This document shows positions 1-64,000 of a stretch of DNA of 64,000 nt, one piece after another. Source of the DNA: Sistotremastrum niveocremeum HHB9708. Taxonomy: Eukaryota; Basidiomycota; Agaricomycetes; Sistotremastrales; Sistotremastraceae. The position numbers were made by a program, and so were the translations under genes. The notes beneath the pieces were generated by a model. That model was not told where the DNA came from. It worked only from the letters and a program-made list of their open reading frames with translations, and made no database searches. Location: positions 757,028-821,027 of the forward strand of contig KV419406.1 of NCBI GenBank assembly GCA_001630475.1, in the 5' to 3' direction. Every line of letters starts with the position of its first letter. Within the stretch, counting starts at the first letter, position 1.

Positions 1-1686
1 TCTTTCTCCCGTGTGCAGCCAAGTAACGAACATTGCGCAAATCAGCAAGCAGAAAACTCGCTGATCGCCATTTATCTCGCCAGACTATATGAGGAATTTC
101 CAAGCCGTCGTTTGAGTATAGTGTTGGAAAATGATCGGACAATTCTCCAGTTACAGGAACCAACCGACTCGAGTATCTGCTCTGAGTGAGCTCTGCGTCA
201 GATGGCAGAATCGCGGCAAGATAGTCCACGACATGATTGTCTCCAATTACGCTGCAGAAAACCTGCATGACACGAAGACTCGATGCAAATGCCTTCTGGT
301 CGGGTCCGACTATGGGAGGACGGACGGCAGCGTCCATGTATATCCCAATGGATATGAGCTTTCTACAATGCTCCGCAAATGAAAGAAGGCAGGAAAGAGT
401 AGGAATTTTCTCCGGACGAAGTCCCCATGCGTGAACGCAGAGCTCTAGATGTCTGAGCTCAGGAAAGCTGCGTGCGAATCTTGCCAAATCAGCGTCGCTC
501 AACTCGGGAGGTTCCGGATGATCCAATACGAGAGATTCAAGGCGTCTCATCGATAGGAGCGGTTCTAGCATGTCCATCGTCAAAGTTCCTTTGAACGATG
601 ATCGCGCCAGTTGTGGATTCCACATCGCATAGATTACGACGAGGTCTCGGAGATTGGGATAGGCGGTCGAGACGAATGTCAGGCATGTGGGAAGGTGGTT
701 TTCTTCTGAGATCTCCACGTGAAGCGAGACCAGACCGGTCATGTTCCCCCCGAGGAAAGTCTTCGACAGACCGATAAAAGTGGTGCTGTCAAGCGAGAGC
801 GCTCTCAAGCCAGCGAAAGTCTCGGGCGATCTGTCACAGATTTTCTCTCTCTGTCTCTCCCTTTCATCCACCTTCGTTTCTCTTATCGCGAAAGTGGTGA
901 GCCAGAGTCGGACGATATTCGCGTTGCGCGATAAGCTGCAGATCGTATCGATCGAAGCCAGACACGCAGGCAAAGCAATCGATTGCAAGCAAGGGAAGCC
1001 TCTGAGGACTTCAGCGATCGCTTTCTGTATATCTTCAGCATCATAGTCCCAGAGATGTGAGTTGTTTATCTTCAGGTGTAAAGTATTGAGTTCGGCGATC
1101 TTCGCGCGAGGTGCTGAAGAACGAGTTCCATATCCGATTCCTCGATCGTAAGATGGATCACCTGTAATCTCTCGTGAAGCAATATCGTAATGAACGGGGT
1201 TGTGCGCCAAGACGCGTCCTCCCAATGCAATCTCCTAAGAGACGGAAGGAGAACTTCTCCTGGAGGGAGTGTTGTGAGAAGATCGACCATCGCGCTGCTT
1301 GTAAGGCATTGAAATGGGTCGTCCAGGGAATCAACAGCGAGGGCCTGAACTCTAGAGCTATAGTGTCGAAATCGGTCCCAATGAGCAGGAGTTATGTCAT
1401 CATGGAATGACTACTCAAGGTCTGATATCAGAAAGAGTCCAAGAGAGGAACCGCGAAATAGAGATACCAGCATACCCTCCTCATCTTCATCCATATCACC
1501 AAGTAACTTGAGCATTCGCACGTAGCCTGGTCCGTCGCGGTATAGCGCATCGAGAGCGTGTTCTGATAATCGCTTGGAGAGTCTAGCGCAGGCAGAGAGG
1601 GTCCCGTTATCCAAGAAGTCGAAACATATTGCGATAAGCTCGGGAGTTTCCCAAAAGGCTTGAAGAGCTGTATATCTTTGAGACAT
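1..1686 (-). pseudogene. F-box/leucine-rich-like protein, copy A; frameshifted and cut by the left edge
   Basis: The product matches copies B and C along its length. The start at 1686 opens MSQRYTALQAFWETPELIA, a degenerate F-box (PEL..I, ALDALYRD). A 57-bp intron (1411-1467, phase 0) sits at the same codon position as in both paralogs. The reading then continues through LLTTLPPGE and LPSLRRLHW, but near 1091 the frame slips by one base relative to the paralogs (SPN followed by NTLHLK needs one extra base). The second frame is open to the window edge and keeps the family motifs FAEHCRKLISIGIYMD and DYLAAILP. F-box proteins normally bring substrates to SCF ubiquitin ligases; that role is inferred from fold only. 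Either a recent pseudogene or a one-base sequence error; the long open second frame argues that any decay is recent. Confidence 0.7.
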
Positions 1687-2114
1687 CGTATATTTCGATG
1701 ATATTACCTGCAGGGACAAGTTGAAGTGAGCTTCTGCCAGTGGACGTCGGGTTTAGTCACGGACTCACTGATGTAGCTGCGTTGATGCTGTGGAAATTTT
1801 GCTAGAGGATGTGCGACGTACTGGAGAGTATACTGGTAAAGTGAATCCACTCATAAACTCGAACCCGCCGAGCAGCTGTAAAAGTTTCCGGAAGAGCTCT
1901 CGGAAGCGGCCGAGATAACAGACACCTAAGCGGCTGAAAGATAAAATCGATAAAAATTGGTGCTCGGAAACTGAAAACGACTAAATTCAACAATCTATTC
2001 TAACTCAAATTTTCTACTATACTCAAGTCGCCTGGACTGCAGAGCTATGTTGAAACTTCCCAAGAGACTTGACTGCTTCAGGTCCAGGCACAGCTTACAT
2101 CATCCACACTAGAA
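1687..2114. other. Divergent spacer between F-box copy A and the GFA gene
   Basis: This 428-bp stretch separates two genes read outwards, so it should hold both promoters. I see no convincing TATA box, repeat or coding region. A 63-codon minus-strand frame inside it has no ATG-led family resemblance. Confidence 0.5.
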
Positions 2115-2715
2115 ATGTCCCCATCCCGACTCGGCATTCAAACTTTACCCCAAGAATTAGGTCCGAATCTGCTTTCTACACGCGAGAGAATGACTTCGCA
2201 ATCCAGCCAATCAGCTGAGGAGAATGGGAAAATCAGGCTTAGAGGACGATGTCATTGCGGTCGATTTTCTTGGGAATTCTTGCATCCTCCTTTCGCCACT
2301 CGTGCTCTCGGGAATGAGAGTGAGAAAAATCCGGTGAAGGGATTTAGACCTGCGCGATGTAATTGCAGTTTATGTTCCCTGAAAGGATACATTTTCTCAA
2401 CGTAAGTTCATCCGCTCCCGCCGAACCCAATTGATATATCGACATAATATTCGCAGCTTTTTAAAACCCACCGAAATAACCTGGACTTCCCAACATACAC
2501 TCTCCGACGCCTCCTCATATACATTCGGAACGAACACAGTTCATCATTATTTTTGTCCGGTGGATGGATGTGCGATTGCGGCGTATCGAGATGAGGATAA
2601 TGGTCTTGTGAAAGATGTTGTGGCGGTTAATTTGAATTGTGTCTATGAGGCTGATGGAGAGGAGTTCAGTGTTGAAGATATTTTTAAGAGGGTGTATGAT
2701 GGGAAGAACGCTTGA
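2115..2715 (+). CDS. GFA/CENP-V domain protein (glutathione-dependent formaldehyde-activating-like)
   Basis: Two exons, 2115-2401 and 2457-2715, with a 55-bp intron opening GTAAGT; 181 residues. Zinc-binding cysteines of the GFA fold are visible in order: RCHCG, then CNCSLC, then FCPVDGC near the end of the domain. Members of this family bind zinc and are annotated as S-(hydroxymethyl)glutathione synthase-like, but most fungal copies have no proven substrate. An in-frame ATG at 2190 is a possible alternative start and would remove a poorly conserved 25-residue leader. The gene converges on the minus-strand gene that ends at 2790, leaving only about 75 bp between the two stops. Confidence 0.8.
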
Positions 2716-2789
2716 TTCATTCGATACATAGTACACGTATAATAAATAGAGTCGGGTCTTCGAAGAAGGTAGTATTCCTATTGCACACT

Positions 2790-4758
2790 CTAATCTTCCC
2801 GGAACAAGTCCTGCGCACGTCCAACACCCAAAACTCCCATCGCAACCTCCGCAACCCTCTCCAAAAACTCCCCATAACCAATATCCGGCATCTCATCATA
2901 AGGATTCGCACTAACTTCATGCATAACCAACACATCATAAACATCCAGATACTCCTTCTTGAATCTCTTCTCCGGACTTCGTTCGGAAAGACTTTCGAAT
3001 ACGTCGCATGTGAAGAATGTTTGGACTGTCCAGCGGGAACAGCGGGGTGCGCGGGCGCGGAGGGTCCAGGCGCCGTGTTTGGATGGGACATCGTGCAGGA
3101 TTGTGTTGGTGAGTGGATTGCGGGCGAGGACTAGGAAACGGTTGTCGGAGGCGAGAGCGGAGATTATCTTCTTTGACTTTGGATCATTTTGAGACTACCA
3201 ATATTGATAAGTGACTGTATTAGAATAGACAGAGAAGAGCACGTACGAATTTGAAATAACCCCAATGGCGTCCTTGCTTTTCCCAAAAAGCTATCTTACG
3301 ACCTTTCTGAGCTGGCATGCGTTCTAACTTCCGTTGACCAGCATCGTTGCTCCAACATAGACATGCACCAACAGCACGAAATATTCTTTCAGACATCGTT
3401 TCCTTCGGATCGACCCAGCGGGGATATCGGGGCCCCACGACGCTATACCGACGAATATGCATCCATTCGCCGAAAGTACGAGTTACAGATAATGCGCAAC
3501 CTGCGCAGCCGCACTGACAGAGGAATGAGTCTTAGATCGGGGAGAAGGGGACTGAATAAGAGGCCTACATAACGATGGAAGAACTCCCATGCTTCTTGAC
3601 TCATCGCACCGCCCACTGGCTTCGACCACAAATAATTTCCACAAAGGAGGACCCGATCGACGCCTTCTTCGTCCTTGTCCCGGAAGCAGTCCGCAATAGC
3701 GTTCCGGATCATCTCAGGACCGATGACTGTATCTTTCCCATTCTTGACCTTCTTCAATAATCGTTCGAGCTCGGAGACTCTCAGTTCGTCATCTTGGAGG
3801 AATGAGATGACGTCGGGAAAGTTCTTCGAGCGGGCGCGCATGAAGAGGGACGGGTTGCGGGAGATGATCGTGCGGATTATGTTGGAGTTGATTTCTTGAG
3901 TGATAGCGGAGACTTTGGGATCGTCGGTGTGGATATTCGTGTCGCTGACGTAAGCGGATAGAGATGCGATGAGATTGTGGCGTTTGGAGAGCTCGGAATC
4001 TGGTTCGGAGGAGGTCTCGGAATGAGATTGGGTGGAGGAGCCCGAGCCGGATCTCTTCTTGCGTTTGGATTTCTTTGGGGGTGTCTGAGGAGGCGTTGGG
4101 AGGAGGGAGAGGTCGTTGGTTGTTTCGGCGCATATGATCTCATCGGCCGCGTGATCGTTGGCGAGCCATGATATGTTCTCTTCCTCCAGGATGAGCTGAA
4201 GTAGCAATGATGAGGATTGGGCAGACGGCAAGTGCTATATTCGACTTACGTTATATAGCCGTCTGTCGCAAGCCTCCATCGAGACCTCCAATGTGCGCAA
4301 TTCAATCGTTCTGCAACTGACTGTCAGGGAATTGATTTTGGTGATACCACGGGTAACTCACAGGAAAGCCAAGTAGCGACAATGCGATTCGTCGCCTCCT
4401 TTGTAGAACATGACATGATGACGTTCACGAGCCTGATATGCCCTATCGAATTGTCAGGTCAGGCTCGGAGACGTCGCTGCAGAACATACCTATTGCCAAG
4501 AACCCACTTCTCCTTCGCCGAAGCATACCAGTCCTTCAGCGACTGAAACTGCGTACAAGACAGGATCGCCTTGACATCGAGACACAACGTTTGATCGTCG
4601 AACGCTTCAAACTGCGTCGTCATGCTCTTGTATATTCGTAATTGCTTGCCCTCTTGCTCTTCGTGAACTGAGCACCATTTGGAATTACATTCCGCAGTGA
4701 TAAGACATTGAACGAGTGTCTTGTAGTCACGAGCTTCGCATTGCGTCAGCGTATGCAT
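2790..4758 (-). CDS. Uncharacterised 562-residue protein with N-terminal Cys/His motif
   Basis: Six exons can be joined in phase: 4758-4490, 4442-4362, 4310-4250, 4195-3519, 3442-3247 and 3194-2790, with introns of 47, 51, 54, 76 and 52 bp. The N-terminus carries a possible zinc knuckle (CEARDY, VQC, AEC, KWCSVHEEQ). A Ser/Lys-rich low-complexity linker (PPKKSKRKKRSGSGSS, probably a nuclear localisation signal) lies near residue 175, followed by a helical region with NIIRTIISRNPSLFMRA. The C-terminal exon is compact and mixed alpha/beta (ASDNRFLVLARNPLTN). I do not recognise the family. The donor of the fourth intron (GTCAGT at 3518) is the least certain junction, since a second in-phase donor lies nearby. 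Confidence 0.75.
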
Positions 4759-5604
4759 AATAATGACCTTTCGATATTACGGGGACGCCGTAGAGTGAGG
4801 TGAAGGTGGTGTAGACGACGAGCAATGGCGTCAAGATAGAGGGGATATAAAGGCAAGTCGACCGAGTACTGGAGAGGTCATCACTGTGAAGGTCCCCCTT
4901 GGCCGACGACTGCTCCGGAGAAGCATGATCGAGATGGGAGCACGATCACGGCTTCTCAATTGTCAGCAGCGGCCGTCCCGGTGTGAACATTGTAGATGGA
5001 GTTTCAATATCCAAAAGTGCCCTAGAACGCCAACCAACTAAGAATTGATCTGGGAATATAAGTAGGTAGGCCAGCGCTCTGGAATGGCGGTTAAAGAAAA
5101 TACGTGGTAAGTGTTCTACTATGTGTGTCTCACCTTCGCTGGACTGAGCATACGCCGACTTTGCTGCATATCGATCAATGCTCTCATCCACACACATAGT
5201 CAGGCACCGAGCAAGGGACAAGTGCCGGAGAAGAAAAACCGGCAGTTGCCGAAGCGCTCGGCGAAGTTATTGTTATGTATTTGGCTCTTATTGGCCGTCC
5301 TGCCACAGTCCCAGCCATCGCCACTGATCTCTCCGAGCACATATACCTCTCGAGGAGCGCTCAAGCTCTTCGCTGACCCGATTTCCCTCTCGCCCAAAAG
5401 ATTGGGGTTTGAGTGGGTTGGTTTGCCAAAGTGAATCTAAATCCGAAAAAGGCTGAAAGCCACCGCTCGTCATCAACTTTTTGCGAAGCCCAAAGTACAG
5501 AGCACCTGAGTAAGTTCTAAGTTTCTCAAGAACGGATATATTCACTTCAACTTACTGCTCCTCAGAGTTTAGTTCAGAATCACATATACAAGTACGAGAC
5601 CATC
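4759..5604. other. Intergenic region between two divergent genes
   Basis: About 850 bp between the start of the 562-residue gene and F-box copy B. A GATATAAAGG motif at about 4845 on the plus strand looks like a TATA box, but the first downstream reading frame (ATG near 4925) is only 38 codons. Nothing else here is supported as a gene. Confidence 0.45.
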
Positions 5605-7256
5605 ATGGCCCAAACGGCATCCACCGCCTTTTGGGAGATCCCAGAACTCATCGCCAGAACGACGACGTTTTTCGATTACCGAAGCCTAGTCGCGCTCTCT
5701 CAAGTCTCGAAAAGTCTATCGGAACATGCACTGGATGCTCTTTTCCGGGAGTGCATCAATATCTTCAAATTATTCGAAATATTATGTCCGCTCAAGATCA
5801 ATCGGAAGACGCAAGCTCTGGTTCGTTCAATACTTGAATAACAACAAATGAGATATCAATATATGTGCAGGAATTTGACAAATCCCTCACTGCGAAGCGC
5901 TGGAAAAGGTTTGAGCATTACAGGCGAAGGACTCGCATTGTCAAGATCGATCTCAATTTCGGTACAATCCAAACCATCTCTCCAAAAGTTATCTCTCAAC
6001 TCCGAGCTCAAATACCTGCCGGAGAGCCTTTTCTACCTTCCCTCAACAAAATGCATTGGGAAAGTGATAACCCAGGGTCTTATCAATTCGTCGAGCTGTT
6101 CGTACACGACAGACTTCGAGAACTTTTCTTATCGATCGCGGGATCGGATGTCAGCACAGTGCTTGGAAAATTGGTGCCAATGGCACCTAATCTTGAATCT
6201 TTGAAACTGATTGCAAGCGGTGAAATCGATGATGTCCCAAGGGCCCAAACCGCTGCAATCAGTGCCATTAATCTCATGACATCCCTACGTTCGTGTGCGT
6301 TGCCTTCGATTCTGGTAACGCCGGATATGATACGGATCCTTTCATACAAAAAGAGCGTCAAACAGCTCTGGCTTGCTCCCGTCGCTCTTTTTGTTGGGAG
6401 GAAGGCATCGACGCGTGACGTCATAGACAACGGAATTATCCCAGAGCGTTTTCCAAGTTTGACCGAACTCGCCATCAACAGTGCGCGTATGCTCGATTTT
6501 CTTCCCTATTTTTCCGACGGTCATCAATTACGAACTTTGCACATCGACATCGAAGATCAGACGCGTCTCCGCCAAACGCTGAATTTGATCGCCTCCTCAT
6601 GTAAGGCCTTGACGAACTTCAGTTTGCGATTGTCGGATTCCATCCCAGAGGATTTAATAACGTCTCCGCTGACAATGGAGATACTCCAACCTCTGCTCTC
6701 CTTGCACCTCATTGAAATTTTGGTCATCGAACATCCGCTCCCACCGAGCTTGAACGACGCCGATATGGAACAGTTCGCTACGAGCTTTCCGGAGCTTCAA
6801 TATCTCGAGCTATTCGTGCAATCCGGCTGTCGCAATGTTTTCCAGACAAATCTTCCAACGCTGGGATGTCTCATTCCATTCGCGCAACATTGCAGAAAGC
6901 TTATCGCATTGGGTATATACATGGACGCACGCCAAATCCCTCCTCCTCCACCAGTCCAAGCTCCACTCACTCAATTCGCACCATGTTTCGAACGACTTGA
7001 AGTCCATTGCTCACCCATCGACGAGCCGCTGCAAGTCCGAGACTTCCTCACGACTATTTTCCCTCCGGATGCGAAAGTTGATTTCGTACGATTTTCGAAG
7101 TGGCTTTCTACGATTGATGGGAAGATGAGCCGGGCGATGATCAATTCGGTTATGGCTTTGGATCATATTCCGGGAAAGTATAGGGAGGAGTGGATTGTCT
7201 TGTCGTGTCTCTTTAAGAAGGATTCCGAAAGGCTACCGAGGGATATTGTCAGATAG
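5605..7256 (+). CDS. F-box/leucine-rich-like protein, copy B
   Basis: Exons 5605-5820 and 5871-7256 give 533 residues; the 50-bp phase-0 intron (GTTCGT...TGCAG) lies at the position shared by copies A and C. Residues 8-45 form a degenerate F-box (FWEIPELIA, LSQVSKSLSEHALDALFRE). The rest is a run of leucine-rich segments of about 25-30 residues (LRTLHIDIED, LLSLHLIEILVIEHPLPP, LQYLELFVQS), as in fungal F-box/LRR proteins. These proteins usually act as substrate receptors of SCF E3 ligases; the substrate is unknown. The frame is intact. It faces the 260-residue minus-strand gene tail to tail. Confidence 0.85.
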
Positions 7257-7527
7257 GCAGCAGACATATCACGCATTGTCTGACGTCCTGGTCTTATATT
7301 CGAAATTAGTGTCACCATTGTCTTCATGAACGATACGATAGCTACCGACCTTTCGTTCTTCATGCTTAAGAACAGTCTGCCGTCGCTCAACGGTGACAGA
7401 ACCTTACGTATACGAGGCGGATATTCCTCCAATGACATGACTTACGGGTGATGGTCCGACCATCTGGCAGCCCCCTGAGAATCAGTGAATTAAGTAAATT
7501 GGAAGAGATAGCTTACTGAGGTCTCAA

Positions 7528-8367
7528 TCACGATCTTCGAACCACATCGGCGTATGAAAGACGCTGAAGCGGATGTAGACCGTCATCCTCCTTACAATCA
7601 ACTTCGCTCCAGTCGTCTTCGGCCCTCCCCGTTGTGTGTTTCGATAAGGGAGAAAGAGGCGGACAGCTTTCGAGAGGAAGCACTCTTGGAAGTGATGGAA
7701 TGATCTCGAAGTCCCTGTGGCGCCCTTGATGCCCTAGAGTGAAGACATTGTCAGTATTAGTACACCCGAGAGATGTGCCGGTGGTCGTACATTTCGGATT
7801 CGGCATCACTAGATCTTCGAGATAAACTTCTTGAGGCATTGGTAGATGCTGATAGCAATGTTCCGGAGCCTCGCTGAGACATGCACATGTCGAACGATCC
7901 AAAACCTCAGCTGTCAGCTCCGAGTTGTCCAAGAATGCCTTTGCGGCAGAAGCGCAGGAGCCAGTCCACGAGGAAATCGACAGATCCAAATTCAACAGCG
8001 CATCGTTCATGACAAGAGAGATATCTCTTCGCGACACCAACCCCACCATCCGTCGACGCCATCTCCTCATTCCATATCTCATCCTCAAGCGCTTCTTCCG
8101 TTCTTTCAAGCCAGCTCTCGAAATACAACACGCGCGCGCAGTTTTGAGCTGAAGATCCTCCTCATAAAGCAGATCCGAGTAGTAGTCCTGAGCATGATCG
8201 TGGCCAGGATATTGCCAACCACAGCACGACATGAACAAGATCAGGGAGCCCACCCAAGACGCGTTGTCTCCCCATTCTTGGTCCTCAAAGGTTCGGAGTT
8301 CCGGTAGCATAAAATCAGGATAGAGCGGAGGAGTTTCGTCTTCTTCATCGTCCCATGCGTATGCCAT
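7528..8367 (-). CDS. Hypothetical protein, about 260 residues
   Basis: Start chosen at the ATG at 8367 (MAYAWDDEEDETPPLYPDF); the frame is open further upstream but without a nearby ATG. A 57-bp in-frame stretch at 7734-7790 has every mark of an intron: GTACGA donor, a perfect TACTAATAC branch site and TCTAG acceptor. Splicing it gives 260 residues in place of 279. The protein has an acidic N-terminus, a basic arginine-rich patch (RMRYGMRRWRRRM) near the middle and an end YADVVRRS. No family is recognised. It lies between two F-box copies and may belong to the same rapidly changing island. Confidence 0.55.
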   Translation of the reverse strand: MAYAWDDEEDETPPLYPDFMLPELRTFEDQEWGDNASWVGSLILFMSCCGWQYPGHDHAQDYYSDLLYEEDLQLKTARACCISRAGLKERKKRLRMRYGMRRWRRRMVGLVSRRDISLVMNDALLNLDLSISSWTGSCASAAKAFLDNSELTAEVLDRSTCACLSEAPEHCYQHLPMPQEVYLEDLVMPNPKCTTTGTSLGCTNTDNVFTLGHQGRHRDFEIIPSLPRVLPLESCPPLSPLSKHTTGRAEDDWSEVDCKEDDGLHPLQRLSYADVVRRS

Positions 8368-8946
8368 GGCACCCTGTACCGACTGGGGGTGAGAGCACTG
8401 GATGGAGGGCAAGAAATCCAAGGATGTCGAGGTCGTTGGACGCTTTGCCTTCAAATTGGGCTCGCTCTATAAAGTGCAAGTCATGGCTGCGGAACCGCTG
8501 TTCAGCTTCATAGTAGAGTCATTATCGGTCCAGCGAATGAGGGTTAGCGACGCAGCATAGCCATCGTTTAGCACAAGGTTTAGCAGAACGGTAGCAGTTA
8601 CTAATTCTGGCGATGCCGTGCGCTTCCGACTTCCGACACGGCAGGATTTTTCTCTTGTTCAAGTTCCTTTCGTCTGCGCGCACACCGATACCAGTCGAGA
8701 CAACGCTGGTGCTCAGAGTTAGCCATACACAGGTTTCTGAACCATAACCATATCTCCTCAATCCAGATCCAAGTCAACAACAGTTTGCCTCAGCGATCGA
8801 CCCAACTATTTCGACAAACCCAAGTGAGATGGCGCATTCTATTATATGTCATCAGAGATCATAGCTTGTCTCATCGATTTTCTAGCACATCGATAGGTTC
8901 CAAACGTAGCATCATCACCCCCTCTATCTTTTCCTCTGCTTCCCCG
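8368..8946. other. Divergent spacer upstream of F-box copy C
   Basis: About 580 bp between the minus-strand hypothetical gene and F-box copy C. The reading frame of copy C is open upstream to 8785, so a longer N-terminus is possible, but the paralogs align only from the ATG at 8947. No other signal is apparent. Confidence 0.45.
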
Positions 8947-10605
8947 ATGTCCCAAACGCGTACAGCTCTGCGAGCCTGTTGGGAAACCCCTGAGCTTATA
9001 GCAATCATCGTGGACATGCTCGATACCACATCACAGGCGCGCTGTGCTCGACTTTCGAGGGCTATCTCTGAGCATGCTCTAAATGCTCTGTATCGTAACG
9101 TCAAACAACTCCTTCCTATCTTCAGTCTATTGTGTCCAATACGCGAGGACGTGGACTCAGGCAGAATGGTACCGTCTTGCGATCACAAAGTCAGCTCTCT
9201 CAGGCTAAATATATTGTACTAGAATTTTACAAACTCCCTCAATTCAACACATTGGAACAGATTCAATTGGTATCGCTCCAGAATTCGCACTATCGAAACA
9301 TACATCTCGGAAGACCGCTTTGAGCGTTTATCCGATGAGTCCAGACTGGATCTTCTGACCACACTCCCTCAAGGTGAAATCATGTTCCCATCACTGAGAA
9401 AGTTGGTCTGGTTGGACAGCGAACCTGGGACAGCGAGCCTCATCCTGCTATTCTTGCATAAGAGACTGAGTGACGTCTCGCTGTTATTGGTGGCACGGGA
9501 TGTGCCCATGATTTTAGACTATCTCACGTACAGGTGCCCTGGACTGGACTCTCTAAACTTCGAGACGGTCGACATACCACATCAGGGTTTCGATTGGACC
9601 CCGGCCCGTGTAGCCTGCGCGAGGGTCGTCGACACTCTACCTTTGCTTCGGAGGTTGGTGCTCCCTCGGGCGCTACTCAATGCAGATGTTGTACATCGCC
9701 TATCTCTTCACCCTTGTCTACAGCGTATTTGTGTGACATTGTTCATGCTGAAGGACACGCATGAGTCTGGGATAGCGAGTCATCACGATTCTTCGCCAGC
9801 TCATCCTTTCGCCAATCTCCTGGCTCTCTCAATCGACAGCAAGAACTTATTGGAGTTCACAGATCCCCTCCTGAAAAGCCCTTGTCTCACAACCATCAAT
9901 GTCGATGTCTTTGACCAATCGGATCTATCTACCCTCATCCGATTGATCTCCACATCATCTCCGGGAGTAAAAAATCTCAGTGTCCAGACTGCACAGTACC
10001 CCGTCTTCGGAAGGGCGCTTCCACTGCCTATAAATCTTGCATTTCTTCTTCCGTTGTTGCGCTTGGAAAGCCTTCAGACCCTGGTCATAGACCACCCCGT
10101 TCCGCCCGAGCTTGATGATGATGAACTTGGCACGTTATCAGCCGCCCTTCCGGCACTCGTTCATTTCCAACTTTGCGTTCGCACTCATTGCGGGGCAGAC
10201 TACAAAGTCCCTACTTTGGGATGCCTCATACACTTTGCGAGAAATTGCCGGAAATTGGTATCGATTGGCGTATACATGGACGCATCGGTAGTCCCACGGG
10301 TCTCTCGACAAGATAAAAATGCTTTCGCACCCTGCCTTGAAGTACTAGAGGTTTGCTGCAGCAAAATCACATCACATCGGCGGGTCGCTGATTTTCTCGC
10401 CGCGATCCTCCCGCCACGAGCAACCATTAATGTGGCTACGCGCTCAAGCCGCTTGCAATACGTGGGAGCAGATACTGATGATGTATTTGATCCAGCTTCA
10501 GCAATGCTCTATGTGGATGAACAATTACTTGAATATCATTCCGAGTGGTGCTCTACAAGAGATCTGCTTGATAATTTGGAGTCGGTCAGAGAGTTACTGG
10601 CCTGA
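8947..10605 (+). CDS. F-box/leucine-rich-like protein, copy C
   Basis: Exons 8947-9168 and 9223-10605 with a 54-bp phase-0 intron (GTACCG...TACTAG); 534 residues, almost the length of copy B. The F-box-like segment reads CWETPELIAIIVDMLD and LSRAISEHALNALYRN, nearly the same as copy A. The leucine-rich body includes LLTTLPQGEIMFPSLRKL, LQTLVIDHPVPPELDDDEL and IHFARNCRKLVSIGVYMDA, each with a counterpart in A and B. The frame is intact, so C is more likely than A to be functional. Copies A and C are closer to each other than to B (shared MSQ start, LLTTLP), which suggests an inverted duplication around copy B. Confidence 0.85.
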
Positions 10606-11896
10606 GCGTCAGATTGCGAAAAAGGGGGAAAACGCTGAGTTTCCTGTAGATGACACAGAAGGAAAGAAGTACATGTAGTCAGATAGTCAATATAGTCAGT
10701 ATAGAGCTCGATCTGAAAGTATGGGTATGCGAGGTTTCAAGCCTGGGCTATTATCAAAGAACTCACAGTGAGCTCTGCAAAAACCTCGACGATTTGGGGG
10801 TATAGGTTGCTTCAGTGTTCAAAATCAAGTGAGGGAAAAATCAAGGGCGTATATTATGATACTTCCCAGTTGTACGTGCTTGAGCTGTATTCACGCTAAA
10901 GAGAGTCCTTGAGTATTTAGAATATACATTAATGGGACAGTTCAGTATCTGCAATGCAGCTAATGCTCGAGGAATGCATGAGAAACAAACTTAGAACGAT
11001 ACCGCTATTGATGCGGAAGCCGACAATAAAACAAACTATCCCTCTACTCGATAGATTGATAGGTTGCAGTCCAAGAGATCTGGGACTCGACTCGCTCGAG
11101 GCGTGAGTCATCCCATAGCGAAACGTCCGACGTGTACTAGTACTTGAAAGGAAATATCAAAAAACCGATTGAAACTGTATGTTGCTACTGCAGCGTCCGA
11201 TATCTAAACTCTTACTAGAGCTATGCCAGTTGATGTGCCACCGCTGTCGCGGCAAATCCGGAGTTATTTAGCTTCTAAAAACCCCTAAAGCCTCTCGGTG
11301 CCTTCATCTTCCCAAACTGCAGCACTTTGTCGATTGCATAAAGGTTTGAAAATTTCTCTCTGAAATCTCATAGGCTCTGTTGGCCTGAATCTACCCAATA
11401 TGGCAGCTTGCGCTTTTCGATCAGTTAGTCCGACGCAAACGAGAAATTGCAAGCGTTATCGAGGAGTGAGATTATGACCGATTGCGATATTCTGGAATGC
11501 AACGATAATCATGGTAATGATGGTCGGCTCACATCGATGTGTCTGTTATAAGGATCACCCGAAAGTCTTGCCCAACGCATTGGCCCAACGTCCCTTTCTG
11601 ATAGGTGATAATTGATTTGACCACGGTGCTTTATGTGGTTGACCCAGTATCAAGAGTTTGGAAACAAGCCATAATGCAACCTTTTGTCAAAGCCGGGCTC
11701 AAATGCGTGCATCGCTTCGATGAACGCCTGCTCCCAAGCTAAGACCAGTCGCATCGCCAGCCAAACAACTGTCAACAAGGAAGGTTGTATAGACCGAAGG
11801 GCTGAGGATGGCACCACCAGAGTCCTCGTTCTTGACCACCACGTCGTAGATCATCGCAGCAGATATAATCCCAAATCAGCCGCCTCGACTGTTCGG
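10606..11896. other. Intergenic region, 1.3 kb
   Basis: Between F-box copy C and the DUF6699 gene. I see short AT-rich runs and a few imperfect repeats (ATAGTCAATATAGTCAGTATAG near 10680) but no supported gene. The reading frame of the following gene is open back to 11684 without a well-placed ATG, so part of this space may be its 5' end. Confidence 0.4.
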
Positions 11897-12655
11897 ATGT
11901 CATTCCAACTCATGCTTCCGAGATTCTCGCACTTGCCCCCGGAGGAAGCATCAGGATATGAGAAGATGTACATCCAACCACCACCGCCCTATTCGCCGTT
12001 GGACGATGTTGTGACCCCTCCGCTGCTTTCGCATCCACCGCGGAAGCCTTTACGTCGCTCTGGGGAAGTCGATCACCTCTGGAAGGAGGGAGATCGTATA
12101 GGCGGTGCATCCGGTATCTGTAGCTCGGACGAGAGGAAGAAACGCGCAGAATCAGCGCAGCAGAGTGTAGATAGATATCCGATCCCGCCGTTCCTCCACG
12201 TTATCCTGCAATCGGCGAATACACACATGAGGATTGACCTCTCTCGGCCATCCACAAATATTCGCTGGACGAGCGCATCTGCGGAAGCATGTATGAAAGA
12301 TGCGGCGACATGTCCCCCTCTAACGTCTATGCGTATCACGTGCCCCAGTCTTCCCTGGACGGTGGATGTCGCACGACCTGACGGCGGCGATATAACTTGT
12401 GCTGACGTCATCGAGACGATCATAGCAGAGCTTGAGAAAGAGGTCACAGATAGAGAGTGGATGGCAATTCCGCAAAGAAGTAGAGGGCGAGCGATACGGT
12501 CTCTGAAGCGGAATTGCCAAAGTGATGTGAAGAGGGGCGAGAGCCGGACGGGTGTTACGAGAAGAGACTTTCTGATGGGAAGGACGTGGTTAGAGCGATT
12601 AGCACTTTCGAGGCACGGGTTCGGAATCTTTCAGCTTTACACAAGCTTTGCGTAA
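11897..12655 (+). CDS. DUF6699-family protein
   Basis: Single-exon reading of 252 residues from the ATG at 11897 (MSFQLMLPRFSHLPPEE). The C-terminal 170 residues show the order seen in the family: an opening strand pair (LHVILQ, MRIDLS), a P-x-L-x-S-M-R-I segment (CPPLTSMRITCPSLPWTVDV), the ITCADVIETIIAEL helix, then a Trp/Arg-rich stretch and a final LMGRTWLERL. The N-terminus has a PPPPYSPLD low-complexity piece typical of the family. DUF6699 proteins are numerous in basidiomycetes; their function is unknown. In-frame ATGs upstream (for example MNACSQ, near 11714) leave the start uncertain. Confidence 0.7.
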   Translation: MSFQLMLPRFSHLPPEEASGYEKMYIQPPPPYSPLDDVVTPPLLSHPPRKPLRRSGEVDHLWKEGDRIGGASGICSSDERKKRAESAQQSVDRYPIPPFLHVILQSANTHMRIDLSRPSTNIRWTSASAEACMKDAATCPPLTSMRITCPSLPWTVDVARPDGGDITCADVIETIIAELEKEVTDREWMAIPQRSRGRAIRSLKRNCQSDVKRGESRTGVTRRDFLMGRTWLERLALSRHGFGIFQLYTSFA

Positions 12656-12929
12656 TATAGGATCCCAAGGCTTTCATTCTCGGAGAGTAAGGCGGATAAG
12701 ACCTCGATCAGTGCCTATTTGGCTCAGGGAAGATGTCACTTGGCTATGACAGAAGTCATGCACCGAAGGAAGCAGCGCGAGCTTGACAAGCATCGTGTGG
12801 ACCTCTACAACCGTTGTTTTTAGATGCAGCGATAGTCTGTGAGCTGTGATGGGGTGGTAGGAGCGAAGGAGCATCCGAATTCCGCTCCTTCATTTAGCAA
12901 GAGTATCCGAGGTCATCGATAGAGGTACG

Positions 12930-13547
12930 ATGTCTGCGACCGCCCAATCGGAGAACCCTATCACTGAGAAAGGTTGGCAACCAAAACTTCATGTACCATA
13001 GAAAACACTCACAAGTTTCTCAGTGACTATCCGTCGAATATCGACATCGGAGACTCTCCCTTTGCGATCGTCGGTCCTATGGCCTGGTGCTCCCTTATGG
13101 CGGATCCAAGTGCCCGACGATGATCACCCGACTACTGCACATTACGGTGCATTCATTCCCGGAGTCGAAGACGCAATAGCCATCATATCGCTATTCATCG
13201 ACGATATTCCTGAAGGCGAACCTGTAGATGGGCCGCCGAAATCGACTGCAGATGTCCAAGGCACCGACACGCAGCATGGGCCTCCCATTGCGAGCATTCC
13301 AATCGCTCGATTTAGGAAGTTTGCGTGCGACCCGCGCTATCAAGGACAAGGTGTTGGAACGAAGTTGTTAAAGCATGTCTTTGATGCGGCGCGATCGGAC
13401 ATGGGCGCGAAGACGATTTGGTGTTCTGCACGAGTAGAAACGCAGCCGTGGTACGAAAAACGCGGTATGAGGGCGTTCGGAGACACTTGGTTGAAGGCGG
13501 ATCTGTTATATGTCAAAATGAGGATCGACCTGAAGAGCTTAAATTAG
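12930..13547 (+). CDS. GNAT-family N-acetyltransferase
   Basis: Exons 12930-12972 and 13024-13547; the 51-bp intron joins AAAG to TGACT in phase 1, giving about 188 residues. Motif A of the acetyl-CoA site is clear: ACDPRYQGQGVGTKLLKHV, followed by a helix and strand (ARSDMGAKTIWCSAR) and the motif B-like end (PWYEKRGMRAFGD). These enzymes move an acetyl group from acetyl-CoA to an amine; the substrate cannot be read from sequence. The first exon rests on splicing logic (start MSATAQSENPITEK) and is less certain than the rest. Confidence 0.85.
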
Positions 13548-13934
13548 AGTCCTCACTGGCGCAATTTCCAGAAAAATTTCTGAACATCCTGTTATCTCTT
13601 TCCACAACGAACGAGTAGTTTTTCATTGACTTTGCATTTGAGCTTTAGCGGAGTAGCCTTTGTAGGTCATCCCGGCAGGGCATGATAAAATCACGCAAAT
13701 AATACTGGATGTGCTCTTGACAAGAAAATGACGTTCGAAGACATTTCGTTATACCTAAGTAACATTACCGTCGATGAATAGCACTTGTTGGTCGCGTTTT
13801 GCGCGTGAACACGGTTCAACGCCTCCTGGCAGTTGATGAACTTCGTCCAGAATTGGATCCGAACTCCGCTTCCGCTTCCCTTTTTCCATCAACGACGGCC
13901 CCGACCTCCATACTTCACCATATCCTGATCAAAC
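13548..13934. other. Intergenic region upstream of the EB1-like gene
   Basis: About 390 bp holding the 3' end of the GNAT gene and the promoter of the next gene. Pyrimidine-rich just before the start (CTTCCGCTTCCCTTTTTCC), as is common for fungal promoters without TATA. No other feature seen. Confidence 0.45.
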
Positions 13935-15051
13935 ATGGGCGAATCACGAACAGAGCTGTTAGCATGGCTCAACGACCTCCTTCAAATCAACTACACAAAG
14001 ATCGAACAGTGTGGCACCGGTGGTGCTTACTGCCAAATTCTAGACTCAATATACGGTGAGCAAGGCACGAGGGATACTGTCATTGTACTACGACTGACAT
14101 GGGCTCTATCGCGTTAGGTGATGTGCCGATGGGTCGCGTCAAAATGAACGCGAAACAGGAGTATGAGTCGTTGGCCAACTACAAAGTGATGCAGAATATC
14201 TTCAAGGCGAAAAAGATCGACAAGGTGCGCGACGATCTTAGACGTGATCTTCATCCGTCCTAATTGCGTATTATATCTTTCGATACGTTCAGCCTATACC
14301 CGTCGATAAACTCGTGAAGTGCAAGATGCAGTGAGTTCCTATACTTAGGCGACGCGTCGATCGCAGATAACCGATGTCATCGATGCGACAGAGATAACCT
14401 CGAGTTCTTACAATGGATTAAGCGTTTCTGGGATTCGAACTATGGAGGTCAGGGATATGATCCCGTTGCGCGAAGGAAAGGGATGCCTGTGGAAACCCCG
14501 GCTACAATCGCTCCTGTTCGATCAAGTGGTGGTGGGCTATCCGCGAGCGGATCAACGGGACGCGTTGGAGGACGGACTCCAATTGGTGGTAAGTCACTTT
14601 TATGCGTTGATCGCGTTTCTCTACTGATCACCCGTCTAGGCCCTAGAGCAGGATCAGCGAATAGCGAAACAGTGCGAGCCTTAGAAGCGCAGATTCGAGA
14701 GATGTCGGGCCATTTGGAGGGGTTGGAGAAGGAGCGGGATTTCTACTTCGCCAAAGTGAGTATCATTCGTCGTGGACCGCGTGTCGATAATCTCGATAGC
14801 TATCTGATCGACCTATAGTTGCGGGACATTGAAATCCTCGTCGGACAATCACTTGAGACTTTTGAAGACAAGGAAGATCCCAGCGCCATCCAACTACTTG
14901 AAATACAGAAAATACTCTACAGCACAGAGGTGCGTGGCGACCCCCCTTCGCCTTCTTCAGAACCATTCACATGATTCTCGTCCAACAGGAGGGATTCGAA
15001 GTCCCCGATGCCGGCCAGGCCCTTGACGATGAGGAGACAGAAACGTTCTGA
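13935..15051 (+). CDS. BIM1: EB1/Bim1/Mal3-type microtubule plus-end tracking protein
   Basis: Seven exons join in phase: 13935-14055, 14118-14224, 14293-14330, 14392-14588, 14640-14755, 14819-14929 and 14989-15051, giving 250 residues. Residues 1-110 are the calponin-homology domain that binds the GTP cap of microtubules ([54 protein letters not shown]). A Ser/Gly-rich linker follows. Residues about 175-220 form the EB-homology coiled coil ([31 protein letters not shown]), which dimerises and recruits partners with SxIP motifs. It ends in an acidic tail (DDEETETF) instead of the EEY/F seen in animals. The length is typical for fungi. The gene converges on the beta-mannosidase gene. Confidence 0.95.
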
Positions 15052-15308
15052 ATTCACTCTCGCTTATCATTCGTTAATTGCTATCGTGTCATACTGTCAT
15101 ACTGTTCTTCTACACTCGATGTTGCACCACTCTTGCACCTTTCTCTCTTGGTCATCGATAATGTCTTTGTTCAATGTACATACACCATGGGGCGCATCCC
15201 GATGCTATGGAATACGGCCCCCTTCGCTGCTGTTGATGCATTGATATCATATCGCCTCGTTGTATTCGCCTTCGCTCGCACGCGATTCGAACAAGTTCAG
15301 GGCGCCTG

Positions 15309-18300
15309 TCATTGGGCGGTCGTCACAATACGGCGAGGATGCTCTGATCCCATATAAGACATGTAAATATGTCTATCGCGTTCCAATCCTTCTACTTCGA
15401 CCACCCGTTCTTCTCCCGGAATCAAGTCGAGGGCGTTGTCAGAGAATCTGACTTCGTTTCCCTCACTCCGAACGCTGAACACGAGACCTTTGACGGGATG
15501 TGCAGCTTTCACAGTTAAAGCATCACCGTCGAAATTGATGATCCACTGAGGATCGGGGAAATCAACATAGCGGTAAGGTTGAGGCCAGTCCGAATATCGC
15601 GCGATGACCCCGTGCGTCTTCGGATCCACTAATCGCGCGCACACGACGACGGTCGCGGACTTCGTGATCGTGGTATCGGAATCGGGTTCGCGAGAGGGAC
15701 ACGTCATTGTGATGAACTCGGTAGATTGATTGGGTAAAAGGGTCACGGAATGCGTCTCCTGGTGCTTCCAAGCTGACTCCAGATCGATGAACTGGAGTTC
15801 GAGGATCGCGGTGCGAGAATGAAGCGTAGAGTTCGTTCCCCATATCTCGAGCGTTGCGGATCGACTTTCGAAAGAACCGAATTCGTAAAACTGAGGAAGG
15901 ATGTCAAAAGGCAGAGCGCGCTTATCTGACAGGGTAGCGTACCTGGCGAGGTCTGTCATGCTCGCGGTTCTGATTAACCTGTAATTGACGGTGTATCAGC
16001 ACCAGATATGCACCAAGTGAAGCAAAGGATCCCTACCTTCCTCAAGATTCCAACTGTAATAGGTTCAAGTTCGCGAGCAATTGCATAGTAAGCGGGTTTC
16101 GGCCGAAGCTGTTATTTCGTCAAATCGATCCGAGCACTTCTGTCTTCAGCTGGCGCACTTACGAAATAATCTGCAATAGCCCATGAAGTGACTGGCCAAG
16201 AGTCGTTCAACTGCCAAACGATCGTTCCACCGTTCTATTCGCCAATATTGTATCGATATAACCCGAAAATGGATAATCGTGCTTACGTATTCTCGACCAG
16301 GGCCTCTCCATTCTCGCCTCCAGGAGCGATACGCAAAAGAGACTCCCTCGGATTGCAAGATTTGAGTCAGGTATACGTGACTGACGGCAATATCAGCGTC
16401 AGAGAATGATGCCACCAAGATAGTAATGGACATCTACCTCTCGAAATCTCCTGTGAGCTTGAAGTTTTCGTTCATGAGGATCGCGAAACGCGTCTCATGA
16501 CTTCCAGCTTTGCAATGTTGAGCCATCAGTTTGGAGTTGGAATATCTCTCTTTGTCATTGTCGTCCATCCAGTGATCGATCGTTCGAAGGTCCGGCATGG
16601 ATGGAATGCCGAACTCGCTGCGGATTCAATGAACATTTATATCACGCCAGAATGAACCTTCGACAGACCTTACGAACCGACCACCCATGATATTATAGTG
16701 CTGGTACGGCTTCTGCTCCCCCGCCCAGATATTCCATTGATGCTGAAATTCGAGTTAGTACCTTTCGTCGGTATCACACCAAGCAACTTACGACGTCGCC
16801 GACTGTAGGGTCCGCAGTGTCCCATCCCTTTCCGCCATAGGGAGATCCTCGCCAATACGGGACATCTCTGTACGTCAGTCGCTCTACGACCTCAGGCAAA
16901 ACCTCCTCGTAGATCTTTCGGGCGGGAAGTTCTGCGATACCTAGCCAATATTCAGGTGACGTCATCCGAATAAGTACGTGTCACTAACCTCCCCATTGTA
17001 GGACCTGTTGATAATCTACGAGAGCATATCAATGAGTGATCATTGAAATAGGATAAATAGGTGCTTGCCTTCATTGTTTCCGCACCATAATGCAAAGCAA
17101 GGATGATGACGCAGCCTCTTGACATTTGCTTCCGCCTCCTTCTGCACCGACTCAACGAATTCGGGATGCGCAGGATATACACCACAGGCAAACTGAAAGT
17201 CTTGCCATACAAGGATACCAAGCTCTGGTAGCGTCAAAAGGGCCTCTGAGCCAGCGACACCGGGAATGAGATTTGGGAAACGAACCGTCGCATGTATCAT
17301 AGAACACATCGGGCTCATATACACCGCCTCCCCACAAGCGTACCAAATTCTGATTGCCGTCTTTCAGAAGTTTGAGCCACTTCATGTAGCGTTCTGGTTT
17401 GATTGTTGTAAGTAAGTTATCGGCCGGCACCCAATTTGACCCTAGGCGAAGAAGATGACGTCATGCGATTTGGAAGATGGCGAGTATCTTACCGCCAATG
17501 TAGATTGGGACGTTATTCACTTCGAAGAAGAAGGACGTTCCTTTCCCGTATTGATCAGCTTCAGCAAGAGGCCTTTGTATCAGAGCCACTCGTCTAAATC
17601 CTAAGGTCGTAGTCTGCTGATCGAGAATGTGTCCGGCCTGAACTGCTCATTTAGATGAAACATTGATGCGAAGAAGTCGATCCGGCCACTTGCCTCGTCT
17701 ATGAGCGTCGCTGTCAGAGAATATAGATTGGGTTCTCCGTACCCCACCGGCCACCAGAGCTTGACCGAAGGTAATGTGCTAAAGGAATGCCGGATGCTGC
17801 TACTCGACTTGGGGCTGATCTCGACATTGACGGCCTCGGTTCCTTCGCAGTCGAGCAGGGAACATCGGATGGTAGAGACGCGAGTCAACTCTCCCTTCAT
17901 CGACAGCTCGACCGTGAGGTGAGGGACAAGGTCGCTGTCGACGGTCGCCTGAGGATAGAGATCGGAGATGCAGACCGAATATGACTTCAAGGATATCGGT
18001 AGCCAAGGCCCCGCGGTCATCAGTTCGGGCCCCTAGTGTTGAGTAAGTTTTGTACGCCTTCCGTCTGAGAGACGATCACAGACCCAGTCCCATCTAAAGG
18101 AGACAAAATTGGGATGAGCATACGATTCCGAGACAGAGAATGACGAGCCGTATCTCACCTCCAATCGTACTGAGCCTTCCGAACATAGACTCTACTTGGA
18201 TCTCCGAGATTGCAGGAGCCAGCTCGGACCCGTCCATATTCCGTTTCCAATTGCTTAGCGATTTTCTTTGCTGACTTGAAATGCAGGAGCAGCGTGTTGC

Positions 18301-18882
18301 TGGATTGTAGTCGCGTAACATCCAGCTGCACCTACGGCTCGTGTTCGCATCAAAATCCAAGTCTCATTCGGATTGAACTTACAACACGGGGAGTGAACAT
18401 GTTATCGGAGGTGAGGATTTGTTCTTCGTTCTATCGCAATGTGAGAATGATCCATGGCTCCCCTGGGAACGCAGCGTACGAGGTAAGCCACACAGATAGT
18501 ATCCAGACCATCGAAGAGTAATTCGTAATTGGCAGCGTGGATGGGATCGATGGAGAAGGTTGTCCTGTACATCCATTCCGCATCCCCAACCCCTAGAATA
18601 TAAGTAATCAGAATTATATTTCTCTTTTCCTAGAAGGATATTCATACAATGTGCGGCATGTTCGTTGAATCCAACATAAGGGTCAGGAATCTTGCCGCAT
18701 TCCATGAGCTCGACGTGTATGTCAGAAGGCATGTGTTTCACGGGGGTCCATCCTGCTTCCAGTTCGTCGAAGATTGACTCAACGGTCTCGTCTCGTTGTT
18801 TCCATCGCCAGTTCTCCGAAAGTTCGAGAGTTTTGGATGCGACTGCCATAGCCTCGAGAAGAGGTACGATGAAGGTTGACAC
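15309..18882 (-). CDS. Beta-mannosidase, glycoside hydrolase family 2
   Basis: A gene with well over ten short introns, encoding roughly 850-900 residues. The enzyme cuts terminal beta-linked mannose from manno-oligosaccharides and N-glycan remnants. Landmarks from the N-terminus: NWRWKQRD (18.8 kb), GFNEHAAHW, then VYVRKAQYDW (18.2 kb), KLWWPVGYGEPNLYSL (17.75 kb), GGVYEPD and LVWQDFQFACGVYP (17.3-17.2 kb), the acid/base region ALWCGNNE followed across an intron by DYQQVLQWG (17.05 kb), and the nucleophile region FVSEFGIPSMPDLRTIDHWM (16.65-16.6 kb). The last exon (15959-15309) is the C-terminal beta-sandwich. No signal peptide is seen, so it is probably intracellular. A second Met at about 18849 is an alternative start. 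Confidence 0.93.
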
Positions 18883-19421
18883 ATCTTATGTTATCGCCTT
18901 TATAATTGATTCGCTTGATTTAATGGATGCAGTCACACGACGGAGGAAGGGCCGCAGGAGCAGGAAATTGGGGGTTGAGAGGAGGCAGCCCTCAAAACCG
19001 ACGAGTCTCCGATTGGCTTCAGGGGTTTGAAACTCCGATCTAGGCGCTCGTTTCCTCCATCATCTCAAAAATCGTTTAAAGATTCACTGCATCTTCAAGC
19101 GGGTTTATTCGGCGATGCGAAAGAGAAAACCCACTGAACATATGATTCTGAGACGCGTCAGAGCAGTCCTCACCGTTCACCTCGTCAGCCTGTAGCAAAG
19201 GGCTCCCTATATCTAATATCAATACCAGCCGGATCTTCACTTAGCCTCGTTGCTTCAGGACACGGGACCCCGCTTTCTGATGGAACCGACGCGTATCTGT
19301 GGTAGTGCACAGGAGATGGAACGTTGAGAGACATGTCAGACTGAATCTAAACCTCATTCGATCCTCTCTGGTTTATATATTGCTCGGTCAGACTGTTCCA
19401 GACTCAAGGAAACCAACGCAA

Positions 19422-19763
19422 ATGAATCAGGCGATTTACGCTCTGTGCTTCCATCTCTTTTGGGCTGCATGTTTCCTATGGATGACGGAGAACGCTAAGT
19501 CGACTTCTCACACTCGTGCTTCATCATACGTTCCGATGTACCGGAGCTGCAATTGGATTTTCACCAAAATGAACTACTCTATGATATTGATTCGTCTGGA
19601 CCGTGTGGTCAATTGCATTAAATCGGAAAATGCACACAATAATTCCCCACTGTTGACAGCCACTCGAGTTCGTTATCTACCACCCGTTGTCCGCCTCAAA
19701 CTCTACGAATGCCATTGCTCCTACTTTGGCGAAGTTCGAGCTTCAAAACCACAGAACAGGTGA
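19422..19763 (+). CDS. Candidate small secreted protein (weak)
   Basis: An ATG at 19422 opens a 113-residue frame whose first 20 residues are strongly hydrophobic (IYALCFHLFWAACFLW), like a signal peptide. A TATATA motif lies about 50 bp upstream. The remainder contains four cysteines, two of them in YECHC. No homology is recognised and codon use is unremarkable, so this may be a chance frame. Confidence 0.25.
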   Translation: MNQAIYALCFHLFWAACFLWMTENAKSTSHTRASSYVPMYRSCNWIFTKMNYSMILIRLDRVVNCIKSENAHNNSPLLTATRVRYLPPVVRLKLYECHCSYFGEVRASKPQNR

Positions 19764-20710
19764 TATTCTTGCGTAGGCTCGGGGTGGTTATACTTCCATC
19801 CAACATGGTGCTCAAAAGACCTATATACTTGCTTGGACGAATATTTCATCGAAGTCGACTCATGTCTTGGGCTGGAAGTAAAATGTGTGATGCGCAGTGT
19901 CGTCTGGCTCATCTCTGGCACACCTCTTCGCAATTTAACCGATACCGGAGTCCTAGGCCTAAGCTGCTGTCGCGAGATCATCAGATTCGAAGTTCGAACC
20001 AAGCTGTCCCGGAATCTGCCTGTGTCAGATGATTCAGGGGTGGGAGATACGTTGATTTTGACCACTGTGTCTCTCACGATCAACCCTCACTTTGCCAAGT
20101 AGTAGGTACCAGAGAAAAGCTTTTATAATCAAGCGACACTTGCCGAGCATCGCTTTCTCCGGCCGTGTTTGAAGCTGTCGGGAAATAGCAGTGGTTGACG
20201 CTCTTGCTGTCCAGGTGATCCAAGCTGTTCGCGCTTATTTCTCCAAATCGGACTTCTTGGTGGTCTGTGACTCTATCATGCGAGGCATTAGTGGACCCAT
20301 AGGATGGACCCTTCCCCATTTACGCTCGAAAATTCTCTCCCCCTGCCTTCACAAGATCATTTGACCTCCAGACACTTCTCATTTCACATCACTAGCTCAA
20401 TGATGCGATGAACAGACTGATCCAGTGTCTATGGGTAGAGCAATGGCACACACTTCATGACTGGGTGAAAGTTTCTCATTAAATCAACTTCGTCAATTGA
20501 ATTGAATTAAGCTTTCCGAACCAGAAGCCTCTTTCAACCCGTAGAGTCATTCACTTCAATTCCTGACAGGACGATCTGCATGCTTCTTCACCGGAGAAAT
20601 GTACCCCTTGATCCCACAAATGTGAGAAAACAGACATTCAATCATCGCGAACGAAGCCTAGAGACGCCTTCTGTGAAGAGACTCGATCACCTGTCGTACT
20701 GAAGCAAAGC

Positions 20711-20720
20711 GGTATAAATT
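20711..20720 (+). promoter_or_regulatory. TATA-box-like element of the metallothionein-like gene
   Basis: GGTATAAATT lies about 180 bp before the ATG at 20891, with a pyrimidine-rich tract (CTCTTCGTTCTTCTTCCTC) between them, as expected of an inducible or strongly transcribed fungal promoter. The 5' leader would be long. Confidence 0.4.
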
Positions 20721-20890
20721 CACACTTGTCGATGTGCTTGGTTTTAACCCCCACGCAAAACTCTTCGTTCTTCTTCCTCAAAAAACCGGTAGGTCCTCGC
20801 CACTCTGGCTATCCTCTTTTTTCACGACGTCTAATCAGTCTATCTCTCCTCATTCCTTATTCCCGATGACTTTACAGAAGGTCCACAGAC

Positions 20891-21169
20891 ATGTCAACTA
20901 AAATCACATCAGCATCTTTGAACCAGATCACTGGCAATAAAGGAACGAGCTCACGAACCGGTCATCCAAGCGATCGAGCGACGTCGGGGTCGACTGATCC
21001 TAGGGTACGTTCTACAAGAGCGCCTCACTTCTGACGTCTAAACTACTGGTACTTTCTTGCGCAGGGAATGTCGAGCGGTGTGAACGACCCACGATCGCTG
21101 TTGCTCCATGAGACCCATTGTTCATGCTCACCCTGTGGATGTGGCTTGAATTGCAATTGCATTCTGTAG
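20891..21169 (+). CDS. Metallothionein-like small protein with C-terminal Cys cluster
   Basis: Two exons, 20891-21004 and 21065-21169, with a 60-bp phase-0 intron (GTACGT...GCGCAG), encode 72 residues. The first 55 are Ser/Thr/Gly/Asn-rich and disordered (SSRTGHPSDRATSGSTDPR). The last 17 hold all six cysteines: HCSCSPCGCGLNCNCIL, a C-x-C-x2-C-x-C-x3-C-x-C pattern. Such spacing binds Cu(I) or Zn(II) in fungal metallothioneins, whose best known form has seven cysteines in 25 residues; here there are six, behind a long leader. Metal binding is inferred. Clean splice sites in phase and an upstream TATA box support a real gene. An alternative is a small cysteine-rich protein anchored by its C-terminus. 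Confidence 0.6.
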
Positions 21170-21380
21170 AACTTAGATCTACTATTTTCGGGGTTGTGTA
21201 GGAGTCGCGTCAATCCAGTGGTTTTGGTCATCGCGCTATGAATTCGAAATTTCTCCAACAAGGGTCAGTTAGCGAGAGCTCTCTACATACGTATTCCGTC
21301 ATTCATGCTTTGGTCTCCACTACGACATGGTCTCGAAAATATCTTTCTCGTGAAGGCTCTCCCAATGTTCAGAGCTAAAC

Positions 21381-22311
21381 TCAAAGTTCGGTGTACGTGA
21401 AATCTCCGACAGCAGCACTGCAGCGTGATTAAATCATCAGTGCCAAGCCTGGAAAGAACTTGAATTGGGGAGTCTTACTCCGATGCTGTCATTCCGGTGA
21501 AGGTAGCTCTATATGTCCCAAATTTGAGACTTGAGATATACTTCAGATGATTTCTCTTGGTCATCAAATGAAAACTCACTAGGCCGAATCGCCACCCATG
21601 GCTCCCGCAGCAGAATACGAAATGACAGTGGCTCCGGACTTAGCGTTGGTCACTTTGTACGACAACGACCCACTCTGCCCGAAGGTGACTGTCATCGAAT
21701 GAAGAGTTGTTATACCGTTGTAATTCGTCAAAGCGACAGAAGGACATGTTCCACCGCAATCTGTCCTCGCAGTGGCATAGTCCTTTATCGAAAGTTTATT
21801 GGAGACTGCGTCGAGCGTGACGACAGGGCCATCAGCAGTCTCGTCAAAGACTTGCATGAGATGGAAAAAGTGAGTAGATGTTCCGACGGAGGAAGACAGC
21901 CATTGTTTCCATTGGAAAGAATATGAGGAGCCTGATGGGTGAGAGTCGCCACGCAGCTCGATCCGTTGGCGTGGAGAACTCAGGAAATTGGGATCGAGCT
22001 GTTCGTTCGGGTTGGAGGTCAATGTGAGGTTGTAACAGTCGCTTATCGCGGCTGCGGTGTTAGAACATCCTTTGTACAATATTCCTTGAAACGAGCCGAA
22101 ATAACGAAATCTGCGCATGATCATTTCCGAAGACGAACTAACCTGTGGACTGCCATTCCTTGATTCCATCAGGAACACCTGTTTCGCCGTATTCAATGGT
22201 GGTACCATTGGAGAGCTGGGTGACAGTAGCTCTACTCGAAATGGACAAAGCGCGAGCCAAACTCGCGGCGAGTACGCAGGCGAAGACGGATCGATAAATT
22301 GATAAAAACAT
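21381..22311 (-). CDS. Secreted concanavalin A-like lectin/glucanase-fold protein
   Basis: Exons 22311-22143, 22051-21580, 21529-21479 and 21417-21381 join in phases 1, 2 and 2 to give 242 residues. The N-terminus is a signal peptide (MFLSIYRSVFACVLAASLARAL). The body reads as a beta-sandwich resembling secreted fungal proteins of the concanavalin-like lectin/polysaccharide lyase group: QRIELRGDSHPSGSSYSFQW, FFHLMQVFDETADGPVVTLD, a CGGTC pair, and KFGTYRATFTGMTASDAAVG at the end. A carbohydrate-binding or lyase role at the cell wall or outside is likely, but no catalytic residues can be assigned. The last two exons are only 51 and 37 bp. Confidence 0.75.
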
Positions 22312-23403
22312 GCTTCGGGTGGGTTGAAGATCTTGCCCTATCCTGCGGTCTTATAGAAAGTCTCCTCCACATAATCTACCTCGCTACTCCCGCAAATGGT
22401 TTGATCACGATGAAGGCGGTCAGAAGACGAGATCGGCTCAGTGGCAGATCTGCCGAATTGCTGCCGGATGCTTCTGTCGCTTGGACCGGTGACACGCGAG
22501 CTCAAGGAACGCTGCTGAGGGCCATATTTGCAAGATTAACTTTCCTATCAGGCTATATTCCCAACTGGTATCATATGCTCCGAAATCTGGTCAGCCGCAG
22601 GCTCAAGATGTTTCGTTGTGGACAAAAGTGAGGGCCACATGATCCCCGACATCGATTTAATGCTCCTACTAGAAAAGACGGAAAGCTCGGAATTACTTGA
22701 CTTCTATGAACAGAGATCAATGCACTCTTAATCAGAAGTCTGCCAATGTCTACTTCGATGCCCGTTACTGATTGAAAGTACGGATATTCTCTGGTCCGTT
22801 GTAATCTCATGACCCAGGGAATGAGCCATTTCCTCGATACATCACGCTCAATATCTGTGCAGAAGGTATCGTGCATTATGCAGCAAATATGGTTCTGCCA
22901 ATTCCGTATGGTGATAAGAGCATGTGGACTGGTGAGCTGTGAGCGGGATAATATTCGTAAAGTTCGAAAACCTCATGGATAAAGAAGGAGTACCCATGAG
23001 GCCCGGAATACTAGAGACTTAGATATGTGATGAAATACGAAAGCGCCCAGGGATCAATTTAAGACAAGGTTTGTGTGGTGCCGGAGATCTGAACGTTCAA
23101 GAGCGCTGGCTGATTTTTAACCAAGCGAGATACAATATTCAGGAACAAGAATGTTCGATTATTACAAGTGACCCACGTATATCATGCGGATGATAAGTGC
23201 AGATGGATCCACCACAAGATGTTGTAGCGTTTGAGAGTCGTGATGAAATCAACAAAGCGATGTAGCCGGTATCAGCAATCAACCGGCGATGTTTCAGACT
23301 CCGAAGCCGGCCATTCCAAATCTTTCGGCAGACGTGGTTCATCCTCCACCAACCACCAAACAGCTTCCGTCCTACCTTCTCTGCTCAACACTCCCGCGTT
23401 ATA
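22312..23403. other. Intergenic spacer, 1.1 kb
   Basis: Divergent promoters of the secreted protein gene and the ArfGAP gene. Several 60-100-codon frames occur but none starts with ATG, splices or resembles a family. No repeat seen. Confidence 0.45.
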
Positions 23404-25247
23404 ATGTCAGAACCCACAAAAGCTGAAACCGACGAGATTTTCAGAGTTCTGAAATCCCAGAAAGCCAACAAGGTTAGCGTGCCAGGAGGAATTCTTACCT
23501 GCGGTACCTGACTATTTCGATGCCATCGCTTGCTAGGTCTGCTTTGACTGCGGCGCGAGAAATCCAACATGGTCCAGTGTGACGTTTGGAGTGTATATTT
23601 GCTTGGATTGCTCTTCCGTGCATCGAAATATGGGTGTGCATATCAGCTTCGTCAGGTGCGTGGTTGAGCGTAAGATATCGATCGCATTGGTCCTGACCGC
23701 ACCTTAAATAGATCTACCAACTTGGATAGTTGGCAGACCAACCAGCTACGCACGATGAAAGTTGGAGGGAATCAGTCTGCGACTGATTTCTTCACAAAAC
23801 GCGGCGGAGCCGCTCTGCTGACTGATTCCGACACGAAGAAGAAATACACCAGTCAGATCGCACCGCTGTACAAGGAAGAGCTTGCGAGACGAGTGAAGGA
23901 GGATATCTCATTGTACGTCTATTCTCATCCGACCCTTACTTTCATGACTTTCCTGGTTTCGTCCTTGGCTGGAACCGCTATTCTCACTTCTCAATCACGA
24001 TCTGATCACGTCCTTGATTTATAGTTTCCCCAACAAAGTCTATGTCGAAGGCACTGCTGACACAACAGCAGCGCCCAAACCCGATGCTGACCAAGAGGAC
24101 GACTTCTTCTCATCATGGGATAAGCCTGCAGCCAAACCCGCGGCTGCACCAACGACATCGAAACCCATCGCACCTCCTTCGATCGGTCGCGCGCCCAGCG
24201 CGTCGTCCACCTCCGCCGCAGCTAGTCCTGGCCCACGAACCGTATCATCTGCGTCTCTCCGATCCTCCTCTACGACAACATCTACAACTACCACCTCAAC
24301 TGCTACTACCGGTCGCCCACTGAAACTCGGGGGTGCAGTACGCACTACATCTACTCCCTCCGCCCGCCCCGCAAAACTCGGCGCGAAGAAAGCTGCTGCA
24401 CCCATCGATTTCGCTGAAGCCGAAAGGAAGGCGAAGGAGGAAGAAGAGAGGATTAAGAAGCTTGGATATGATAGGATGAAGGAAGAGGAGGAAGCGCGGA
24501 AGGCTGCCGAAGAACAAGCGAAGAGAATTACGGCTGCCAACAGCGGATCGTCGACGATAAGCAGTGGGAACGGTACCACTGGGGCTGGAAAAGCTGCGGG
24601 TCCGGAGAGGAAGTTTGTCAGTCACGCACAGGCCAGCAGTCAAGATTTGGAGCGGTTAGGGATGGGGATGAAGAAGATGACATTCGGTGCGACGTCTGGT
24701 CCTGCAGCTAGCTCATCGTCGTCATCGAAGAAATATTCGTGCGTGATCTCCTGCTGCCCTTCTTTCGTCGTCTGCATCTACTAATATCTCCGTCTCTTTC
24801 TTGCAGACAATACGAAAACGACACTCCAACTACCGCTCGCGACAAGTTTGGCAACCAAAAGGGAATTTCCTCCGATATGTACTTCGAACGAGGAACATAC
24901 GACGCCGCCGCTCAATCCGAAGCGCAGACTCGTCTCCAAAACTTCCAAGGCGCGACGGCCATCTCCTCCAGCGCCTATTTCGGCCGTGACGAAGAAGAGG
25001 AGCTCGCTGCCAGTGGACGAGGGAATAACGAGGGGCTGTTGGGAGATGGAAGCTTAGCAGGCTTAGAAACTGCTGCAAGGGATATCGCTACCAAAGTGTT
25101 GAGCAATCCCGATGTACAAAACGCGGCGGAGAGCATCCGTACGTACGGCCTGAAGGTATGCTTCGTCTTCAGATTCCAGATACCCGGATCTGACATCATC
25201 GCTATTAGCTTGGTGAATATTTGGGGCAGATGTCGGAAGGGCGCTAG
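23404..25247 (+). CDS. GLO3: ArfGAP, Glo3/ArfGAP2-3 type
   Basis: Six exons: 23404-23472, 23537-23655, 23712-23912, 24025-24738, 24807-25155 and 25209-25247; 496 residues. The zinc finger is C-x2-C-x16-C-x2-C ([13 protein letters not shown]...ICLDC), followed by [20 protein letters not shown] with the arginine finger of ArfGAPs. It stimulates GTP hydrolysis by Arf1 on COPI vesicles between Golgi and ER. The middle (residues 140-270) is Ala/Ser/Pro/Thr-rich, then a charged coiled coil ([20 protein letters not shown]). The C-terminal repeats [10 protein letters not shown] and [14 protein letters not shown] are the ISS/Glo3 motif that senses coatomer and cargo, which separates this from the Gcs1 type. 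The last exon is 13 codons. Confidence 0.93.
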
Positions 25248-26106
25248 CGTCTTCTATACATCTATGACATGCGGATTCGGGTCTCGTTTGCTACTGTGGT
25301 ATATATTATGATGGTGGTTATGATGTCAATTCGACGGATCTTCTAGACTTCAACACCGATATGACGAGAACCTTTTCAACATGCAAGGCTGCAATGCCGT
25401 CGCCTAGCCTGCTATGCGTCGTCGACGTCAACATCAGGGGGCACGTGAACAACGGAACGGCACAATTCAACTATGAGAGATCTAGCGCTCGCCTATCGGC
25501 AGCCTATACATTCAGGCAGCAAAATTCAGAACCTTAGTCTTCGACCTTTCTCACCCCAAACGCGATGCGAAACGGGGACATATAGCTCACACGAAGCTCT
25601 CAAGCGAATTTTCCGACGAGGAACGTGAATGGAATATATCCGCACAAAAACACGAGGGAGACTGAACGACAAGCTGGATCCATGGTCTTATCAGCCATGC
25701 ACATTGCACGTAGGAATAAAATGTCACACGACCCTAGACCGACTTGATATAGATGCCGATCTGACTTCAGAAGATACACCCTTGGTGGTGCCTTGAGGAT
25801 ATAGCACTGCTTCTGAGCGATGAAATTCGTATCTTGAAATCCATGTGACCTTTACAATGAGCGAACGATCTCAGGCGCTGGGGTAACAGATAGGGCTTAA
25901 CATCGTTCGATTGGATAGGCTTGTGTAGATCGATCGAAGACGACAGGTTGGAGCTTTCGTACCCATGCCCTGAAGGCGTATGCCCCATTCTATTTCTTCC
26001 TCTCTATACCGAGAATGTGTGGCTTCGCCTGAACGTCCATTAACAGCCCTCAATCCCGCAAGGATGACATTTAATGGGCCCGGTTCTTGTGGTGTTCTGC
26101 GAGTAG
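25248..26106. other. Convergent intergenic region
   Basis: About 860 bp between the 3' ends of the ArfGAP and ATP synthase genes. No coding signal or repeat is evident; unusually long for a convergent pair in this window. Confidence 0.4.
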
Positions 26107-26539
26107 TCAGCTCAAGGAGGAATATTGAGGATTTGCGGCCAACTTACTCAGATGCACTGAAAAGAAAATCCCACGTCAGGCGGATGGAACATGAAAGACC
26201 AAAAGTCAGGATGACGCACTGTTGTAATCGAGCGTATACCCGAATCCAAATAAGCCGAAAACGAGGAACAAAAGGGGTTTCCCGCTAGCATTCTTCCCGG
26301 AGAAGTAACGTCCTTTGATTCCTGCGGTGGCCGCAGAGGCTGATCCCTTAGGGAGTTTCGAGTAAAATTCTACAAGGGGCTGTAGCGAGCTGGCCGAGCC
26401 ACCGCTCTGGAAGAAATGCGAAGCACCGTGAGCGCAGGTCAAGTCAAAACAGTTGAGCCTCACGCACCACAGAAGCAGGGGTGGCAATTTTGGGAGGAAC
26501 GAGCGACGCAAGAGCGCGTCGAGCGACAGATGAATGCAT
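26107..26539 (-). CDS. ATP17: Mitochondrial F1Fo-ATP synthase subunit f
   Basis: Three exons, 26539-26468, 26406-26220 and 26156-26107, give 102 residues. The order matches fungal subunit f: a short basic presequence (MHSSVARRALASL), VPPKIATPASV, LVEFYSKLPKG, KGRYFSGKNASGKPL, one membrane helix (LLFLVFGLFGFGYTLDY), then NMHLSKLAANPQYSS. The subunit sits in the Fo part in the inner mitochondrial membrane and helps dimerise and stabilise the complex. The last intron splits the Met codon of NMHL (phase 1), which confirms the junction. Length and layout are normal. Confidence 0.9.
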
Positions 26540-28072
26540 TGGCCTGACGATGCAGCTGACGATGAGCGGATGTAGTGGATTGTTTGCTCGAGACAAATAC
26601 CGTGGATAATTTTCGGGCGGAGCCTAGAATTGTGTGGTCAGGCGCTCGGAGATTGTCTCCGAGGCGAGTCCCTGTCTTCCTCGTCATCTGCTGTAAGGCG
26701 TTCATTGTTCAACGACAAATACGATTGACAGGTCCCAGGACACAGCGCGGTAATATGCTACGAGTCTAGCCCGCTCAACGCCGACACGCCTAGCCTGCTG
26801 ATCAGAATTACCCATCAACGTGCAAAGTCCCGAGCCTTTGTGCCAAAAAAATCAGAACACGTTCTGGTCTAACGCTATCAAATCCAAAGACCAAGCCGGA
26901 TAAAACGACAGGACATTCGGTAAAGCCAAGAATCCGCTCAGTGAATCATATGACGAGAGGCCGCGCTCAGGAGGACTGCGCGGCGGGCTCAACGATACTG
27001 GTCGATGCACTGCACATGTACACGCCCGGGCGCAAACCTTGCCTTTGGATTTATTCCTTGTCTAGAATCGATCATATCCTCGGCAATTCCGGCATCAGTA
27101 CATCAGCTAAGGAAATAGTATTTGGAACAAAGGCCAGGACGATGCCCCTCGCGCTCTTTCGAGTCACAGGAAAAGCTCAAGCTATCGGTCGTACCCACAT
27201 CGAGCGTCTAATCGGCAAGCTCTCGATCTCCTATGCATCCACCTGATACCATCCTGAGCCGATGTAGAGATTAGGGAGTTAAGGGTAGCCTGATCCTTTG
27301 CTTCCTGGTTCATACTGTCAATTGGGCTTCGAAGTCCCTTTAGCACAAATCGTGAGCTCAGATCAGATCTCGTGGTCTCCGAGTGAGAACCTCGAGGGTA
27401 CGGATCAGGATATCATTTTCCTGAAATAACCCTCCCTCCATATTACAAGCGATCGACCCTTTAGGTTGGGGTGTCTCTGGCGCCGGCCCTCCTGAGAATT
27501 TTCGGCGACTTGCAAAATATCAATTCGGTATGCCTACGGGTACGCGGCCTTAACATACTGGTTTTATGAATAGGGTGAGGTCACTTCGGCGCTTGTGGCT
27601 ATTCTGCCCGCCAATCACAGTGTCTTGGGAAACAATGCTAGTAAGTCGTCTCTCTGGCGCGATATCCTCGAATCTATTGACGGGGGAATCTAGAAAATCT
27701 CAAAGCTGTGTATTATGCTCGGGCTGTACAGCGGTATACAGGAACAATGCGAAGGGTATTATGTGATGATGAAAAGAAAAATATACAACAGGACTGGCGC
27801 GCATTCAATCATCTGCCTCGGATCATTACGACGAACTAACTGGTCTATGCTCCAACATCCACAAGAGAATCCTCGTTTAGGGATGCTGGGAACACCGAAG
27901 GGTCAGATATCAAGAAAGCCTTCGGACGCGTCTGAAGCAAGAATATGTGGTGGATCCAAACGATGTGATGTGCCCCTGTTAAGTGCTTCCAAACCCGATA
28001 CCAGGCCAGCTATCCGTCTCGTCCCATCGCAGCTCTCGATGTTGTACGCAGCGTCGAGAGAGGATGAATGGT
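26540..28072. other. Gene-poor stretch, 1.5 kb
   Basis: Upstream of ATP17 and downstream of the small Cys/His-rich gene. Frames of 60-150 codons occur on both strands near 27.9-28.1 kb, but they overlap the small gene on the other strand or lack an ATG. I see no repeat structure. Confidence 0.4.
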
Positions 28073-28606
28073 CTAAGCACCCGCGCCGCCGGCAGTCGTA
28101 CCTGCGCCGTTCTGTTGCGGACGACGATATTCCGGGACATACGTGCAAGCATGACATCCCTCGGGAATAGTTTCGTATATACGTTGGATCTCGGGGCCCC
28201 AATTCTGGTGACGAGTCGAAATGAACGGAGGAGCGGGGCGGGCCACATGATGAGAAAAGGCTGGAGCGGATGAAGAACATGATCTCATGCTCACCTGGAT
28301 GCAACTATCCTTGTGACAATTCTTAGGATGTCTGATGCTCTTCGTGCAATTCGACATCTCACAATCCATGATGCCGTGGATGTAGAAGCGGACGAAATGC
28401 TGACAAAGAAGACGACAAAGTCGATCATGTGAGTGAGAATATTAACCGAAGATGGGAGGCCATACACCACAGGCACGATATTTGCGACCCTCACTGTGAT
28501 ACACGACGATCAGTTAGCGACCAGACAACGAGGCAGGAAAGTGAACGACGATTGGGGGACGGGGAGATAGTTCGGATCAAAAGACGCACGCTATTCTTCG
28601 ACACAT
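28073..28606 (-). CDS. Small Cys/His-rich protein of an unnamed fungal family
   Basis: Four exons reconstructed by phase: 28606-28590, 28493-28466, 28399-28295 and 28204-28073 (introns 96, 66 and 90 bp; the first has a GCTAAC branch site); 93 residues. The product begins MCRRIAEGRKYRACGHF, then IMDCEMSNC, HPKNCHKDSC, NWGPEIQ and IPEGCHACTY, and ends in a Gly/Ala-rich tail. This layout (N-terminal MC, CGHF, a DC...C...HP..C...C core, GPEIQ, final C-x-x-C) is one I recall from short uncharacterised basidiomycete proteins; the regular Cys/His spacing suggests zinc binding. No longer single frame exists, so it is easy to miss. A TATA box stands at the right distance upstream. Confidence 0.65.
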
Positions 28607-28680
28607 GCTGTATTGGCAACAAGGGAGATGTTTGAGGATGATAGGGCAGTAGCGATGGTGACTAGAGGATGAGCAGGAAG

Positions 28681-28690
28681 CCTTTATATA
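28681..28690 (-). promoter_or_regulatory. TATA box of the small Cys/His-rich gene
   Basis: On the minus strand the sequence reads TATATAAAGG, 75-85 bp before the ATG at 28606. This is the clearest TATA box on that strand in the region and supports transcription of the four-exon gene. Confidence 0.5.
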
Positions 28691-28884
28691 CTCATTCTCA
28701 TGTCGGAAGTCGGGATCCAGAAACGTGCAAGTTGCGACATGGAAGGGATGGGGAGGAAACGAAGTTAGCCAAGTAATATGCCATCAGCCCATCACACACG
28801 GCTCCGGCATTTGAATTTGAAAGATAACGAAATTTTTTGTGACATGTGACATCTGTGACACTCCTTTTATTTAGTACACTCGCG

Positions 28885-30015
28885 TGACAGGAGGACCTCT
28901 GATAGTGCCGATGACACCCAGATCCGGAATTTCCAATTTTGGGTGCTTTTTACCCTCACAGAAAATCGCGATTTTGGGGCCCAAAATACCCGAAAATCGG
29001 ATCTGGTTCGCCGGCATGGCCAATTTTACCCGTTTGGCGGATCAGGGTTCCCAAAAATTGCGAGATTTTACCCGCAAACCTCCAAATTCCTCAAAAATCG
29101 CTCGGAGAGGCTCCAGAACGCGTGTTTGGCCTTTCAAATGTATTTCTAACGTCGTGGAAGGCTGAATACATCATGTGGAATTAAATTTCATCATCTGAAT
29201 CTCGAATTTGCTGAGCACCCTTCTGTTTTTGTTTGGGGCGTGCATTTGGAGCTTTAATGGCAGCGCAGACAACGTTCGGCTTAGCCAGAATATTCTTGAT
29301 GATGTCGTAGTCGGGCGTTGAGACATCAAGATATGCGTTTGCAGCCACCTTCACCAGTCCGCGTAACTTGAACAGAAAGCTCGAGCTTGATATTCGAGTA
29401 TATTGACAAACTGGCAGAGTCGTGCTGAGTCGTGCTGGGCTGGGATCGGGATTTCTTAAACAGTTCAAACAGTTGTAGGTTGAGGTTGGAGATGGCACCG
29501 ATGTTGTTAGTTTCTGAAACCCAGGCATGTGCGGATCCTTTACCGGCACTCTTGGAATACATGTCCAGCACTATCGGTAATGCTCAACTTGAACTAAGAT
29601 CTAGAGTTAAACCCGGCTTGAAGGAACAAGTTACACCCCTTTTCCAAGATGCAGTTTCCCCGTACTTTCCCGTGATCGACGACAACGCCATGTATCTCTT
29701 TTGAGCCGATGAACTGCCATATCCGAGACACCAACATCTGCGCCTCTGCGGTAGTCGGCTACAACTCCGGTGAATATACTTGTTTATAATATATAATATA
29801 TAATCCATATCAAGAGCAAATTATGCCCCATTTTACCCTATATTGGATTCGGGTTCGCCGACAGCCCCACGGTCTATACCCTACCGAAAAATCTGGGTTT
29901 GCGGGAAATTTTGGCCTCCGTACCCGACAAAAATCTGGGTTCGGTCCGCCCTTCGGGCGGATTTTACCCTACAGCGGATATGGGATATCCCACCACTGTC
30001 AGGGGTCCTGTGACA
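28885..30015. mobile_element. Degenerate DNA transposon remnant (hAT-like, non-autonomous)
   Basis: The two ends form an imperfect inverted repeat. From AGGACC inward, 24 of 36 positions match between AGGACCTCTGATAGTG at the left and AGGACCCCTGACAGTG on the opposite strand at the right. Both subterminal zones are packed with TTTTACCC/TACCC motifs and share a GGTTCGCCG block in direct orientation (near 29010 and 29851). ACCC-rich subterminal repeats with a CAGTG-like terminus recall fungal hAT elements. The 1.1-kb interior has only fragmentary frames on the minus strand and no recognisable transposase. I find no target-site duplication, so the exact ends are uncertain. Confidence 0.5.
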
Positions 30016-31763
30016 GGGAGCGGTTGCACCAACGGGCAAGATCGTTAACGCTAAAGGCTATGCACAGGGTTTAGCTGGCCGCATCCTGAACTTTGACCCA
30101 CCAGAATGGCTTGCCGGAAACGTTTGGCTGAAAATGGCATAGTACATCGTTGCGTTCCGAAATCGGAGCCTGATTCAAGGCGCTTGATCCCAGGTGATCT
30201 CAGCTGGGTCTGAGCCTTTGGGACATTTTGAACCCCTGCAGGTCTCTCGAAGTCACTGAGAGCAGTCATTTTTAGGATCAGGTGACACGCTCAACGATTG
30301 CATCCGCTCGATGTGTCTTGGTAATCAAAGTTCTGCATCGGAGATGATTTCCTTTTATGGATCGGTCGTCGGCTCAGATTGGCAAGCAAAAAGAATTCGT
30401 TCTTATCGTTAGGCGATAGACTCTTGCGGGAAACCGCTCGGCCTCGTCCCGCATGTGGCGAGAGATGCCAGCTCCCTCGTACCCCTTGCTTCCGTTACGT
30501 CTCAGAGGCCTGCCTACCTGACACCACCGAAACGTTGTCTCCCATTTTTACCTAAGAGAATCTGAACTTGAGGGTGATTGCTTCGTCTTGGTTGTTTTCA
30601 CTGATGAGCCGAGAAGATGTCACAATACCCTACAGGGCGTCATTCATTCCGATCAATGGACACCAGGAAGGTGCGACCTGCCTGGGGCCTGAAAGGCTCG
30701 AATATCTTCACCGCCGGTTTACCATTCACGCCAACCACAACGATCACCTTCCGCTTTGATATGTCATCTCATTAAAAAAGAAAGAGGCCATATCTTCTTT
30801 CATTTCATTATCCTTCCGCGATCGTAGGAGAATGAAGGAGGACCACGTTGTGCAGGACCAGGCCATTTACCAGGTTTTCAGTTTTCTGAGCGAGCGTTAT
30901 CAAGCAAGTAAACTCCGTCATGGGCCTGCATTTTTCATTCGATGTGCTCCGACCATCAAGATCGATTCAATTAGTAACAAACGCGGTCGGTATCTGGTGA
31001 AAACTTGGGCTGAAATGATCATGCTCTGTGAACACGCAATATATCCCAACTCGACATACCGCTCTCAGGCGTCTCCAGAGAACCAAAGTTCTTACATCCA
31101 TTCTCAAATATTTTGATGCCGAGGCGGTACGTCTCACTTCATTGCGGAGAACACCATGATGAAATGCCATGTCCCGTCCATTCAATCAGTAGGTGCGAAG
31201 TTTGGAGCGGCCGTACACGTGGGACCGAGATCGCACCCGTCTCATCCAGAATGACGCGCCTAAGACCAGCTGACCATTCAGGTCACCGCTCTACAAAGGG
31301 GGCCTGGACATGTGGCTTGACTCATTTAATTTCCAGAGCCCGATGATTCGGCCAAGTTGCGATATCAAAGATATTCCGAAAAGGCGCAAATCAGGACCGT
31401 CAGGTCGGTCATGGAGAGTATGAGGTCTCTTTGCCAGTAAGACGCGGTATATAGATTTTTAATAAGTATGTCGCAGTACGCCGGCTTGCCCGAGGAGGTA
31501 TAATCTCTGCCATAAATATCCGAAGAAACACCCTGTTACTACTCATTGTAGAAATTTTCTTATCGTTGCTATATCAAACCGGGATCATATTTCCCGATGA
31601 GCGACTCGCCTCTTAAACATGTGGATCCGGTTGACCAAGGCACTATCAGTCATCCAATCATGGCGTTCAAGAAGCCAGGAGACCGCCAGGGCGTCTTCTG
31701 GCGCTTGTGGTGTAGATGGCGCACAGCGAGATCTGAGACTCAGTCGAATCATTTCCGTTGGGA
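30016..31763. other. Gene-poor stretch, 1.7 kb
   Basis: Between the transposon remnant and the 3' end of the PIG-T gene. I find no supported gene or repeat. It may contain eroded mobile DNA that I cannot identify from sequence alone. Confidence 0.35.
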
Positions 31764-33781
31764 TTAGGCCACTGCCGTCTGTATCCAAACGAATCTTCTC
31801 GTAAGCGTGTTAAATATATTTGCGAAGAACAGCGCCACGAGAGTACTCGTCATAAGAATGACATTGTACGGCATGCTGAAGTCGGGAGTGGGGAGATCGA
31901 CGAGAAGGGTTGATGTGTATATTCTTTGACTCTTGTAGGGCGAGATTGGGAACGGGAGATCCGGATTTTGAATTGGCAGAACTACCGCAGGCGGTAAATC
32001 CCAACCTCGCTGTGCATCGGGCGGATGTTCAGTATATCGAAGAAATGCTTTCTCGACCTCCATTGTGAACCGAAGGGCTTTCAGAGGAGGTAAAGTGAAG
32101 ATAGGCTCGAAGACAGTTGGGTCCGCGTGCGGTATTGCCGGAGTGTAGGATAATCGATGAAGCAGATCCGCTGTTCCATGACATGCGGAGATCAGAAGAG
32201 AGAGAAGGATGATGAGAACGCGAAGAAGAAAGTGGTAGCAAGTCTGAACTCACGCCGTGGTTCTCCGTCTACTGTGATCCGGAGTGTGTGCAGATAAAAC
32301 TGAATAAACCAGGGAACGGTTTCAAGGTACGCCACATATTGTGTGTGATTTGATTCATTAATGATCGACACGGTAAGTCTTCCGTGCGTTTGCGAAGCGT
32401 CACGCAACACCCTCGTCACCCGAATCGGGGCTGAGGTATGGACAGATGAGAAGACTGCTATTGGTGTAGATTCACATCATTGGCTGAGCATTGGACGAAA
32501 GGAATAAGGTTCACGCACGGTAGTTGAAGGATAACTCCGCAGGCCACCGGAGAGAAATGTCCAAGGGGTATTCGGCTAGATACGGCAATTCAGCCTTTAA
32601 TAACGTAACATAAAGTGCAGATATGGGAAAACTGACCTTCGGCAAGATCATATACGGCAATTCCGTTCTCCATGTGAGCGTCAGGGGAGAGATGGAACAC
32701 GGCGTCCGTGGGAGATTTCACTTGAATCATGCTTTCGGCCGCGACGGGACAAGGCTTCTCAATTGCACGGTCAAACATGGATCCAAGAGATGCATCTGAT
32801 AATACCGATTCCGTTAGTGTCATTGAATAAGAAGCGGAAGACATCCGTTGCAATAGAAGGCATACATACCACGACTATGCGTAGGCGAATAACGCACAGG
32901 ATCAACGACAGCTTGAAATGTGAGTTTAACTTCGACGCCTTTGCGTTCTAGCCAACGGACATGAACGCCCATGCCGTGCCAATCGGCGTCGAATAACTTG
33001 TGAGGGTTCAAAAGACTTGCTAAGCCCGAAGAAGACTTGCATGGTAGAAGTTTGAGGAACGGCGTGAGGTTTTCTGTGCAAACATGCTCGGAAGGCAAGG
33101 ATGCATGCCGCAGATGATACTGTTTCGATGCATCAGTCTGATTGGTGGGTCGAATGACTGGGAGATCTCCGAGAGGTGGAAAGGCAAGTAACGGGCTTGT
33201 CGTTCGTTGAATGGACAAGGAAGACAGAGAGGCACATAGCAGTCCGGAAACCGCGTTCCGGACGCCGACCCAGCGAGAATCAATGCTAATGTGTTCAATG
33301 AGCTTCGATCTCATGGCGTCATAGTGAACTTAAATCAACAGACCTGTCAGCACCACCATCTGCCATCCAAGCCCACATCTCGGCACCCGAACCGACATCC
33401 GCGTCTTCTGGTGTGCCCCAATGAAGGTAGTCCCATTTGCCGGCATTCAACGTTAGATGAAGTTCTGTGATCGCATATTCGCGAAGTATCTGCCCTAGCG
33501 ATAATGGGAAGATTGTGTAGTGCTGCGCTAGATAGAACAAATCAGTCACGCGAAGTTTTACGTGTTCTCAGTTTCTCACGTTTGTCCTCCGAGTCATTGA
33601 TGGGATCTCTCCCCGATGCGTGCGCCATGAGGGTAGTAAACGTGAACAAGGATGCTACCTTGCCGTCTTCCAGAGGCCGAATGACGAGCGATTCCGTAAA
33701 ACGATCGGAATAAGCTTGAGCGGCCAAGAAGTCGCATGAGAGAATCATGGACAGGACCGGGATTTTCCAAGGGGCTTTCAT
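31764..33781 (-). CDS. GPI16: GPI transamidase subunit PIG-T/Gpi16
   Basis: A multi-exon gene of roughly 550-570 residues. PIG-T is the lumenal core subunit of the ER complex that swaps a C-terminal peptide for a GPI anchor. It starts with a signal peptide (MKAPWKIPVLSMILSCDFLA) and RFTESLVIRPLEDG. Family landmarks in order: HYTIFPLSLGQILREYAITE (33.5 kb), TPEDADVGSGAEMWAWM (33.4 kb), the VCTENLTPFLKLLPCKS block with the cysteine that links to Gpi8 (33.05 kb), PCPVAAES (32.7 kb), ETVPWFIQFYLHTLRI (32.3 kb) and VDLPTPDFSMPYNVI just before the single C-terminal membrane helix (LMTSTLVALFFANIF). It shares a spacer with the divergent AFG2 gene. Confidence 0.93.
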
Positions 33782-34430
33782 TTTGATTCCCGTTGCACCC
33801 CAGAATAATCGAGATAAGAGTAGGATAGTCTAGCCTGCAATGGACGTTTGCAGCGATGCTTCGAAGCGTATGTTTAACCTGCGAGCGAGGCGCGATTCAG
33901 GATGAACGGCCCTGACTACCGAGGGTCTGACGCAGTCCATGAGCGATTTGACGGGGAGCTGATCAACACAAGACGCACCAGTGGATAGAAAGCGAGAACA
34001 ACTCCGGAAGGCAAGATAGTATTGACTCGGGAAATATTCTTCCTATGAAGCAGGGACAACGCTCGTCGCTGCGCGCAATGCCTCGACCCAGCAGCAGAGA
34101 TACGTGGAAATGCTGATATCGATCATTATCACATGTTTCAGACAACGATAGCACCAAGACAAGCCTGATGTAGGAGACCAGACTCAGGATTGTATCAGTC
34201 TGATAGCATGGCGTGTCGTCAGCGGCAGGAACGTTGAAGACGTGCGGCGGGTCGGAATTTCGGAACGCGAAAAATTCTCTGCCAACAGGCAGTCCGGTCC
34301 TAAAGTGAAGCTTGTGCCCTCAGACCTCTCATTAAAGGAGAAAAACGCGGTAAATACACGTTTCTCTAAGCAAAGTAGTATGATCGGCCCTTACTCGATA
34401 TTAGGGAACCCCCTGTTGTGACTGATTGCG
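33782..34430. promoter_or_regulatory. Divergent promoter spacer between PIG-T and AFG2
   Basis: 649 bp separate the two start codons. No clear TATA box; both are housekeeping genes, so a shared TATA-less promoter is plausible. Nothing else seen. Confidence 0.35.
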
Positions 34431-37523
<3,093 letters not shown>

Positions 37524-37651
37524 TACATTTGTGCACCTCTATTTATTTCCTTCGTGACGTATCGTCGCTACTGGCTATTTAGGGTACTCCTTAGGCGCTG
37601 TCTCAGAAACGACATTGTGCCACAGGAGTTCGGCCCGCATTCCGAACAGCT

Positions 37652-39439
37652 TTATTCTGGCAAGAGGTCCAGCTCATCTGGGCCCAGAGCTTCAAGTCTT
37701 TTGATCTCTTCTCCCAATGCTTTCGCGACGTCCAAAAGAGCACGAGCACCATTTTCAAAGTCGGACAGCTGGTACTCAAATGAGGCGCTATCATCCTTCC
37801 GGGTGATTGCGACGTACCTCCAACCAAATTTGTGAACTAAATCGAGCCCACCAACGTCCGTTGTGTTCGAATGTCGGAATCATGGTTTTGTGTTCCTTAT
37901 AAAGTTTCGTTTCGATGAACTCCCTCAGGTGTTGCTTTTGTGCGATGTTAAGTTTGTCGGTCGACGGGAATGGCAGCACAACGTTTGTCTACATCAATCC
38001 AATCGACAGGTCATTAGCGGCTCGGCCATTGTCGTCAATGAAGACAGATCTGACCATGCACGCAGTCAGCTCGTTCGATTCTGTCTGATCCATTACTTCA
38101 GTTCCTAGAATTTCAGCAACTGCGTGGCTGCCTTTAACGGCGAGATTGTGACAGTATTTGTGAATGACTGCTTCTCCTCCGAGCCATTCGCGAAACTCAA
38201 GGGCTATAAACAGTTAATCCAGGAAGAGCTAAGCAAAAGACAGACATATCTTACCAAAGGGTATACTCAAATACGGAACAAAGTCAATCGTTCCAGTCCC
38301 TGCTCAGAGTGTCAAATCAGAATCTTCGTGGAGCAAGCTTCCCTACATTCGAACTGAGCGACGAAATTTGGAGGTTCGGGATATCCGGGCTCCTTGGGAT
38401 CGCTGGGAGAAGCATAAGACCAGGAAGTTGGGAATGACGTCTTTATGATATGTTGGTTTCTGCTCGTCCGCGTAAGAGACTGGCTCACTCCGATGTAAAC
38501 TTCGCACCTTTTCGGAACATATAAAATGGCCGAACCACGCTTGGAATAGAGCCATTTATGACAATTCTGCAGAGAATGCGCAATGGATCAGGAAACTGGT
38601 AGATGCATGAACATACGGAAACCCAGAAATCCGGAAGTGTCTTAGATAAGTCGACCGGATGTTGGCCGATGCTATGAGCTCCATCCACGACGCTCCATAT
38701 CCCTTCTTTCTTGCAGATTGCAACGAGCTCCTCCCAAGGCAGCACGACTCCTGGGTTTGATGTAATAGAATCAATTACGGCTACAATAGTCTGGCCTTCT
38801 CCTGGAGCTTTTCGAGGTAATTGGCGAAGATGGGATCGGAAAGTCTCGATAATATCGTGGTGAGTCGTAGGGAAAGCAATGGGGATAGTATAGTGAACTG
38901 GATGAGGCGAAACATCGGCAATATAGGTCAAAGTGCGAGAGACCGCGCCATAGGTTGTGGAGACTGGTCCTCTGATAAATGATATCGACGCAGCGAGACA
39001 TGCGAAGCTCACATCCAATCAGAATGTCTCCTTCTTTCCACTCGAAATTCCTCAAGACCGTATTGATTCCATGCGTAGCATTCGGAATAAACACTACTTC
39101 ATCAGCCACGGCACCAACGACGGGTGCGACTTTCGCTCTTGCTTCCCTCATTAAGGGGCGAATGATCCTGCGATGGTAAAGATCCGGCGCAACTTCAATA
39201 TCTTGCGATAACTTGATGCACGAATTCTGCACCGCTTGAGGAAGAGAGCCGTATGAGCCTATCATTGCTCCAGATTAGATAAGATTAGCAGAGATCCATT
39301 TCCAAGTACCATGATTCAGCACGATGAACTCATCCCACTTGAACGGGAACAAAGATAATGAAGCATGTCCAAAGGCAGGGGGTTTGTCAGGTAATGAGGC
39401 ACTGAGGAGTTCGGACTGCTTGACTGGCTCTCCTCCCAT
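37652..39439 (-). CDS. PLP-dependent class V aminotransferase-like (isopenicillin N epimerase-like)
   Basis: About nine exons and 445 residues; the first four are 39439-39310, 39258-39013, 38963-38617 and from 38566. The N-terminus reads LNHGSYGSLPQAVQ, the usual opening of this branch, then FIPNATHGINTVLRN and the cofactor-binding aspartate in VVDGAHSIGQHPVDL. The Schiff-base lysine is in NCHKWLYSKRGSAILYVPKR, with the preceding intron falling exactly before NCHKW. Downstream EWTGTIDF binds the phosphate in relatives. Fungal members act as cysteine desulfurase/desulfhydrase-like or epimerase-like enzymes; the substrate cannot be told. No penicillin genes are nearby. It converges on AFG2 with about 130 bp between stops. 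Confidence 0.85.
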
Positions 39440-39939
39440 TCTGTCCCGTGGTTGAGCTTTGGGAGCGTGTGTTGGAGGAAACGGAAGATAAGATGCTATA
39501 AGAGATCAGATTGTGACTCGGAATCATGGGATGATTCACACGCTCGGAAGTTGCTATCGATCGTCGGGCCGACGCTGCTGCTCGTGCCGAACGCCTGTCT
39601 CGGTTAAAATCATCAGCCTTGATTCACTTTGAAAATGTCTACGCCTCTGTAGCTCATATTTTCTGAATACTTTTGAAACCATGAAAGTGATATCCGAAGA
39701 GGGAAGTTATAGGCAACGAGCGTGTGTCAGACATAGGCTTGTATTCCATTTGATTCCATTGGGTTCCTAGACACTTCATTTTATGAAGAATCTTAAAGCC
39801 AGTAGACCGAAGTGGTATGTAGGTCTCCATCGGTATCGACGTCCGATTCACAGATAGTTATTGACAAATTCATAGAAACACTCACGTTACATGTAGCCAT
39901 TCCACACTATTAATAATACTTGTTCGGCTCCCGAGTTCG
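39440..39939. other. Spacer between the PLP enzyme and the TIR element
   Basis: 500 bp upstream of the PLP enzyme gene, presumably its promoter. No gene seen. The TIR element begins at its right boundary, so its insertion may have changed the upstream region of this gene. Confidence 0.4.
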
Positions 39940-39941
39940 TA

Positions 39942-40014
39942 CTGTGCCTGATTTGGCATTGCGAACGCCGGCAAATGCCGAAGGCCCCATCCTCGACGAT
40001 TAAGCTTCTACCGC
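39942..40014 (+). repeat. Left terminal inverted repeat
   Basis: 73 bp, matching the reverse complement of 40774-40846 except for one T/C change near its inner end (CGACGATTAAGC against CGACGATCAAGC). Confidence 0.9.
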
Positions 40015-40773
40015 AACGCGGACTCGATATGAGAACAGGTTCACTTAATGTGATGTGTAGCTAGTGATCTTGTTAATCCTCAACGCGAGTCTCAGCCCTT
40101 TTCGTGCGACACTGATCCCGCAAACTGGGGAGTATACAAATTTCCCTCAAAACAGCCTTTTCTGTTATAACAAGGGATAGACGACTTTCGAGACCAATCT
40201 GAGGGGCTGAGACTTCCGTAATAGATCATAGAATTCACATCCAGACGTTCGTCCGCGCCCAGCAAATTTTCCTCCGTGTCAATCCTTCATGCAATTCTTT
40301 AGAAGATCCAGAGCTGACAACTTGACCTATAACCTGCAAGCGGGAGGCTAGTTAAGCCTTCTGCAACTCTATGAACAAGCACTTCTAGACATTTTCTGAT
40401 GTTTCTCGGGTCAACCATCAGCTTTATACCCTTGAAAAGCGAGATAGTGGGTCAAACAAGTCAAATAAGCCACAGAATTGAGTGTGCCTCGGCATTGACA
40501 GCGTTCTTTGACAGCGTTAGGGAAATCTCGCACCATACAGTAGTGTTTATCAGAGAAAGGGTATGTATTTGTTCCCATGGAAGAAAATTCACGACTCTCA
40601 CGTCAGTCCATTGATCTAAAAGCTTGAATCATTGCTTTCACCTCAGCAAACACAGATCCCTGATTCTCGGAAGCAAGAGGGCGTTGATTCTTCTAAAACT
40701 TGGGGAAATATTAGATAGTATTAGGAGCTGCATGTTCTATTAGACGATATAGTCAATATATGTATGCTACGAC

Positions 40774-40846
40774 GCGGTAGAAGCTTGATCGTCGAGGATG
40801 GGGCCTTCGGCATTTGCCGGCGTTCGCAATGCCAAATCAGGCACAG
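40774..40846 (-). repeat. Right terminal inverted repeat
   Basis: Reverse-complement partner of the left end; similarity stops abruptly after CTTCTACCGC on both sides, giving a sharp inner limit. Confidence 0.9.
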
Positions 40847-40848
40847 TA

Positions 40849-41892
40849 CATCTGAACAGGCCGTAGGTGCCTATCATCAAAGTCTTTCACTGACCATAAC
40901 CTGCAGATAGTTGCATTTTAAGATACCAATAGCAATTTATTACCATCAGAGACGACATGAAATTCGATAGACTTTAGCAAGAAGATGTCATAGATTTTCT
41001 TTTCGCAGCATCAATTTCCAAAACTTGCAAGACATACATATAGCGTATTGTTTGATATAGAACCGCTATGGTCGTGAGTAAAATTGTTCAATGATCTTCT
41101 TAGCAAGTCACAATCAACTTGAAGCCAATTACTGGTAATCCGCAACCGCCACCGTTCGGCCAGAGTTCCACATGCGTACGGAGGAAAAAGTTGGTCATTT
41201 GATGTGCTGGGAGTTACCGAAGTCATTTGAAGGGGATATAGAAAGTTACCCGTATTGAATAGCTATAGGCTGACGAGGGCACAGCAGTTGCTGCGGCGGT
41301 GCACCGAGAATTTGTTTGCCTGAGTTTGGCAGCGGTTCTCTCGGAGTTTCAACAAGTGCAGCCACCAAAGTAACCAACGTGTTACCCATGTTCATTTCTT
41401 GCCCATGCTCGCTGGATGTAGCATTCCAACATGCCGTCGACGATTAATTTTGAGCTTACAGACTCTCAGACCAGCCCTTTCCCCTCGCCGTCATCGAAAT
41501 GGCCTTGTATCAATTGCTTGAGAGTTGAGTCGCCGTAATGGGCGCCTATTTGTCATCGTCCGGTCCAGCACTGCAATCCGTCGCTGTGGTTCACGATTGC
41601 TGATTTCTTGGTTCGAGCGCGAGAAAGGAACCATACAGAGCCACATATTTGGCTCATCAAACATTGACAATCCACACCCTAACATTGTATTTAAAGCAGT
41701 GCTACCACCAGGCTATCAGGCTCCGGAACGCTCCTGTCGCCTCACCTGCTTTGTCCAACACGCACCGTCACCGGACTTTTTATCCATTTGAGCCTCGGAC
41801 TGTACTGGTTACACTGAAAGACTTCTGGTTCGTCCATCTAACTGAAATACGATACCTTATCTGAACACGACGCATCAGGCTTTAAGCCACGG
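40849..41892. other. Intergenic region upstream of the DUF6699 array
   Basis: About 1 kb with no supported gene. An 88-codon frame near 41.5-41.8 kb lacks family resemblance. It likely holds the promoter of the first array gene. Confidence 0.4.
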
Positions 41893-42784
41893 ATGGGCCG
41901 ACACAGTACTAGTGTTGTCTGGCAGGGTGCAGATGCTCGCTCTCCTCTTCCAGTCACCACACATCATGTTCAACGCCCATTGCCCAAGAGCAATCCGGGG
42001 GCGGCGGGGATCGCATCTCCCCAGGCCCTAAAGCCCCTTGCTCTCCCACCCATCGCTCTATCCATCGTCAATACCGAGAAGAAGGTCTCCACAGATGAAG
42101 ACCTCAAGCTACCTTCCTACGACGCGGTATCAGAGTACGACCCGTCGTTCATCCCCAGCACCCCTAAATGGTCTACGGTCCCTTTGCCGATGACTACGGT
42201 AGGGTCTTTCGCTTCGGGTCCTGCAGGTCCGTTTTATGTCACAATGCGCAATCCGATGCTGATCTTTTGCAGGAGTATCTAATCGTCCTCTATTCGGCGT
42301 TTCCAAGCCTATCCTATTGCACGATCTCCTCTTCAACACCAAGCAGTTCCTTTACCTCGACCTCTCAGTCGGACTGGACTCAATGAAATTTCTTCATCCG
42401 GACACCCCTAAATATTTTGCGGACCCCGCGACCGATCCAGCGATCGGAGAGATGGAGATAATTTGCGGAACCTTGGAGTGGTCGGTCCGTGTGAAAAATC
42501 CAGCCCGCGGATACATCACTTGTAGCGATCTTTTGGAGGCAATTGTCGCCGATATGAAGGGTTCGCTTCCCCGGTATGGAGGTCTCGGTGGTCGCGGAAG
42601 TCGTAGAATTTCTACGGCTCGAGTGCGACGAGGGAAAATCGAGACGACTTTCGAGATGGAGAAACACGAGCAAGGGGGTGAGATCAGCAAAGTGAGCCTC
42701 CTGGGCACGGGGTCGGTCTTCGCGGGGTTAACGTCCGTGAGATCGGATTCCCGAAAGTGGAAGCTTTGCGTTATCAAAGCTTGA
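41893..42784 (+). CDS. DUF6699-like protein, array copy 1
   Basis: Exons 41893-42226 and 42273-42784 with a 46-bp phase-1 intron; 281 residues. The first 110 residues are Pro/Ser-rich and disordered. The domain begins LLHDLLFNTKQFLYLDLSV and continues KYFADPATDPAIGEMEI, WSVRVKNPARGYITCSDLLE and a final segment GLTSVRSDSRKWKLCV. The same order (LHDML, ADPAT.P, C.DVLE, WRMKL) occurs in the two genes downstream. The domain resembles that of the 11.9-kb gene, placing all four in one superfamily. Function is unknown. Confidence 0.75.
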
Positions 42785-43110
42785 GTTATGAACGTTATGA
42801 ACTGTGTCGGCCCCTCCGTATACCGGACTTATGATTTCATGATGATATGATACGCAGTAGCGTGACCTTATGTAACAATAGTTGTTCAATGCTAAATTGC
42901 CTTTCCTAAACGGGGTGCGTCCACTCGGCGGATTCGTGGGGAGTAAGGTCGCTGCGGCTTTCATTTGCTTCATCAGGACATCCATCGGGAAGAGTCAGAG
43001 CCAGTGCTGTCGCATAGACCGTATATTCTCGCATACGTAGCAATGTTCTATCTTCTCATACATCTCCTACGACGTTCCTCTGAATGAAAAAGTCGTCTAT
43101 TCGATCCAAC
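42785..43110. other. Spacer between array copies 1 and 2
   Basis: 326 bp; nothing evident beyond 3' and 5' flanks. Confidence 0.4.
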
Positions 43111-43804
43111 ATGGCGAGCACTTCAGAATATAGGCCGCCAACGCCAAGCTCTCGGCCCGCAGGTAGTACCAACCTGAATCTTTATATCTGAGTTGGCATT
43201 TTCTCAAACCCACGTTCTAGCGTCGAATGCAAACTCGCCGAAGCTGAACACGGTGCCTCTAGCCCCAACGTACGTTAATTCAACTAGTTATGATCATGGT
43301 CTGGCGTCTCATATTATGTCAATCGGTATGAATAACTTACAAGCCTTATTTTCAGACAACAGCGATGATACCGATGGTTGCACCAACCTGCACTCCATGC
43401 TCTCATCCCCTTCATCATTTGCACATCTAGACTTCTCGCGTCGGGGAGATGAACTCCAACTATTGACATCGGAATCTGCTTTATACATGGCAGATCCTGC
43501 TACCGAGCCACCTTCTTACGTTATGCATATCATATTAGACGAAACTCCAAGACCAAGGACACCACGGCAAATCAGTGTACAGCGAGCAGACAAGGGCATC
43601 GTCCTCTGCGCGGATGTCATCGAGAGTCTGATTTCTGCGATGCGAAGAGAGGAAGGCGGAGGTGGGGAAGGGAGCAGTCCGAGAGATGGGAGGGAGGCAT
43701 CACCGAAGGCACCGAATTCGCTGGGAGAACTAATGGTATTTGACGGCCTTTCGCGAGTCAAGGCACAGCCGGACACTTGGAGGATGAAGTTGACATCCTC
43801 ATGA
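43111..43804 (+). CDS. DUF6699-like protein, array copy 2
   Basis: The ATG at 43111 starts a short exon (MASTSEYRPPTPSSRPA, to 43161) joined in phase 1 across an intron ending at CGTTCTAG near 43219 to the main exon. The domain shows LHSMLSSPSSFAHLDFS, ALYMADPATEPPSYVMHI, IVLCADVIESLISAM and DTWRMKL at the end, in step with copies 1 and 3. A further small intron in the 43.28-43.36 kb stretch is possible. The linker before the last block is Gly/Glu-rich. Function is unknown; the short exon structure is the least certain part. Confidence 0.65.
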
Positions 43805-44170
43805 CGAGTGAAAACAGTCTGTAGCATTATACACATTCAACCAGTATTTATTAGCACCTACACACTATAGCAACGCCCCATTTCACTTTAGGATAATGCA
43901 GACGCCCCTCTTCAGTTTGATTTTTCTATGTGGACAGAAGGATTCGTCCACAAGACCTAATAGTATAATGTGTGATACCAATCTTCCCATGCGCAGCACT
44001 GAGATCATTCGCTCGACGACGAGTCTTTTCGGACATAGAACAAAAGTCCCTAGAAAGAGATTATTAGCTGGTCCCAATTTTTTGCAGGGGATAAACAAAG
44101 CCTACCCTGACACCGCATGTCAATAACATAGCCAAACAACAGACTGTTATAATGCTTTCGCAGGCCTTTA
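43805..44170. other. Spacer between array copies 2 and 3
   Basis: 366 bp with no gene or repeat that I can support. Confidence 0.4.
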
Positions 44171-45055
44171 ATGATTTCCCCAACTTCCTCTCGACCATCA
44201 CCCACTGTAAGCACTTCATCAATCACAACGACCTCCTCAATGTTTTCTACGACGTTCACCGCGAGCATTGGCGTCTTCGAAAACTCTCCATGCAGAACGA
44301 AGAGCTTTCCCAACCAACGACCTCGACGACCCGCTGTTCGAGAGAAAAAGAGCGGAGAGCATTCCCAGACGTTTATGAGCATGCCAGCAACACCTAGGAT
44401 GACGACGGTGTCTCTTCCACCGACTTGCGTTGGTGCGTACAACGTCGAGCAAAGATGTGAGCAGATATTCGATCGGCGGTTGCCGGCGCGCGTTATCTCC
44501 GTGCATACGTGTCTCCAAAGTCCAGATGCTGACGACGCCGAATAGCTTGTACCAATGGACCCAGATCAAATCACGCATCGATATCCTTGCACGATATGCT
44601 AGCGAATCCTGTGCCATATCTCGAGCTGGATCTGTTGGGGGCGAACGACATGGAATTTTTGCGCTTTCGAAGTCTGGAGGCCGTTCAGTGCTTAGCTGAC
44701 CCGGCGACCAATCCGGCGACGCGAGTCATGAGTTTCGTTGAGGAGTCCTCGGGGAGTGTTCTTGACGTGAGACGACAAGATGGTGGATGTGTCATGTGTC
44801 TGGATGTGCTGGAGCATATTGCGACGTGGGTCCGAGAAAGATCGAAAAGGAGTACGAAATCTCCTTTCGAGGAGTCAAAAGATGGCAATGAAGAAGCCAG
44901 AATGTTAGAGGAGGTAAGATCAGCAATGGGAGGTTGTCGGCCGGGCTGACGATGTTTGACATGATCAGAATGTTCTAAGTGCGTCAGCTCGTCTGATCTT
45001 TCGTGGACTGGAGGCGGATGAGAAAATGATCGGGCTGTGGAGGATGAAGCTATGA
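44171..45055 (+). CDS. DUF6699-like protein, array copy 3
   Basis: Three exons, 44171-44456, 44546-44913 and 44969-45055, joined in phases 1 and 0; 246 residues. The first 95 residues are Ser/Thr/Pro-rich. The domain reads SLHDMLANPVPYLELDLLG, QCLADPATNPATRVMSF, CVMCLDVLEHIATWV, LIFRGL and GLWRMKL. The last 29 residues lie on a separate exon, which hides the family ending unless the intron is removed. All three array genes share orientation and spacing, which fits tandem duplication followed by strong divergence. Confidence 0.7.
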
Positions 45056-45079
45056 CGGCTGAATTTGACGGAGGATGAT

Positions 45080-45334
45080 TCATACACTTACGAAGTAGTT
45101 CGTTTGTCCATCGTGTAAAATAACTTGTGTCGTTCGAATGACGGTCGTGTACGATATTGATCTTCAACTTGATGGGTTTATCTGACTGAAAAGTATAAGT
45201 GAGAGCTTAACGCTAGTGATGTAATCACATACCCTGGAGGGACAAGATGTAGAAACCGCCGTGCAGGTCACAATCACGCCTCGAGACACAGACTTGGGAC
45301 AGGCCCACAGAGCCATAGACGAGGCGCAGCGCAT
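45080..45334 (-). CDS. Possible small gene facing the DUF6699 array (weak)
   Basis: On the minus strand an ATG at 45334 opens MRCASSMALWACPKSVSR; a good intron (GTATGT...TTTTCAG) then joins in frame to SDKPIKLKINIVHDRHSN and FTRWTNELLR. A TATATA-like motif lies about 55 bp upstream. Beyond that the frame stays open into the antisense of DUF6699 copy 3, so the true 3' end is unknown; the end given is where a GTAAGT donor occurs. No family is recognised. Confidence 0.3.
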
Positions 45335-45559
45335 GGGACCCGAATGAGGAGAGATGAAAGTGTTTTCTCATCGTAGCAATGAACGAGTCATATATAAAGA
45401 TTCAGGGACAGTCCCAGAATTCCACAATATACGCATTCGCAAGGGCATTCAAGTTCTGTGCCAGTAGGTGCCAGTCCGTAGTCTAGCTTGTGCAAAAGCT
45501 TCAAGTCGAAATTCCACCAAGAACTTGAATATCAGATACCCCAGAGGTAACACCGGACA

Positions 45560-46480
45560 GTAAGGCTGAGCATCCAAAGCCAGAGGACCGGTACAGACAT
45601 TGAGCATCGTGCGCGAACGGGAGGATGAGCTGAATTGAAACTCCGATCGTGTGTTCTCTTACTTGCACTTCTTGACTCTTTGCCTTGCTCTTTGCCTGAC
45701 AATGTATTTCTGATCACATTCGAATCCCCTTCAACATCTCCTCGGCTCAATGATACTACTACACGGCGATACGACGTCCTTCGAGCTCCCGCACTTCTAT
45801 GTCCTCGAAGAAGGTACAAAACATTGATCGTCAACATTTCTTCATTGCGCTCCAAAAGTGCTGGCGAATTGATGCATCTAATCAGATCCAAGCCAACGAT
45901 CCTCAAATTACATGATCTCTCAATGATACATAACAATACCTCTCGGCCCAAATGCTCCAACAAACACGACGCGTTTTCCATATCCCCCGCTTTCTACGTC
46001 TCTGAGTCCATCAACAACTCTTCATCAACTGAACAGGCAACCCCGGATCCCCCTCCTCCCATCAATCTTCACTGTGACAACCCAATCCGCACTCTCCCTT
46101 CAACACTCTCGGTTCCCGAACCCACTCTCCCTTAGCGACATCCACGTCCACCCAGTTCTTCGGGTCCGCCTCTCCGAGAATTGTTCCGAGCATCGCGTGC
46201 TGTGATTTAATCCATGATATTGGGAGAAGGGATTGAGACCCGATGAAGAGGTGGAGAGGAAGAGGAAGAGGCCTGGGAGACAACACGTTTAGATGTATAG
46301 GATGGCTCTTAATGCTCTCGGCCGATCGTACTCAGTCGCGTATTCCTCTTCTTCGTCTCGTCGCAGGGCATGCCTCACGGTTAATCGTCCAATACAAGTT
46401 CCCACAAGTGGAACTCGAATGGATTAAGATGTGCCGAGAGGATAAGTCCGAATATTTGAGACCTCTTGAAGAAGAGATGC
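45560..46480. repeat. Duplicated segment, decayed copy
   Basis: This segment matches 47890-48740 in the same orientation, offset by about 2.3 kb. The match covers the 3' flank (CCAAAG[C/T]AGAGGACCGGTAC) and the 3' half of the gene ending at 48266. The rest of the source gene is missing from this copy. Confidence 0.75.
45994..46480 (-). pseudogene. 3' fragment of the 355-residue gene
   Basis: The minus strand retains recognisable pieces of the intact downstream gene: LILSAHLNPFEFHLWELVL (against LSAHLNPFEFHWWEIVF), SQHAMLGTILGEADPKNWVDVD (against HHAMLRTILGEAEMKKWVEVD) and the stop region at 45994. The pieces lie in different frames, with a stop right after the first block, and the N-terminal half is absent. 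It is a dead tandem duplicate. Confidence 0.75.
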
Positions 46481-46499
46481 CAGACTAGAAAAACATTAG

Positions 46500-47239
46500 G
46501 CATGACGTCTGATATCCCAGGATAAACTGAGGGATAGGGACGGTGAAGAGGCCATTGCTTGAAACGACAGCATTCAAGTTCGAGCTTGAGTTGAATGAGT
46601 GCGAGCCGAGCGGAAAGTTGCCGGTGAAGCGGAAACATCGCTAGCCGAGCCGTCCCTGACAACCGTGATTTCAGGCTCAGACGACGCTTATCGGCTACTC
46701 CTCATCGACTTTCGATCTGCCAGTCATTTTGAGCACGCTCTGCTCAATTCCTGCTGCATTCAAACCCCTTCACTATTGCCTGGAAATGCGTCCAACAATA
46801 ATCCCGTTCAACGGTTTCAATTCCAGCTCCGGAATACGCACATTCGCCTACAAATAATTTTCGGAACCCAGAAACCGTCTCTCCATTCTCTTCCCTCTCC
46901 CCCCCCCCCACCACCACCACCAACAACACTACAGCTGATGCCCGAGATCAGTCTCCTGTTCACAGCCACTTCCTCGCAAAAAGTCTGGTAGCATCAGCAA
47001 TTCCACGTGATGAAATTTCCACGTGGGTCGTGGTCGGTATTCTCTCTCCAGCAACACGGTTAGTGTTGTGGTTGGCTGAGGGGCCGATCCCCAGCAGGGT
47101 GGGGGGTGCGCTTTAATATTTTGGGTAAGACGTTGTTAAAGGGATTTGGAATTTTGGAGGAAGCCTCTGGGAGGGGAGGAAGCGCAGTTGGTTACTCTGG
47201 CTTAGTGAGAAAACACCAGCTATTCGGATAACGTTGTGG
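46500..47239. other. Intergenic region with C and CCA tracts
   Basis: A run of ten C followed by (ACC)n/(CAA)n at 46900-46930. Two copies of a GTTGTGG[T/A]TGGCTGAGGGG motif occur at 47066 and 47233; the second overlaps the start of the next gene. CCACGTG appears twice within 20 bp at 47005-47025. No gene supported. Confidence 0.4.
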
Positions 47240-47662
47240 ATGGCTGAGGGGACAATCGCGTATATTATCGGGAAGCAATACCATCTTCAGGTCGGTCTAT
47301 CGAGGGCGAAGGAGGAGCGTCGAGCGTTAGGTCAGTGTCTCGTTACCTATTATTTTGGCGTTGTGAATTCTGATTCATATGCTCCAGTGCATCACCGTGA
47401 CTCTTTGTTATTCGTGATATTGTATCGTCCCGTGGATGTTCAAAATCCGGTCCGTCCGCTTCACTCGATGCCCATATATACCAAGTGAGTACTATCATCG
47501 TGCCGTCCCCTATTCATTCAAGTTCGCTAATCAGTGCACAGTTATTGGCTTCCTCCTCCTCATGAACTCACCTGTGCCCAGGCTCTGTCATTAGCGAGGG
47601 CTGCTCATAATCATGTCCAAGGCCCTCCGGGACACGTGCATATTGTCGCCCTCTTGTGCTAG
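47240..47662 (+). CDS. Hypothetical small protein, 121 residues
   Basis: Exons 47240-47484 and 47542-47662 with a 57-bp intron (GTGAGT...TGCACAG) in phase 2. The product reads MAEGTIAYIIGKQYHLQVGL, YFGVVNSDSYAPVHHRDSLL, YWLPPPHELTCAQALSLARA and ends HVHIVALLC. It looks like a compact mixed alpha/beta protein, but I recognise no family. The clean splice and absence of low complexity support a real gene. It sits between the dead and living copies of the duplicated gene. Confidence 0.55.
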
Positions 47663-48265
47663 TGGCATGTGAGACCGAACCCGTCGTACTCGGGCTATGA
47701 CGTATTCATACAGAGATCCAAGCAGAACTCCCAGGATCATTCCGTAACAGATCCATTCGCTTCAAGCTGGAAGCCAAGCTCAGCAGCCGAATCGTCAATG
47801 TTGGCTTTAGACAGAAGCTCCAGACGTATATCGCAATCGGAGACATGAACTCCATATGAAACAGCAGTAACTCCAGGAACTACAGTTCAGTATCCAAAGC
47901 TAGAGGACCGGTACTGCCGTCGAGCGTCGTAGGCGAATGGGAGGATGATCTGAATTAAAACTTCGCCCGCACACTCTTCCTCGATGAGAATATTTACCTG
48001 ATCATACTCGACCTCGTTCATCAGCTCCTCTGCTCCACGATAAGAATGTGCATCGGGTTTCAAGCCGCTGAACCTATATATATTTGAAAAAGGTACAAAA
48101 ATCGTTCGTCCGCTTCGCACCCTCATCCCGCAGCAAAAGTGCTAGTCAATTACATTTGGTTACATTCAAAGCGACGGTCTAAATAATAAATGTTCTCAAT
48201 ATCGTATAAAGCTACTCCTCTTTGCCCGATTCTCTCACAAACACGACACAGTTCTTCTCTACTTT
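47663..48265. other. 3' flank of the 355-residue gene
   Basis: About 600 bp. From 47890 onwards it matches the flank of the decayed copy at 45560. No gene supported. Confidence 0.4.
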
Positions 48266-48740
48266 CTACGTCTCCGGATCCATCAAAACCTCTTCATCAA
48301 CAGGCAACCTCGGATCACCCTCCTCGCCATCACACCTCGCCACAACCCATTCCGCACACTCCCCCTCAAGAGCCCTCGGCTCCCAAACCCGCGCTCCCTT
48401 AGCATTATCCACTTCCACCCATTTCTTCATCTCTGCTTCACCCAAGATTGTTCGGAGCATCGCATGATGCGATATTATCCATGATCTGGGAGGGAGAGCT
48501 TGATAGGTTTTTTCGCCTGAGGAGATGATCAGGAGGAGGCCTGGGAGGCAGCACATTAGGATGTATAGGACATCCCTCAATGGTCTCGGCTCATCATCTT
48601 CCGATTCTTCGCCTCCACTGGTACTGTTACGGAGGCAATGACGCATGGCCAATTGTCCGAACACAATTTCCCACCAGTGAAATTCGAAGGGATTGAGATG
48701 TGCCGAGAGGATAGGTTTGAACGTCGTAGGAAGATAAAAT
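47890..48740. repeat. Duplicated segment, intact copy
   Basis: Partner of 45560-46480; contains the 3' half and downstream flank of the gene below. Identity is patchy, highest around the AGATGTGCCGAGAGGATA block. Confidence 0.75.
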
Positions 48741-49330
48741 GCAGCAGGAATTTTTGGTCCGAGTCCGAACGCACGGATTCGGTGAAGACTGCTGTCACGA
48801 TGGGCTGGGAATATTGATTGGAAGGTGTGAGTGATGTAGAAGAGCCAGGGTTGTTTCTCTAGTCTATCGCTCATCGGTACGCGTTGTCCTTGATGAGTCT
48901 TCAACTCGTCTATCCAGCAAGACTTCTTCGGCGTGGAGGAACCACTCGCGGAAGAAATCGGTATCCCGTCTATCAAAGATTGGACCACGGCCTGGATAAA
49001 CGGTATCGCGCGTGCATAACGGAATTCGGCATCTTTGATGAGTTTGGAAGGAGGTGGTGGGAGTTCGCGGCGGTGGGATAGGAGGGTTGAATATTGGGCT
49101 ATGAAATATGGTTTTGAGAGGGAGGTCAATTTGATTTCGGAAGGCATGATCGTTCGTCTGATTTCACCATTAAGATTATCATCGACATCCGAGTTAGAAG
49201 GACGAAGTGAATGAGGGTCAAATGTGTACCTATGAACGTAGGTTGTCGTACTTGTCTTCGTACTTTTGGATCCGGGGTCGGGATTCATCGATTTTGGGTC
49301 GTTTGAGCTTGAGGGCGAGGAATGGGTCAT
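48266..49330 (-). CDS. Hypothetical protein, 355 residues, lineage-restricted
   Basis: A single open frame from the ATG at 49330. The first 60 residues are Ser/Thr/Pro-rich. The rest is probably globular: IMPSEIKLTSLSKPYFIAQY, AIPFIQAVVQSLIDG, WLFYITHTFQSIFPAHRDSS, LSAHLNPFEFHWWEIVFGQL, a hydrophobic segment (DVLYILMCCLPGLLLIIS, perhaps one membrane helix), HHAMLRTILGEAEMKKW and an acidic C-terminus (CDGEEGDPRLPVDEE). The family is unknown to me. A TATATAAAA motif 50-60 bp upstream supports this start over a codon further out. Confidence 0.65.
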   Translation of the reverse strand: MTHSSPSSSNDPKSMNPDPGSKSTKTSTTTYVHRYTFDPHSLRPSNSDVDDNLNGEIRRTIMPSEIKLTSLSKPYFIAQYSTLLSHRRELPPPPSKLIKDAEFRYARAIPFIQAVVQSLIDGIPISSASGSSTPKKSCWIDELKTHQGQRVPMSDRLEKQPWLFYITHTFQSIFPAHRDSSLHRIRAFGLGPKIPAAFYLPTTFKPILSAHLNPFEFHWWEIVFGQLAMRHCLRNSTSGGEESEDDEPRPLRDVLYILMCCLPGLLLIISSGEKTYQALPPRSWIISHHAMLRTILGEAEMKKWVEVDNAKGARVWEPRALEGECAEWVVARCDGEEGDPRLPVDEEVLMDPET

Positions 49331-49382
49331 GGAACGATTTCGCAAGAAGAGAATGGGACATTTGTTGCCAACTCAAGCTCGG

Positions 49383-49393
49383 TTTTATATATG
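49383..49393 (-). promoter_or_regulatory. TATA box of the 355-residue gene
   Basis: The minus strand reads CATATATAAAA about 55 bp upstream of the ATG at 49330. Confidence 0.45.
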
Positions 49394-49698
49394 AACGGAG
49401 AGGATGTGGCATGTGCCACTGTACTTCCGATCCTGCCACTCGGACTCAAAGCCACGGCGATAAACTGTCATAAACATACCTACAAATCCATACAACAAAG
49501 CTAGAGCAGGTAGGTCCGTGATGGTACTTCGGATCCATCTTGATAGGGCATGTACTTTTGCATTTACAATGAAACATTACTAGTACTAGTAATGATGTCG
49601 AGGTTGACACACTTGGCATGACATTGAGAGGCAACTCGAGCATGACGCAGATTCCTCAGTACTAATTATGATGGTATAGAAAGAGCACTGGTCATCTG

Positions 49699-49769
49699 GC
49701 TTAAGTGGTTTAGTGGTAAAATCGCTGCTTGCCATGCAGTGGCCCCGTGTTCGATTCACGGCTTAAGCA
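49699..49769 (+). tRNA. tRNA-Gly(GCC): tRNA-Gly (anticodon GCC)
   Basis: A 71-nt cloverleaf: acceptor stem GCTTAAG/CTTAAGC with discriminator A; D arm containing TGGTTTAGTGG (also the A box); anticodon stem CTGC/GCAG with loop TTGCCAT, giving anticodon GCC for glycine GGC/GGT codons; T arm CCGTGTTCGATTCACGG containing the B box GTTCGATTC. No intron. A T-rich run downstream (CCTTTTTTATT) can end RNA polymerase III transcription. Confidence 0.95.
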
Positions 49770-50005
49770 TGTTTTGTCTGTCGTGTTTCCTTTTTTATTC
49801 CTTCGGTTGGATCTAGAACTTGTAGAATCTCAAAGAATATTCGTCCAATAGAAGGAAGGTAATTGCCGACGATCGGACAGATCGGCGTTCGCGCAATCGG
49901 GTCGGGCGACGTTACCCTCGAGCCCATTCTTTCTTTCCGCAACCGTCGTCATCGCACACTTTCATTTTCTTTCCCTCTGCACACCGACCTTTATTTCCTT
50001 CGAAG

Positions 50006-50894
50006 ATGGACGCGCGTCTTCGGCGAGTTAACAAAGAAATTGCAGGCATGTGGCTTTTATTCGCACGACGGCCTGGCTGACGACGAAGGGAGCAGATTGC
50101 AAGAATGATAAAACTTCGAATATCGCGATCGACTTGATCGATGATAATCCATTCCATCTGCGAGGCAGCTTTCCTGGACCTGAAGATACACCATACCAAG
50201 GCGGGCATTTTGAAGTCGTACGTCGCCCACTACTCATCTCATGCCACCTCACTAATCACGTCCTCACTCCTTGCGACCTATTAGGATATCGTGATTCCGG
50301 ACTCGTATCCTTTTCAACCCGTGAAGATGAAGTTCATCACGAAAGTTTACCATCCAAATGTCTCATCGGCGTCAGGAGCAATTTGTCTCGACATTCTCAA
50401 GGACGCATGGTCCCCCGTCCTCACCCTTAAATCCACCCTGATCAGCCTCCAAAGCCTCCTCTGCAGTCCAGAGCCGAACGATCCTCAAGATGCTGAGGTT
50501 GCGAAACACTTCATGATGAGCCGGAGTAGCTTCGATGATACCGCCAGGTCCGTCTTCTCTTCTTTCCATCGCCACCGGAGATAGCTGAGAAGACTTAAGA
50601 TATTGGGCTCACATCTACGCTGGAGCACCTTCACCGAAAGAGGGAGATAGTGGAAAAGGAAAGGCTGTTCGAGATGAGATTGCCATCGCTGGATTGCAAC
50701 ACGCTCATGTTGAGCAATTCGAAAGCCTTGGATTCGATCGAACCCAAGTAGTACGTCCTCTCTTCTAACCCCCCGTATATATCCCCATCACTAATTGATC
50801 GACTCAGATCGATGTTCTTCGACGTCTGAATTATCGCGGTGCTAACATCGCAAAAATTCCAGACGATCGCATCGTCGAGGAGTTATTGAAGTGA
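50006..50894 (+). CDS. UBC1: Ubiquitin-conjugating enzyme E2, Ubc1/E2-25K type with C-terminal UBA
   Basis: Five exons: 50006-50045, 50096-50217, 50285-50547, 50600-50750 and 50808-50894; 220 residues. The UBC fold spans residues 1-150 ([46 protein letters not shown] with the catalytic Cys, [33 protein letters not shown]). After a linker a UBA domain follows ([26 protein letters not shown]), as in yeast Ubc1 and human UBE2K. The enzyme builds K48-linked chains for proteasomal degradation. The first intron appears to use a GC donor (GCAG|GCATGT) with a normal AG end; no GT donor keeps the frame and the conserved sequence. Confidence 0.95.
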
Positions 50895-51200
50895 TCCTGT
50901 ATCCTCTACCTGTTGTCGGTCCTGTACGCGTTTTTGTAATTCAATTGCATCGCTTTGTTATCCTCCCATATCCCTATCTTCTATATTTTGCCGGTATTTG
51001 AGGTGTGCCTGGTTGGCGATGCTGTGAAAGCAAGAGATGCCGTTGCCGCTTACGGAAGAAAGCTGGAGCTGCGGCTCGGTGGCTGTGCTGGCTGCGAGGG
51101 CGTCACATCACGAGCAACGGTTCCTGCACTCGCTATAAGCCCTCGTTCTCCATTCGCCCATCCACCTTTTGAAGACCACGACCAGCTCACGAGCAACGCC
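50895..51200. other. Spacer between UBC1 and the chitin synthase
   Basis: 306 bp with no feature apart from flanks. Confidence 0.4.
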
Positions 51201-54200
51201 ATGAGCAGATACCCAGAAGTACGTTTTTGCGTCGACTAGCTATGACTCAAGAATCGCTGCTAAACATGATGCTTTATAGCCTGATAGAGGAGGCTATCAC
51301 GACCCTTACGGATACCCACAACAGCAAGAGCCTTATCCTTCCAGTTCATCAACGTACGCTACTGCCTATAGTGGTCCAAGCCACCCGAACGACCCTTTCG
51401 CAAATCCACCAACACCTGGCCCTGCTCAACAGTCTTACTATCCCGCCCCACCCCAGCATCCAGCACACACACCTGATCCATATTATCCAAATCCTGCGCC
51501 AGCAGCAGATTACCTCAATCCTCGGTATAATCCTCAACAAGCAGGACTGCACAGTCCAGGTCCTCAATATGAACCTGAGACTCATTATCCAGATGTCGAT
51601 GACGATTCGTCAGGACATGTTCCTTTGATGCCTGGTCGACAGATGGGTGGAGGTGGCGGTGGGGATTATTACCCTCCACCAGGGAGTAGTGCGGGGACGC
51701 CTAGACCTGGGTTTGGGCGGGGTGGCCCTCCAGGAGGTTATGATGACGATGATGCTGCGAGCTCGAATAATATTCGATACGGGAGGATACCCCAGCGGGT
51801 TCCTCGACGATATAAAACTATCAAACGCGTTGAGTACGTCTTCCTCCTACCCTTATGATGTGCGTGGCACTGAGAGCGAGATAGGCTGTTCCACGGCAAT
51901 TACGTCTACGATGCGCCCGTACCAACGAAGCTCCTGGAGAGGTCTACGCAACGTACCGAAAGAGAATTCAACTTCCTTCGATATACGGGAGCAACATGCG
52001 ATCCTAACGAATTCAAGAATGAAGGCTTCACACTGCGTCAAGTCCTCTACGACCCGCCTCGCCGAACAGAGCTCTTCATTGTGATGACGATGTACAACGA
52101 AGACGAGGAGTTGTTCTGCCGGACGATGCATGGCGTCATGAAGAACATCGCTCACTTGTGTACGAGAGAACGAAGTAAGACTTGGGGGAAAGATGGGTGG
52201 AAGAAAGTGGTTGTGTGTATCGTTAGTGATGGACGAGGGAAGATCAATTCGAGGACGCTGAGCGTTATCGCTGCCATGGGCGCGTATCAAGATGGGATTG
52301 CGAAGAATGAGGTCAATAAGAAACCGGTCACCGCGCATATATACGAGTATACGACTCAAGGTGTGTACTCGGTACTCCCGTGTCAATCCTTCTATACCGA
52401 GGCTAATGCGGATCGGCGCAGTATCGCTAACACCATCCATGAAATTTGAGGGTGCGGAGAAGGGTATTGTCCCTGTGCAAATTATATTCTGTCTCAAAGA
52501 GAAGAATCAGAAGAAGGTCATTCCTCCCAGCAAATCCCTTACCGTCACCGACTCACAAAGTTCCGTCAATGACAGATCAACTCTCACCGATGGTTCTTCA
52601 ACGCTTTCGGACCCGTCCTCCAACCGAATGTCTGTATCCTCCTCGACGTAGGAACCCAGCCCGGCCCTACCTCCATCTACCATCTCTGGAAAGCCTTCGA
52701 TATCAATTCAAACGTCGGCGGTGCATGTGGCGAAATTGTCGCTCTCAAGGGCAAATACGGACAGAACTTACTCAATCCACTCGTCGCGGCCCAGAATTTC
52801 GAATACAAGATGGTCAGTCTTCTTCGCTAATTCTTCAACACTAGTTGACGTGGAACAGAGTAATATCTTGGATAAACCACTGGAGAGTGTGTTTGGATAT
52901 ATCACCGTCCTTCCGGGTGCCTTCAGCGCGTATCGGTACATCGCCCTGCAGAACGACGCGCAAGGCGAAGGACCCCTGCAAAAATATTTCCTCGGAGAGA
53001 AAATGGTGAGCCTCCGTTCCAAGCTTCCCACGCGCTTCTGATCGGATCCATAGCACGGCGCCGGAGCGGACATATTCACTGCTAACATGTACCTTGCCGA
53101 AGATCGAGTGAGTTTCGACGAAATTCTAGCACGCTCGGGCTTCGTTGAACTTGGCCTAGATTCTTTGCTGGGAGCTAGTCTCGAAACGCAAAGCCTCCTG
53201 GATTCTACACTACGTCAAATCCGCCTACGCCGTAACCGACGTCCCCGATCAAGTCCCCGAATTAATCTCGCAACGTCGGCGATGGCTCAACGGGTCCTTC
53301 TTCGCCGCCATCCACTCTACCGTCAAATTCGCCTACATATATCGGTCCTCCCACTCCTTCTGGCGGAAGTTCTGGATCCATGTCGAAATGGTGTATCAGA
53401 CTTACAACCTGTTCTTCGCGTGGTTCAGTCTGGGGAACTATTATATTGCATTTATTATTCTTAGTCAGGCCATGGAGAGTGAACTTACGTTCATGAGGAT
53501 TCCCAATTTGATCTTCCAGTATCTGTATTTGGGGCTTCTGACAATGTGTTTCTTGCTTTCGATGGGGAATCGACCGCAGGGGTACGTCTTTTCCATCCGC
53601 ATTCCATTCCGAAAGCTGATGAAATCCTAGGGCAAAGCTTCAGTATACCCTCGCGATGATCGGATTCGCCTTTATCACTGTGTATATGACAGTACGTCCA
53701 CACTCTTCGTCTCGCGAGAATAAGCGCTCATGACATCAAGTTCTCGGCATTCTGGCTCGCGTTCAAGGGGGCACAAGAAATTGCGCATGAGCAGAACTCG
53801 GGGCTCACGTTCAGCGATATCTTCACGAATGTCAAATTCGGCGCTATTGTGCTCAGTTTATTGAGTACATTGGGACTGTATATCCTCGCTTCACTCCTCT
53901 TCGTAAGTTGAATTCATGCAAAGCCGGGAGTTGGAGTATCGACTGACGTGATATCCGACAGTTCGAACCATGGCACATGATAACGAGCTTCATACAATAT
54001 CTTCTGATGGCTCCGAGTTATATTTCCGTGTTAAACGTCTATGCGGTACGTCCTCCTTCGGTGAAACCGTCGATAGCGATCCGATTATCTTTGACAGTTC
54101 TCGAACGTACACGACGTATCATGGGGAACGAAAGGCGACAACAAGCCAGCGAGCGATCTCGGCTCCGCCAACGCTGCAAAGGGCAAAGAAGGCGACAAGA

Positions 54201-54966
54201 ATACTGTCGACGCGGTCGTCCCAACAGATCCCGCGGATATCAACGCTGCATACGACGATGCTTTGCACGTTATCAATACGAAGCCGGAGAAAGTCGAGGC
54301 GAAGGTGGATGCGAAGACTGTTGAGGAAGATTATTATAAGAGTTTCAGGACTAAGTACGGCTTCGCGTTACACTCTTATCGTGGCGCTGACTGTGTTATC
54401 CCAGTGTGCTGCTGGCATGGACACTTTCGAATGTGAGTTTATATTTGTATGTCGAGTGTGGGAAGGGAGATTGACGCGTGTTATGACGTAGGGTCTTTTG
54501 GCGGCTGTGATCACGTACGTATTCTGTTCCTTGTCCCTCTTTCTCATGCCTATCCCTATCCCGATCCGTTATCTATTTCTATCTCCCCACTCGACTACTC
54601 AATTCCCCATTGCTTCGGCGCATCTCGGCGTGTCGAGGAACTTCTTTCATTCTACCTTTTTGAGATTCGTTCTTCCATCCCTTCCTATATTATCAATATC
54701 TTTTATCCTTGTCGTCAATCGGACATTCTCGAACTGACGCATGTGCCATTCTAGAACCGCAGCAACGAAGACCGGGTCTCAGAAAGATCTCGCAAGTATA
54801 TACATGGATTTCATCCTTATTTCCGTCGCAGGTCTCGCCGGTACGTCCCCCCCTCTTCCATCCTCATTCTCATATATACCGTCGACTTATTCGTGGGCTT
54901 TGTATAGGATTCCGGTTTATTGGGTCAACGACATATATGATCATCCGATTATTCGCAGGTGAATAA
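51201..54966 (+). CDS. Chitin synthase (glycosyltransferase family 2)
   Basis: Sixteen exons (51201-51218, 51280-51833, 51885-52360, 52422-52516, 52576-52812, 52859-53005, 53054-53107, 53160-53581, 53631-53691, 53741-53902, 53962-54045, 54098-54354, 54405-54432, 54492-54514, 54755-54840, 54908-54966) give 920 residues. It polymerises UDP-GlcNAc into cell-wall chitin at the plasma membrane. The first 190 residues are Pro/Tyr/Gly-rich and cytoplasmic. The catalytic core has [59 protein letters not shown] near 525 and [12 protein letters not shown] near 565. Several membrane helices follow from about residue 600. The layout is that of class I-III enzymes. One of the exons has only six codons. 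Confidence 0.95.
54515..54754 (+). other. Unusually long intron in the chitin synthase gene
   Basis: 240 bp, about four times the usual intron here. It is pyrimidine-rich and flanked by two of the smallest exons (28 and 23 bp upstream). No gene or RNA is recognised inside. Confidence 0.7.
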
Positions 54967-57022
54967 GCAGCCGCAGGATCTCTCAAATTCTCCACCGCAA
55001 AGAAACGCGATGCAATACGGAAGTGTCATGGAAGTGGCGGTGACTCAACGTGTTTCGTGAGAGAATTGTCATGATGAAATGTGGGGATGGATGCGGATGC
55101 GGATGCGGATGCGGATGCGGGGTGGCGACGGGATTCGAGTGATTCTCTGATTCTCTGTTCCTCTAATTCTTTGATTCTTTGATTCTTGATTGTGTAATTC
55201 TTTCGGTACGGTACGAGATTTGTGTCGATCTTGATTTTGTGAGTTGGGTGTATCGAGGCTGTGAGGCCGTATGGACTACGTTTCTAGTTAATGAACATTA
55301 CGCTGCTTTTCGGATTCATCGGCCATGTACTTTTCAAATCGACTTGCATCGGAGAGGAACCTGCACCGTTCGAACCTTCGAATGCTAGGTGTAGTTCCGA
55401 CTGAGAACGAGCTTTACGAGAGTGAAATTTTCAAGATGCCAAGCTGCGAGAGCTTCAGTTCGATGCCACGAAGAAAACAGTCACGAGTGAGGACCTGGTA
55501 AGTGTCGAGCAATCAAGTCACGAAGTCAAGTGGATCATATTCCCGAGCACGCAGTCTTCAATTCATTCTCGTCATTGGGAGATGATCAAAAGCGCGTTGA
55601 GCGCGAATCAGTGTGAGACTGTGAGACTGTGAGACTGTGAGTAGCAAGACTAGTATCCGATGTGCAATGTGCAATGTGCAATGTGCATCAGGCTGACATG
55701 CTGACTGTCAAGGTGGCAGGTGCTAGCGCTGTGCTATAAGCACGTTGAGTAGGTCATATGCCAGGAACACCCATTGGCAACATACCCCATATACGTTGCA
55801 GTTACGCGCTCGAGAAATTCGAAAGTAGGAATAAGGATAACGGATAATGGGAAGGTTAATGGGAAGGTTAATGCGATTGAATGAGATTGAATGAGATTGA
55901 ATTGGAGATTTCATTTTAGATCTGATCGTTGTCGATAGGACTAGACTGGTTTGTGCGAACACTGCGAAGGAGGTCACTGGACCACTGGACCACCGGGATT
56001 CCGACTACGAATGCGAGTGTGATTGCGGGTGTGAGTGAGGGGTCAGGGTACTAGTAGGTGAGGTGAGGAAGAGGTTCTAGTGCGTTACGAGAGGAGAGGA
56101 AATAAGCGCGATTGTAGTTCGGGATCGAGGACCGGGACCGGGGTGTTAGTCATGATCAGGCAAAGGAACTTCTTGAGGAAGGGATGGGGAAGGGTTATCT
56201 ATGCGAAAGTGAAGATTAGATTTGGGAGGGTGATGGCATGGGCGGTATCGACGTGCGTTTTTACGTTTTGTGTGTTTTGGTGTACCTGTACTAGTGTTGC
56301 CGGTCTTCGTCGGAAGAAGACTCTCGATTGCAAGAGTGAGAAGAGTGAGATAGAGAGGAGGCGAGGATGGTGAGAAGGAATGACTGGGATTGGGAGTGTA
56401 TTCACAGGATGGGAGGAAGGTTGGGTGCGAGGATGGACATCTAGCCAATTGGAATTGAATAGGAATTGAATAATTGGGGGTCTAAACAAACTGAAGCCTG
56501 ATCGTGTTAACATATTGACGTTCGTGCTAGTGATCGTACTGTAAGTATCCTGAGCCTGAGCGCGATTACGAATTAGCATTGGAATTGGATCTCGGAGCTC
56601 AGGTGCACAGTCTGCACGTGTAAGGGGTGAGGATCTGAGTGCTTGGTTCTGGGATATCGCCACCTATAGTCTAGCCTCACTACCTAGTGCCCCTGGTGAA
56701 ACTAGAATTAAGATTCCCAGAATCTGATCAAGGGATCATACCAGACTTCTTCGGCGCACTCCGATCTTAGCGGCCTGCATGCCCAAAAGCGGCGACGCCG
56801 AGAAGCCGGAAGGCCGGGAGTAGGGCTCGGAAAGTCATTTGCCATATCCGGAGCAGGTGAAAAATTGTTTTTCGGATATCGTATTTGAAAAAAATGGGGA
56901 CCTGGAGGATTTGTCTGGATCGCCGACGCAATGCACTCGAGCTCTCGTTAGTTATTCCCACTTGTACTTGTACACTCGCGGTACTATACATACATCCCTC
57001 GCCTCGCCTCGACATCAGAGCA
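54967..57022. other. Gene-poor, simple-repeat-rich region, 2 kb
   Basis: Tandem repeats stand out: (GGATGC)n at 55086-55120, (GTGAGACT)n at 55611-55641, (ATGTGCA)n at 55661-55687 and (GATTGAATGA)n at 55873-55903. No supported gene. Confidence 0.6.
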
Positions 57023-57621
57023 ATGTCTTCCAAGCCTCGTCCACTCTCTCAGCCATCTGCATCTTCAGGCTCCTCTCATCAACATCCTCATCCCCATACA
57101 GTCACTTCCTCCCGTCCATTCCCTTCGCGCTCTGTTTCGTCTGGTCTGACGCCCCTCACGCCATTCCCTTCATCTCCGGGCGATTCAAGACAAGGAACGG
57201 ACGCGGGAGACGATGAAGATGGAGACGTCGCGAGCTTACCTAGTCTTGTACGGAGTTTGGCTAGTTTTCCGATGATGACTAGTGTCGATGTGAGGCAGTT
57301 GAATTTTGGAGGAGGGGTGGGGACTCGTCAGGCTAGTCAGGAAAAGGTGAGCTTGCTCTCAGTATTTTCTATATCGACTAACGAGAACGTAGTTGATGCG
57401 GACGTTGGATAGGACGCGAAAAGATTCTCAAACGTCGACGTCGACGTCTATGGTACGTCTTCATCCTCCAGCTACATCACTTACTAATCCCGCTGTAGTC
57501 GATGCCTTCCTCCACTGCGTCGCTTTCGCCTTCACGCGACGACCCCAACAGCTCGACCGATTACTTGATGATAAAATCGAGAAAATCAAAGGGCGGACCA
57601 AAAGTGCAAACGCACATCTAA
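57023..57621 (+). CDS. Hypothetical Ser/Pro-rich protein (structure uncertain)
   Basis: Exons 57023-57346, 57393-57452 and 57499-57621 join in phase 0 to give 168 residues. The first 70 are Ser/Pro/His-rich (SGSSHQHPHPHTVTSSRPF), followed by an acidic run (DAGDDEDGDVASL) and SLASFPMMTSVDVRQLNFGGG. The end (TDYLMIKSRKSKGGPKVQT) is basic. Introns of 46 bp each with good borders support expression, but the 3' exon frame could be wrong and the gene may continue past 57.65 kb. No family recognised. Confidence 0.4.
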
Positions 57622-60600
57622 TACATCTACCAGGTGAGTTCCACTCTTCCCCACTAGCGAAGCAAAGCTGATGGACGGTGCCAGCATCTCATCCATGATT
57701 TATTATCTCGGACTTTCCGTTTTCCTTCATCTTCATCCGATCTTCACTTCATTAATATTCGCTTCATTTCTTTCTTGGATATGGCTATGGATATTTTCGA
57801 GTCATTCATCTCATTCTCATTCTCATCTCATCGCATGCACGTCCGGACTCTCTCCTCCTCATCTACTCGCATAACCTATAGACTTTCGTCTCCCTTCCTC
57901 TCCTCTTTCACATCATGATTCCTCTTCCTTGAATCCTTCGTAATATTGTCCAATTGTCCTCGTTATCCTCGCTTTCTTCCTTTGGTTCCAGTGCTTATTC
58001 TATTCCTTTGCATCACCCCGTGGACCTCCGCCGCCGCCGCCGTCATCAACGCTATCTTCCTCATCCCCACCTTCGTCCCTAAAACAGACCGGACCCTGCA
58101 GCCTACTCCACCCTCAGGCTCATCCGCATCGTCATCGTCATCCATTCTCCACCAACGACCCTCGATCTTCCTCCCTCTTCAGATACACATCGTATCTCAT
58201 CCCATCCAAAAAGGGTAACGGACTATTTCGTCACCCCAGAATATATTAATACATCCATCCATACATCCCCTCCCTAAACCATACAACCCTCCCAATCATC
58301 TTAGGCTCATCCTCTTCATCCACATTTCACCCTATCCAGTCCCTCATCCCGCAACCAACGCGGATCCATTTCCTACTCGCTTATTGTTCAATTGTCCAAT
58401 TCCAATTATCCGCTCACCCGTGATCTTCATTTCGGGGTGCTATCTACTTCCACTTCCTCTTGTCGTAGCATGAGAGCGCTAGCGCTAGCGCTTCTTCCGG
58501 AGCCGGATACCAAATCACATCACATCTCACGTTGAAGCGAAGCGAAGCGCTGGATGATGCAACGACGCAACGCTGCGTTTCCGGACTCTGGACTTTGGCG
58601 TCTACGGTATGCGGTGCGATAGGTGCGATGCTGCCTGAGGCGCTCGTGGGTCTAGGCTTTGCGAGCTTTTGCACTCCATCCCGTAGCGTCTAGGTATAGC
58701 TGGTGCGGGTACGTGATACTGGCATCGGTCGCATCGGTCGCATCGGTGTGAGAGTTGTGAGTTCTACGAGTCGGAGGCTGGCGGGTGAATGAAGTGGATG
58801 AAGGCGGAGGATAAGCGTGGATGATAACAATATCGTACGTGGTCTTCACCTAAATTATCATCGCTGTTCTCATCTCCATTTGCGTTTCAGATACCTCCCT
58901 CCGTTCCTCGCGCTCAGCACATCGCCTGCTCGCTAGGCGTATACCGTATCCTTCGACATCCGTCTACATGTCATGGAATGACATCCACTTACCACCTACC
59001 CCCTCCGTGACCCTCTCACCCTCCATCATCTCCGAATCCGATCACTCAATTCAGCGATCCATCTCGTCCACCCTCACACTCAATTCTCAAGTATCCGCCT
59101 CACATCACATCACTTCTCCACCTCCTAAACCTCTCCGATTCGGCTCACATCCCAAACCAAACCAAACCAAACCAAACCAAACCAAAGCAAAACCTTCCAT
59201 CATGTCTCTCTCAACCTCAGCCTCAGCCTCAGCCTCCTTCTCCGTCCGCGTCTTCGTCTTCGATGAACCCGGAATTTCTGGAAATGACAATGACAATGAA
59301 ATATGTACGAGTAAGGTACAGTACCATATAACATGCACATATCTTTATATATCATATGATATATCTCTGCCTCCGCCATCTGTCTTCCTTCCGCTCCCCT
59401 TCCCTTCGCCCTTCCTCATTCGCCCTTCACAGTCACCTCGTCTTCTCACTTCTCAGTTCTAACTTCTCACTTCACTTCGCTCATCCTCCTGTTCTCTTCT
59501 TCGCATCTGGTCTCCGCGTCGTTTAGTAACTCTAGTAACCTTTCGCCTTCGTACCCGGAAAATTGTGTGCACGTTATTTGAGTCTTAAATCCAATCCGAT
59601 TCGATTCGATTCGATTCGATTCGATAATAATATAATTCCCGTTCTCGTTCCTGTTCCTGTTCCTGTTCCTGTCAATGTCCCTTGTCTTTCCTGATAATAA
59701 CGTCGATCGATCCCAGAATGATGCTTCCCGCTCTGTCGAATCTTGATCTTTGACATCGACACGCAAGATTCCTGATTCCTGATTCCTGATTCCTGATTCC
59801 AGTCACTATAAATTTTGCCGAAGCTGTTCCAAGCTTCCTTTCACGTACATATGCTTGCCCTGCTCCTTCACCCGGCCGGATAAACAGTCTTGACGACTTG
59901 ACGACTTGACACTTGACGAGTTGGACGTCACGGTCAATGATACTGGTTCTTCGATCGATCTTCTGCGCCACCCTGCCAGTGAGGTTAATTTTGTACGCGT
60001 TTGATGCGGCTTATTTCTATCATGCCATGCCATTGATCAATGTCGCCGAGGTTGTCCAGTGTCCAGTGTCCATGCACGATATTGAAGTACGGGAATCGAT
60101 CGATCGCTGGTGATGACAAGGTTCTTCTCTAAATGAAACGCTTCCTCCTTCAGAACTGATGTACCGGAAAGTGTTGGAAGTGTTGGAAGTGCCAGAAGTG
60201 TCAGAATTCGTCGGCGGCGGTATATCTTGCCCGTCGATCATTCCACCCAGACTCATACTCACACTCATAAATACCTTACGCGTATGATCTGAAAGGTACG
60301 ACTAGTACTGTACTCGGAGGCGTACGAGTACGTACATGTCTTTATTTATTAGATTCAGGAACGATATATATACGTGTACGTGTACGTGTGAGTGGATGAA
60401 CGTTTCGTGCTTTATGTTCATTTCGATGCTTTTCCGCCCTTTGCGCGTGCACGAGCACGGGCACGAAGTGAGCGGGAAATCCTCGGCGCAGGACGAAAAT
60501 GTTAAACCATTATTTCAAGATTCGAGGCGATCGATCGATCGAGATTCGCCTCCTCTCATCCTCAACGATATCTATATATAGAGAGATAAAATTTTCAAAC

Positions 60601-61223
60601 GCATAGGTCAAGAGTGCGTGAAAAGGCCAAACAAGAGTATCTCCGAATTTGTTCCAGGTGGGAGAAATCATAAGAGGAAAGAGAGGAAAGAGAGGAAAGA
60701 GAGGAGAGGAGAAGACAGGGGAAGGGAAGAGGAGGAGGTGCGACAAATATCGGGAAATATCGGAAGATGGATAATCCCGCTCCGCCATCCACGCGAACCA
60801 CACTGATTTGGATATGGAAGCGAAGCGTGCGTTTGAGATTTGAGATGGAGTGGAGCGAGTCTGGACCTGACTCGGAGACGTGGACCGTTGAACGTGAAGA
60901 CTTGGAGCATATGCATAAGGTTATGTGGGGCCTTATGTCAATGTAGGTTATTTCGGAAGTTGTTCTCGCTTCATTTCGAGTTTCGACTAATAAGCTGTGT
61001 TCAGGTCGAGAATTTGGGAATCTAGGTTGATTCGTTAGATCATGTAAGAGCTTGGGCTCTAGTTCGTTCTAGAGCTCGTACTATCAGTGCTCGTTATAGA
61101 TACAGATACAGATAAAGATATTATTAGTAGTGGGATTGTAGGACAGTCGCCAGACGCGAGATCTTGGATTATGATTATACCTACATGAATTTCTTAGGCT
61201 ACGCGATGCCTAATCAATCTAGT
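57622..61223. other. Gene-poor region dense in short tandem repeats, 3.6 kb
   Basis: Repeats include (CCAAA)n at 59153-59186, (TTCGA)n at 59598-59624, (TGTTCC)n at 59650-59672, (TTCCTGA)n at 59768-59799, (GTGTAC)n near 60376-60390 and a purine-only tract of (GAGAGGAAA)n at 60673-60745. A hairpin GAGGCGA...TCGCCTC surrounds GATCGATCGATCG at 60527-60556. I find no supported gene. Confidence 0.6.
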
Positions 61224-61625
61224 TCATTTTGATCCTGAGAGGGAGCGTTTTTTAGAACGGAGGGAGGAGAGGAGGGAGCGGTATCCTTCGGATGCGGAAG
61301 GAGACTTGGGATAGAGTGCTCGGCCTTTAAATTTTTGCACGTGCATATTGGAAGGGGATGTTCCGACGAAGAATTGTTCGTCAATCTTGTCGACGGCGTC
61401 GACGGCGGCAGAGTTGATATTGGCGGGGGATAGGGATTTGGGAGATCGGAAGAGGTTGAATGGATTGAGGATGCGTTCGGGAGTAGTACCCTCAACCGAG
61501 GAAACGGAGAGGGAGGAGAGGGATGAGAAGGAGGATGGCGGTGAGAGGAGGTATGCGGTGTATATGAGCACCGCGGCGAGGGAGGATATGAGAACCCATT
61601 TAAAGAGGGAGAGTGTTCTTCTCAT
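61224..61625 (-). CDS. Small single-pass membrane protein (hypothetical)
   Basis: From the ATG at 61625 the frame gives 133 residues: MRRTLSLFKWVLISSLAAVL followed by IYTAYLLS, a classic type II signal anchor, then a Ser-rich stalk (SSFSSLSSLSVSSVEG) and a short lumenal part (NSAAVDAVDKIDEQFFVG, GRALYPKSPSASEGYRSL) with a basic end. No family recognised. The frame is open further upstream through a (ATTCGATATG)n repeat, which supports the ATG chosen here. An alternative is a chance frame in purine-rich DNA. Confidence 0.45.
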   Translation of the reverse strand: MRRTLSLFKWVLISSLAAVLIYTAYLLSPPSSFSSLSSLSVSSVEGTTPERILNPFNLFRSPKSLSPANINSAAVDAVDKIDEQFFVGTSPSNMHVQKFKGRALYPKSPSASEGYRSLLSSLRSKKRSLSGSK

Positions 61626-62703
61626 TTTGATCTCTTCGTGATGGGATCGATATGATTCGATATGATTCGATATGATTCGATATGATCCGATGGATGAGGC
61701 AGAGATATCGTTCGAGGGTTGTAGCGAGGGTCTTAGCGAGGGAATCGGTGAGACTGAGGTGAGACTGGACGTGATATGAGGGTGAACCCAAAGATGGGCC
61801 TGAGGAGGGACCCAAGAGCGATGGAAAGAGAGAAGACATGGAGCGATATAGAACGTTGTATACCAGCCTAAACCATCGGATGAGAGTGAGGGTGTTTCAC
61901 AATATAATGATAGCACACTTCGGAGGTCTCACATACGTCCTCGCCCTCGATGATCGAGTCTGGTCTGGTCTTCTGTGAAACCGACTGCAACTGCAACGTC
62001 ATCAACCGACTTCAAAGCAGACAAAGAACATCACCCGTCTCCGAATCATCCAAAGCCAGTCATCTTTCTCTTGCTCTTTCTCCGCATCAACGATAACGCG
62101 ATGAACGCCCATCCATCCCACTCCCATCGAATTTACCTTCTCGCTCCCACAGCGGGCCGGACACAAAAATCCCAAGACATTATACTGAGATTATGGTGAG
62201 ATTCAGTCTGATGATTTCAGCTTTTACTCACTGAGAAAATTCTGTGAAAATAGGCATGATCTCAACGTATTTCCGAAAAAGCCGCTATTCTCAGCATTTT
62301 CTCAGATTTTTCTCACTTCGAAGACTCGGGGATAAAGGAACACAAACTTAGAATATTCCCACCATATTCCTTTGGGAAAATTGTCCAGTGACCGCTGTGT
62401 CCTTCCCGCACGTGATCGAGTGTCAAGCAAAGAAGAATCCGACCGCCGTCCGGCTTGATCGGCACTCGGCTCGGCTAGAACGTGGAAGGTGGATGAAAAA
62501 GCATTGAGCGCTTATTCATGAGTAAGTCTCGACTGAGCCTGAGAGGATAGGTGAGGCTACTTACTTACTCCTATCGTTCATCGTACTCATTCACCTAACC
62601 AATCCAGTCCATTCCAGTACTAACTAACTCTCCAGGAATATTTCTGCACAACTGAATTACATTGACCGAGACCTGAGAATTGACTGGAAGATCACGATTG
62701 AAT
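61626..62703. other. Spacer before the phosducin-like gene
   Basis: Contains a (ATTCGATATG)n tandem repeat at 61645-61690 and an AT-rich stretch with repeated TTCTCA/TGAGAA words at 62200-62320. No gene supported. Confidence 0.45.
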
Positions 62704-64000
62704 ATGATGGTACGAATGAATGAAGGAATCGAAGGATTGCAGAGTAACTGATGATGGGGGGGATGGGATATAGGATCCACTAGAACAAGCAGTTCTATCA
62801 GGCGAACTCTTCGCAGGCCGCAATCGATCCCCATCGCCCGCCCGTTCTCTCTCTCCCGACCACCCCGCCAACTCTAACTATCCTTCATCTTCGGGAGGGG
62901 GATTGAAAGAATGGCCTACGGAAGAATGGGAAGGATCATACCACTACCCCTCTCGTCATCGTTCAGGAATCCGATCATCCCGAGACGACGTGGAAGAAGA
63001 TTCAGACGACGACGTCCTTGACGAGATCGAAGATACTCGATTTCCCTCCAAATCGCGCTCCCTTTCCTCCCGGCCTTCCAACCTGAACCCACCGCCTTCA
63101 GCCGGAGCAGGGGGAGGAGGAGGAGGAGCGGGGAAAGCGGTGAGAGGACAATATGGATCTGCGAGGGGAAGTAGTACGGGACAGACGGGTGTTAAAGGTG
63201 TCCTCCGGGACTCATCACTCGCATCTTCCTCCGCCCAGCTCTCACAACTCGAAGCTGAGAGAGAACGGAAGCGAGTCTGGCTTCGCGGAGACTTAGGCGG
63301 GTTAACGTACTCCGAGGAGCAAGCTCTCGATCGTCGCCGGTACGGGGACGACTCCGAAAATGAGAGGGGAGGGCAAGGGGGAGGGGATGGGGATGGGGAG
63401 GGAGGAGGGAAAGCGTTTGGTCATTTGAGAGAAGTTGTGGAGAGTAATTTTGTGAGAGCTGTGGAGGGGGAGGGGAGAGATACATGGGTCGTTATGCATA
63501 TCTATCATCCTGTACGTCTTTCCTTCCTTCCCCCGTCCTCCTTCCTGTAGTGTAGGGAGGCTCTCCCCTCTTTCGTTCCTCCTGCGTTTCTCCTTTCCGC
63601 TGTCTTCGGCGTGTTTCTATTCCTCGAGATATGAACTGAACTGACGAGGTCGTATATTTTGCAGACATTAGAAAGATGCGCAACGCTAGATCAATCCCTA
63701 GTCCTCCTCGCCCGATCCTACCCCTCCGTCAAATTCCTCCATGCACGCGCTGACAAACTCGGATTTGCATCCCTCTCCTCATCCTCCCATTCCTCCTCAT
63801 TCTCATCTTCCGCCGCCGCCGGTTCGAATGGATCGATAAGGAATGGGGGGAATCCATATTCGATACCTGAAGAATATGACCTCAACTCGGATGACGACTT
63901 CGACTTTGAAGAAGATGAATATGCGCCCGTTCCGCCTCAAAAGACAGACCTCGACGTTCTTCCTACATTGCTAGTTTATAAAGGCGGACAACTCATCCAT
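62704..64000 (+). CDS. Phosducin-like protein (thioredoxin fold), truncated by the right edge
   Basis: Exon 1 is two codons (ATGATG, 62704-62709), then 62774-63511 and 63665 to the edge. The product opens MMDPLEQAVLSGELFAGRN, has a long acidic/Ser/Gly-rich insert (EEDSDDDVLDEIEDTRF, a run of seven glycines) and then the helix EQALDRRRYGDD. The thioredoxin-like domain follows: KAFGHLREVVESNFVRAVE, TWVVMHIYHPTLERCATLDQ, LARSYPSVKFLHARADKLGF and LPTLLVYKGGQLIH. Phosducin-like proteins bind G-beta-gamma and the CCT chaperonin and assist folding of G-beta and other substrates. A Ser-rich insert of about 25 residues after KLGFASL is unusual. The C-terminus lies outside the window. Confidence 0.85.

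Follow-up and report, generated by a model that had tools for sequence, protein, structure and literature searches.

The interval 20891..21169 on the plus strand of the 64,000-nucleotide stretch of DNA analyzed here (the window) ends in a cluster of six cysteine codons, raising the question of whether it belongs to a functional gene and, if so, whether the product could bind metal. To our knowledge, metallothioneins have been thinly sampled in fungi other than mushrooms and model yeasts, and gene callers easily overlook short Cys-rich genes that are split by introns. A real gene at this position would offer a compact domain of six Cys behind a leader that naturally lacks Cys, and hence a test of the minimum number of cysteines for a fungal metal store. 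If it is not a gene, the locus would be an example of a run of TGY codons imitating a metal-store gene.

Gene model and predicted product

The sequence, the reading frame and the splice signals were read directly from the DNA. A coding sequence of 72 codons plus a stop was obtained by joining 20891-21004 to 21065-21169 (plus strand) across a 60-nt intron. The features of the locus were as follows.

20713..20718, plus strand: TATAAA, a match to the TATA-box consensus only, 178 nt before the ATG
20789..20877, plus strand: predicted 5'-UTR intron (GTAGGT ... CTAAT ... TTTACAG)
20866..20901, plus strand: short ORF overlapping the start codon, beginning with the sole ATG within 20741-20890; lost if the 5'-UTR intron is spliced
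20891..21004, plus strand: coding exon 1, 114 nt from the ATG, residues 1-38; part of the leader, Ser/Thr/Gly-rich and without Cys
20984..21004, plus strand: heptapeptide SGSTDPR, the first of two similar heptapeptides flanking the intron
21005..21064, plus strand: predicted intron of 60 nt, with donor GTACGT, branch-like site CTGAC and acceptor GCGCAG; gives an in-frame stop when retained
21065..21169, plus strand: coding exon 2, residues 39-72, followed by the TAG stop (21167-21169)
21074..21094, plus strand: heptapeptide SGVNDPR, the second of the two, on the other side of the intron
21119..21160, plus strand: six-Cys cluster CSCSPCGCGLNCNC, residues 57-70, followed by Ile-Leu-stop

A 60-bp intron had been proposed in the original prediction, and consensus splice signals were found for it, the intron itself being predicted from sequence. 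Since this intron carries an in-frame stop, splicing of the presumed transcript would be required for production of the Cys tail, if translation starts at the ATG at 20891. All GT/AG pairs giving introns of 40 to 120 nt were enumerated from this ATG. Introns 20983-21075 (donor GTCGGG) and 20989-21075 (donor GTCGAC) reached the Cys frame but had poor donors and were rejected, and 21005-21064 was the sole intron found for this stop under strict consensus. The count of upstream ATGs assumes a transcript start at about 20741, and a further ATG lies just upstream of that position. When 20,000 random window positions were examined, 1.4% had an intron comparable to the one predicted in the 5'-UTR and ending at most 30 nt upstream.

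The predicted product has 72 amino acids and a mass of 7.4 kDa (MSTKITSASLNQITGNKGTSSRTGHPSDRATSGSTDPRGMSSGVNDPRSLLLHETHCSCSPCGCGLNCNCIL). It contains six Cys residues in all, at positions 57, 59, 62, 64, 68 and 70, and the pattern C-x-C-x2-C-x-C-x3-C-x-C given by the translation bore out both the six-Cys C-terminal pattern and the coordinates that had been proposed. The spacers between the cysteines of the cluster were Ser, Ser-Pro, Gly, Gly-Leu-Asn and Asn, and no aromatic residue (Phe, Tyr or Trp) was present in the 72-aa protein. Cysteine accounted for 6 of 72 residues (8%) and for 6 of the last 16. The leader, comprising residues 1 to 56, was Ser/Thr/Gly-rich, basic and polar (GRAVY -0.88) and is probably disordered. 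It had correctly been described as free of Cys, with a length of 55 residues where 56 were counted, and the C terminus, which had been given as a LeuIle-type end, was found to read in the order Ile-Leu-stop.

Coding potential and chance expectation

The two-exon model was scored at stops preceded by 30 to 60 open codons in a strict form (an ATG, a first exon of 60 nt or more, the signals GTRNGT, CTRAY and YAG, an intron of 45 to 80 nt and a second exon of 30 codons or more), this criterion being set after the gene model was known. It was present at 7 of 925 comparable window stops, that of the microprotein included, versus 4 of 5,207 simulated stops.

Coding potential was scored with a third-order periodic Markov model, for which 200 kb of sequence from outside the window served as training data. 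This model replaced a simple codon model (ORFs of at least 220 codons), which was noisy and took a single candidate from its intron scan and which had also given no support. The coding score of the microprotein CDS was -0.08, the 2nd percentile among windows taken from a set of ten ORFs known or likely to be coding, and 89% of the random open frames of the window scored at least as high. The true frame beat the other five in 10 of 10 validation ORFs; that of the microprotein beat four of five, with one antisense frame scoring higher. Codon usage lends the gene no support, in a periodic model that is weak for short Ser- or Cys-rich proteins. When 1 kb of upstream DNA was scanned with consensus motifs for copper, zinc and stress responses, one Ace1-type site was detected about 690 nt away, no MRE was found, and neither the Ace1-type site nor the few STRE, HSE and GATA matches were counted as support.

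The chance expectation for the Cys array was determined by simulation. Among 10,097 third-order simulations of a 64-kb window, three C-x-C pairs with gaps of 1 to 6 occurred in 31 (0.0031 per window; 0.3%), the exact six-Cys spacing in 2, and a polar-spacer array (polar share 0.88 or higher) followed within about 5 codons by a stop in 1; these figures flatter the case, since the pattern was chosen after being seen. The exact pattern was observed in 0 of 310 first-order window simulations. Cys density by itself is not rare, with at least six Cys in 14 open codons appearing in 13 of 310 first-order simulations and also elsewhere in the window, in a simple repeat.

A further 200 kb of this genome contained one more three-C-x-C array, which is above the simulated rate. 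This array (L019, minus strand, frame 0, codon 1474, CLCLFPCLCPMYSCFCS-stop) has the pattern C-x-C-x3-C-x-C-x4-C-x-C directly before the stop, the spacing that remains when the first Cys is taken from the mushroom heptaCys motif considered below. Its spacers are hydrophobic, its frame has a stop shortly upstream and a gene-like setting is absent. The L019 array is probably due to chance.

Genomic setting and search for relatives

The genome comprises 34.7 Mb in 111 contigs. Its introns and its ArfGAP and Gpi16 genes mark it as eukaryotic; a basidiomycete source is assumed from the original prediction, the short introns and the copper-fist matches described below, and a 5.8S query had no match in the genome. 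Upstream of the microprotein gene, minus-strand ORFs were assigned by Pfam to a beta-mannosidase-like GH2 gene, with matches between 15312 and 18885, and an ORF at 19724-20086 had no Pfam match. Downstream, a 252-codon ORF at 21579-22337 (minus strand), convergent with the microprotein gene, matched neither Pfam nor PDB entries and was followed by another ORF without a match and then by an ArfGAP gene. A Gpi16 gene with a conserved exon was also among the neighbors. Ten ORFs of the window were scanned with Pfam, and none was a metal gene.

No second copy was found in protein searches of the whole genome, in each of which one first-look candidate was scored, and a Neurospora metallothionein query gave no match to the genome in a search run without a positive control. 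Comparison with Pfam and NCBIfam profiles at E values up to 10 listed no match, HMMER filters dropping most weak matches. A single PDB match (E value of 0.28, residues 5-61) lay mostly in the leader and was dismissed. Relatives were also absent from viral and prokaryote contig collections, which are the wrong place for fungal genes; the exon of the neighboring Gpi16 gene likewise had no match in the viral contigs, so the empty result there is uninformative on fungi.

Four copper-fist matches were present in the genome (G000:C17:624938, C37:167138, C18:379214 and C48:40271). All four began at profile position 11 or 12, which suggests an intron at a shared place inside the domain. Regulators of the copper-fist class drive metallothionein genes in other fungi, and these matches indicate that regulators of this class are present in the genome. 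Hydrophobin and phytochelatin-synthase searches matched nowhere, the 14 control genomes included, and hence do not imply absence from this genome.

Comparison with known metallothioneins

Agaricomycete metallothioneins are proteins of at most 59 aa with a conserved C-terminal heptaCys motif, C-x4-C-x-C-x2,3-C-x-C-x4-C-x-C (PMC12508003), so that C-terminal Cys clusters are normal in mushrooms. The statement in the original prediction that known fungal metallothioneins have their cysteines spread along their length was thus overstated. Like the proteins described there (AcMT2, PiMT1, LbMT1 and others), the microprotein is a small fungal protein with three C-x-C pairs near the C terminus, and its gene has a short intron, as do two Agaricus metallothionein genes with introns of about 50 bp (PMC12508003). 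In contrast to this motif, the microprotein lacks the first Cys, where a Leu is present, and has a last gap of 3 instead of 4; its length of 72 aa also differs from the limit of 59 aa.

The copper metallothionein of Neurospora crassa (1t2y) shares with the microprotein a C-x-C-x3-C-x-C element, a C-x-C-x2-C step and Ser/Gly/Asn spacers. However, the Neurospora protein is leaderless and has 25 aa with seven Cys (C-x-C-x5-C-x-C-x3-C-x-C-x2-C), while the microprotein has six in another order. Two BLASTP overlaps, of 7 and 11 residues, were obtained between the two proteins.

The exact spacing was encountered in plants. Table 1 of PMC3677015 gives CXCXXCXCXXXCXC within the C-terminal domain of MT2-2 and the gaps in opposite order in MT2-1, and the gap order of MT2-1 also appears in a sweet potato metallothionein (PMC5430376). 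The microprotein thus resembles plant type-2 metallothioneins in having a C-terminal Cys domain after an intermediate region, with a spacing identical to that of MT2-2 (PMC3677015). The plant proteins differ in having an N-terminal Cys domain too, whereas residues 1 to 56 of the microprotein are Cys-free, and MT2-2 has three more Cys beyond the six (PMC3677015). In a narrow search of the open-access literature, CXCXXCXCXXXCXC and the reversed-gap spacing were found in plant reports only, and no matching report of a Tremellomycetes metallothionein or of an N-terminally extended metallothionein was obtained.

Several general properties of metallothioneins were observed, namely, a mass below 10 kDa, C-x-C motifs and the absence of aromatic residues. 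The Cys content of the whole protein (8%) was outside the usual metallothionein range of about 15 to 35%. Among basidiomycete metallothioneins, CMT1 and CMT2 of Cryptococcus neoformans are much longer and have Cys blocks repeated along their length. The description of the product as metallothionein-like is made plausible by the three C-x-C pairs, the mostly small and polar spacers and the lack of aromatics but did not extend to family membership, as the microprotein had the defining pattern of neither the Agaricomycete heptaCys, the Neurospora-type nor the plant type-2 metallothioneins. Compared to known metallothioneins, the microprotein is unusual in its leader, 56 residues long and free of Cys; it is possibly a variant of a known metallothionein kind.

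Proposed function and alternative explanations

Three C-x-C pairs whose spacers are mostly Ser, Gly, Asn or Pro, in a protein without aromatic residues, are most naturally read as a metal-thiolate cluster, and a metallothionein-like interpretation is plausible on the sequence. On balance, we favor the view that a two-exon gene of a basidiomycete-like fungus gives rise to a small, putatively cytosolic metallothionein-type metal-thiolate microprotein that serves as a minimal single-domain buffer or store. The C-terminal 14 residues would wrap the metal as a single metal-thiolate cluster. By analogy to the copper metallothioneins of fungi, its three C-x-C pairs could bind a number of Cu(I) ions, or else one or two Zn or Cd ions. 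The bound metal would probably be Cu(I). As a minimal single-domain metallothionein, the microprotein would buffer or store this metal, its gene may be induced by metal, and the 56-residue leader may serve to space the cluster or to aid solubility. This view also draws on the TATA-like box, the predicted 5'-UTR intron that would remove the upstream ATG, the spacings shared with the Neurospora and plant MT2-2 proteins and the copper-fist matches; counting against it are the low coding score, the lack of Pfam, NCBIfam and paralogue matches, the single distant Ace1-type site with no MRE, and the low Cys content of the whole protein.

The main challenge to this buffer or store is that there is no gene at all and that a chance run of TGY codons lies in intergenic DNA between minus-strand genes, its gene-like look being the product of a fitted intron. 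The weak codon usage and the better-scoring antisense frame are in keeping with a chance origin, as are the lack of relatives and paralogues in the genome, viral and prokaryote collections searched, the appearance of dense Cys runs in the first-order simulations and the second three-C-x-C array, which has hydrophobic spacers and likewise ends just before a stop, in the other 200 kb examined. Against these observations stand the single occurrence of a polar-spacer array with a near stop among the third-order windows and the rarity of the strict two-exon model in both window and simulated stops, each judged by a criterion set post hoc. We regard the chance reading as fairly unlikely and the presence of a real protein-coding gene as likely.

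Given a gene, the tail could have a purpose other than storage. The position of every Cys at the extreme C terminus, after a polar leader, would suit a membrane anchor that is palmitoylated, or prenylated at the non-canonical -CNCIL end, and has no metal site. Such lipidation appears very unlikely, as the last four residues, N-C-I-L, do not form a CaaX box, Pfam gave no hit to Rab or any other GTPase, and the C-x-C pairs are regular with mostly small and polar spacers. A peptide dedicated to donating or sensing metal, whose leader would bind a partner while the C-terminal cluster passes on or senses Cu(I), is suggested by the single compact cluster at the end of a long leader without Cys, an arrangement more like a tethered ligand than a bulk store. 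This role seems improbable, in that the leader has no known partner motif and the ten Pfam-scanned ORFs of the window include no metal gene. It is more doubtful still that the microprotein represents a lineage-specific fungal class in which a terminal Cu(I)-thiolate cluster on a disordered leader is a targeted donor or sensor rather than a bulk store. The original suggestion of a new subtype, or of a small metal donor tethered through its leader, is unproven, and the tethering and donor roles are speculation.

Other features of the window

ORFs 5838-7256 and 9223-10605 (plus strand) were neighboring, long, diverged paralogues with 30% identity over 458 aligned columns, whose products resemble fungal F-box/LRR-type proteins. 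Short, mostly perfect tandem arrays with periods of 5 to 16 were present at 55089-55902 and 58722-60705. The GC skew was strong and of opposite sign in two adjoining segments, at -0.31 in 58001-60000 and +0.26 in 60001-62000. A tRNA-Gly gene (gcc) at 49699-49769 (plus strand) was the sole tRNA gene reported by ARAGORN in the window.
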